This document shows, piece by piece, positions 1-29,996 of a DNA stretch of 29,996 nt. This DNA comes from a virus. The stretch covers positions 1 to 29,996 of IMG/VR virus record IMGVR_UViG_3300037517_001803; one strand, 5' to 3'. The notes under the pieces are model-generated. The model saw nothing but the letters and a program-made list of their open reading frames with translations. It was not told the origin of the DNA and ran no database searches. Each line of letters opens with the position of its first letter. The first letter of the stretch is position 1. Position numbers and translations under genes: made by a program.

Positions 1-2203
1 GGATAGGAGTTCCTTTTACATAAATTGTAGCAGCATCAGCATATCCTTTCGGATCAGCGTCAAGACCTTTAACGCCTCTCGGAAAAGCAACATCCTCGAA
101 AGGCAGTGTCATGAACTTAGCTTTGAACTCTTCAATAAACTGAATCAATTCATTTTGATCGCCGTTCATGATAATACCGAATGCTTTCTTAATGTTCTCG
201 CGACAAGCATGTGGAGTTGAAGAACGAACAGCTTCAATACCAGACAACTTCAGCTTGGGTTTATCATACTGCACACCTTCAACGTTCCAAGCATTGAGAA
301 TGTACATTTTCTTACCACGCCAGATACCCTTGTTGGCAATGGTTTCACGCTTCATCTTCATCTTCTGCTGATATGCATTCATCATATCAGCCAGTTCCTG
401 ATAGCACTGATCCATATATGGCTGAATTTTTAGTTCACAGAAAGCGTCGATAGCTCCCACGATAAAATGGTCATCGTCAATTTTAAGATGCTTTACTAAC
501 TCCTCCATTGTAACATAGATTGAGTCAGTGTCAGAAGCGATTACATAGTCAATATCTGTTGTATTGAGAACCTTGTTCATGAACTGGTTCATTTTCTTTT
601 CGATCCAACGAATAGAAAGCTGACCAGACATAGTGATAGCTTCTGCGTGGTTATGGTTGAACCAACGGAAGTACTGGTTACCCAAAGCACCATAAGCAGA
701 GTTCAGCTGAATTTTCTTGGCCAGCTGCATGTTATGATAACGAGCAACCAACTTAGCATCTTCTGGGTTTTTAGTTTCTTCATAACGTTTCTTTGCTTCA
801 ATCATAAGCTTCTTATACTCTGATCGGCTGTTATACATTTTTTCCATCAAAGCAGGAAGAAATCCCTGCTTTTCGCGAGTATAATAACAACCATTGGCAG
901 CATAAGCAACACCAGCCGCTGAACGATATGGTGAACCAAACGGATACTTAAGATCAAGCAAATCATCGATACTAGGCATGTCGTCAAGTTTACCAACAAA
1001 AGTTTCTGGACTGATGTTGTACTGCATAATCAGGTGCGGATACAGTGAGTTTAAGTCGAACGACACAACCCACTTACTCAAACCAATCTTTGGTTCTTTA
1101 ACGTGACCACCGACCAATGCTTCGTTGTCAGGCTGCTTCTTGAACTGTGGGATGACAATGTTCTGCTCTAGCAGATAGTTGTGAATGATCACATCCCATG
1201 AGCGAACAGTTGTCATTGTGTCCGAATAGTTTACCTTGGCGTCATAGGCAAGCGCCATCACCTGTTCTAGAAACTTCAGCTTGTCGTCGAGTTTCTCGAC
1301 CAGCACAACGTCTTGAATGTTATACTCAATAAACTTTTGATAATCTTTTTTATACAATTCTAACAGATTACCATACTCTGAGTAGTCAACCTTTTTCTCA
1401 CCAAGTTCAATTTGTGAAATATAGTCAAGCTTATACGACTCTTGATTACCAAAAGTAAACTTGCGATAGAGTTGATAGTAGTCTAGAACTGTGATACCAA
1501 CAGGCTCATAGCTTTGGTTTTCTTTACCTTTGAACTCAACCATACGTTCATTTAAGATTCCCCATGGCGAGAGTTTCTTTGCTTCGGACATACCAAGCAA
1601 ACTTTTAATTCTGTTTACCAAGTATGGCATGTCGAAAAACTCGACGTTCCAACCTGTTACAATGTCCATGTCCAAATGCTGCCAAGCAAGCAAAAACTTA
1701 GCAAGCAAGTCATATTCATTCTTACATCTTAGATAACTTGTATTGGGATCATTGCTGATGAAATGTCCGCAACCAAACACATAGTTCGTTCCTTGGAAAC
1801 GTAATGCAATTGCAGTAATTTCTTTGTCGGCTTTTTGGATGTTAGGGAATCCTTCGTCGGCAGCGACCTCGATGTCTATGTTACCGATACGAATAGTTTT
1901 TGGATCGTAGTTTATTTCACCTTTGAATGCATCAAAAATATATACGTATGTAAATGCATTCAGACCATAGATTTCCATGTTGGATACATCTTCATATCTT
2001 CCAATAAAATCTTTAGCATCTGAAATGCTATCAAACTGCATCTTTTCGACGGGTTTATTATCTAACGTGCGATACTTACCACCTTGTTTTTGAATAAACA
2101 TATAAGGATGGTAGTTTTCAATGAACTTAGAACGTTTACCATTCTTAAACCCACGAACATAAATTTTATCACCACGTTGGAAAACACTTGTATAAAAATC
2201 CAA
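1..2203 (-). CDS. 43: DNA polymerase, family B, T4 gp43-like (3' end outside window)
   Basis: Replicative phage DNA polymerase with 3'-5' exonuclease; 734 codons are visible and the C-terminus lies beyond position 1 (T4 gp43 has 898 residues). Seen directly: Exo I NIDIEVA with D110/E112 (T4 has D112/E114), Exo II NVEFFDMPYLVNR, Exo III YNIQDV, polymerase motif A SFDLNSLYPHLI (D383), motif B KIQLNSAYGALGNQ, and motif C ASDTDSIYV (D558/D560). All catalytic carboxylates are present. The start is TTG at 2201-2203 with GGAGG six bases upstream; it gives the family-typical N-terminus MDFYTSVFQRGDKIYVRG, whereas the first ATG would remove that conserved strand. Last gene of the minus block in view, with its own leader behind a terminator. 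Confidence 0.97.
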   Translation of the reverse strand, partial: MDFYTSVFQRGDKIYVRGFKNGKRSKFIENYHPYMFIQKQGGKYRTLDNKPVEKMQFDSISDAKDFIGRYEDVSNMEIYGLNAFTYVYIFDAFKGEINYDPKTIRIGNIDIEVAADEGFPNIQKADKEITAIALRFQGTNYVFGCGHFISNDPNTSYLRCKNEYDLLAKFLLAWQHLDMDIVTGWNVEFFDMPYLVNRIKSLLGMSEAKKLSPWGILNERMVEFKGKENQSYEPVGITVLDYYQLYRKFTFGNQESYKLDYISQIELGEKKVDYSEYGNLLELYKKDYQKFIEYNIQDVVLVEKLDDKLKFLEQVMALAYDAKVNYSDTMTTVRSWDVIIHNYLLEQNIVIPQFKKQPDNEALVGGHVKEPKIGLSKWVVSFDLNSLYPHLIMQYNISPETFVGKLDDMPSIDDLLDLKYPFGSPYRSAAGVAYAANGCYYTREKQGFLPALMEKMYNSRSEYKKLMIEAKKRYEETKNPEDAKLVARYHNMQLAKKIQLNSAYGALGNQYFRWFNHNHAEAITMSGQLSIRWIEKKMNQFMNKVLNTTDIDYVIASDTDSIYVTMEELVKHLKIDDDHFIVGAIDAFCELKIQPYMDQCYQELADMMNAYQQKMKMKRETIANKGIWRGKKMYILNAWNVEGVQYDKPKLKLSGIEAVRSSTPHACRENIKKAFGIIMNGDQNELIQFIEEFKAKFMTLPFEDVAFPRGVKGLDADPKGYADAATIYVKGTPI

Positions 2204-2228
2204 CTCGTACCTCCAAACCAAAGTTATA

Positions 2229-2257
2229 TTATACACTAAACAAACATAAAAGTAAAG
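2229..2257 (-). promoter_or_regulatory. Probable promoter for gp43
   Basis: On the minus strand TTTACT, 17 bp, TATAAT. The -10 is a perfect consensus and the -35 is of T4-early flavour. It lies in the U-tract of the preceding terminator and about 25 nt before the TTG start. It lacks the TTAATTC spacer element found at most other promoters here. Confidence 0.5.
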
Positions 2258-2273
2258 GGGGATTGCTCCCCCT
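2246..2273 (-). terminator. Rho-independent terminator after hsp20-DUF1127
   Basis: Minus-strand stem GGGGGA / TCCCCC with loop GCAA (2258-2273), followed by TTTACTTTT. It sits between the DUF1127 stop and the gp43 start, so it separates the two transcription units. Confidence 0.8.
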
Positions 2274-2305
2274 CTTTAAACCTTTATCGACCAAAGTATA
2301 TGGAA

Positions 2306-2473
2306 TTATCTTTTACCTTCCATCACTACACGTTCAATGTCATATCTACTGATACCAATGTCTGCTAAATCTTTGTCAGTCATTGCTTTAAGATCACGAA
2401 TTGCGCGACTTTGTTCGCTAGATCTTAGTTTTCCAAATATTGCATCTGATAATAGGCTAAAAGCTGTAAACAT
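2306..2473 (-). CDS. DUF1127-type small protein (55 aa)
   Basis: A 55-residue protein. The C-terminal half reads AIRDLKAMTDKDLADIGISRYDIERVV, close to the DUF1127 (YjiS-like) pattern LxxLsDreLaDIGlsRxdI that is abundant in alphaproteobacteria, where members are small, basic and sometimes RNA- or phosphate-stress-related. SD AAGGAA lies seven bases before ATG. The start is two bases beyond the hsp20 stop, so the two genes are co-transcribed and probably coupled; a terminator follows. Uncommon cargo for a T4-like phage; likely taken from a host. The family assignment is by motif reading only. Confidence 0.85.
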   Translation of the reverse strand: MFTAFSLLSDAIFGKLRSSEQSRAIRDLKAMTDKDLADIGISRYDIERVVMEGKR

Positions 2474-2475
2474 TT

Positions 2476-2958
2476 TTATTCCTTTGTGTTTTGTTTTGTT
2501 TTGTCTACAATATCAATCTTCTTGGGCTTTTTTTCTTCAGGAATAATATTTTCCAACCATAGCTTTAACATACCATTTACAAGTTCAGCATTCTTCACTT
2601 CAACTGTATCAGCTAAAGTAAATTTACGAGTGAACGAACGATCCGCAATGCCCTTATAAAGATACTGAATTGGGTTTGTTGGATCCAGCTGATCTAGCGT
2701 CAAACCACCTTTAACAACAAGAGTGTTGTTTGCAATTTCAATGTCAATGTTCTGCTTACCGAAACCAGCAACAGCCATTTCGATAACATACTTGTTTTCA
2801 TCAACCTTTGCAATATTATATGGGGGGTATCCTGGAATTCCCTTTAGGGTTTCTTCATGAACCTTGCCAAGTGTTTGGAGCATCTTGTCTGCTCCAATAA
2901 ACATTCTGCTGAAGTTGTTACCTGGGAATCCGTTAAATGAAAATACATCATTAGTCAT
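2476..2958 (-). CDS. Small heat shock protein, Hsp20/IbpA-like
   Basis: A 160-aa alpha-crystallin-domain chaperone. YPPYNI (about residues 44-49) is the class A IbpA signature, followed by the core beta-strands with VIEMAVAGF, and NGMLKLWLENIIPEEKKPKKIDI matches the IbpA end GxLxIxLxxxIPExxKPrrIxI. Hsp20 genes are common in large T4-like phages, where they are thought to hold client proteins during infection. ATG has SD AAGGAG six to seven bases upstream. Upstream is a TATAAT and a hairpin at what would be the 5' end of the mRNA; downstream it is followed by a DUF1127 gene. Confidence 0.95.
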   Translation of the reverse strand: MTNDVFSFNGFPGNNFSRMFIGADKMLQTLGKVHEETLKGIPGYPPYNIAKVDENKYVIEMAVAGFGKQNIDIEIANNTLVVKGGLTLDQLDPTNPIQYLYKGIADRSFTRKFTLADTVEVKNAELVNGMLKLWLENIIPEEKKPKKIDIVDKTKQNTKE

Positions 2959-2991
2959 AGTTTTCTCCTTATGTAAGCGAGATTGAATTAA

Positions 2992-3010
2992 TGGTCCCTT
3001 TCGGCGACCA
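2992..3010 (-). promoter_or_regulatory. 5'-leader hairpin of hsp20 mRNA
   Basis: Minus-strand TGGTC-G-CC-GAAA-GG-GACCA: seven pairs with one bulged G and a GNRA tetraloop. It lies just after the predicted transcription start of hsp20 and about 34 nt before its ATG. It has no U-tract, so a stabilising or regulatory 5' stem-loop fits better than a terminator. Confidence 0.5.
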
Positions 3011-3013
3011 CGT

Positions 3014-3042
3014 ATTATATAGGCACGTGAGATATTACTTTA
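3014..3042 (-). promoter_or_regulatory. Probable hsp20 promoter
   Basis: Perfect minus-strand -10 TATAAT at 3014-3019 in the gap upstream of hsp20; the -35 is poor (TAAAGT at 17 bp). It may need an activator. Confidence 0.35.
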
Positions 3043-3048
3043 AAGTGG

Positions 3049-3303
3049 TTAGTGTAATTTTTTTCCGAATGTCTCTTTTGCTACACAATATACGTCCATA
3101 TTTCTAATATCAAGTATGAACATAGGAGTCATTTCTGCCTTCTTGTATTCAGATGCTGCCAATAACATTCTTGAAAAACTGTTATCAGACTCACCCATTT
3201 CTATCGCAGTTTCGGCAGAAGCTTCCATAATATGTTCTGGAATAACTTTATATGAAGACATATCGAACCCTTTTTCAGGGTATTTATTCGATTTTATACT
3301 CAT
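3049..3303 (-). CDS. Hypothetical protein (84 aa)
   Basis: Not recognised. It contains a helical central part (SAETAIEMGESDNSFSRMLLAASEYKKAEMTP) and a C-terminal strand-rich FILDIRNMDVYCVAKE. The 5' end overlaps the CSCxxCGNPR gene by 20 bp, typical of tightly packed phage operons. An internal ATG (MSSYKVIPEH) 14 codons in is preceded by AAAGGG and could be the true start, giving about 70 aa. Confidence 0.7.
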   Translation of the reverse strand: MSIKSNKYPEKGFDMSSYKVIPEHIMEASAETAIEMGESDNSFSRMLLAASEYKKAEMTPMFILDIRNMDVYCVAKETFGKKLH

Positions 3304-3517
3304 TAATACGCTTCTCTTGCATTGTCAATTTATCCTTTTGGTGGCGGCGAGGATTGCCACATATATAACAAGAACAAGGTGTGCGTGTTTCTGCTATTCT
3401 TCTTATATGTTGCTCGCGAGATTCTTCGCCCCAAAACCATCTTTTAATCCAATGAAACTTAGAAACCTTTTGCTTCATGCGTTCATGGTGGTGACGACGT
3501 TCTGCTCTTGTTCTCAT
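3284..3517 (-). CDS. Small CSCxxCGNPR-motif protein (77 aa)
   Basis: Basic N-terminus MRTRAERRHHHERMKQK, then a W/F-rich middle and a conserved C-terminal block PCSCYICGNPRRHQKDKLTMQEKR. I recognise the pattern CSCxMCGNPR...LTxQE as a small family of unknown function in phages and bacteria; the two or three cysteines suggest a metal site (inference). The start is set by the ATG one base after the TAA of the upstream 54-aa gene and by SD GAGG; upstream in-frame ATGs overlap that gene. Confidence 0.75.
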   Translation of the reverse strand: MRTRAERRHHHERMKQKVSKFHWIKRWFWGEESREQHIRRIAETRTPCSCYICGNPRRHQKDKLTMQEKRINEYKIE

Positions 3518-3518
3518 G

Positions 3519-3683
3519 TTACCTCGATCTATCTGGATACCACTTTCCGTCATAGTATTCTCCGTGGCGTGCGGACTCATAATCCGACCACCCGGGATTA
3601 TCCACCTTTTTTCTTTCAACAACTTGAGATGCATTTACACTAGCTGTCTGAGTTCCTGCAACACTATAAGCTACTGCTTTCAT
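3519..3683 (-). CDS. Hypothetical protein (54 aa)
   Basis: A short ORF whose product begins MKAVAYSVAGTQTASVNAS and ends SDYESARHGEYYDGKWYPDR; the SDYESARHG..YDGKW part looks like a folded aromatic C-terminal motif. Its ATG lies inside the end of the upstream coiled-coil gene (20-bp overlap) and its TAA is one base from the next ATG, an arrangement that argues for translational coupling. No strong SD. Function unknown. Confidence 0.55.
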   Translation of the reverse strand: MKAVAYSVAGTQTASVNASQVVERKKVDNPGWSDYESARHGEYYDGKWYPDRSR

Positions 3684-3882
3684 AAATTACATTACTCAGA
3701 TCTATTCCGCACTTACCACATTTAGGTTTGTGGTAAAGTGGTCCTGGAGGAGTTGTTGGCCAAGTAGGATTTACAGGATAAGGATATCGACCAGTTTCTA
3801 ACTGGGCAACCCTACCCTCCAAATACACCAGTCTTGTCTGTAGGTGTCGTATCATTTCCTCTAGTTCTTCGTTCGAGCTCAT
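3664..3882 (-). CDS. Coiled-coil protein with CxxC (72 aa)
   Basis: N-terminal heptad-like helix MSSNEELEEMIRHLQTRLVYLEGRVAQLE, a proline-rich linker PTWPTTPPGP, and C-terminal CGKCGIDLSNV, a half zinc-ribbon. Such short coiled-coil plus zinc-knuckle proteins are common phage accessory proteins of unknown role; dimerisation with a shared metal site is an inference. SD AAAGGG lies nine bases before ATG. It overlaps its upstream neighbour by 71 bp in another frame. Confidence 0.7.
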   Translation of the reverse strand: MSSNEELEEMIRHLQTRLVYLEGRVAQLETGRYPYPVNPTWPTTPPGPLYHKPKCGKCGIDLSNVIYESSSL

Positions 3883-4018
3883 CGTGAAACCCTTTCATAA
3901 ATTCTCTGTAAATCGTAGGTGAGTCAAGCATTAGTTCGCAATACAAACGACCAAAGTCCTTCGCGTGACTGTAGTAATAATCCTTGACCAACTTTTCGTT
4001 ATATTGCCAACCAAACAT
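3812..4018 (-). CDS. Hypothetical protein (68 aa)
   Basis: MFGWQYNEKLVKDYYYSHAKDFGRLYCELML..., rich in aromatic and charged residues, predicted mostly helical. I chose the ATG at 4016-4018 (SD TGAGTGA); a GTG five codons upstream overlaps the end of the preceding gene. The 3' end overlaps the coiled-coil gene by 71 bp, so the real boundaries are less sure. Not recognised. Confidence 0.55.
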   Translation of the reverse strand: MFGWQYNEKLVKDYYYSHAKDFGRLYCELMLDSPTIYREFMKGFHDELERRTRGNDTTPTDKTGVFGG

Positions 4019-4023
4019 TTCAC

Positions 4024-4761
4024 TCAGTCCCACAATGATTGATAGTACTTACCGAAAAGAGTAAATCCATTCTGCTTGCGCTTGTGATATGCATCATACT
4101 TTTCTTTGTTGAACTTACCACGCTCACGTTCGCGCTTCTCTGACCAAAATGATTCTTCTTTTTCAACCACAGTGCCATCAGCTTTCAAAACACTGTACAT
4201 GCGAGGTTCAATTACTTCATCAGGAGCATAAGGATCATAGAAATTCTTATCGCCTTCGTCTTCATCAAGTTCCTGCTCAAAACTCCAGATCATCTGATCA
4301 AGAACCCAAAGCCACTGTGACTGAAACTTTTCGTCTACTGCAACACGTTCTTCTGCAGTGGCATTTAAACTCTTATCGTAGCAACCATGATTGAAAACTG
4401 CATCTTCTCTTTCAGAGAAAAGAAGATGTTCTGGCAAGTCTTCCTTGCTTACAAAGGGACTGCCATGCTTTGTATCTCTAAGCTGCTTGAGCATAGGTAG
4501 AGCGATATGTGCCAGCGTATGATCCATTGACCAAATGTCATAGTTGTCAATGCGAACATTGATCTTACGTTTTCGCTCACTGATAAGCTTATTGATTGTT
4601 GCATCTAAAACAGTTTGACACCAGCCCTCAAGCTTTTCGAGAAGCTTCTCAAAAAGAGTCGAGCTTTCTTCCCAATCATACTTGTACTTCTTGTTCATGA
4701 ACTTGTAATGGAAAGTAGCAGCGTAACGATTATTTGTATATGGTCCGATATATACTTTCAT
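4024..4761 (-). CDS. Conserved T4-like phage protein (245 aa)
   Basis: Begins MKVYIGPY and contains RIDNYDIWSMDHTLAHIALPMLKQL, a block I recognise as widely conserved in T4-like and cyanophage genomes in a protein of unknown function. The C-terminal third is highly charged (EKRERERGKFNKEKY). The ATG overlaps the stop of the glycosyltransferase gene (ATGA), so it is co-translated with it. No catalytic motif could be assigned. Confidence 0.85.
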   Translation of the reverse strand: MKVYIGPYTNNRYAATFHYKFMNKKYKYDWEESSTLFEKLLEKLEGWCQTVLDATINKLISERKRKINVRIDNYDIWSMDHTLAHIALPMLKQLRDTKHGSPFVSKEDLPEHLLFSEREDAVFNHGCYDKSLNATAEERVAVDEKFQSQWLWVLDQMIWSFEQELDEDEGDKNFYDPYAPDEVIEPRMYSVLKADGTVVEKEESFWSEKRERERGKFNKEKYDAYHKRKQNGFTLFGKYYQSLWD

Positions 4762-5759
4762 TTATCTCTCTCTAAATTATTAACGAAAATGTTCCAAACA
4801 ACTTCCCAAGACCAACTATCCCTAGCAACTATACTACATTTTTTTCTTGATAAAGTCAAGCACTTTTTTATCGCTTTTTCCAAATCATTATCTAGTAATC
4901 CAGTATACTTGTTGTCTACAACGTCAATTGGACCTTGAACGGGATATGCAGCAACAGGAGTTCCACAATACATAGACTCAATCATTACTACACCAAAGGT
5001 GTCTGCCTTGCTAGTGAAGACAAAACAGTCCGCAGTTTGATAAAACTCAGCGAGTTCTTTGCCAAACTTATATCCAACAAACTTTACATTTGGATATTTT
5101 TCTTCAAGTTCTTTCTTATACGGGCCATCACCAACTACAATCTTAACATACTTATCTGGCAATGAACAGAACACATCTAAATTTTTCTCTTTTGAAACTC
5201 TGCCCACAGATAGAAGTATTGGTTGTTCTTTGCTTTTTGTGTATCTAGGTGTGAAGATTTCTGGGTCAACACCTCTTGGCCAAATAACTTGTCTGCGACC
5301 AATCTCATTATCAATCATAAACTGTCTAACAGTTTCAGTTGGACAAAATACTTTACGTTTTCTATGAAACCATTTAATGTAGTTTCTAGTAATCCATTCA
5401 GGAACACCAGCAACTTCTTTCATAAACTTTGACCAGTCTGTATGATAAGATGTGGTGTATCTTCTGTTTTTAGCGGTTAAAATAAATGCAGCAGCAAGAC
5501 CTAGCGGTCCTTCAGTCGCGATATGATAGACGGTATCAGTTTTATATTTGAGATACTTAGATATCCCAATAGGTATTGCAAATGGTATTTCAGGATAAAC
5601 TTTAGAGTGAAGTTTCCTCTTAAATAACCCAGGATGGACAACAACGATATCGTATCCATCTCTCTTAGCAAACTCCACCATTTTCTTTAATGTGGTAACA
5701 ACACCACTTACTTGCGGTTCCCATGCGTCTGTTACTATGACTATTCTTTTGAAGTCCAA
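4758..5759 (-). CDS. Glycosyltransferase family 4 (GT-B fold), 333 aa
   Basis: A GT4-type retaining glycosyltransferase. The N-terminal KRIVIVTDAWEPQVSGVVTTL is the acceptor-side glycine loop; the C-terminal domain has LLSVGRVSKEKNLD, VGDGPYKKEL, and ADTFGVVMIESMYCGTPV with the nucleotide-sugar Glu (E-x7-E region). The closest style is bacterial alpha-mannosyltransferase/MgtA-like enzymes. The start is TTG at 5757-5759 with GGGAG eight bases upstream; it gives the canonical short N-terminus, while the ATG 20 codons earlier lies inside the LpxH-like gene. It overlaps that gene by 19 bp. The pair probably modifies an envelope lipid or glycan (inference). Confidence 0.9.
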   Translation of the reverse strand: MDFKRIVIVTDAWEPQVSGVVTTLKKMVEFAKRDGYDIVVVHPGLFKRKLHSKVYPEIPFAIPIGISKYLKYKTDTVYHIATEGPLGLAAAFILTAKNRRYTTSYHTDWSKFMKEVAGVPEWITRNYIKWFHRKRKVFCPTETVRQFMIDNEIGRRQVIWPRGVDPEIFTPRYTKSKEQPILLSVGRVSKEKNLDVFCSLPDKYVKIVVGDGPYKKELEEKYPNVKFVGYKFGKELAEFYQTADCFVFTSKADTFGVVMIESMYCGTPVAAYPVQGPIDVVDNKYTGLLDNDLEKAIKKCLTLSRKKCSIVARDSWSWEVVWNIFVNNLERDK

Positions 5760-6496
5760 TGAACTATCTCCCAGGTGCCATCTGTGTTTTCTACGAGTGC
5801 TGTACAACTTTCCACCCAATCTCCAGAGTTCATATACTCAACTCCGTTGATTTGTTTGATCACAGCAGTATGTATATGCCCGCAGATTACACCATCATAG
5901 CCTTGAGACTTACAATAATCAGAAAGAGTGCTTTCAAAATCAAATATAAAGTTCACAGCACCTTTTACATTAGCCTTTAGATATGCAGACAAACTCCAAT
6001 AACCAAAACCAAAAAACTGACGAACTCTGTTATAGAGTTTGTTCAGTTTGAGCAATATGGCATATGCGTTGTCGCCAAGGTAACTTAACCATTTTGCGAC
6101 CTTGTGTACACCATCAAATAGATCACCATGCACTACCAAATATCTTTTGCCGTTTAGTGCCTGATAATCATGTGTGTCTTTGATTTCAATAGACTCAATG
6201 TCAATTGAAACGTCTAACCATTCACGAAGAAACTCATCATGGTTGCCTGTAAGATAGACAACTTTAGAACCATGACGCTGTTTGTTGATTATCTGGCGAA
6301 TGACAAGTGAATGTGATTGTGGCCAGAAGACACGCTTTCTTAGCTTCCATCCATCAATAATATCACCAACAAGAAATAGATTGTCACAAGAATGATTTTT
6401 AAGGAAAGAGTTAACTCCATCTGCCTGTGATCCTTCGCTTCCTAAATGGATGTCTGATATAAAGATAGAGTTATAGTGCTTGATCTTCTTTTTCAT
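5741..6496 (-). CDS. LpxH-like metallophosphoesterase (251 aa)
   Basis: Calcineurin-like fold resembling UDP-2,3-diacylglucosamine diphosphatases of alphaproteobacteria. Metal ligands are visible: D15/H17 (SDIHLG), D45 (GDIIDGW), N85/H86 (GNHDE), H123 (VHGD), H207/H209 (GHIH). LpxH releases lipid X during lipid A synthesis; whether this copy does so or acts on another glycolipid is unknown. Coupled to a GT4 gene, a pairing I recall from alphaproteobacterial chromosomes, so the module may be captured host DNA (inference). The RBS before ATG is weak. Confidence 0.88.
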   Translation of the reverse strand: MKKKIKHYNSIFISDIHLGSEGSQADGVNSFLKNHSCDNLFLVGDIIDGWKLRKRVFWPQSHSLVIRQIINKQRHGSKVVYLTGNHDEFLREWLDVSIDIESIEIKDTHDYQALNGKRYLVVHGDLFDGVHKVAKWLSYLGDNAYAILLKLNKLYNRVRQFFGFGYWSLSAYLKANVKGAVNFIFDFESTLSDYCKSQGYDGVICGHIHTAVIKQINGVEYMNSGDWVESCTALVENTDGTWEIVHWTSKE

Positions 6497-6509
6497 TTAA
6501 GATTTTAAT

Positions 6510-6749
6510 TTAGATATTCTGTCCAGGCTTCTGAGTTGCAGCCTTAATATCATCTGCTGTAATTGATTTGCAAATGAAAAAAGTCGTACCAGCATTTGTA
6601 CCAATCTCAATCTGTTTCTTATCAACTAACTCTTGACCAGCGGCATTACATTCTTGTTCGTTGTTGTATTCGGGCTTGTTAGGAAAATGAACATCGGTAT
6701 AGACATCACCGTTGCTCATGACAATATTTAAAACGATAAACCAAATCAT
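6510..6749 (-). CDS. Hypothetical protein with hydrophobic N-terminus (79 aa)
   Basis: MIWFIVLNIVMSNGDVYTDVHFPNKPEYNNEQECNAAG: a short hydrophobic start then a soluble domain with two Cys (about residues 34 and 60) that could form a disulfide. Similar small phage proteins of the pattern IVLNIVLSNGDV..VxFPN...F..E..CNxxG exist; function unknown. The N-terminal segment may be an uncleaved anchor or the first beta strand. SD AGGAG seven bases before ATG. Confidence 0.7.
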   Translation of the reverse strand: MIWFIVLNIVMSNGDVYTDVHFPNKPEYNNEQECNAAGQELVDKKQIEIGTNAGTTFFICKSITADDIKAATQKPGQNI

Positions 6750-6752
6750 GAC

Positions 6753-6950
6753 TTACTCCTTTGCGTCATCAATTGCTATAATAATTTGTCTTAGGACATC
6801 TTCTCCAGGAATATGATTGTCCAAGTTAATCATGCCTGGAGTTTTACGACCAGCTTGAAACCCGCTGATCCAGCACCTAAGTTTCTGTAGTTCTATTTTC
6901 CAATGCTGCTCCACTGGGATCTTCAGCTTCTTCTGCGGCGATTTCGTCAT
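6753..6950 (-). CDS. Hypothetical protein (65 aa)
   Basis: MTKSPQKKLKIPVEQHWKIELQKLRCWISGFQAG... ending PGEDVLRQIIIAIDDAKE. The block LQKLRCWISGFxAG...PG.D.LRQ.QIII is one I have seen in small phage proteins; no function is known. SD AAAGG five bases before ATG. It overlaps the upstream gene by 74 bp in a different frame, so some reading of shared DNA is unavoidable. Confidence 0.6.
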   Translation of the reverse strand: MTKSPQKKLKIPVEQHWKIELQKLRCWISGFQAGRKTPGMINLDNHIPGEDVLRQIIIAIDDAKE

Positions 6951-7185
6951 TCAACCTTTTCCTGAAATCTATGACCATAATTGTGAAAGAAACAAACATC
7001 ATGCCATATTTGGACATTAGGATCATATACTTTTCCCAAGCAGCATCCTTATTTTCTTTCGGCTCGTCGGGAAGTGACTTATAATAATCATAGTATTCTG
7101 TTACGAATTTTGCACAGTCTTCAAGTTCATCAAACTGTAGCGTTTCTACATACTTAATAAACTCTTCTTTTGTGAAACTTTTCAT
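6877..7185 (-). CDS. Hypothetical protein (102 aa)
   Basis: MKSFTKEEFIKYVETLQFDELEDCAKFVTEYYDYYKSLP..., an acidic helical protein with a hydrophobic stretch MILMSKYGMMFVSFTIMVIDF near residues 54-74 that could be a membrane or buried helix. The start lies just past the TAA of the upstream gene with GAAGGG as SD; earlier in-frame ATGs run through that gene. Not recognised. Confidence 0.7.
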   Translation of the reverse strand: MKSFTKEEFIKYVETLQFDELEDCAKFVTEYYDYYKSLPDEPKENKDAAWEKYMILMSKYGMMFVSFTIMVIDFRKRLNDEIAAEEAEDPSGAALENRTTET

Positions 7186-7186
7186 T

Positions 7187-7516
7187 TTAAGACCCTTCCA
7201 TGCTAATTGTTCTATCAGTTTTTTCGTAAACCTGCGTCCAACCAACGCCATAACACGGTACCACCTCAATGTACTGAGGCAAACCATTGCTGTCGCGCTC
7301 GCCATAACCATGCCAAGCAAACCAGCCTGGATACTTATCTACGTACATACGCTGGATTACCAATGCTTGCTTGTCAGCCTTGTCAATGATTCGCACCAAC
7401 TCACTACGACAATGTAGCAGTAGTTCGCGAACCTTGTGTGGTTCCATTTCTTCTGGATTAAACATACCACCCATCTGCAGGTAGTTGTCAATCATTTCAA
7501 TTGTCGGATGGTTCAT
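7187..7516 (-). CDS. Hypothetical protein (109 aa)
   Basis: N-terminus MNHPTIEMIDNYLQMGGMFNPEEMEPHKVRELLLHCR is a helical block I have seen at the start of small phage proteins; the rest (YPGWFAWHGYGERDSNGLPQYIEV) looks beta-rich. The ATG overlaps the stop of the zinc-ribbon gene by four bases (ATGA). Function unknown. Confidence 0.7.
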   Translation of the reverse strand: MNHPTIEMIDNYLQMGGMFNPEEMEPHKVRELLLHCRSELVRIIDKADKQALVIQRMYVDKYPGWFAWHGYGERDSNGLPQYIEVVPCYGVGWTQVYEKTDRTISMEGS

Positions 7517-7713
7517 CTTGTCATGTATCCTTTATATCCACATTCTGTGTTAGAACATTGTACGTTGATCTTAGGTGGATCGCTCGTTAACATAATACCT
7601 GGAGTAGGATTAAACAACTCGCTGCCACAGTGGTCACAAGCAATTGCTAGACCAGATGGCTCGAGCCGATAATAGTTTCTATTTTCTGACTCGTGTTCTC
7701 TTAACGTTTTCAT
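7513..7713 (-). CDS. Zinc-ribbon protein (66 aa)
   Basis: Contains CDHCGSEL and CSNTECGYKGYM, a four-cysteine zinc ribbon (CxxC...CxxxxC) resembling nucleic-acid-binding ribbons. SD AAGGA seven bases before ATG. Such proteins often bind DNA, RNA or RNA polymerase, but nothing here identifies the target. Confidence 0.75.
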   Translation of the reverse strand: MKTLREHESENRNYYRLEPSGLAIACDHCGSELFNPTPGIMLTSDPPKINVQCSNTECGYKGYMTR

Positions 7714-7716
7714 TTC

Positions 7717-8250
7717 TTATTCCTTCACAATAGCTAGGAGTTGCTCATACTGTTCATCAAGTTGCTTCCAGAAAGAATGATACCTATCATTATAGAGAGC
7801 AAACTTGAAGTATAGATATTCTGAAGCATAGTCTTTTGCAAACCTTACTTCCTTATTAGCAATAGTCCTAGAATGATTATGCCAACGATCTGCCATTTTA
7901 ACAAAGATGGAAGTGTTATACCGACGAGTACGATAGTATGTGTTGAGGTGTCGTTCAGTTCGTGTTGAACCTTTACCATCAGTCACTGCATCTACAAACT
8001 CAGCAATATCAAATCCAAATGTGTCATAGATGTCTTCACATGTTACTGATGTGTCTTCAATGGTGTCATGCAGCCATCCAACAGTAACAGCATCATCAAG
8101 AGAAAAAGTACAATCATTCTCATTTGCAATGTACTCTTCACGAATCTTATCAGTCACTGCTGTAAGATGGTCTTCCATTGAGAGACAACCATGTCGTTGG
8201 TTGCTATGGACACGCAGTGCAAATTCTTTAGCCTTGTCAATAATATTCAT
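7717..8250 (-). CDS. HD-domain phosphohydrolase, RelA/SpoT hydrolase-like (177 aa)
   Basis: Seen: WLHDTIEDT (H61, D62, E65, D66) and VKMADRWHN (D121, N125), the hallmarks of the (p)ppGpp hydrolase domain of RelA/SpoT and MESH1 enzymes; the N-terminal helix AKEFALRVHSNQRHG fits the first HD helix. There is no synthetase domain. Likely a stand-alone alarmone or nucleotide hydrolase acting in the cytoplasm; clearing host (p)ppGpp during infection is an inference. Start ATG at 8248-8250 with GAGG six bases upstream; it overlaps the TGA of the upstream gene closely. Confidence 0.85.
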   Translation of the reverse strand: MNIIDKAKEFALRVHSNQRHGCLSMEDHLTAVTDKIREEYIANENDCTFSLDDAVTVGWLHDTIEDTSVTCEDIYDTFGFDIAEFVDAVTDGKGSTRTERHLNTYYRTRRYNTSIFVKMADRWHNHSRTIANKEVRFAKDYASEYLYFKFALYNDRYHSFWKQLDEQYEQLLAIVKE

Positions 8251-8251
8251 C

Positions 8252-8470
8252 TCAATCCTCAATCGCATCAATACGGAAAGTTTGATTAGGCTCTACGTTT
8301 AAAGTACGATCCATATCCTTAGAACCATCAGGATTCCAAGAACGAACACGAATCTTGTTAATTCCTGCAGGAACTTTCCAAGTAGCAGAGTTCCTGTTGC
8401 TGTTTGCATTAGCAGCAGCTGCAAAAAATGGTAGTGTGAATAGTCCTGCCAGCAAAAGGCGCTTTCTCAT
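8252..8470 (-). CDS. Exported small protein with signal peptide (72 aa)
   Basis: MRKRLLLAGLFTLPFFAAAANA is a classical Sec signal peptide with an AxA cleavage site near residue 22. The mature part (about 50 aa) is short and beta-like: WKVPAGINKIRVRSWNPDGS. The pattern VPAGxxKIRVRSW is like small surface or jelly-roll fragments in phages. I chose the second ATG because AAGGA is seven bases upstream of it and only one from the first. Likely periplasmic; role unknown. Confidence 0.8.
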   Translation of the reverse strand: MRKRLLLAGLFTLPFFAAAANANSNRNSATWKVPAGINKIRVRSWNPDGSKDMDRTLNVEPNQTFRIDAIED

Positions 8471-8485
8471 TATCATATCCTTATA

Positions 8486-9145
8486 TTATAGGTCAACGTC
8501 AATAAAGACAAGTTCGCCAAGGCACTGGAAAGTAGTACCGTTGATTTTCTGCCTACGAGTGTTATGCCAATGACCAAACACCCAAAGTTCCGGCTGATGC
8601 ATTTCAAACATCGCCTGTAATGCTTCACCAGTGCGCGTGTAGATCTGTTTGTTATCACCAAGACCTAATCCCTTGCTAAGAAATATTTCCCAAGCGACTG
8701 ATGTGGGACAGTCGTGTGTGATCATAACACGAGGTTTCAGCTGTACATACTGTTCAATAATTTTTTCGAACCTCTGTGAACTTACCTCTTCTCCTGGCCA
8801 CCAATCGACCATAGGTGTACGATGTGCAAAGTCGATTGACCAAGCACCACCAACATACATCACATCGCCTTCAACCGTACCATCCTCGATATATCCAGGC
8901 ATGGTCTTACACAGTTCCGGATCATCGTGATTACCACGAATGAAACGATGCTGTGGGTGTTCTTTCTGCCACTCGATTTCTTTCTCGTGCCAAAACGGAC
9001 TAAAGAAACCGATACCGAAGTCACCCACCTGAATAGAACGTTCGGGCTGAACAATTTGTCTACCACGAACGCCTGTGACAAGCGCGTAACTTCGGTAATC
9101 GTAGATATTACCGTGGATGTCGCCAATGATGCGTGTTAGCGCCAT
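8486..9145 (-). CDS. Calcineurin-like metallophosphoesterase (219 aa)
   Basis: Second metallophosphoesterase of the window, unrelated in detail to the LpxH-like one. Ligands: D9/H11 (GDIHG), D42 (VGDFG), N72/H73 (RGNHD), H144 (THDCP), H192/H194 (GHWH). The GDIHG...GNHDD style is of protein/small-molecule phosphatases like phage lambda phosphatase and ApaH; the substrate cannot be told. SD GAGAGGAT upstream of ATG. It follows a 48-aa gene in the same operon. Confidence 0.92.
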   Translation of the reverse strand: MALTRIIGDIHGNIYDYRSYALVTGVRGRQIVQPERSIQVGDFGIGFFSPFWHEKEIEWQKEHPQHRFIRGNHDDPELCKTMPGYIEDGTVEGDVMYVGGAWSIDFAHRTPMVDWWPGEEVSSQRFEKIIEQYVQLKPRVMITHDCPTSVAWEIFLSKGLGLGDNKQIYTRTGEALQAMFEMHQPELWVFGHWHNTRRQKINGTTFQCLGELVFIDVDL

Positions 9146-9148
9146 AAT

Positions 9149-9295
9149 TTAGATCCTCTCGATAATGGGCTTTCCGACAATCCCCGCCTTGACTTCGCGA
9201 ATATAAGCGAATGCGTCCTGCATCAACTTAAACTTCTTGGTCTTATCAACCAAGAAACCGTTCTTGTCCTTAACAGTGTAGATTACCTTGAACAT
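9149..9295 (-). CDS. Hypothetical protein (48 aa)
   Basis: MFKVIYTVKDKNGFLVDKTKKFKLMQDAFAYIREVK..., a small beta-beta-alpha-like protein. Good SD (AGGAG, then GCGAA) and its own promoter at 9320-9348. The stop is three bases before the phosphoesterase ATG, so the two form an operon. Not recognised. Confidence 0.7.
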   Translation of the reverse strand: MFKVIYTVKDKNGFLVDKTKKFKLMQDAFAYIREVKAGIVGKPIIERI

Positions 9296-9319
9296 TTCGC
9301 TCTCCTTATCTTAGGATTA

Positions 9320-9348
9320 AGTATAACGCCATCTGAATTTAAAGGCAA
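9320..9348 (-). promoter_or_regulatory. TTAAT-class promoter (minus), drives 48-aa gene and phosphoesterase
   Basis: TTGCCT, then spacer of 17 bp starting TTAAATTC, then TATACT. Same architecture as the plus-strand family. It overlaps the intergenic gap before the 109-aa gene's stop. Confidence 0.8.
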
Positions 9349-9354
9349 GTCTAT

Positions 9355-9684
9355 TTATTTGCTCCAGTCCATCGCTGCCCAGTTACGATCTTCAAGTAAC
9401 TCGACCTGATCAGGATACTTTTCTAGCAATTGCTGCCAGACAGGTGCTGTTGCCATACGCAATCCATAAGTGTCAACATAACAATTATATACAGAACCGG
9501 ATGACCCGTAAAATTGCCAGCGATCAGTCGTAACGTCATAGACGCACTTATCAATACCACTGTTAAGACGCCAACTATCGCCGTTAAGATATCCGCCAGA
9601 CCAACCACCAAGCACCTTATAGAATACTTGGCCCTCGTTTGTTATACGAATAATTACCCAACTGTCTGGTGCATATTCAGCCAT
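9355..9684 (-). CDS. Hypothetical protein (109 aa)
   Basis: MAEYAPDSWVIIRITNEGQVFYKVLGGWSGGYLNGDSWRLNSGI...: beta-rich with many W/Y/G, resembling a small phage protein family with W.I...G...YKVL.GW.GGYL.GDSWR. Unknown function. The start ATG at 9682-9684 has GAGG upstream; an earlier TTG/ATG would overlap the next gene more. Confidence 0.75.
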   Translation of the reverse strand: MAEYAPDSWVIIRITNEGQVFYKVLGGWSGGYLNGDSWRLNSGIDKCVYDVTTDRWQFYGSSGSVYNCYVDTYGLRMATAPVWQQLLEKYPDQVELLEDRNWAAMDWSK

Positions 9685-9692
9685 TACCAACC

Positions 9693-9839
9693 TCACTGAC
9701 CAACATATTCGAACACATAGGTATACTTACCATCCGCCCATTCCTTCACCTTGATTACCTTCCAACGTTCGGAACGGAATTCATGCGCATACTTACGCTT
9801 GAGGTAAGACAGAGAACCAGAAACAACCAACTTATCCAT
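9693..9839 (-). CDS. Hypothetical protein (48 aa)
   Basis: MDKLVVSGSLSYLKRKYAHEFRSERWKVIKVKEWADGKYTYVFEYVGQ: basic, strand-helix-strand. First gene of the transcript from the promoter at 9870-9897; the stop is eight bases before the next ATG. The RBS GGATTAGATCTA is weak to moderate. Function unknown. Confidence 0.65.
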   Translation of the reverse strand: MDKLVVSGSLSYLKRKYAHEFRSERWKVIKVKEWADGKYTYVFEYVGQ

Positions 9840-9869
9840 TAGATCTAATCCTTCATTTGCCACAGTGTG

Positions 9870-9897
9870 ATTATACTAGGTTTGGTATTAAAAGCAA
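9870..9897 (-). promoter_or_regulatory. TTAAT-class promoter (minus), drives 48-aa and 109-aa genes
   Basis: TTGCTT, 16-bp spacer starting TTAATACC, perfect TATAAT. The only family member with a 16-bp spacer; the start site falls about 20-25 nt before the gene at 9839. Confidence 0.75.
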
Positions 9898-9916
9898 CCA
9901 AAAAGTGTGACCAACT

Positions 9917-10219
9917 TTACTTACAATGTTTACGCAGGAACTCAACGTAAATAGACCACATGCACGCATCCTCGATCTCTTCATCGGTCAACGTGATCGC
10001 ATGAGCCTGTGTCTTCAGCTGCTTTGACGGATCGACCAACTTGCTTTTAAAATAATCGCTCCACAAATCGCGAGTGAGCTCAAGCTGACGTTCTGTCGCA
10101 TCGTGTTCTGTGTCGTCGACGGGCGACTGCTCGCCGTGGTAATAAAGGTAACACGCCCAGAGATATCGCTTCTCCGCCCAACGAACAGATGATACTAGTG
10201 CGGGATTATCGTTTGCCAT
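9917..10219 (-). CDS. Hypothetical protein (100 aa)
   Basis: MANDNPALVSSVRWAEKRYLWACYLYYHGEQSPVDDTEHDATERQLE...: helical. The YLYY...SPxxDxExD pattern is that of small phage proteins resembling the helical start of NAD-dependent ligases (LYY..D.P.isDaeYD), without any catalytic Lys motif. Start ATG at 10217-10219 with GGAG seven bases upstream. Confidence 0.75.
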   Translation of the reverse strand: MANDNPALVSSVRWAEKRYLWACYLYYHGEQSPVDDTEHDATERQLELTRDLWSDYFKSKLVDPSKQLKTQAHAITLTDEEIEDACMWSIYVEFLRKHCK

Positions 10220-10221
10220 AA

Positions 10222-10348
10222 CCAATCTCCTTTACCAACTTTTATTTTAAGTAATTAGTCCAACCAAAAAGAGCTTCCACAAAAAGGAAAAAGATCCCAA
10301 TCAGCAACATTATTTCAGCAAATGACATGACCAATCTCCTTTACCAAC
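10222..10348 (-). repeat. Duplicated ribosome-binding cassette
   Basis: The about 19-nt leader TTGGTAAAGGAGATTGGT occurs immediately before both ATGs, at 10222-10239 (100-aa gene) and 10329-10348 (28-aa gene). An identical SD context at consecutive genes suggests a duplicated gene start. Confidence 0.8.
10242..10328 (-). CDS. Single-TM micro-protein (28 aa)
   Basis: MSFAEIMLLIGIFFLFVEALFGWTNYLK: one hydrophobic helix of about 18 residues, then a short polar tail. It has a strong RBS that is a near copy of the one before the next gene (see duplicated element). Likely an inner-membrane peptide; function unknown. Confidence 0.65.
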   Translation of the reverse strand: MSFAEIMLLIGIFFLFVEALFGWTNYLK

Positions 10349-10352
10349 TTGA

Positions 10353-10997
10353 TCAAGCAGCTTTGAGCTGCCTGACCTGCTTCATCATACGTGCGCCGTG
10401 GGCGGGATACGCGATCACAGCCACCGACTTGTCCCAGCAAGCACGGCAATCACCGCACTTACCAGCACGAGTGTACGCTTCGCACACCGTAGCAAGAGTG
10501 AACGTATCGGCGTACGGAATGACCGTAGAGCCGTGCTCGGCGTCAAACTCACCAACCATCGAGTCAGACGAATAGCGCACCGAAACGTTCGGCAATGCTT
10601 TCATACGCTCAAGGATCGGGCGGATCTTAGCAATCTTGTAGGACTTCGTCGGGAGCCAATGCTTGACCCACGGAGTTTGCTCCATCACCAGATAGATCTT
10701 GAACGCGAGAGCCGGATGATACACATCGCCGGAATCAAACCAGCGGAAGTGCGTCTGCTTCTTGAGAGCAGCCACCATATCCGCAACCCACGTTCCGCGC
10801 TTCCAGTCCTCACGATTGAAATCGCGCAGTGCCTTGGCATCGGGCATATGGTAAAACCCGTCCTTGGCGTAGCAACCAGCGCACACAGGCACTGGCTTCT
10901 TGGTCGCGGGATCAATCGAACCGGGACACGTAGATCCCGCCTCAAGCGACCACGTTTTGCAGGGCATCTTGCTAGGCTTAGACAACTTCACAGTCAT
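10353..10997 (-). CDS. GP88-like cysteine-rich phage protein (214 aa)
   Basis: KLSKPSKMPCKTWSLEAG...VCAGCYAKDGFYHMP...FRWFDSGDV...WLPTKSYK...CGDCRACW matches what I recall of the gene product 88 (GP88) family: K.skMPc.s..L.a..C, CxGCYA, FRWhDSGD, WLPT+, C..C..CW. Cysteines C24, C39, C42 and C172, C181, C184, C187 could hold metal or an Fe-S cluster; a TIM-barrel, radical-SAM-like relation has been on my mind but is not shown by the sequence. Start ATG with GGAG six bases upstream; its promoter is half of the divergent pair at 11023-11094. Confidence 0.8.
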   Translation of the reverse strand: MTVKLSKPSKMPCKTWSLEAGSTCPGSIDPATKKPVPVCAGCYAKDGFYHMPDAKALRDFNREDWKRGTWVADMVAALKKQTHFRWFDSGDVYHPALAFKIYLVMEQTPWVKHWLPTKSYKIAKIRPILERMKALPNVSVRYSSDSMVGEFDAEHGSTVIPYADTFTLATVCEAYTRAGKCGDCRACWDKSVAVIAYPAHGARMMKQVRQLKAA

Positions 10998-11022
10998 GCG
11001 TCACTCCATCAGTTATGATCCC

Positions 11023-11051
11023 AATATACGGCTGGTTTGAATTAAAAACAA
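11023..11051 (-). promoter_or_regulatory. TTAAT-class promoter (minus), drives GP88-like gene
   Basis: TTGTTT, 17-bp spacer starting TTAATTCA, TATATT. Its leader also carries the ATAACTGATG-like string seen in plus-strand cassettes. Its -35 lies only 14 bp from the -35 of the plus-strand promoter at 11066, so activator sites would be shared. Confidence 0.85.
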
Positions 11052-11065
11052 GCACAAAATTTCGC

Positions 11066-11094
11066 TTGCTGGAAATTCGGTTTGGGAGTAGTAT
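11066..11094 (+). promoter_or_regulatory. TTAAT-class promoter, first plus-strand cassette
   Basis: TTGCTG, 17-bp spacer starting GAAATTCG, TAGTAT. Starts the plus-strand block. Confidence 0.8.
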
Positions 11095-11117
11095 GTGTGT
11101 ATGATGAGGGATAGGAA

Positions 11118-11225
11118 ATGCGTAATCATGTAGCGAAAGAGTTGTGGTCCGGGAAATTCCGCAAGCAGGTAGTCCGTGACCGTAAGAAGTACTCGCGGAA
11201 GGCGAAACACAAAAAGGGATACTGA
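11118..11225 (+). CDS. Small basic protein (35 aa)
   Basis: MRNHVAKELWSGKFRKQVVRDRKKYSRKAKHKKGY: about 45 percent Lys/Arg. It matches a recurrent phage micro-protein pattern (RNpVAK....F....V.rDRKK...+k.kHkk.Y). RNA or DNA binding is likely by charge, but no target is known. SD AGGGATAGGAA upstream. It follows the first TTAAT-class promoter. Confidence 0.75.
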   Translation: MRNHVAKELWSGKFRKQVVRDRKKYSRKAKHKKGY

Positions 11226-11226
11226 T

Positions 11227-11430
11227 ATGGCGGTTCATTTTGTTGGTTTCCGCGACTCAACTCAGTTTCAGAGAGCAGTCGCTGTGTTCGGTCAGCCCGA
11301 TTTTATCCATCGGCGTTGGGACGTTCGGGCGAAGCAGGAGATCGTCGGTTCGGACATTGTCGTATTCGCAACTGGTTCGGTTACCGATCGCGCATCTCAC
11401 CCAAGCTTTGATGATAGTACTTGCTTTTAA
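11227..11430 (+). CDS. Hypothetical protein (67 aa)
   Basis: MAVHFVGFRDSTQFQRAVAVFGQPDFIHRRWDVRAKQEIV..VVFATG: a small family I have seen in rhizobial and other phages (HFVGFR...F..A..V.G.PDFIHRrWD.RA..EI...D.VVFA.G). The ATG is two bases after the previous stop; the stop TAA (11428-11430) lies inside the next promoter. Unknown function. Confidence 0.8.
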   Translation: MAVHFVGFRDSTQFQRAVAVFGQPDFIHRRWDVRAKQEIVGSDIVVFATGSVTDRASHPSFDDSTCF

Positions 11431-11449
11431 TTCAAGTTACAGGTAGAGT
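11421..11449 (+). promoter_or_regulatory. TTAAT-class promoter
   Basis: TTGCTT, 17-bp spacer starting TTAATTCA, TAGAGT. The last codons and TAA of the upstream gene are part of the promoter. Confidence 0.75.
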
Positions 11450-11479
11450 AAGAATATGGTTGATGAAAGGGAAACGGAT

Positions 11480-11644
11480 ATGTCCTACGAATGGGGTCGC
11501 TACACTCTTACTGTTACCGATCTTCGCACTCAGAAGGTGGTGTTTACGCAAGAGTACAAGGGAATGTCGGGCCATGCGATGATGGACGAGACGTTTTCGC
11601 TCCGCCTTCAATATCCCAGCAAGCACTATCGTATCGACTGGTAA
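11480..11644 (+). CDS. Hypothetical protein (54 aa)
   Basis: MSYEWGRYTLTVTDLRTQKVVFTQEYKGMSGHAMMDETFSLRLQYPSKHYRIDW: beta-rich small protein. ATG at 11480 with AAAGGGAAACGG as SD region; an earlier ATG at 11456 falls near the transcription start and has no SD. Single-gene cassette under the promoter at 11421. Confidence 0.7.
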   Translation: MSYEWGRYTLTVTDLRTQKVVFTQEYKGMSGHAMMDETFSLRLQYPSKHYRIDW

Positions 11645-11652
11645 ATGAGTGC

Positions 11653-11681
11653 TTGATTTTAAAACGTCCTGAGCGTAAGAT
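11653..11681 (+). promoter_or_regulatory. TTAAT-class promoter
   Basis: TTGATT, 17-bp spacer starting TTAAAACG, TAAGAT. Identical over about 31 bp to the promoter at 18896-18924, 7 kb away. Confidence 0.85.
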
Positions 11682-11711
11682 GTCTCTATGATGATGAAAC
11701 GGAGAAATGAA

Positions 11712-11951
11712 ATGGCTCGTGCTTCTGTCTCAATCAAGGCTCTTCCCACTCTTATGTTTGCTCGTGACTATCACGAGTTTGTCGACCTCAACGAGCAGTT
11801 CCGCTGCATTGGACTCTCGCTCAAGACCGATGAACTCGGATTTTCTGACTGTGAGGGACAGTACGTGGGTATCGTCTACTCTGGTCGCTATCCTTCTAAG
11901 GCAAAGATCGATGCTCTCCTTAAGAAGTTCGGTGTGAAATTTATGGATTGA
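11712..11951 (+). CDS. Hypothetical protein (79 aa)
   Basis: MARASVSIKALPTLMFARDYHEFVDLNEQFRCIGLSLKTDELGFSDCEGQYVGIVYSGRYPSKAKIDALLKKFGVKFMD: alternating strands and a C-terminal helix, compact alpha/beta. ATG with GGAG seven bases upstream. Its TGA stop (11949-11951) is embedded in the -35 of the next promoter. Not recognised. Confidence 0.75.
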   Translation: MARASVSIKALPTLMFARDYHEFVDLNEQFRCIGLSLKTDELGFSDCEGQYVGIVYSGRYPSKAKIDALLKKFGVKFMD

Positions 11952-11976
11952 TTTTAAAACGTCCTCACGGTAATAT
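11948..11976 (+). promoter_or_regulatory. TTAAT-class promoter, drives AAA ATPase
   Basis: TTGATT, 17-bp spacer starting TTAAAACG, TAATAT. The -35 contains the stop codon of the upstream gene. Confidence 0.85.
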
Positions 11977-12021
11977 GTGTTTATTGATTGATTGAACTGA
12001 AACAAACAAAGGAAAAGACAT

Positions 12022-12882
12022 ATGCCCAAGGGTGTTCCCGCCGCTGGTTTCCGCGCTCCGCGCTCCGGCACTGCTGCTGCTGACCGTTTGTCCGCTGTTA
12101 AGGTTTCTTACGCTCCGGAAAAGCGTGAGTCCGACGATCAGATCGAAAAGCGCATTGCTGACCGTTTCGAAATTCTTGACGTTCTGACCGAAGCTACGAC
12201 CTGCGGCAATTCCCGCGCTCTGATCGTTTCCGGTCCGGCTGGCCTCGGTAAGTCGTTCACGGTCGAGCAGCACCTTGCTAAGTGGGACCCGAATGAACTG
12301 CAGCACACGATCGTCAAGGGATACGTTCGCGCCACTGGTCTGGTAAAGCTTCTTTATCAGTTCCGCCACCCCAACAACGTCATCGTGTTTGATGACGCTG
12401 ACGCAATCTTCTTCGATGACGTTTCCCTCAACTTGCTCAAGGCGGTTTGTGACACCACTGAGCGTCGTCGCGTTTCTTGGTTGTCCGAGGGTAAGCTGGT
12501 CGACGATGATTCCGCTGAACTGATCCCGCGCTCGTTTGACTTTGAGGGTTCGATCGTGTTCATCACGAACTATGACTTTGACGCGATGATTGATAAGGGT
12601 CACAAGCTTGCACCGCACCTTCAGGCGTTGGTTTCTCGTAGCCATTATGTGGATTTGGCTATGAAGTCCCGCCGCGACTACCTGATCCGTATCCGTCAGG
12701 TTATTCGCGATGGTCTTCTGGCTGATCTTACTTTTGAGCAGCGCTCGGATGTGATCACGTTTATCGAACAGAACCACGAGAACCTTCGTGAACTCTCCCT
12801 CCGGATGGCGATCAAGTTGGGTCACCTTCGGAAGCAGTCTGAAGATTGGAAGCGGATTGCGCGAGTGACGTGTTGTAAGTAA
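12022..12882 (+). CDS. AAA-family ATPase (286 aa)
   Basis: Walker A GPAGLGKSFT (K77), Walker B VIVFDDADAIF (D124/D125), sensor 1 FITNYD (T182/N183), and a C-terminal helical lid (LRMAIKLGHLRKQ). The N-terminal 40 residues are low-complexity and basic. It resembles small phage AAA ATPases of unknown remodelling target, not the T4 clamp loader or gp41. ATG with AAAGGA upstream. The 3' end overlaps by 71 bp, tail to tail, with the minus-strand NUMOD gene. Confidence 0.93.
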   Translation: MPKGVPAAGFRAPRSGTAAADRLSAVKVSYAPEKRESDDQIEKRIADRFEILDVLTEATTCGNSRALIVSGPAGLGKSFTVEQHLAKWDPNELQHTIVKGYVRATGLVKLLYQFRHPNNVIVFDDADAIFFDDVSLNLLKAVCDTTERRRVSWLSEGKLVDDDSAELIPRSFDFEGSIVFITNYDFDAMIDKGHKLAPHLQALVSRSHYVDLAMKSRRDYLIRIRQVIRDGLLADLTFEQRSDVITFIEQNHENLRELSLRMAIKLGHLRKQSEDWKRIARVTCCK

Positions 12883-13246
12883 ACACTTTACCGTCTATCG
12901 TCTTCTGTCTACCTTTAAGGTGATGCGATAAGTTTTGTCTGGACATGTTTGGATATTTTCTTATCGCATCACCACCGCTCGCGAATAGTTCGCCTGTGGT
13001 AATACAATAAAGAGGCTTTGATCTAGGATGCTGTGCGCCGATCATGGTTGAAGGTTTGCCCTTCTTGGCGCGAGATATCGCTTCGCAATGCTTTTTGGAG
13101 TAAGGACCGGACTTATACGTTTTTCCCTTGTTCCAAGGAATCGCATTCCAGTTAGTCGCAATTTTTTGTAAAGGTAAGTTATATACTTCGCTTAATTCCA
13201 TTGGCTCTAGGCCAAGAGCGATACCGATCGGATCATAAATATCCAT
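12812..13246 (-). CDS. NUMOD-domain protein, homing-endonuclease-like without nuclease core (144 aa)
   Basis: Only minus-strand gene in the plus block. PWNKGKTYKSGPYSKKHCEAISRAKKGKP is a NUMOD3-type DNA-binding repeat, and PLYCITTGELFASGGDAIRKY...NLSHHLKGRQKTIDGKVFTY is a NUMOD1-type helix-turn-helix module. Both occur at the C-terminus of GIY-YIG and HNH homing endonucleases. The N-terminal 45 residues (MDIYDPIGIALGLEPMELSEVYNL) show no GIY-YIG or HNH residues. Either a DNA-binding remnant or a regulator. ATG has GGAG eight bases upstream. Confidence 0.82.
   Translation of the reverse strand: MDIYDPIGIALGLEPMELSEVYNLPLQKIATNWNAIPWNKGKTYKSGPYSKKHCEAISRAKKGKPSTMIGAQHPRSKPLYCITTGELFASGGDAIRKYPNMSRQNLSHHLKGRQKTIDGKVFTYNTSLAQSASNLQTASEGDPT
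12919..12973. repeat. 14-bp perfect inverted repeat
   Basis: GGTGATGCGATAAG at 12919-12932 and its exact complement at 12960-12973, with a 27-nt loop. It lies within the NUMOD1 coding region, encoding GDAIRKY and NLSHHL on the two arms. No U-tract follows on either strand. Confidence 0.9.
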
Positions 13247-13334
13247 GCTGTGTCTCCGCGTAAAAGTTTTTAGACATAGAGTCCATGGGTATTGGCGTAC
13301 CGCGATGGACATCTTATTTAGTGTTGGGCAACTG

Positions 13335-13360
13335 GGCGGGAGTAATCCCGCCTCTTTTTT
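13335..13360 (+). terminator. Rho-independent terminator
   Basis: GGCGGGA-GTAA-TCCCGCC followed by TCTTTTTT. On the plus strand it would end the ATPase transcript, but it lies about 450 bp past the ATPase stop, on the far side of the NUMOD gene. Confidence 0.9.
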
Positions 13361-13363
13361 CTC

Positions 13364-13392
13364 TTGTTTTTAATTCGATCCAAACGTAATAT
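13364..13392 (+). promoter_or_regulatory. TTAAT-class promoter
   Basis: TTGTTT, 17-bp spacer starting TTAATTCG, TAATAT. Starts four bases after the terminator T-run. Confidence 0.85.
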
Positions 13393-13419
13393 TACTATAT
13401 TGATGATGAGGAGATGACT

Positions 13420-13872
13420 ATGGGTCTTGATATGTACTTTACCGCTCGCCGTTCTTTTTGGGATTTCAAGGATGATGGCGTTGGTGCTCGCCAGGTTTTG
13501 GCTTTGTTTCCTGAGTTGCCGGAAGAGATGGAAACTTCTGGTACATCCGTTTCGGCGCAGTTTGGTTATTGGCGTAAGGCGAATGCCATTCATAACTGGT
13601 TCGTGAAAAACGTACAGGGAGGCGAGGACGAGTGTAGGGAGCATCCGGTTTATCCTGAAGACATTCAGCGGCTGCTGGATACGGTAAACAAGGTTTTGGC
13701 GGACACGTCAATGGCTCCGGTGCTGTTGCCGACGGCTGAGGGTTTCTTCTTCGGTGGTCAGGAATACAACGAGTGGTATTGGCGCGATATTGAGTATACG
13801 AAGCGTTTGCTCGAGCGTGCTCTTGATCCTAAGATGAAGGACTGGGATTTCTATTATCAGTCAAGCTGGTAA
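13420..13872 (+). CDS. MGLDMYxxARR-type conserved protein (150 aa)
   Basis: MGLDMYFTARRSFWDFKD...QFGYWRKANAIHNWFVKNVQGGEDECREHPV...PTAEGFFFGGQEYNEWYWRDIEYTKRLLERAL: a family I recognise in phages and bacterial genomes (MGLDMYL.ar....YWRK.N.IH.WFV.n.Q.G.D.C........FFFG....eWY..di..T). Function unknown. The ATG at 13420 has GAGGAG six bases upstream; an ATG at 13414 is too close to the SD. Confidence 0.88.
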   Translation: MGLDMYFTARRSFWDFKDDGVGARQVLALFPELPEEMETSGTSVSAQFGYWRKANAIHNWFVKNVQGGEDECREHPVYPEDIQRLLDTVNKVLADTSMAPVLLPTAEGFFFGGQEYNEWYWRDIEYTKRLLERALDPKMKDWDFYYQSSW

Positions 13873-13884
13873 TAAAGTCAAGGC

Positions 13885-13913
13885 TTGTTTTTAATTCGTT
13901 CTCGGCGTATACT
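13885..13913 (+). promoter_or_regulatory. TTAAT-class promoter
   Basis: TTGTTT, 17-bp spacer starting TTAATTCG, TATACT. Drives the operon of small genes from 13941 to about 15960. Confidence 0.88.
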
Positions 13914-13940
13914 ACTCTTATGATGATGAAAGGGAAGCAA

Positions 13941-14357
13941 ATGGATACGATGCCCGCTGGACGCTATTACGTTGGTGATCTGTGTTATGTTATGCATGAT
14001 GTGTGGGACGAGGTTTGTGATCTGATGTTCCCGCATGGTGGTCGTGGTGTATATGGTAAGTTCAAGCTGAACGATGGGCGTGAGTTCGCCGTTCATCCTA
14101 CTGCCTACGGCGACGGCACCTATCGTGACGATATGGGTCGCGAATATTCGGTTGACGCCGGAGTGATCGGTTGTATACTTGAGAGCGATATCCGTGATCC
14201 GGAAGGGTTTACTCGCGGCGGACAAGTGCTTGACTTCATTGCTGAGTTCGATACGTGGGAAGATCGCGGCGTAATCCGTTTCGGTGTTATTGCTATTGAC
14301 ACTGCTGGTAATGATGACGAAGACGAAGATTATTTCGATCAAGAGGAGATTGATTGA
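13941..14357 (+). CDS. Conserved phage protein, YYVGDLCYV type (138 aa)
   Basis: MDTMPAGRYYVGDLCYVMHDVWDEVCDLMFP..., with YGDGTYRDD and YSVDAGVIGCI; acidic C-terminus NDDEDEDYFDQEEID. The PAGrYYvGDlCYvm.d.WdE pattern recurs in phage and bacterial small proteins of unknown function. SD GGGAAG six bases before ATG. Its TGA overlaps the next ATG (TGATG). Confidence 0.85.
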   Translation: MDTMPAGRYYVGDLCYVMHDVWDEVCDLMFPHGGRGVYGKFKLNDGREFAVHPTAYGDGTYRDDMGREYSVDAGVIGCILESDIRDPEGFTRGGQVLDFIAEFDTWEDRGVIRFGVIAIDTAGNDDEDEDYFDQEEID

Positions 14358-14545
14358 TGGCTCGCTTTATTCAGTGGTCGTCTTTTGTATTGGCTGTTGT
14401 AGGTTTCTTCTTTCTAATTACCAGTGCTGTTATTACAGACGGTAAGCGGATTGCCTTTGTTGAGGCGTGTGAGACAATGGGTGGCGTTGCCATTATTGGC
14501 CTTTACGATACACAGGCTTGCATTAAGTCAGAGGTATTGAAGTGA
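14357..14545 (+). CDS. Membrane-anchored small protein (62 aa)
   Basis: MARFIQWSSFVLAVVGFFFLITSAVI is a single N-terminal membrane helix or uncleaved signal; the remaining 35 residues contain two Cys (CETMGG...TQACIKS) that would lie in the periplasm and could form a disulfide. SD GAGGAG upstream. Stop overlaps the next GTG (GTGA). Function unknown. Confidence 0.7.
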   Translation: MARFIQWSSFVLAVVGFFFLITSAVITDGKRIAFVEACETMGGVAIIGLYDTQACIKSEVLK

Positions 14546-14760
14546 TATTGACAGTGAGGTATAGGAACTATCTTTATGCAATACGCGATAGGTATGCTAA
14601 GTATATGCACATCCCGGAGTACTTTGACTACACTGGCGTCGTGCTTCCTAATCCGAAGTGGGTTAAGGACGACAGCTTTTGCCTTTCGAGTGGTGACGGG
14701 AAACTTGATTTCAGAATTCTTTCAAAAGAAAACGTAATATGTGGTTGGAGACATAACTGA
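14542..14760 (+). CDS. Hypothetical protein (72 aa)
   Basis: GTG start in a GTGA overlap, SD GAGG eight bases upstream. MILTVRYRNYLYAIRDRYAKYMHIPEYFDYTGVVLPNPKWVKDDSFCLSSGDGKLDFRILSKENVICGW: the second half VVLPNPKWVKDDSFCLSSGDGK.DFRILSKENVI is a motif I recall from small phage proteins (V.PNPKW...DsFcLstG....fRVI.K..I). Role unknown. Confidence 0.7.
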   Translation: MILTVRYRNYLYAIRDRYAKYMHIPEYFDYTGVVLPNPKWVKDDSFCLSSGDGKLDFRILSKENVICGWRHN

Positions 14761-14936
14761 TGCCTGGAGTTTATGTTCCGTCAGGAAAACTGACATGGGA
14801 AGAGAAGTTGGAGATCCGCAAACATGCGCTAGAGTGTGCGTGTAGGACATATCAAAATAGCGGAACCATAGCTGAAAATGTAATCAGTCGCGCTCAGTTG
14901 TTTGAAGAATATTTGATAGGTAAGAAGCATGACTGA
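14760..14936 (+). CDS. Hypothetical protein (58 aa)
   Basis: Product begins MPGVYVPSGKLTWEEKLEIRKHALE and ends VISRAQLFEEYLIGKKHD; mainly helical with two Cys (CAC). The ATG overlaps the previous TGA (TGATG) and the stop overlaps the next gene by eight bases, so it is embedded in a coupled operon. Confidence 0.6.
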   Translation: MPGVYVPSGKLTWEEKLEIRKHALECACRTYQNSGTIAENVISRAQLFEEYLIGKKHD

Positions 14937-15120
14937 GAACGAGCAGGTAAACAAGCTTATCGCCGCCTCTAAGGAGATTATCGCAAACGGATGCGGATGC
15001 GATCGTTTTTGCGAGAGTGTTCCGGTCTCGATCTCGTGCGGTTGTCAAGACGACGCCGAGCGTATTGTTAAGCTTACTATAGAAACCCTTTGGAATGGCG
15101 GAGATTTGCCTAATGTCTAA
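14929..15120 (+). CDS. Cys-rich small protein (63 aa)
   Basis: MTENEQVNKLIAASKEIIANGCGCDRFCESVPVSISCGCQDDAERIVKLTIETLWNGG: five Cys in CGC..FC and CGC clusters between two helices, a possible metal-binding or disulfide knot. Overlaps both neighbours by eight bases. Not recognised. Confidence 0.65.
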   Translation: MTENEQVNKLIAASKEIIANGCGCDRFCESVPVSISCGCQDDAERIVKLTIETLWNGGDLPNV

Positions 15121-15331
15121 GACTGATGCTCTTATTAAGATAATTGCTCTACTTATCACACTGATCCTGCTGTCGTTGCTGCTGTCGTATCCGGTGATGT
15201 TGCTCTGGAATAGCTGCCTTGTCCCTGCAATCCCCGCTCTCGCGCCAGTCTCGTGGTTGCAGATGTTCGGCATTCAGGCGCTGCTGTCTATTCTAATTCC
15301 TAGGGCATCCGTTGATAGGAGTTCAAAGTGA
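15113..15331 (+). CDS. Small membrane protein, PVMLLWN type (72 aa)
   Basis: Hydrophobic segments at about residues 6-24 and 44-60 flank SYPVMLLWNSCLVPAIPALAPVSWLQMFGIQALLSIL, a block I recognise from many phage micro-membrane proteins (PVMLLWNWL.PaiFGLp.isf.QAlgL..L..LL). Two helices predicted. ATG at 15113 with GGAG upstream; overlaps the previous stop. Function unknown. Confidence 0.75.
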   Translation: MSKTDALIKIIALLITLILLSLLLSYPVMLLWNSCLVPAIPALAPVSWLQMFGIQALLSILIPRASVDRSSK

Positions 15332-15447
15332 AGCTACTCTTCCTTTCGTCACTTCTGGTAGTTTCTACGCCAGTGACGTTCGCTGCTTTCGTTTTCCTTT
15401 CCACCTTCCTATGTACCCACTCACTTCTTAAGGAACTGACCCAATGA
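15328..15447 (+). CDS. Membrane micro-protein (39 aa)
   Basis: GTG start overlapping the upstream TGA (GTGA), SD AGGAG seven bases upstream. MKLLFLSSLLVVSTPVTFAAFVFLSTFLCTHSLLKELTQ is almost entirely hydrophobic and could span the membrane once or act as a signal-like peptide. Stop overlaps the next ATG (ATGA). Confidence 0.6.
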   Translation: MKLLFLSSLLVVSTPVTFAAFVFLSTFLCTHSLLKELTQ

Positions 15448-15617
15448 ATATCTACACTCAAATCGCAATCCTCAGTCTCGTCGCTGGCGTGATAGGCTGT
15501 GTAATTGCCTTCGTCATTCCGTTTCCCTATGGCATTATACCTTCTATGCTGATCGGTGCGGCTGTAGGGCATTTCGGATATAATTTCTTTAATAAAAGTC
15601 GTGACCAAAAGTCGTGA
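15444..15617 (+). CDS. Membrane micro-protein with two TM helices (57 aa)
   Basis: Product begins MNIYTQIAILSLVAGVIGCV and continues AFVIPFPYGIIPSMLIGAAVGHFGYNFF: two predicted helices with a PFPYG turn. It starts in an ATGA overlap with the 39-aa gene. The last six codons run into the 13-bp tandem repeats, so the repeat array has set its C-terminus. Confidence 0.6.
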   Translation: MNIYTQIAILSLVAGVIGCVIAFVIPFPYGIIPSMLIGAAVGHFGYNFFNKSRDQKS

Positions 15618-15674
15618 CCAACATGCGTGACCTACACACATTACCAACACACATGACCAACGCGCGAGACCAAC
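15597..15674 (+). repeat. Six tandem 13-bp repeats
   Basis: Units at 15597, 15610, 15623, 15636, 15649 and 15662, each 13 bp: AGTCGTGACCAAA, AGTCGTGACCAAC, ATGCGTGACCTAC, ACACATTACCAAC, ACACATGACCAAC, GCGCGAGACCAAC. Consensus AnrCrTGACCAAC; the ACC core is invariant. The array fills the gap before the gene at 15675 and replaces any SD. Confidence 0.92.
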
Positions 15675-15890
15675 ATGCCTGCACGAGTAACAGCTACTTC
15701 TATCCTATCAGGTAAAACAAGAACAATGGAACTCAAACTGTATGAGCAGGATGAGTTTGAACGGCTGATGATTGCATATAAGGAAGGGAAAATAGCATCA
15801 CTAGAGGAAGCGTTTCCACTACTGTCACCTAAAGCAATTGATTTTATAAAACATGGAGTGATGCCTGGAGAATGGGATGACAATATTTGA
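15675..15890 (+). CDS. Conserved phage protein, MPARVT...SGKTRTM type (71 aa)
   Basis: MPARVTATSILSGKTRTMELKLYEQDEFERLMIAYKEG...AFPLLSPKAIDFIKHGVMPGEWDD. The ends match a very widespread phage family of unknown function (MPARV..ts..sGKTrtM.L......f.rw..G..iq.a.P.Ls..ereFi.tG.tPeEWD). Start at 15675 keeps the conserved N-terminus, although the upstream DNA is the repeat array with no SD; an ATG at 15726 is the alternative. Confidence 0.85.
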   Translation: MPARVTATSILSGKTRTMELKLYEQDEFERLMIAYKEGKIASLEEAFPLLSPKAIDFIKHGVMPGEWDDNI

Positions 15891-15960
15891 TATTATTGCT
15901 ATAATTTGTTTTGTTTGTTTCGTCGTCGTGGTGGTGCTGGTCGCTGATTGGGCGTGGTGA
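15877..15960 (+). CDS. Single-TM micro-protein (27 aa)
   Basis: Product MTIFDIIAIICFVCFVVVVV-LVADWAW: one helix of about 20 hydrophobic residues. SD GGAG six bases before ATG; it overlaps the end of the previous gene by 14 bp. Last gene before the non-coding region. Confidence 0.6.
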   Translation: MTIFDIIAIICFVCFVVVVVLVADWAW

Positions 15961-15967
15961 GTGGGTT

Positions 15968-15992
15968 AAAAAGGGAGGGGATTTAAACCCTC
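15968..15992 (-). terminator. Possible minus-strand terminator
   Basis: Minus-strand GAGGG-loop-CCCTC followed by CCTTTTT. It would end a transcript from the minus promoter at 16162-16190 after about 185 nt. Confidence 0.4.
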
Positions 15993-16065
15993 TAAAAAGA
16001 ATGTGGTGTGTGATGTGGTGCGATGCTTTTGCCGCTGCCCGACGATGTGTTGCCATCTGCTGCGG

Positions 16066-16130
16066 CGATGTAATCCCATCCAATCCCATCGATGTCCGCG
16101 ATTGGATCCCATCGATGTAATCCCATCCAA
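16066..16130 (+). repeat. ATCCCATC repeat cluster
   Basis: An 18-bp sequence CGATGTAATCCCATCCAA occurs twice (16066-16083 and 16113-16130). The 8-mer ATCCCATC occurs four times (16073, 16083, 16106, 16120), twice followed by GATGT. Iteron- or operator-like, upstream of a divergent promoter pair. Confidence 0.85.
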
Positions 16131-16161
16131 ATCTCAGTGGCCCATTGAGGCTGAACTTTAC

Positions 16162-16190
16162 ATGATAGCCCCAGACCGAATTAAAGGCAA
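16162..16190 (-). promoter_or_regulatory. TTAAT-class promoter (minus), no downstream gene
   Basis: TTGCCT, 17-bp spacer starting TTAATTCG, TATCAT. Directed away from the plus-strand genes into the repeat cluster. Confidence 0.75.
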
Positions 16191-16203
16191 ATGATCTTTT
16201 CGC

Positions 16204-16232
16204 TTGCTCTTAATTCGGGTCTGTCGTAAGAT
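16204..16232 (+). promoter_or_regulatory. TTAAT-class promoter, no ORF for 200 bp
   Basis: TTGCTC, 17-bp spacer starting TTAATTCG, TAAGAT. Its -35 is 13 bp from that of the minus promoter at 16162-16190. No SD-supported ORF follows until 16445. Confidence 0.8.
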
Positions 16233-16326
16233 TAAGGTAGCGACTTGATTTTTCAGTTATCGCAGCCCAGAGTTCACCAACACAAACATCTAGGCGCTTG
16301 GGGCATCCCCGACCGATTCATTATCT

Positions 16327-16355
16327 GTTTTACGGTAAGACCGAATTTAAAACAA
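16327..16355 (-). promoter_or_regulatory. Degenerate TTAAT-class promoter (minus)
   Basis: TTGTTT, 17-bp spacer starting TAAATTCG, TAAAAC; the -10 lacks the final T. Together with 16391-16419 it mirrors the pair at 16162-16232, suggesting a decayed duplicate. Confidence 0.4.
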
Positions 16356-16390
16356 CAACAAAATTCGCCGGCATCGTTCTGTTTTTTCGC

Positions 16391-16419
16391 TTGCGTTTAA
16401 TTCGGGTTTGTCGTAGATT
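16391..16419 (+). promoter_or_regulatory. TTAAT-class promoter
   Basis: TTGCGT, 17-bp spacer starting TTAATTCG, TAGATT. Drives the gene at 16445. Confidence 0.85.
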
Positions 16420-16444
16420 GGGAATATTGATAGGGAGATAACTG

Positions 16445-16648
16445 ATGTTTCTGATTAAGGTTCAGTATACAGCCTATAAGAATCCGCGTTGGGTACTCGT
16501 ACATTCGGATTGCCCCGAGTACGTTAAGGCGATTCAAAAGTCCCGTAAGACCGCAACCCAGTTTCACACAAAGGCAGACGCCGAGCGCGTTGCCAGCCGG
16601 ATAACTCCCTGGCATTCGCGGAAAGTTGAAGTTGTCGCTTGCGTTTAA
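16445..16648 (+). CDS. Hypothetical protein (67 aa)
   Basis: MFLIKVQYTAYKNPRWVLVHSDCPEYVKAIQKSRKTATQFHTKADAERVASRITPWHSRKVEVVACV: basic; the FHTKADAERVA.RI....KVEVV end resembles small phage proteins with an alpha/beta fold (..f.tkadAe.va..i.....veVv.v). SD GGGAG seven bases before ATG. Single-gene cassette; its TAA (16646-16648) lies inside the next promoter. Confidence 0.75.
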   Translation: MFLIKVQYTAYKNPRWVLVHSDCPEYVKAIQKSRKTATQFHTKADAERVASRITPWHSRKVEVVACV

Positions 16649-16667
16649 TTCGCTCCTGTGGTAGTAT
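16639..16667 (+). promoter_or_regulatory. TTAAT-class promoter
   Basis: TTGCGT, 17-bp spacer starting TTAATTCG, TAGTAT. It contains the last codons and the TAA of the upstream gene. Confidence 0.85.
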
Positions 16668-16692
16668 GAGAATATTGATAAGGAGATAGCTG

Positions 16693-16968
16693 ATGCATCT
16701 GATTCCCGTTCTTCGCCTTTCCGCCGCTCGTATCCGCGAGGAACTTTTCACTGGCGGGTTTCGCCCGATGAAGGGTCATGACTTTGACGGGTTTGCTGAC
16801 GCTGATCCCGGATCGCTGATTGCTGATCTTTCGGTCGGGCGTTTCCGTTACGTAGTGATTTTCTCCCCCGAAGCGGGAAACGTTCAGATTTTCGACAACG
16901 ATATCGAAAACGCTGAGTTCAACGCCTGGGAAATGGATTTGCAAACCGGAGCATTCATTCAAATTTGA
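16693..16968 (+). CDS. Hypothetical protein (91 aa)
   Basis: MHLIPVLRLSAARIREELFTGGFRPMKGHDFDGFADADPGSLIADLSVGRFRYVVIFSPEAGNVQIFDNDIENAEFNAWEMDLQTGAFIQI. The DGFADADPGSLIADL...Y..IFSPE.. part resembles small phage proteins (F.GFAGA..GSLI......Yv.I.sp......d..g...F..DLxTG..v.I). SD AAGGAG. Single-gene cassette; function unknown. Confidence 0.75.
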   Translation: MHLIPVLRLSAARIREELFTGGFRPMKGHDFDGFADADPGSLIADLSVGRFRYVVIFSPEAGNVQIFDNDIENAEFNAWEMDLQTGAFIQI

Positions 16969-16970
16969 GC

Positions 16971-16999
16971 TTGACGGAAATTCGGTCCTGCCGTAGTAT
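16971..16999 (+). promoter_or_regulatory. TTAAT-class promoter
   Basis: TTGACG, 17-bp spacer starting GAAATTCG, TAGTAT. Begins two bases after the upstream stop. Confidence 0.85.
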
Positions 17000-17022
17000 G
17001 GGTTCATAACTGGAGGACGGAT

Positions 17023-17190
17023 ATGAACGTAGAGAAAGCGAACCGGATTTTTAACCGAAAGTTTAGCAAGCTCACCGAGGAGTATTTCGTTTATCAGACG
17101 ATCACCGAGGACGAGTTCATTCAAAAATGGGATAAACTCAAGGCGAAACTCAACCGACAAAAGTACACGGCAGCGGGAATCAGGGTTTGA
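17023..17190 (+). CDS. Hypothetical protein (55 aa)
   Basis: MNVEKANRIFNRKFSKLTEEYFVYQTITEDEFIQKWDKLKAKLNRQKYTAAGIRV: basic, helical, possibly a helical hairpin. SD GGAGGAC upstream. Its TGA lies in the -35 of the following promoter. Not recognised. Confidence 0.65.
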   Translation: MNVEKANRIFNRKFSKLTEEYFVYQTITEDEFIQKWDKLKAKLNRQKYTAAGIRV

Positions 17191-17215
17191 CTTTAATTCA
17201 AACCCGAGGTAGAAA
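17187..17215 (+). promoter_or_regulatory. TTAAT-class promoter
   Basis: TTGACT, 17-bp spacer starting TTAATTCA, TAGAAA (weakest -10 of the group). The -35 contains the upstream TGA. Confidence 0.65.
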
Positions 17216-17241
17216 CGAGTATTAACTGAAAAGGAAACGAA

Positions 17242-17445
17242 ATGAACGCCATTGAAGCTTTCGCTCTCGTCGCTCGCGCCCAGTTTGAACCTTTCACCGA
17301 AGCCGACTGGGAGGCGTTTTGTGGTTGCGTGACCGAAACGCCCCATATCGCCGAGGTTGATGGGTTTACGCTTATTTTGGACGGCGACGTTTTGAGCGTA
17401 ACCGAATCAGAATTCGGCGAGGAAAACGTTTTTCGCCTAAGATAA
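17242..17445 (+). CDS. Hypothetical protein (67 aa)
   Basis: MNAIEAFALVARAQFEPFTEADWEAFCGCVTETPHIAEVDGFTLILDGDVLSVTESEFGEENVFRLR: acidic, helix then strands. FTEADWEAFCGCVTETPHIAEVDGFTLILDGD reads like a compact domain paired by sequence style with the next gene product (both end in a DGDV strand). SD AAAGGA. Single-gene cassette. Confidence 0.7.
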   Translation: MNAIEAFALVARAQFEPFTEADWEAFCGCVTETPHIAEVDGFTLILDGDVLSVTESEFGEENVFRLR

Positions 17446-17448
17446 AAC

Positions 17449-17477
17449 TTGAAATTAAATCGTTCCGCGAGTAAGAT
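17449..17477 (+). promoter_or_regulatory. TTAAT-class promoter
   Basis: TTGAAA, 17-bp spacer starting TTAAATCG, TAAGAT. From its second half through the -10 it is identical to the promoter at 17785-17813. Confidence 0.85.
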
Positions 17478-17503
17478 GTCTATATTGATTGAAAGGAAAC
17501 GAA

Positions 17504-17776
17504 ATGAACTACGCTGAAGCTCTCGTCGTTGCTGATCTCGCTCTCGCCTGTGAACCCGTTGCTCCTACTGGGGCTGATCTTGAACTGGTGTTCCGGCTGA
17601 ATCCTGGCCTTGATAAGACTGGGCTTGCTGAAAGCTTTGGCTCTGTCTATGTTGACGGTGACGTTCGGGTGATCGTGAGTGATGACGGTCATGGCTACCT
17701 CGTTTATAATGATCGCGCTTACTTCATCCCGGCTGAATCCGAAGATGATCTTACTCTCTTGTCCGCTCCGCTCTGA
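17504..17776 (+). CDS. Hypothetical protein (90 aa)
   Basis: MNYAEALVVADLALACEPVAPTGADLELVFRLNPGLDKTGLAESFGSVYVDGDVRVIVSDDGHGYLVYNDRAYFIPAESEDDLTLLSAPL: acidic; N-terminal helix followed by beta strands (VYVDGDVRVIVSDDGHGYLVY). Possible distant paralogue of the previous gene by layout. ATG at 17504 with AAAGGA upstream. Unknown. Confidence 0.7.
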   Translation: MNYAEALVVADLALACEPVAPTGADLELVFRLNPGLDKTGLAESFGSVYVDGDVRVIVSDDGHGYLVYNDRAYFIPAESEDDLTLLSAPL

Positions 17777-17784
17777 GATAGTTG

Positions 17785-17813
17785 TTGAATTAAATTCGTT
17801 CCGCGAGTAAGAT
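17785..17813 (+). promoter_or_regulatory. TTAAT-class promoter
   Basis: TTGAAT, 17-bp spacer starting TAAATTCG, TAAGAT. Confidence 0.85.
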
Positions 17814-17836
17814 GTCCTCATAGATAGGAGATGAAT

Positions 17837-18010
17837 ATGCTTTCCACTTCCGAAATGGCTCACCTTTACGCTTTCGTCAAGGACTACCTTGAAGGCTCTC
17901 AGCGCCCCGATATGTCAGACAGCGACTTCGCTCGTGGCTATAGGAAGGGTTTGGCTTCGCTCCAGAGCATCCTCGACAATCTGGAAAAGGCATACGAAAA
18001 GAAGGCTTGA
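17837..18010 (+). CDS. Hypothetical protein (57 aa)
   Basis: Product begins MLSTSEMAHLYAFVKDYLEG and ends FARGYRKGLASLQSILDNLEKAYEKKA; all-helical, probably a helical hairpin. SD AGGAG seven bases before ATG. Single-gene cassette; its TGA is in the -35 of the next promoter. Unknown. Confidence 0.65.
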   Translation: MLSTSEMAHLYAFVKDYLEGSQRPDMSDSDFARGYRKGLASLQSILDNLEKAYEKKA

Positions 18011-18035
18011 CATTAATTCCCGGATCCCGTATACT
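18007..18035 (+). promoter_or_regulatory. TTAAT-class promoter, near-consensus
   Basis: TTGACA, 17-bp spacer starting TTAATTCC, TATACT. One of the strongest predicted promoters of the window; it contains the upstream TGA. Confidence 0.9.
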
Positions 18036-18071
18036 CTCTCTGTAAGCTGAAATCACAAAGGAACTCTGAAT

Positions 18072-18542
18072 ATGGCAAAGGTAACTAAGACGTCTATCAC
18101 TCTCTCGGTCATGAACGCCCACGGCGACAAGCCCATGGCAGCTGTCGTGGCTCTGATCGTCAAGGCTCAGCACAAGGCTGGTTTCCTCGACGTAACCGAT
18201 AAGATCGCAGCTGGTGCGTATCGCTGGGCTGTGAACAAGGGCATGGCTCCTGGTGCTGCTCCGGTTCGTGGCGCAAAGCCCGAGAAGGCTTCCGCCAAGG
18301 AAAAGGCTGTGAAGCGCATGGCCAAGGAAACTGTCGCAAAGGTAGTGAAGCCCGAGGCTCCGACGAAGTCCGCCGAGGAGATTGATCGGATCAAGGCAGC
18401 GAATATGGCACGCATGAAGGCTGTGCTCGCCAAGACGAAGCAGACTGTGCGTAAAGATGAGGATGTTCCTGCGTTTGCTGAGACCGATGCCTTCGCTGCT
18501 CCGGCATTCCTGACGAAGGACGAGGTGACTGCACTGGTCTAA
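18072..18542 (+). CDS. Ala/Lys-rich protein (156 aa)
   Basis: N-terminal folded part (about residues 1-60: SVMNAHGDKPMAAVVALIVKAQHKAGFLDVTDKIAAGAYRWAV), then a Lys/Ala/Pro-rich linker (KPEKASAKEKAVKRMAKETVAKVVKPEAP) and an acidic end. A basic disordered tail suggests nucleic-acid binding (inference). It has the best promoter and a strong terminator, so it is probably highly expressed. SD AAGGAAC. Family not recognised. Confidence 0.75.
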   Translation: MAKVTKTSITLSVMNAHGDKPMAAVVALIVKAQHKAGFLDVTDKIAAGAYRWAVNKGMAPGAAPVRGAKPEKASAKEKAVKRMAKETVAKVVKPEAPTKSAEEIDRIKAANMARMKAVLAKTKQTVRKDEDVPAFAETDAFAAPAFLTKDEVTALV

Positions 18543-18598
18543 ATACGATCAGTGATTCTATTTCAATCACGAATTAATTACAACATAAATTTTCAGCA

Positions 18599-18627
18599 GA
18601 GGACCGGGAAACTGGTCCTCTTTTTTG
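18599..18627 (+). terminator. Rho-independent terminator
   Basis: AGAGGACC-loop GGGAAACT-GGTCCTCT with TTTTTT. Ends the Ala/Lys-rich gene's transcript; the next promoter begins two bases later. Confidence 0.95.
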
Positions 18628-18628
18628 T

Positions 18629-18657
18629 TGCGTTTAATTCGAACTGGTCGTATCCTG
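18629..18657 (+). promoter_or_regulatory. TTAAT-class promoter
   Basis: TTGCGT, 17-bp spacer starting TTAATTCG, TATCCT. Confidence 0.85.
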
Positions 18658-18683
18658 ACAGTATTGAAACAAGGAGATAGCTG

Positions 18684-18899
18684 ATGGTTTACGTGTTGGT
18701 GTTGGATGTGCACTACGAAGGTCAGTCGTTGTTGGGTGTGTACTCGTCCCTGGAAGCGGCTCAGGAAGCTGGTCGTCTTTTCGCGGATGGTCATTCCCAT
18801 TGGCGCGATGATGCGTGCGTGGCCGTGGAGGCTCGTGAGTTGGACGGTCGCGCTCGGGACGCCCATCTGTCCGAGTACGTGTGGGAATATCGTCCTTGA
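18684..18899 (+). CDS. Hypothetical protein (71 aa)
   Basis: MVYVLVLDVHYEGQSLLGVYSSLEAAQEAGRLFADG...VAVEARELDGRARDAHLSEYVWEYRP: a compact alpha/beta protein of a common phage type (yVv.....Eg...lGVys....A...a........d...v....lD). Unknown function. SD AAGGAG. Its TGA is in the next -35. Confidence 0.75.
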   Translation: MVYVLVLDVHYEGQSLLGVYSSLEAAQEAGRLFADGHSHWRDDACVAVEARELDGRARDAHLSEYVWEYRP

Positions 18900-18924
18900 T
18901 TTTAAAACGTCCTGAGCGTAAGAT
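18896..18924 (+). promoter_or_regulatory. TTAAT-class promoter
   Basis: TTGATT, 17-bp spacer starting TTAAAACG, TAAGAT. Sequence-identical to the promoter at 11653-11681 over about 31 bp. Confidence 0.85.
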
Positions 18925-18951
18925 GTTTATATGGTTGATATGGAGATGACT

Positions 18952-19128
18952 ATGACGTTCGATGAAGCTGTTGAGATCATTAAGGAATACACTGGCTGCG
19001 GTAACATGCTGCTGGATGGCCTTGAGCAGATCCAGGAAGAGATGCAGGAGGAAGATGACTTCCTGCCGCAGCGTGTTAAGGCTGCTTTCCGCTTCATCTG
19101 CGCTCAGATGCGTCCCCTGTTCGTCTAA
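18952..19128 (+). CDS. Hypothetical protein (58 aa)
   Basis: MTFDEAVEIIKEYTGCGNMLLDGLEQIQEEMQEEDDFLPQRVKAAFRFICAQMRPLFV: helical, acidic; the T..eAveIi....GcGnmlLdGl.ql pattern is known to me from small phage proteins of unknown role. ATG at 18952 with GGAG six bases upstream; earlier ATGs at 18931 and 18946 have no proper SD. Confidence 0.75.
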   Translation: MTFDEAVEIIKEYTGCGNMLLDGLEQIQEEMQEEDDFLPQRVKAAFRFICAQMRPLFV

Positions 19129-19141
19129 TAAGGAGAAACAA

Positions 19142-19231
19142 ATGTGCGGATGGCACATCGTCTGGTTCTACGCTAAACAATATGGCTATGGTTCGAAAGA
19201 ACATAGGCTAGCACTCTCTAGATACAAGTAA
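19142..19231 (+). CDS. Micro-protein (29 aa)
   Basis: MCGWHIVWFYAKQYGYGSKEHRLALSRYK, aromatic and basic. SD AAGGAG before ATG; 13 bp after the previous stop, no promoter of its own, so co-transcribed. Unknown. Confidence 0.5.
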   Translation: MCGWHIVWFYAKQYGYGSKEHRLALSRYK

Positions 19232-19260
19232 GTGTTAACATAGACAACGGAGAAAGACCC

Positions 19261-19452
19261 ATGAAGACCTCTCAGCTGATCGCCCTCCTCCAGAAGTCCC
19301 TCAAGCAGGATGGTGATCTTCCTGTGTTCCTCAACACGGGCAACGACGATGACATGTGGAAGGTCATGGTCGCCGAGTACCACGAGACCGAGGATGGTGA
19401 GTTCCCCAAGTCCTGGAGGATGCCCGAGGCGTTCCTGAAACTTTGTGCTTGA
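19261..19452 (+). CDS. Conserved small phage protein (63 aa)
   Basis: MKTSQLIALLQKSLKQDGDLPVFLNTGNDDDMWKVMVAEYHETEDGEFPKSWRMPEAFLKLCA. The start mkTseLi.lLq.sl...GDlpVfl is a pattern repeated in many phage small proteins (function unknown). SD GGAG. Its TGA is part of the next -35. Confidence 0.8.
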   Translation: MKTSQLIALLQKSLKQDGDLPVFLNTGNDDDMWKVMVAEYHETEDGEFPKSWRMPEAFLKLCA

Positions 19453-19477
19453 TTTAAATTCAAGCCCATCGTATCCT
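19449..19477 (+). promoter_or_regulatory. TTAAT-class promoter
   Basis: TTGATT, 17-bp spacer starting TAAATTCA, TATCCT. Contains the stop of the upstream gene. Confidence 0.85.
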
Positions 19478-19505
19478 CTAGTCATAACTGATGAAGGAAG
19501 CACTG

Positions 19506-19688
19506 ATGAACCTCTCTCTCGCTCTTGACTCCGTCCGTTCCAAGTCCGCCTCCGACCTCGCCCGTTACCGCAACCACATCGAGACTGCCGAACGTCTGTT
19601 CCGCATGGGCTTCAAGAACAAGGCTGTTCCTTACCTGACGATGGCCCAGCGTATGGTCGACAGTCGTCTCGTCTACTTCGTCAAATAG
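19506..19688 (+). CDS. Hypothetical protein (60 aa)
   Basis: MNLSLALDSVRSKSASDLARYRNHIETAERLFRMGFKNKAVPYLTMAQRMVDSRLVYFVK: basic helical protein. ATG at 19506 with GGAAG upstream; an ATG five codons earlier is within the leader string ATAACTGATG. Single-gene cassette. Confidence 0.65.
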   Translation: MNLSLALDSVRSKSASDLARYRNHIETAERLFRMGFKNKAVPYLTMAQRMVDSRLVYFVK

Positions 19689-19691
19689 TGC

Positions 19692-19720
19692 TTGATTTAA
19701 ATTCAAGTCGACCGTAGTAT
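19692..19720 (+). promoter_or_regulatory. TTAAT-class promoter
   Basis: TTGATT, 17-bp spacer starting TAAATTCA, TAGTAT. Its first 18 bp are identical to the promoter at 19449. Confidence 0.85.
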
Positions 19721-19751
19721 GAGAACATAACTGATGGAAAGGAACTACTCT

Positions 19752-19994
19752 ATGGCTTCTCCCGCTCCCCGCACCCTCGTCGAACTCCAAAACGCCATCG
19801 CCCTCGCCCGCGAAGCCTACGTGATCCTGGACCAGGAGCTGGTTCGCACCCAGGACGAGGACTTCGGTAAGCTTTCGGATCAGGCTTTCGACCTGCTCCA
19901 GGCTCTCCGTGCCAAGCTGGATGAGCGCGAGGTAGGCACTGGCTACGGCTGGGTCGTGCCCCAGACCATCAAGATCTCCAACGTGGAGGCTTGA
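19752..19994 (+). CDS. Hypothetical protein (80 aa)
   Basis: MASPAPRTLVELQNAIALAREAYVILDQELVRTQDEDFGKLSDQAFDLLQALRAKLDEREVGTGYGWVVPQTIKISNVEA: two or three helices then a short C-terminal strand; GTGYGWVVP is distinctive. ATG at 19752 with AAAGGA eight bases upstream. First of five genes in the transcript to about 20488. Not recognised. Confidence 0.7.
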   Translation: MASPAPRTLVELQNAIALAREAYVILDQELVRTQDEDFGKLSDQAFDLLQALRAKLDEREVGTGYGWVVPQTIKISNVEA

Positions 19995-19997
19995 TCC

Positions 19998-20081
19998 ATG
20001 AACACCAACCACCTCATCCTCGCGGCTGCCATCTTCTTTACCATCATGGTGATCGCCCAAGCTGCTACCACTCTGCTCTAG
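19998..20081 (+). CDS. Single-TM micro-protein (27 aa)
   Basis: Product MNTNHLILAAAIFFTIMVIA-QAATTLL: a single hydrophobic helix. SD GGAGG eight bases before ATG; ATG three bases after the previous stop. A membrane peptide of unknown role. Confidence 0.6.
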   Translation: MNTNHLILAAAIFFTIMVIAQAATTLL

Positions 20082-20090
20082 GAGAGACCA

Positions 20091-20276
20091 ATGTTCAAGT
20101 CCTACCGTGATGACCCCGAACGTCGTATCGAACGCATCGTCGAGCTCGAGTATGACCAGCTGGACCGTCGCCTGACCAACCACGAGATCGACCAGGCTAC
20201 GTACAACAAGGAAGCGAAGCTCATCGATGAGTGGGCTCGTGAGATGTATGATGAGATGTACGATCGATATGAATGA
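20091..20276 (+). CDS. Hypothetical helical protein (61 aa)
   Basis: MFKSYRDDPERRIERIVELEYDQLDRRLTNHEIDQATYNKEAKLIDEWAREMYDEMYDRYE. The R.eRiie.E...Ld..l..geidqa.Y..E...ld.Wa...Y pattern recurs in phage small proteins; coiled helical hairpin. SD GGAG. Unknown role. Confidence 0.75.
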   Translation: MFKSYRDDPERRIERIVELEYDQLDRRLTNHEIDQATYNKEAKLIDEWAREMYDEMYDRYE

Positions 20277-20287
20277 GGTGTATTCTA

Positions 20288-20488
20288 ATGGCAACGCGAT
20301 ATTACGTCAATGGCGAGGATGAGCCCATCTGGTGCATCACTGCGATGACAAAGGGTGGAGCATGGGTGCTCGCAAAGCAGTATGTGAAGATGGGCTCGAA
20401 GCTCGTCGAGGAGCCCATGGAGCGCGATGACTCCGTGTGGGTCGTCATGGTCACGAATCCGTTCCTGGATGCTGCATCTTCCTCCTGA
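20288..20488 (+). CDS. Hypothetical protein (66 aa)
   Basis: MATRYYVNGEDEPIWCITAMTKGGAWVLAKQYVKMGSKLVEEPMERDDSVWVVMVTNPFLDAASSS: beta-alpha-beta layout. ATG at 20288 with GAGGTG seven bases upstream. Last gene of its transcript, followed by two hairpins. Confidence 0.7.
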   Translation: MATRYYVNGEDEPIWCITAMTKGGAWVLAKQYVKMGSKLVEEPMERDDSVWVVMVTNPFLDAASSS

Positions 20489-20549
20489 CAATGTCGGGGA
20501 GGGGGGATGTTGTAGCATTCGGGACTCCTCAGTTCCTCCGGGACCTGAG
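20481..20549 (+). other. Pair of hairpins after the small-gene array
   Basis: Hairpin 1 (20481-20502): CCTCC...GAC-AAT-GTC...GGAGG. Hairpin 2 (20528-20549): CTCAG-T-TCC-TCCG-GGA-C-CTGAG, closed by a C(UCCG)G UNCG-class tetraloop. Neither has a U-tract; they may stabilise the mRNA 3' end or belong to a structured RNA. The rest of 20550-20700 shows nothing I recognise. Confidence 0.5.
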
Positions 20550-20702
20550 TAAGGATCGTTCGACTTGTTTATTCCACACCAGCGACGAGCACCGACAAAC
20601 ACCAAAACTCCAGTAGCTTTTCATCAACTTTTTATAAAAAAAATCCGCGAAAAATTTTTCTGATTCTCTAACTTCAATGTATGAGTATTTTGAAGAAATA
20701 CC

Positions 20703-20731
20703 TTGACAATAATTCGTAACATTGGTATAAT
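20703..20731 (+). promoter_or_regulatory. TTAAT-class promoter, perfect consensus
   Basis: TTGACA, 17-bp spacer starting ATAATTCG, TATAAT. Drives the overlapping operon 20765-23291. Confidence 0.92.
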
Positions 20732-20764
20732 CACTAGTGTACCCATGATGATAAGGATAGATTG

Positions 20765-20977
20765 ATGACTAATGAGTTTGATCATGTAGACTTGAACGAG
20801 TTTACTGTGAACGACTTTACTCATGAGTTTTACTTGGATCTACACAGTTTGGTAGGTGTTGATGCAGTTACAGAGTTTGGATTACTCTTGAAGGAAAAGA
20901 AACCAAGCTTGTACTTTGAGTATCTGGTCAGGTTACAGGAATACTATTGGAGAGTGAGAGATGAGACCACAGTATAA
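20765..20977 (+). CDS. Hypothetical protein (70 aa)
   Basis: MTNEFDHVDLNEFTVNDFTHEFYLDLHSLVGVDAVTEFGLLLKEKKPSLYFEYLVRLQEYYWRVRDETTV: acidic, helical. ATG with AAGGAT six bases upstream. First gene of the operon; 17-bp overlap with the next. Not recognised. Confidence 0.7.
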   Translation: MTNEFDHVDLNEFTVNDFTHEFYLDLHSLVGVDAVTEFGLLLKEKKPSLYFEYLVRLQEYYWRVRDETTV

Positions 20978-21158
20978 GATTGTTAAGAAGATGGGCGTGC
21001 ATGTTATGCGATACTATGCATACAAGCGATGGTTGGGAGTGTTTTGGCGATCTCTTGGTTGGGAATTTGAGCTTGAAGGAGCAGAGAAGCTGATTCGTGA
21101 AGATCGCGATGAGGTAGCCAAGAGAAAGATCAAGCCTGAGATCGTAGGGTATTACTGA
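20961..21158 (+). CDS. Hypothetical protein (65 aa)
   Basis: MRPQYKIVKKMGVHVMRYYAYKRWLGVFWRSLGWEFELEGAEKLIREDRDEVAKRKIKPEIVGYY. The Y.IV.k.g..y.v......lgvFWr.l.......eeAe..I..Dr pattern is a common small-phage-protein type, with a strand-strand-helix layout. SD GAGAG. Its stop overlaps the next ATG by one base (TGATG). Confidence 0.75.
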   Translation: MRPQYKIVKKMGVHVMRYYAYKRWLGVFWRSLGWEFELEGAEKLIREDRDEVAKRKIKPEIVGYY

Positions 21159-21442
21159 TGACCGAGTATAAGAAGATACGTGAAGATATCTATGAAAAGC
21201 ACAGTAAGTCATTTGAGAAGTTGCATATGAGTGAGATTAAAGAACAACTCTATAAAGATACAGATGTAAGGGTTATTGATCAGCGTATTGGTGTGGGTAT
21301 TGGTGGATTGAATACTGTTATTCGTTTGTATCATAAGCCCACTGGTATTCTTATTGAGATGCCAAGGGTAAATAGAAGTAAATATCATGATAAGGTATTG
21401 GCATTTGAGATGCTTGAATATGCACTGACAGGAGTGAAGTGA
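21158..21442 (+). CDS. Release-factor-like domain with GGL instead of GGQ (94 aa)
   Basis: Residues 44-90 (IGVGIGGLNTVIRLYHKPTG..IEMPRVNRSKYHDKVLAFEMLEYAL) parallel domain 3 of class I release factors (GxGGQ...T.saVRitH.PTGivv.cq.eRSq..Nk..Al..L). PTG and RSK-like basic block are kept, spaced as in RF domain 3, but the catalytic GGQ reads GGL and the usual HVNKT insert is shortened. The N-terminal 40 residues are helical. Either a catalytically dead ribosome-binding protein or a diverged fold; no codon-recognition domain is present. The stop overlaps the next ATG. Confidence 0.6.
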   Translation: MTEYKKIREDIYEKHSKSFEKLHMSEIKEQLYKDTDVRVIDQRIGVGIGGLNTVIRLYHKPTGILIEMPRVNRSKYHDKVLAFEMLEYALTGVK

Positions 21443-21720
21443 TGAGTGATATTGTAGAACGATTGAGGCAGTTAGAAGTTAATGAGCTTTCTACTCATCC
21501 TCTTGGGATGTTAGATGAAGCCGCTAATGAGATTGAGCAGAACCGTATCGATCTTGAGGAATACAGGCTTGACGTTGAGCAGCTGCGGGCGGTAGTAGAA
21601 GCTGCTGATAAATTGCGAAACGGTATTCGTGCTGCGGGTGTGAAAAGAATGCCTGAACTTTACTTGGTGGTTATGGCCTTTGATGCCGCCCGTGCTGCAC
21701 TGTCAGGAGACAAGCAATGA
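21442..21720 (+). CDS. Helical protein, MSDIVERLR type (92 aa)
   Basis: MSDIVERLRQLEVNELSTHPLGMLDEAANEIEQNRIDLEEYRLDVEQLRAVVEAADKLRNGIRAAGVKRMPELYLVVMAFDAARAALSGDKQ: coiled-coil in the middle. Start mSDIverLR...........l.EAAdeIe is typical of phage/prophage accessory proteins of the Ea22/Lar-like kind. SD AGGAG. ATGA overlap with the next gene. Confidence 0.75.
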   Translation: MSDIVERLRQLEVNELSTHPLGMLDEAANEIEQNRIDLEEYRLDVEQLRAVVEAADKLRNGIRAAGVKRMPELYLVVMAFDAARAALSGDKQ

Positions 21721-21986
21721 GTGAGATTATCTATAAGTATGGACCGTTAAGCACGAATGGCGAAACTATAGAATTCAATGGCACTCCTGTCCATGTTGGT
21801 TATCAAGATCGCGGCTTTGCCCATGCTGATTATGCAGTTTTTATCTGGTGTAAGCTAGATATGAATTATCCCATTCATACCAGGAAGTATGCTCGTATCG
21901 TACCGACCGGAGAGTCGTTTAACGGTAAGTATATCGGTACAGTCGTGATGCCTTCTGGTCTGGTTTGGCATGTGGTGGAGGTGTAA
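21717..21986 (+). CDS. DUF7352-like small protein (89 aa)
   Basis: MSEIIYKYGPLSTNGETIEFNGTPVHVGYQDRGFAHADYAVFIWCKLDMN...RIVPTGESFNGKYIGTVVMPSGLVWHVVEV. This agrees with a widespread phage family (DUF7352 as I recall it): YKY.l......I.......vhV..Q.g...iW..vd.......r...vgTG......YiGT......lVwHvfe. Beta-rich; function unknown. Confidence 0.75.
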   Translation: MSEIIYKYGPLSTNGETIEFNGTPVHVGYQDRGFAHADYAVFIWCKLDMNYPIHTRKYARIVPTGESFNGKYIGTVVMPSGLVWHVVEV

Positions 21987-22181
21987 ATGTTAGTAGGTGA
22001 ACCCTGTGTGGGGATAGTCTATAAGAAGAAAGATGGTAGTACGTTTACCGAGTGGTACCACAATCTTCGTATCGGGTGGCATACTCCGCCCGAGATTTGG
22101 GTAGAGCGGGCATTGTATTTCTCTAAAGTTTCACCTATTAACATGTGGCCCAAGCCTATGGCTGTTGTGAGGAGTAAGTGA
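21987..22181 (+). CDS. Hypothetical protein (64 aa)
   Basis: MLVGEPCVGIVYKKKDGSTFTEWYHNLRIGWHTPPEIWVERALYFSKVSPINMWPKPMAVVRSK: beta-rich. SD GTGGAGGTG before ATG, directly after the previous TAA. Stop overlaps the next ATG (TGATG). Not recognised. Confidence 0.65.
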   Translation: MLVGEPCVGIVYKKKDGSTFTEWYHNLRIGWHTPPEIWVERALYFSKVSPINMWPKPMAVVRSK

Positions 22182-22372
22182 TGGAACCTCTGGCGTATAG
22201 ACCATTGTATAATCAATATAGGACTATTGGTGCGATTATTGAACAAAACGATATCTATAAGATGACAGAACAAGAGTGGCAAACTCGGTGTATGATCCAT
22301 TCTAATGGTAACATGCATCCCATTCAGGCTTTGGATATTTTTCGACAGTTAAAGAGAGAGGCGGGACTATGA
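22181..22372 (+). CDS. Hypothetical protein (63 aa)
   Basis: MEPLAYRPLYNQYRTIGAIIEQNDIYKMTEQEWQTRCMIHSNGNMHPIQALDIFRQLKREAGL: helical. SD AGGAG. It overlaps the next gene (ATGA). Not recognised. Confidence 0.65.
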   Translation: MEPLAYRPLYNQYRTIGAIIEQNDIYKMTEQEWQTRCMIHSNGNMHPIQALDIFRQLKREAGL

Positions 22373-22725
22373 GCGAAGAAGTTAAGAAGGCGTTTTGGGA
22401 TCATCAGGAAGAGTTCATTCAGAAGATGCAAGAGATCTCCGAAAAGTACGAAGCCGACTGTAACGAGTATTGGGATAAGCTCTCTTACGAAGATAAGATG
22501 AAGGCATTCTACTCTGTCAGTAAGCGTATCTATCAGGCAGATGTAAAAGATCAAGGCTCTTATCGTCATGCTCTCTATCAGGTGTTCGGTTTTGATGCAG
22601 ATGCCTACGTAGTCGGTATGGAGTGTGGGTACATGGATATCCATAACTACATACAAGAAGGTATCGCATCACATAAAGAATACGTAGAAAGAACCAAGAA
22701 TGAGCATATGTCAGAAGATCTGTAA
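22369..22725 (+). CDS. Conserved phage protein, EYWDKLS type (118 aa)
   Basis: MSEEVKKAFWDHQEEFIQKMQEISEKYEADCNEYWDKLSYEDKMKAFYSVSKRIYQADVKDQGSYRHALYQVFGFDADAYVVGMECGYMDIHNYI. The block WdkLs.ed....F..v..rIy.ae....gsYRhvLY.vFGF...aY..g...GyldIHN.i is one I recognise from many phages; unknown function, probably all-helical. Confidence 0.8.
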   Translation: MSEEVKKAFWDHQEEFIQKMQEISEKYEADCNEYWDKLSYEDKMKAFYSVSKRIYQADVKDQGSYRHALYQVFGFDADAYVVGMECGYMDIHNYIQEGIASHKEYVERTKNEHMSEDL

Positions 22726-22921
22726 GGTAGACGATAGTAACACCTTTTGTGTTGGGTGTGGTAGAACACTAATTGAAATAACAGAATGGTTTACAGCCGA
22801 TAAAGAGCGGAAGATTGAAATCGCTGCTTTTGCTCGTAAGAGAACTAAGAAGCTAAAAGAAGATCCGTTCCCGACTGTTATGGAACTGGACTACCATTAT
22901 AGAGATTATGACAATGATTGA
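22700..22921 (+). CDS. DUF1289-type protein (73 aa)
   Basis: CQKICKVDDSNTFCVGCGRTLIEITEWFTADKERKIEI fits the DUF1289 pattern C..vC..d....C.GCgRT..Ei..W......e+ with Cys at 4, 8, 17 and 20, a presumed zinc site. The family is common in proteobacterial genomes, unknown function. It overlaps the upstream gene by 26 bp and the hydrolase by 14 bp. Confidence 0.85.
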   Translation: MSICQKICKVDDSNTFCVGCGRTLIEITEWFTADKERKIEIAAFARKRTKKLKEDPFPTVMELDYHYRDYDND

Positions 22922-23291
22922 TTGTATTGCAATCGGTGATAGTATCGCAGTAGGAACTGGTAAGGCTCTCAGCTGTGAAGTTCGCGCCCATGTAGGCTGG
23001 CCGAGTGGTAAAATCATTAACCTTGCGAATGGAGCAAAAGCAGAACTTTGCATCATCTCTGCAGGATCTAATGACCCTAACAACCCCAAACTTCTTCTTA
23101 ATCTTAAGACGATTCGTGGTAAGATTGACTGTGTTAAGGTTGTCTGGATCCTTCCTGTTAATCCAAAAGCCTCTTCTGCTGTAAGAAAGGCTGCAGCAGG
23201 AGATAAGGTTGTTAGCTTTACTCCAGGAAAAGATAACGTGCATCCAAAAAATTATAACGTTCTTGCCAAAAAGTGCTTGTCTTTAAATTAA
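22908..23291 (+). CDS. Minimal SGNH/GDSL hydrolase-like protein (127 aa)
   Basis: AIGDSIAVGTG places the catalytic Ser at S12, ISAGSNDP the oxyanion Asn at N55, and KDNVHP the Asp/His dyad at D109/H112, so all SGNH blocks are present in only 127 residues (family members are usually 180-220). A similar compact type exists in alphaproteobacteria. Possible esterase acting on a host glycan or lipid (inference); no signal peptide. The stop lies inside the promoter at 23277. Confidence 0.8.
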   Translation: MTMIDCIAIGDSIAVGTGKALSCEVRAHVGWPSGKIINLANGAKAELCIISAGSNDPNNPKLLLNLKTIRGKIDCVKVVWILPVNPKASSAVRKAAAGDKVVSFTPGKDNVHPKNYNVLAKKCLSLN

Positions 23292-23305
23292 AACAAGAGT
23301 ATTAT
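23277..23305 (+). promoter_or_regulatory. TTAAT-class promoter, drives DUF932 gene
   Basis: TTGTCT, 17-bp spacer starting TTAAATTA, TATTAT. It overlaps the last codons and TAA of the hydrolase gene. Confidence 0.8.
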
Positions 23306-23348
23306 TCTATCTGTAAGTTGAAACAAACCCTCTAGGAGAAAATAGATT

Positions 23349-24308
23349 ATGGCTCACGAAATTGAAATGGTTGGCGATGTTGCTCAGATGGCTTATGCTG
23401 GCAGTGTCCCTTGGCACGGTCTGGGAACTCGCGTCCCGGCAGATCTTACTCCGGAACAGATGCTCGAGGCTGCTGGTCTCGACTGGACCGTAGAAAAGGT
23501 TCCTGCATACTACACTCACAACGACGAACTCTATCAGATCGGTCAGTCGGCTCTCATCCGCTCGCGCGATGGTAAGATGCTGGATGCAGTTTCTGATGAC
23601 TGGAATCCTGTTCAGAACCACACTGCCTTCGAATTCTTTGATGAATACGTTCGTCAGGGTGACATGGAAATGCACACCGCTGGTTCGCTGAAGGGTGGAC
23701 AGATCGTTTGGGGTCTTGCTAAGATCAAGCAGTCTTTCGAACTGTTCAAGGGCGATCAGATCGACTCTTATTTGCTCTTCTCTAACTTCCACAAGTACGG
23801 TTTCTCTACCGACGTACGCTTCACTCCGATCCGTGTTGTTTGTAATAACACTTTGACTCTTTCTCTCTCGAGCAAGGTCGAACGTATGGTGAAGATCTCG
23901 CACCGCAAGCAGTTCAATCCTGGCAATGTCAAGGAAATGCTCGGTATCGCCACTGACAAGCTGACCAAGTACAAGGAAATGGCTTCTTTCCTCGGCTCCA
24001 AGATGGCCAAGGGCGAAGATATCGTCGAGTACTTCAAGCGTGTGTTCCCTGTGACTGGCTCTAACGAGAACAAGACCAAGGAAATCTCCAAGAATGCTCA
24101 GACTGCTCTTGACATTCTTCATACTCAGCCTGGAGCTCAGTACGCCGAAGGCACTTGGTGGCAGCCGTTCAACGCTGTGACCTACATGACCGATCACCTT
24201 GTAGGTCGTACGGCAGACACTCGCCTTACTTCTTCTTGGTACGGCTCTAACAAGAGCCTCAAGACTAAGGCTCTTGAACTGGCAGTTGAAATGGCGGAGG
24301 CTGCGTAA
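23349..24308 (+). CDS. DUF932 / phage-plasmid-like protein (319 aa)
   Basis: VPWHGLGTRVPADLTPEQMLEAAGLDWTVEK is the characteristic start of the DUF932 (TIGR03299) family, with FTPIRVVCNNTLTLSL as the second conserved block. Members are in phages, plasmids and bacterial islands; function unknown, often strongly expressed. Good promoter and SD AGGAG upstream. Length is as expected (about 310-340). Confidence 0.93.
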   Translation: MAHEIEMVGDVAQMAYAGSVPWHGLGTRVPADLTPEQMLEAAGLDWTVEKVPAYYTHNDELYQIGQSALIRSRDGKMLDAVSDDWNPVQNHTAFEFFDEYVRQGDMEMHTAGSLKGGQIVWGLAKIKQSFELFKGDQIDSYLLFSNFHKYGFSTDVRFTPIRVVCNNTLTLSLSSKVERMVKISHRKQFNPGNVKEMLGIATDKLTKYKEMASFLGSKMAKGEDIVEYFKRVFPVTGSNENKTKEISKNAQTALDILHTQPGAQYAEGTWWQPFNAVTYMTDHLVGRTADTRLTSSWYGSNKSLKTKALELAVEMAEAA

Positions 24309-24352
24309 GCAGTCTCCTTCCCTTTCTTGGAGAAAGTTTCGAGGAAACAATT

Positions 24353-24790
24353 ATGGAACTTATCGGCGTCGGCTATCAAGATTATCGCAAAAAGCACAGC
24401 GATATTAAAAATGAAAAGAAGGGAATGGAACGATACTTGATCTATTTTGGTAGAGCACATGTTATCGACCATGAAACGAATACTGCTGCACGTGGTCCGT
24501 TAAAAATTGGTAGGGGTAAGTGGGCTACTGCTCTAATGCGAGGTCGTAATCAACCCGGAATAGATTTTCGTATTTACGCTGAAATTATTCTTGGCACTAA
24601 TGAACAAACGTATTTGGCTGAAGAAATCGTAAAAGATGTTCTTGGTCATAAGAACATCCCTATGTCACAAGGACAACAGGAACTTTATGATATTAAGGAT
24701 TCGGAGTTGAAGAAAGTGGTCAATACTATTGTTGAAGTAATTAGGGCTGAAACTGAATTTGAACCACTTGAAATTAACTATTTCCTTTAA
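24353..24790 (+). CDS. GIY-YIG/T5orf172-like protein (145 aa)
   Basis: YLIYFGRAH...RGPLKIGRGKWATALMRGRNQPGIDFRIYAEIILGTNEQTYLAEEIVKDVL resembles the T5orf172/GIY-YIG superfamily core, with YLIYFGR as GIY-like strand, KIGR as YIG-like, R near 60 and a Glu (AEE). I also know this as a small T4-like phage protein. Nuclease activity is not certain. SD GAGGAAAC upstream of ATG. Confidence 0.7.
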   Translation: MELIGVGYQDYRKKHSDIKNEKKGMERYLIYFGRAHVIDHETNTAARGPLKIGRGKWATALMRGRNQPGIDFRIYAEIILGTNEQTYLAEEIVKDVLGHKNIPMSQGQQELYDIKDSELKKVVNTIVEVIRAETEFEPLEINYFL

Positions 24791-24809
24791 TTAAAAAGTA
24801 TAGTAATAT
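24781..24809 (+). promoter_or_regulatory. TTAAT-class promoter with degenerate -35
   Basis: TTTCCT, 17-bp spacer starting TTAATTAA, TAATAT. The octamer and spacing are kept although the -35 has lost TTG. Contains the TAA of the upstream gene. Confidence 0.65.
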
Positions 24810-24835
24810 TACTGTATAGTTTGAAAGGAACCACT

Positions 24836-25963
24836 ATGGCTCGTCGTCCATCTCTCATTCCCAAGACTAAGAAGAAGGTTCGTTCCACCAAGACCGAATC
24901 TTATCTTGTCAATCAGAAGTATCTGGGCGACGAACCTATCTTTGCGAAAGGCAAGGACACAAGTATCTCTCGCGCATTTAATTGGTATAATGTGATGTGT
25001 GATGTGAACGATGCGCGAGAGTACACTGTAGAATATTTTAAGAACATCGGTAATACAGAAATGGTTAAGGTCGCTAAGGCGATCCCTGACAAACTGTTCC
25101 CGATGACGAGCGCATGGGTGTTTCGCATGCTCGCGCGAGGGGCGCAGTTTGATGATGAATTTATTTCGCGTGCTGTTGATCGTTTGCGCGCTATCAAGTC
25201 TAACGGTGAAAACACTGTTGATGATATTGCTGAAAGCAAACCCTCCAATGTAATTAACATTCAAGATCGTATTCGCGACAAGGCTTCTGATCTTATTGGT
25301 GATGTTGAAGAACTGCTAGACAAGGGCGAAGAATTTTCTCTCTATGACTGGCTCAGGTCGAATGAGATTCCTGCTACTTATGCACCTCGCATTGCTGCGT
25401 ATTATGCGCCAGTGCTTGCCGAGCTCATTGAAGCTGCTGAAGGGAAAGATCCGCAGCTGAAAGAAGGCTACAAGCATTACACCAAGAAGCAGCTTGAAGC
25501 TCGCGTTCTGTTCTTCAACAACCTGATTGAAGATGCAGAACGTTACACTGATATAACCAAGAAAACTCGTAAGCCCCGTAAGCCTCGTACGATTTCGGTA
25601 GAAAAGAAGTTGAAGCATTTCAAGTATCAAAAGGAAGACAGCAACTATAAGATTGCTTCTGTAAACCCTGAAAAAATTATTGGATCTCAGGAGCTTTGGA
25701 CCTTTAATACTAAGTACAAGACTCTTACGGTATTTCGTGCTATTGATCGTGGTGGTTTGCAAGTTAAAGGAACCAGCATTGTAAATTATGATGATAACAA
25801 CTCTGTTACAAAGCGCACAGGCAGAAAGCCTGAGTACTATGTTGATCGAGTTTTGAATGGAGGTAAGGTGATTCTCAGGAAGTTGATGGACGAACTGAAG
25901 AATGATGCTCCTTTGTCTTACCGTATTAACGAAAACACTATTATCCTAAAGGTAGTATCATGA
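24836..25963 (+). CDS. Conserved T4-like phage protein (375 aa)
   Basis: ISRAFNWYNVMCDVNDAREYTVEYFKN near the start and, at the C-terminus, IASVNPEKIIGSQELWTFNTKYKTLTVFRAIDRGGLQVKGTSIVNYDDNNSVTKRTGRKPE are blocks I recognise from a protein conserved in T4-like phages of cyanobacteria and alphaproteobacteria. The middle has a basic linker (KKTRKPRKPRTISVEKK). Function unknown. ATG at 24836 with AAAGGA upstream. Confidence 0.85.
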   Translation: MARRPSLIPKTKKKVRSTKTESYLVNQKYLGDEPIFAKGKDTSISRAFNWYNVMCDVNDAREYTVEYFKNIGNTEMVKVAKAIPDKLFPMTSAWVFRMLARGAQFDDEFISRAVDRLRAIKSNGENTVDDIAESKPSNVINIQDRIRDKASDLIGDVEELLDKGEEFSLYDWLRSNEIPATYAPRIAAYYAPVLAELIEAAEGKDPQLKEGYKHYTKKQLEARVLFFNNLIEDAERYTDITKKTRKPRKPRTISVEKKLKHFKYQKEDSNYKIASVNPEKIIGSQELWTFNTKYKTLTVFRAIDRGGLQVKGTSIVNYDDNNSVTKRTGRKPEYYVDRVLNGGKVILRKLMDELKNDAPLSYRINENTIILKVVS

Positions 25964-26253
25964 AGAAATTTTTAATCACTGCAGTTGCTCTTGCTACATT
26001 GGTAGTTTCCACCACACCCTCAATGGCAGACAACTCTGAAGAAGTAGCCATCGGCATTCTTGGTGGAGTTGTAGGCGGACTTATCCTTGGTGAGGTTTTA
26101 GAAAAACCTCGTCACTCTCACCCTGTTCGTGTATACGAATATGAAGAACCTTACATGGTTCGCGAGTGTGTAACTAAATATAGACGTTATTACGATTCAA
26201 TGGGTAATCTTGTGCGACGTCCTGTGAAAAGATGTTATTGGGTTTATGAATAA
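25960..26253 (+). CDS. Exported glycine-zipper protein (97 aa)
   Basis: Signal peptide MKKFLITAVALATLVVSTTPSMA (AxA-like site near residue 23), then a glycine-zipper helix IGILGGVVGGLILGEVL, then a basic/aromatic tail YEYEEPYMVRECVTKYRRYYDSMGNLVRRPVKRCYWVYE with two Cys. Such proteins sit in the periplasm or outer membrane of alphaproteobacteria; probably host-derived. The ATG overlaps the previous stop (ATGA). Confidence 0.82.
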   Translation: MKKFLITAVALATLVVSTTPSMADNSEEVAIGILGGVVGGLILGEVLEKPRHSHPVRVYEYEEPYMVRECVTKYRRYYDSMGNLVRRPVKRCYWVYE

Positions 26254-26271
26254 ATAAAAAAAGGATTAGTT

Positions 26272-26919
26272 ATGGACAGAGGTGTTTTTAGATCGATCGT
26301 TACTCCATATAGTATGACAACAGCGCCAAGAATTAATGCATTGTTCCAAAGTATGGAATATATCAGAAAAAATAATTTCAGCGGCGACTATGTTGAGTGT
26401 GGTGTGTGGCGAGGTGGTAATATATTGGGAATGATGAGGTATCTTGAATACCATAACAACACTGAACCTAATATTTGGTTGTATGATACATTTTCCGGAA
26501 TGACTCCTCCTGAAAGCGTTGACGTTGATTTTATGAATAACAAGGCTTCTGATATTCTAGAAAATGTTCTTTGTATGAATTCATTAGATGAAGTTAAACA
26601 GGCATTGACGAACAGCAATTATCCAACTGATAAGATTAAGTATGTCATTGGTGACATTTGCGAAACTCTCTTAGTTAAGGAGAACGTTCCTGAAAAGATC
26701 GCATTGCTGAGGTTAGATACAGATTGGTATAATTCTACAAAGGTTGAATTGGAAGTTTTGTGGGATAAACTTGAAGTTGGTGCACCTTGCATCATTGACG
26801 ATTATGGACATTGGCAAGGTTGTAGAATGGCAGTTGATGAATTTTTCGCGAAGCTGCCACAGGCTCATGAATTTGAACAAATAGATTACACTTGTGTTAG
26901 AACACACAAGATTTGTTAA
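26272..26919 (+). CDS. TylF/MycF-type SAM-dependent methyltransferase (215 aa)
   Basis: YVECGVWRGGNILGMM (SAM motif I), LYDTFSGMTPP, LRLDTDWYNSTKVELEVLWDKLEVGAPCIIDDYGHWQGCRMAVDEFF: the TylF (macrocin O-methyltransferase) family including the metal-binding DTDWY..T and IIDDYGHW. Members methylate sugars and related hydroxyls; in phages they often decorate DNA or glycans, or alter envelope sugars (inference). SD AAGGAT. AT-richer than neighbours and followed by a repeat remnant, hinting at late acquisition. Confidence 0.92.
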   Translation: MDRGVFRSIVTPYSMTTAPRINALFQSMEYIRKNNFSGDYVECGVWRGGNILGMMRYLEYHNNTEPNIWLYDTFSGMTPPESVDVDFMNNKASDILENVLCMNSLDEVKQALTNSNYPTDKIKYVIGDICETLLVKENVPEKIALLRLDTDWYNSTKVELEVLWDKLEVGAPCIIDDYGHWQGCRMAVDEFFAKLPQAHEFEQIDYTCVRTHKIC

Positions 26920-26922
26920 GGA

Positions 26923-26957
26923 ATTATCGTTGAAGGAAAACGAAAGACACTGAGGAC
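26923..26957 (+). repeat. 35-bp direct repeat, copy 1
   Basis: Matches 27094-27128 with 33 of 35 bases. In the frame of the 50-aa gene it encodes KELSLKENERH followed by stop, the tail of a paralogue that has no upstream part (TylF ends immediately before it). Confidence 0.9.
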
Positions 26958-26971
26958 GCCGAGCGTTACTA

Positions 26972-27124
26972 ATGAAGTTGATCAAATTAGAAGAGTTTAT
27001 TATAGCTGATACCGGAGTAAAGGTCACGATTCTTGTTGACATTGCTACAATGGGTAAAGCATACGCTGAGGCTCATCTGAAATGGCCAAAGATATTATCG
27101 TTGAAGGAATACGAAAAACACTGA
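26972..27124 (+). CDS. Hypothetical protein (50 aa)
   Basis: MKLIKLEEFIIADTGVKVTILVDIATMGKAYAEAHLKWPKILSLKEYEKH. The last 11 codons are copied at 26923-26953. Its 3' end overlaps the tmRNA acceptor piece, so the same bases may be read as protein and as RNA. The SD is weak. Not recognised. Confidence 0.5.
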   Translation: MKLIKLEEFIIADTGVKVTILVDIATMGKAYAEAHLKWPKILSLKEYEKH

Positions 27125-27155
27125 GGACTGGGGGGCAGTACCCCACGCCTCCACC

Positions 27156-27229
27156 AAAGACACACTACCTAATAATAGCGGCGTACCCGTGGGGTTATTA
27201 GGAGTCTTGCAAGCTGGTGTGTCTTTGAT
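27156..27229 (+). other. Intervening segment of the permuted tmRNA
   Basis: Excised spacer between acceptor and coding pieces. It folds as a long hairpin: AAAGACACAC (27156-27165) with GTGTGTCTTT (27217-27226), and inside it CCTAATAA with TTATTAGG. The outer stem brings the two mature ends together for processing. Confidence 0.8.
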
Positions 27230-27313
27230 GGGGGCGAACTAGGATCGACTGAGTGTAGAATAGTTGACTGGAGATAATCGTAGGCGACTACGTACAAGCG
27301 CAAAACTCTAAAT

Positions 27314-27355
27314 GCAAACGATAACTTTGCACCTCGTTTGGCACTAGCTGCCTAA
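27314..27355 (+). other. tmRNA tag reading frame, ANDNFAPRLALAA
   Basis: From the resume codon GCA at 27314: GCA AAC GAT AAC TTT GCA ... GCT GCC TAA, giving ANDNFAPRLALAA and stop. ANDN start and hydrophobic-Ala-Ala end are those of bacterial tags; the AA end is recognised by ClpXP-type proteases. The middle (FAPRLAL) differs from the acidic AEEx of most alphaproteobacterial tags I recall. Confidence 0.93.
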
Positions 27356-27403
27356 CATGAGTCCGGTGGGTACTTGGAAACAGAAACCCACCACCAATTT
27401 CGC

Positions 27404-27432
27404 TTGACATTAAATCGGTGTCAGGGTACAAT
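27404..27432 (+). promoter_or_regulatory. TTAAT-class promoter, drives tRNA
   Basis: TTGACA, 17-bp spacer starting TTAAATCG, TACAAT; predicted start a few bases before the tRNA at 27442. The same class that drives protein cassettes. Confidence 0.88.
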
Positions 27433-27441
27433 GAATAATAA

Positions 27442-27524
27442 GGCCACGTAACCGAGGACGGCTTCTACCCGTTTACACGTAACTGGAGTTGCAAATGGGG
27501 GTTCGAATCCCTCCGTGGTCGCCA
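27442..27524 (+). tRNA. tRNA-like gene, probable tRNA-Arg(UCU), reduced D-arm
   Basis: Acceptor GGCCACG/CGTGGTC, T-arm GGGGG-TTCGAAT-CCCTC, encoded CCA (27522-27524). Anticodon arm GACGG-CTTCTAC-CCGTT gives UCU (27464-27466) with U33 and A37 correct. A class II-like variable arm GTAAC-TGGA-GTTGC (27479-27492) is present. Only eight bases (27449-27456) remain for the D-arm, so folding is unusual. UCU reads AGA, rare in alphaproteobacteria. Confidence 0.7.
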
Positions 27525-27546
27525 TTTATAATGCAGGAGAAAAGTA

Positions 27547-27816
27547 GTGAGCGGAACTAAGACTAAGACCAAGTACGTTTCTAAGGGCGAGCGTCGCTCT
27601 ATTTCTAAGGACACATCCAAGGCAGTCAAACGCGATCGTACACCTGTTGAGCGTTGGACAATCAAGCAGAAGGCTTGGTTGAAGGGATTGAATCCTTGGA
27701 TCAGTGTTCCTAACGGTAATACCTCAGACACTCGTGCGCGCTTTGTGCGTGTGCGTGCAGAGACCGAATGGGGTGACCCGAACAAGGGATATATCGCTGG
27801 TCCTCAGAAGGACTAA
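27547..27816 (+). CDS. Conserved basic T4-like phage protein (89 aa)
   Basis: GTG start with AGGAG nine to ten bases upstream. Residues 8-18 read TKYVSKGERRS, then KQKAWLKGLNPWISVPNGNTSDTRARFVRVRAETEWGDPNK. The block nq.aW.kGkNp..tv.NPn...t...fv+v.a...WG.p resembles a small protein conserved in T4-like phages. Strongly basic N-terminus. Function unknown. Confidence 0.75.
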   Translation: MSGTKTKTKYVSKGERRSISKDTSKAVKRDRTPVERWTIKQKAWLKGLNPWISVPNGNTSDTRARFVRVRAETEWGDPNKGYIAGPQKD

Positions 27817-27818
27817 TC

Positions 27819-28112
27819 ATGGAATCGGTGGTTGATAACAAAGCTTTGTTCTATAAATTTTTAGATTCGTATTTTACATCCGAATATGGTTGTGAATATG
27901 GCACACTGATCTCTAAACTTGAAAAAGAAGGAAAGCTGGAATTAGTTCCTGGAGATATTCAATTCAACGATAAAAATGAACATTGGTGTGGAACGCTTTA
28001 TTTAAAGATTGATGAATCAAAGATGAAGCTAGAAAACGTCATTAATGAATTAATTCATTATCCAAACGAAATGCATTATGAAAATGGTGTTCTTCGTCTT
28101 TGGTGGGATTAA
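27819..28112 (+). CDS. Hypothetical protein (97 aa)
   Basis: MESVVDNKALFYKFLDSYFTSEYGCEYGTLISKLEKEGKLELVPGDIQFNDKNEHWCGTLYLKIDESKMKLENVINELIHYPNEMHYENGVLRLWWD: alpha/beta, acidic. SD AAGGAC. Lies between the two tRNA genes. Not recognised. Confidence 0.7.
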   Translation: MESVVDNKALFYKFLDSYFTSEYGCEYGTLISKLEKEGKLELVPGDIQFNDKNEHWCGTLYLKIDESKMKLENVINELIHYPNEMHYENGVLRLWWD

Positions 28113-28117
28113 AATAT

Positions 28118-28209
28118 GGGCGTGGGTGTTGGTACACAAGAGCGGCTTATACTCGCTTTAGCACTAGATCGGTGTTCTCGACAGGGTTCGAATCCTTGCA
28201 CGCCTACCA
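28118..28209 (+). tRNA. tRNA, probable tRNA-Ile(UAU), long variable arm
   Basis: Acceptor GGGCGTG/CACGCCT, D-arm GTGT-TGGT-ACAC (four pairs with a four-base loop), anticodon arm AGCGG-CTTATAC-TCGCT giving UAU (28148-28150) with U33 and A37, a long variable arm AGCAC-TAGATCG-GTGTT (28160-28176), T-arm CAGGG-TTCGAAT-CCTTG, and encoded CCA (28207-28209). UAU reads AUA. A class II variable arm is atypical for Ile, so identity should be treated as provisional. Confidence 0.78.
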
Positions 28210-28227
28210 CTTCTTTGAAAGAGTAAA

Positions 28228-28437
28228 ATGAAAACGAAACTCGTTAGGGATATTCCTATTGGCGTTCTTTTAATTGTTCTTTCTTTATGGTGTGTGGCAA
28301 CAATCCAATATCTTTCTGGATGGCCAAATATCATTCCTTTGCTTGGAATATTATTTCTTGCGAATTTCGGTTATCGCCTTTTGTCCGTTGGCCTGGACGT
28401 AATAATAGGTGTACAAATTGCAGATAAAAATGATTAA
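28228..28437 (+). CDS. Membrane protein with two TM helices (69 aa)
   Basis: MKTKLVRDIPIGVLLIVLSLWCVATIQYL is the first helix; IIPLLGILFLANFGYRLLSVGLDVII the second. SD AAAGAG. The stop overlaps the start of gp33. Inner-membrane protein, unknown role. Confidence 0.7.
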   Translation: MKTKLVRDIPIGVLLIVLSLWCVATIQYLSGWPNIIPLLGILFLANFGYRLLSVGLDVIIGVQIADKND

Positions 28438-28645
28438 AAATAACTTCGTGGAAGAAATTGATATTTTATGCCGCGAAAAAAATATCGAGTATATTGATGC
28501 AATTGTCATGTGGTGTGAGAAAAATAATCTAGAAGTAGAAACTGCTGCTTATTGGGTTAAGAAGGATCAATGCATGAAAATGAAGATTCAAGCTGAAGCA
28601 GAAAATCTAAATATCCTTAAGAAAGGTGCAAGATTACCGATCTAA
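28430..28645 (+). CDS. 33: T4 gp33-like late transcription coactivator (71 aa)
   Basis: NFVEEIDILCREKNIEYIDAIVMWCEKNNLEVETAAYWVKKDQCMKMKIQAEAENLNILKKGARLPI: YIDAIVMWCE.n..EvE.AA..V+kD...k.KIq.EAE.L..LKk.a.LP is the gp33 pattern I know from T4-like phages, especially cyanophages. In T4, gp33 bridges RNA polymerase (beta flap) and the sliding clamp for late transcription. Gene order 33-(SprT)-59-32 agrees with the T4 layout. ATG at 28430; earlier GTG would overlap the membrane gene. Confidence 0.72.
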   Translation: MIKNNFVEEIDILCREKNIEYIDAIVMWCEKNNLEVETAAYWVKKDQCMKMKIQAEAENLNILKKGARLPI

Positions 28646-28667
28646 ATTTAATCATTGAGAGGCTCCC

Positions 28668-29108
28668 ATGCAAATACGTACAAAGGGAAAACCTGATAAT
28701 GTGTCTAGATCGTTATGTAAAGAGTCTCTTCAGTTTTATGCGAATGAATTATTAGGTAAGAGACTTTCAAAAAATATCAGTTTACAATTGGTGTTTGAAA
28801 AATTACCAAGTCCTTATTTCGCAATTTGTGACTGGAATGACGATGGTCCAGTTCATCGAAACTTCATTGTAATAATAAGCAAAACTCTAAAGAAAAGATC
28901 GATGTTGGTTACTCTCGCGCATGAGATGGTTCACATCAAGCAATATGCTAGAAAAGAGTTGCAAGACAATAAACATCGTGACAGTGTAAAGTGGCTTGGG
29001 AAAGTGTTTTGTTTAAACAAGACCAAGTACCACAAAAGACCTTGGGAAATAGAAGCTTATGCTAAAGATAAGCCATTATACGAAAAGTTCAAACAAAGAA
29101 ATAAATGA
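28668..29108 (+). CDS. SprT-like zinc metallopeptidase (146 aa)
   Basis: LVTLAHEMVHIKQYARKEL holds the HExxH zinc site (AHEMVH), and PWEIEAYA supplies the downstream Glu, the SprT-like/Wss1-like layout also found in T4-like phages. SprT-type enzymes act on DNA-bound proteins (known for eukaryotic Spartan); a role at replication or lysis is inference. SD GAGAGG five bases before ATG. It is inserted between gp33 and gp59. Confidence 0.82.
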   Translation: MQIRTKGKPDNVSRSLCKESLQFYANELLGKRLSKNISLQLVFEKLPSPYFAICDWNDDGPVHRNFIVIISKTLKKRSMLVTLAHEMVHIKQYARKELQDNKHRDSVKWLGKVFCLNKTKYHKRPWEIEAYAKDKPLYEKFKQRNK

Positions 29109-29683
29109 TGTCAGCATTTGAATGTTACAAAGAGTATCTTGCGTTGAAAAATCATTTCTCGAAACAAGAATATGATTACTTCAAATATAACGGAAAGCTA
29201 AAGGTAAATCCTGATACTTTCAATTCTCGAAAAGATAAATTGTTTTTTCAAAAGCTTGCTAAACATCCGGATGTTCATAATTTTCTTGTAGCTAATCTTA
29301 GCAAAAACGAGAAAGCTTGGATTAAGGATTTGGCGTATAGCGAAGATGCTGAGAAAACATACAAGGATTGGCTGAAGCGCAATCAGTCTTTAACATATGT
29401 GCTGAAAAACGAACTTCAGTATCTTGTCCCCGATTTTAATTTGAATTTTACGAGTCATGGTTCAGATCATCCTTGTCTTTTAAAATTATATTTGGGCGGA
29501 TATGTAAGTTTAGAAACTCTTTGCATCCTTCTACACCTAACAAAGGCAAAGAAGCATTGGGATTCTAAGATGGAGTATGATCTAGTCTATCAAGAAGTTA
29601 AGTTGAAGATTGAGAAATATACGCCATTTATTAAGTACGATAAAGAAAAAGTGAAAAATATTGTCATTGACTTTTTTAGCTGA
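29105..29683 (+). CDS. 59: T4 gp59-like helicase loader (192 aa)
   Basis: Residues 4-46 (AFECYKEYLALKNHFSKQEYDYFKYNGKLKVNPDTFNSRKDKLFFQKLA) align in style with T4 gp59 (YL.ik.H......D..KYN...+v...+..R+DK.FF.KL), followed by LVANLSKNEKAWIKDLA, another gp59 block. Gp59 loads the gp41 helicase on gp32-coated DNA. Position directly before gp32 is as in T4. ATG overlaps the SprT stop. Confidence 0.88.
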   Translation: MMSAFECYKEYLALKNHFSKQEYDYFKYNGKLKVNPDTFNSRKDKLFFQKLAKHPDVHNFLVANLSKNEKAWIKDLAYSEDAEKTYKDWLKRNQSLTYVLKNELQYLVPDFNLNFTSHGSDHPCLLKLYLGGYVSLETLCILLHLTKAKKHWDSKMEYDLVYQEVKLKIEKYTPFIKYDKEKVKNIVIDFFS

Positions 29684-29695
29684 TGGTAGTATACT
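29667..29695 (+). promoter_or_regulatory. Probable gp32 promoter, without the TTAAT element
   Basis: TTGACT, 17-bp spacer starting TTTTTAGC, TATACT; it overlaps the last codons of gp59. Boxes and spacing match the family but the octamer is absent. Confidence 0.75.
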
Positions 29696-29764
29696 AAATA
29701 ATGTTGCGGCTGATAAAAGCCAATACGAAACATACATTGCAATACAAAACATACGGAGATACAT

Positions 29765-29996
29765 ATGGTAGACTTTTCTAAGCTCAAGGCCAATTCTGGC
29801 AAGAAGTCCCTCGAAGATCTTAATAAGAAGCTGTCAAGCTTGGCTGGTAATGAGGGCAAGGGTGCTGACGATCGTTTCTGGTCAGCCACAGTAGACAAGG
29901 CTGGTAACGGCTATGCTGTCATCCGATTCCTCCCCGCTCCCCAAAACGAAGACGTTCCTTTCATTCGCATGTTCGACCATGGTTTCCAGGGTCCGG
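29765..29996 (+). CDS. 32: T4 gp32-like ssDNA-binding protein (partial, 5' end)
   Basis: MVDFSKLKANSGKKSLEDLNKKLSSLAG..., then DDRFWSATVDKAGNGYAVIRFLPAPQNEDVPFIRMFDHGFQGP: the N-terminal cooperativity (LAST-like basic) segment and GNGxAVIRFLP core opening of gp32. It coats ssDNA at the fork and organises gp59/gp43. GGAG six bases upstream. The gene runs past the end of the window (78 codons; T4 gp32 has 301). Confidence 0.95.
   Translation, partial: MVDFSKLKANSGKKSLEDLNKKLSSLAGNEGKGADDRFWSATVDKAGNGYAVIRFLPAPQNEDVPFIRMFDHGFQGP

Follow-up and report, generated by a model that had tools for sequence, protein, structure and literature searches.

The window, by which we mean the whole stretch of 29,996 bases that was analyzed, carries a gene for a predicted small alarmone hydrolase (SAH, an RSH hydrolase-only protein) on the minus strand at positions 7717-8250. 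The gene encodes 177 amino acids, from an ATG at 8250 to a stop codon at 7719-7717. The mechanically called open reading frame is longer (8271-7717, minus strand) and opens with a TTG. By reading the sequence, we found a GAGG 6 bases upstream of the ATG, and we consider the start at 8250 likelier than the longer TTG form at 8271. An earlier sequence-only reading of this DNA had placed the gene at 7717-8250, which corresponds exactly to the 177-aa frame begun at this ATG.

The SAH gene lies within a series of minus-strand genes. The gene directly upstream (8252-8476, minus strand) encodes a protein of 74 amino acids with a hydrophobic N-terminus and no PHROG match at E <= 0.001, and its stop codon lies 1 base before the SAH start codon. 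Judging from this spacing, the two genes are probably carried on one transcript. On the other side, the downstream gene starts 3 bases past the SAH stop. A metallophosphoesterase gene (8486-9145, minus strand; PHROG 1649, E 5.4e-37) is found two genes upstream of the SAH gene. At 4758-6496, also on the minus strand, two ORFs overlap, one for a glycosyltransferase and one for a phosphoesterase/exonuclease-like protein (PHROG 2170 and 7339/1649), and these two possibly form a surface- or lipid-modifying pair.

Phage context and the search for a synthetase

The source of the window is a fragment of a T4-like phage, with T4-type genes for a DNA polymerase, Hsp20, a helicase loader and a single-strand DNA-binding protein. 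The best matches listed for the DNA polymerase come from Synechococcus phages (approximately 48% identity), and a megablast search with the first 25 kb of the window matched no phage record. A sister viral contig (L001) is identical to window positions 1-9918 (100% match in three blastn pieces) and extends approximately 10 kb beyond window position 1, where it carries UvsX-, DnaB-helicase- and polynucleotide kinase-like genes. The alignment between the two breaks at window positions 3686/3687, with approximately 33 extra bases in the contig (L001 6234-6266).

On the plus strand, the window hosts a permuted, two-piece tmRNA gene (27038-27446; ARAGORN tag ANDNFAPRLALAA), which scores 119.4 bits with the Rfam model tmRNA_permuted and 100.9 bits with alpha_tmRNA. 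This type of tmRNA suggests an alphaproteobacterial link. Seven phage records match the tmRNA weakly, four of them annotated as SsrA, and two-piece phage tmRNAs have already been described in passages of a published report (PMC9004378). Just after the tmRNA lies a tRNA-like match (27442-27521, plus strand; Rfam RF00005, 31.6 bits) that ARAGORN did not call, and a tRNA-Ile(tat) gene is located at 28118-28209 on the same strand.

The sequence-only reading had described the hydrolase as occurring without a synthetase. This description holds for the sequence covered here, as the protein is a single domain of 177 residues and PF04607 (RelA_SpoT) was not found in the window, which is a viral record and possibly a fragment. 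Nor was PF04607 found in the sister contig, including the approximately 10 kb beyond window position 1. Of 28 other phage records, many of which may be fragments, 27 were likewise negative, and these include the records of SSU5 and PVP-SE1. As a control, the same profile was positive in 11 of 14 known genomes. In the single positive phage record, that of L081, the match lies at 46 kb, approximately 100 kb away from the SAH locus at 147-159 kb. In the window, the sister contig and the 27 negative records, the SAH thus does not belong to a linked pair of synthetase and hydrolase.

We also considered a toxin-antitoxin pair (toxSAS module) and rejected it, since no adjacent RelA_SpoT domain was detected in the window or the sister contig, a search that could miss a toxin that is too divergent. 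Linkage to an Apk2/MuF toxin was likewise not found: no RelA_SpoT domain occurs in the window or sister contig and the PHROG-named neighbors are not MuF, again with the proviso that a divergent toxin could be missed. The PHROG scan covered 20 window proteins, with many small window ORFs outside it. In PADLOC, the SAH was without match at E <= 0.01.

Fold, motifs and relatives of the predicted enzyme

We compared the SAH protein with profile collections and known structures. It matches PHROG 990, annotated as 'metal-dependent phosphohydrolase' (E 2.3e-23), and shows a local match to NCBIfam TIGR00691 (spoT_relA; E 2.9e-11), with 42.4 bits against a full-length cut-off of 499.2. Pfam HD_4 scores 20.2 bits on the protein alone, below its cut-off of 27.2, and is matched at E <= 0.01 by 35 of the 36 members of an alignment (A2) composed of the query and 35 of the best 80 viral-contig loci, hand-chosen for full length and variety. 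When the query and six phage relatives were combined into a profile and compared with the PDB, 24 distinct sequences matched at E <= 0.01, and almost all of them were Rel/SpoT, MESH1 or SAH chains.

The AlphaFold model built on A2 is confident (mean pLDDT 96.3, pTM 0.92). With this model, Foldseek gave 26 matches at E <= 0.001, all of them SAH, MESH1, Rel/SpoT/RelA chains or Listeria Lmo0812, and Pseudomonas aeruginosa SAH came out on top. The same protein (6yvc) was ranked first by VIA-align (Z 21.7, rmsd 2.3, 166 residues); human MESH1 reached Z 19.9, and rows 1-24 were again occupied by SAH, MESH1, Rel/SpoT/RelA chains or Lmo0812. Profile searches, model and structural matches therefore agree with the assignment to RelA/SpoT-type hydrolases that had been made from the sequence. 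That assignment had been said to fail if the structure matched other HD enzymes such as dNTPases instead. Such a match did not come out ahead: the best other HD enzyme, YpgQ, scores Z 13.1 (row 25) and OxsA Z 9.5, compared to 21.7 for P. aeruginosa SAH. Three long-RSH chains also score under YpgQ (6yxa, 12.8; 5kpv, 12.1; 5xnx, 10.9).

The two motifs claimed to be intact, HDTIEDT and MADRWHN, are indeed both in the translation, together with the upstream histidine H28. HDTIEDT covers residues 61-67 (8050-8070, minus strand), with H61-D62 plus E65-D66, and MADRWHN covers residues 119-125 (7876-7896, minus strand), with D121 and N125. All seven residues (H28, H61, D62, E65, D66, D121 and N125) are present and aligned with the Rel/MESH1 motifs. 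For single residues, roles in metal binding or base contact are predicted from the literature on RelSeq and MESH1. A search of all six window frames found the combined pattern H..HDxxED..Kx[AC]DxxxN a single time, and 300 order-2 Markov shuffles did not yield it at all.

Across all 36 sequences of A2, twelve positions do not vary (H15, H28, L60, H61, D62, E65, D66, T67, K118, D121, N125 and Y141). In an alignment of 49 sequences, composed of the query and 48 of the best 80 viral loci, hand-chosen for full length and variety, D121 and N125 are found in 49 out of 49 and H28 in 47, with gaps in the remaining two. The viral-contig relatives were gathered with a pattern demanding HDxxED, so that the conservation of H61, D62, E65 and D66 is partly by construction; H28, D121 and N125 are outside the demands of this pattern. 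Independently of it, HDxxED is present in nine of the ten phage relatives found by tblastn. The tenth, in Tenacibaculum phage PTm5 (L008, 2971-3561), has HDAVSD instead of HDxxED, with a serine at the place of one expected catalytic acid.

Relatives of the SAH are numerous and distant. A tblastn search of 50,697 phage records matched 171 of them, and 114 plasmid records host relatives, all below 60% identity in both cases. In viral contigs, at least 411 relatives were confirmed among at least 599 candidate stretches, and the nearest two among the matches listed, L013 and L014, are 42-43% identical to the query. According to its ORF list, L013 also bears an integrase-like ORF. The profile of A2 detects the SAHs of SSU5 (E 1.9e-35) and PVP-SE1 (E 1.1e-19) in their own records. 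A phage record of 254,743 bases (G006, the record of L020) encodes two different SAH-like proteins, at 20312-20800 and 225145-225630.

We built a tree of 85 rows, hand-chosen for full length and variety: 39 of the best 80 viral loci, 33 of 80 genome loci, ten phage loci, SSU5, PVP-SE1 and the query. The query groups with L013 and L014 in a three-row clade (100/99), and SSU5 falls in a separate 16-row clade (100/97) that does not include the query. The tree is poorly resolved, with 32 of 82 inner branches open, an unresolved backbone and an unsettled bootstrap. Because of this backbone, we gave up assigning the query to one of the SAH subgroups named in the 2011 RSH classification. PMC3153485 lists SAH subgroups, and a word-start search of its text did not find the word 'phage'.

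From the fold of the model, the conservation of the motif residues, the lack of a synthetase in the sequence covered and the presence of relatives in many phages, we conclude with high confidence that 7717-8250 encodes an intact small alarmone hydrolase, namely a metal-dependent HD-domain 3'-pyrophosphohydrolase of the RSH superfamily. This conclusion concerns the enzyme class alone.

The loop before the first metal histidine

Residues 19-28 (8167-8196, minus strand) form a short loop, RHGCLSMED, followed by the metal histidine H28. The loop of the query reads QRHGCLSMED (R-H-G) and is without the R-K pair of Rel and MESH1, whose chains have Q-x-R-K or R-R-K in the same stretch (Q-x-R-Q in M. 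tuberculosis Rel). The SSU5 SAH also has an R-K loop (QKRKYTGEDY), while a Q-x-D-K loop is shared by the Bacteroides (p)ppApp hydrolase 7smg, the Aph1-like protein L012 and the PVP-SE1 SAH. We read the D-K loop as a mark of (p)ppApp specificity and infer, partly from known structures, that the loop sets base preference. The query does not carry the D-K loop of 7smg and L012, by which an Aph1-type (p)ppApp hydrolase would be recognized. Since its loop differs from both the R-K loop of Rel, MESH1 and SSU5 and the D-K loop of the (p)ppApp hydrolase, the sequence does not allow us to name either (p)ppGpp or (pp)pApp as its substrate. As R-H-G replaces R-K in the sequence, alarmone recognition may differ from that of Rel, MESH1 and SSU5.

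In most of the phage relatives sampled, the loop is of the Y-G or H-G type (approximately 41 out of 52 phage rows, as counted by a rough script). With the same script, the 85 rows are divided into 51 YG/HG, 21 RK, 3 DK, 9 other and 1 unparsed, and YG/HG loops occur in 10 of the 33 genome-contig rows. These figures include misfiled rows, at least L110 and L136 as YG and L116 as RK, and PVP-SE1 is counted under 'other'; an earlier extraction failed for 3 of the 85 rows and shortened some loops. Because every row was picked for resembling the query or one of its relatives, these shares do not describe SAHs in general; loop type was read in 39 of the at least 411 viral-contig relatives, plus the other rows. 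Given the loop difference, the substrate of the YG/HG-loop group cannot be assumed. A bolder proposal is that SAHs with this loop, of which the query represents an HG-CL sub-branch, have as their substrate not free (p)ppGpp but another 3'-pyrophosphorylated molecule. The most interesting candidate would be the tRNA 3' end, which would make them a widespread phage enzyme for anti-toxSAS repair. We regard this proposal as unlikely. The loop difference offers a simple and testable basis of substrate choice.

Candidate roles and known phage hydrolases

We propose that, during infection, the phage SAH would take off the 3'-pyrophosphate with which the host modifies nucleotides (alarmones) or the 3' ends of tRNA. 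Translation and nucleotide supply could then continue despite the stringent response or a toxSAS-type abortive defense. Taken as a whole, an SAH with a role in removing host 3'-pyrophosphates is the explanation that we favor, with moderate confidence. For the biological role by itself, the removal of alarmone or tRNA 3'-pyrophosphate during infection, our confidence falls slightly short of even. The analogy with published phage SAHs (PMC11559606, PMC7644958, PMC9712102) makes a counter-defense or anti-stringent role plausible. Against the favored explanation, we counted that the SSU5 SAH shares only 28% identity with the query over 102 residues and belongs to a different clade. Furthermore, the 177-residue protein shows no extension that could bind RNA or tRNA, and both its R-H-G loop and its sub-threshold Pfam HD_4 score weigh on the same side.

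Several narrower or different functions have to be weighed against one another. The main task of the enzyme could be ordinary (p)ppGpp removal, which would lower host ppGpp and keep rRNA and tRNA synthesis and nucleotide pools high, with no dedicated link to defense. Such a task is in line with the (p)ppGpp hydrolases found among the best folds, and interference with (p)ppGpp signaling is what the authors of the phage Adele report suggest, in part of their text, for a phage SAH (PMC12846349). The query loop, however, is without the R-K pair common to Rel, MESH1 and the SSU5 SAH, and we treat this function as a tentative possibility. Alternatively, the SAH could counter toxSAS- or CapRel-like systems, either by restoring tRNA 3' ends or by clearing toxic (pp)pApp that the host makes once infection is sensed. 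Passages of two reports describe how two other phage SAHs neutralize toxSAS toxins (PMC11559606, PMC7644958), and the profile of A2 finds both proteins. Moreover, the tmRNA and tRNA genes on the phage fragment are compatible with the upkeep of translation. On the other hand, the neutralization in these passages relies on plasmid co-expression rather than natural infection, and the query lies outside the SSU5 clade and has neither an R-K nor a D-K loop, which leaves counter-defense of this kind possible and somewhat doubtful.

Two further functions depart from alarmones. The enzyme may act on another small molecule, for example NADPH or PAPS, both crystallized with MESH1, or on another 3'-phosphorylated nucleotide. 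The MESH1-NADPH and MESH1-PAPS complexes (5vxa and 9chy) are indeed among the closest structures, and two phage neighborhoods point in the same direction. In Mesorhizobium phage Cp1R7A-A1 (L003, 4983-8075), a relative with 34-37% identity lies directly before two NAD-salvage genes, and in Brevundimonas phage Bajun (L010, 3004-6486) a bifunctional NMN adenylyltransferase/nudix gene occurs approximately 2.2 kb downstream of the SAH relative; in these two phages, SAHs and NAD metabolism may be functionally linked. For the window we rejected such a link, since the 20 proteins scanned with PHROGs include no NAD genes. In PMC7644958, another report is cited for NADPH hydrolysis by human MESH1, but the authors themselves found none by Mesh1, MESH1 or SAHMex. 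We consider a target of this type distinctly unlikely. Finally, the protein could be a general HD nucleotidase or dNTPase (YfbR/OxsA/YpgQ-like), as these enzymes belong to the same HD superfamily and YpgQ and OxsA do appear lower in the structural list. The structural ranking does not by itself exclude such an activity. Together with the intact RSH-type E65-D66 and D121/N125 motifs, the distance of both enzymes from the top SAH in Z score makes this reading very improbable.

The favored explanation, removal of host 3'-pyrophosphates, would matter because the pyrophosphorylation of alarmones and tRNA is a known weapon in the conflict between bacteria and phages, and a few phage SAHs undo it when co-expressed. 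If the YG/HG-loop type truly does the same job, counter-defense of this sort would be common in phages.

In published work, CapRel restricts phage via tRNA pyrophosphorylation upon infection (PMC9712102), and the SSU5 SAH reverses the tRNA pyrophosphorylation made by FaRel2 (PMC11559606). FaRel toxicity is relieved by the SAHs of C. marina, PVP-SE1 and SSU5 and by human MESH1, and purine preference differs among SAHMex, RelSeq and Mesh1 (PMC7644958). Of the known systems, the SAH of Salmonella phage SSU5 (PaSpo-SSU5) resembles the query as a phage stand-alone RSH hydrolase with HDxxED and KxADxxxN motifs and no PF04607 in its record. It differs in its low identity, in its R-K loop and in its clade, which also includes gammaproteobacterial SAHs. 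The SAH of Salmonella phage PVP-SE1 is likewise phage-encoded and stand-alone, but has the same D-K loop as 7smg and groups, on a long branch, with the Aph1-like prophage protein L012.

Aph1 proteins are, according to sections of PMC12226406, immunity hydrolases of MuF/Apk2 toxins that hydrolyze (p)ppApp and are hosted by temperate phages. Like the query they are phage-encoded HD hydrolases; unlike it they are linked to a toxin gene, as the genes scanned around the query include no such neighbor. In Aggregatibacter phage S1249 (L012, 510-3423), a single small gene separates the minor head protein gene from the SAH-like D-K-loop gene that follows it, an arrangement that resembles the apk2-iapK-aph1 order given in those sections.

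P. aeruginosa SAH (6yvc, 6z3n, 6z3o) and human and fly MESH1 share the full-length fold of the query, as far as its predicted model can be compared (Z 19.3-21.7, rmsd 2.3-2.6, 165-168 residues). They are cellular rather than phage proteins, with 21-22% identity to the query. Phage Adele encodes a predicted SAH (PaAdele_032), also without an assigned substrate. Its authors state, in part of their text, that preference for (p)ppGpp or (p)ppApp is not reliably predictable (PMC12846349), and Adele belongs to a different phage group (Pakpunavirus). The stand-alone alarmone hydrolase of phages is already known as a kind, and the protein in the window belongs to a little-studied subtype of it.
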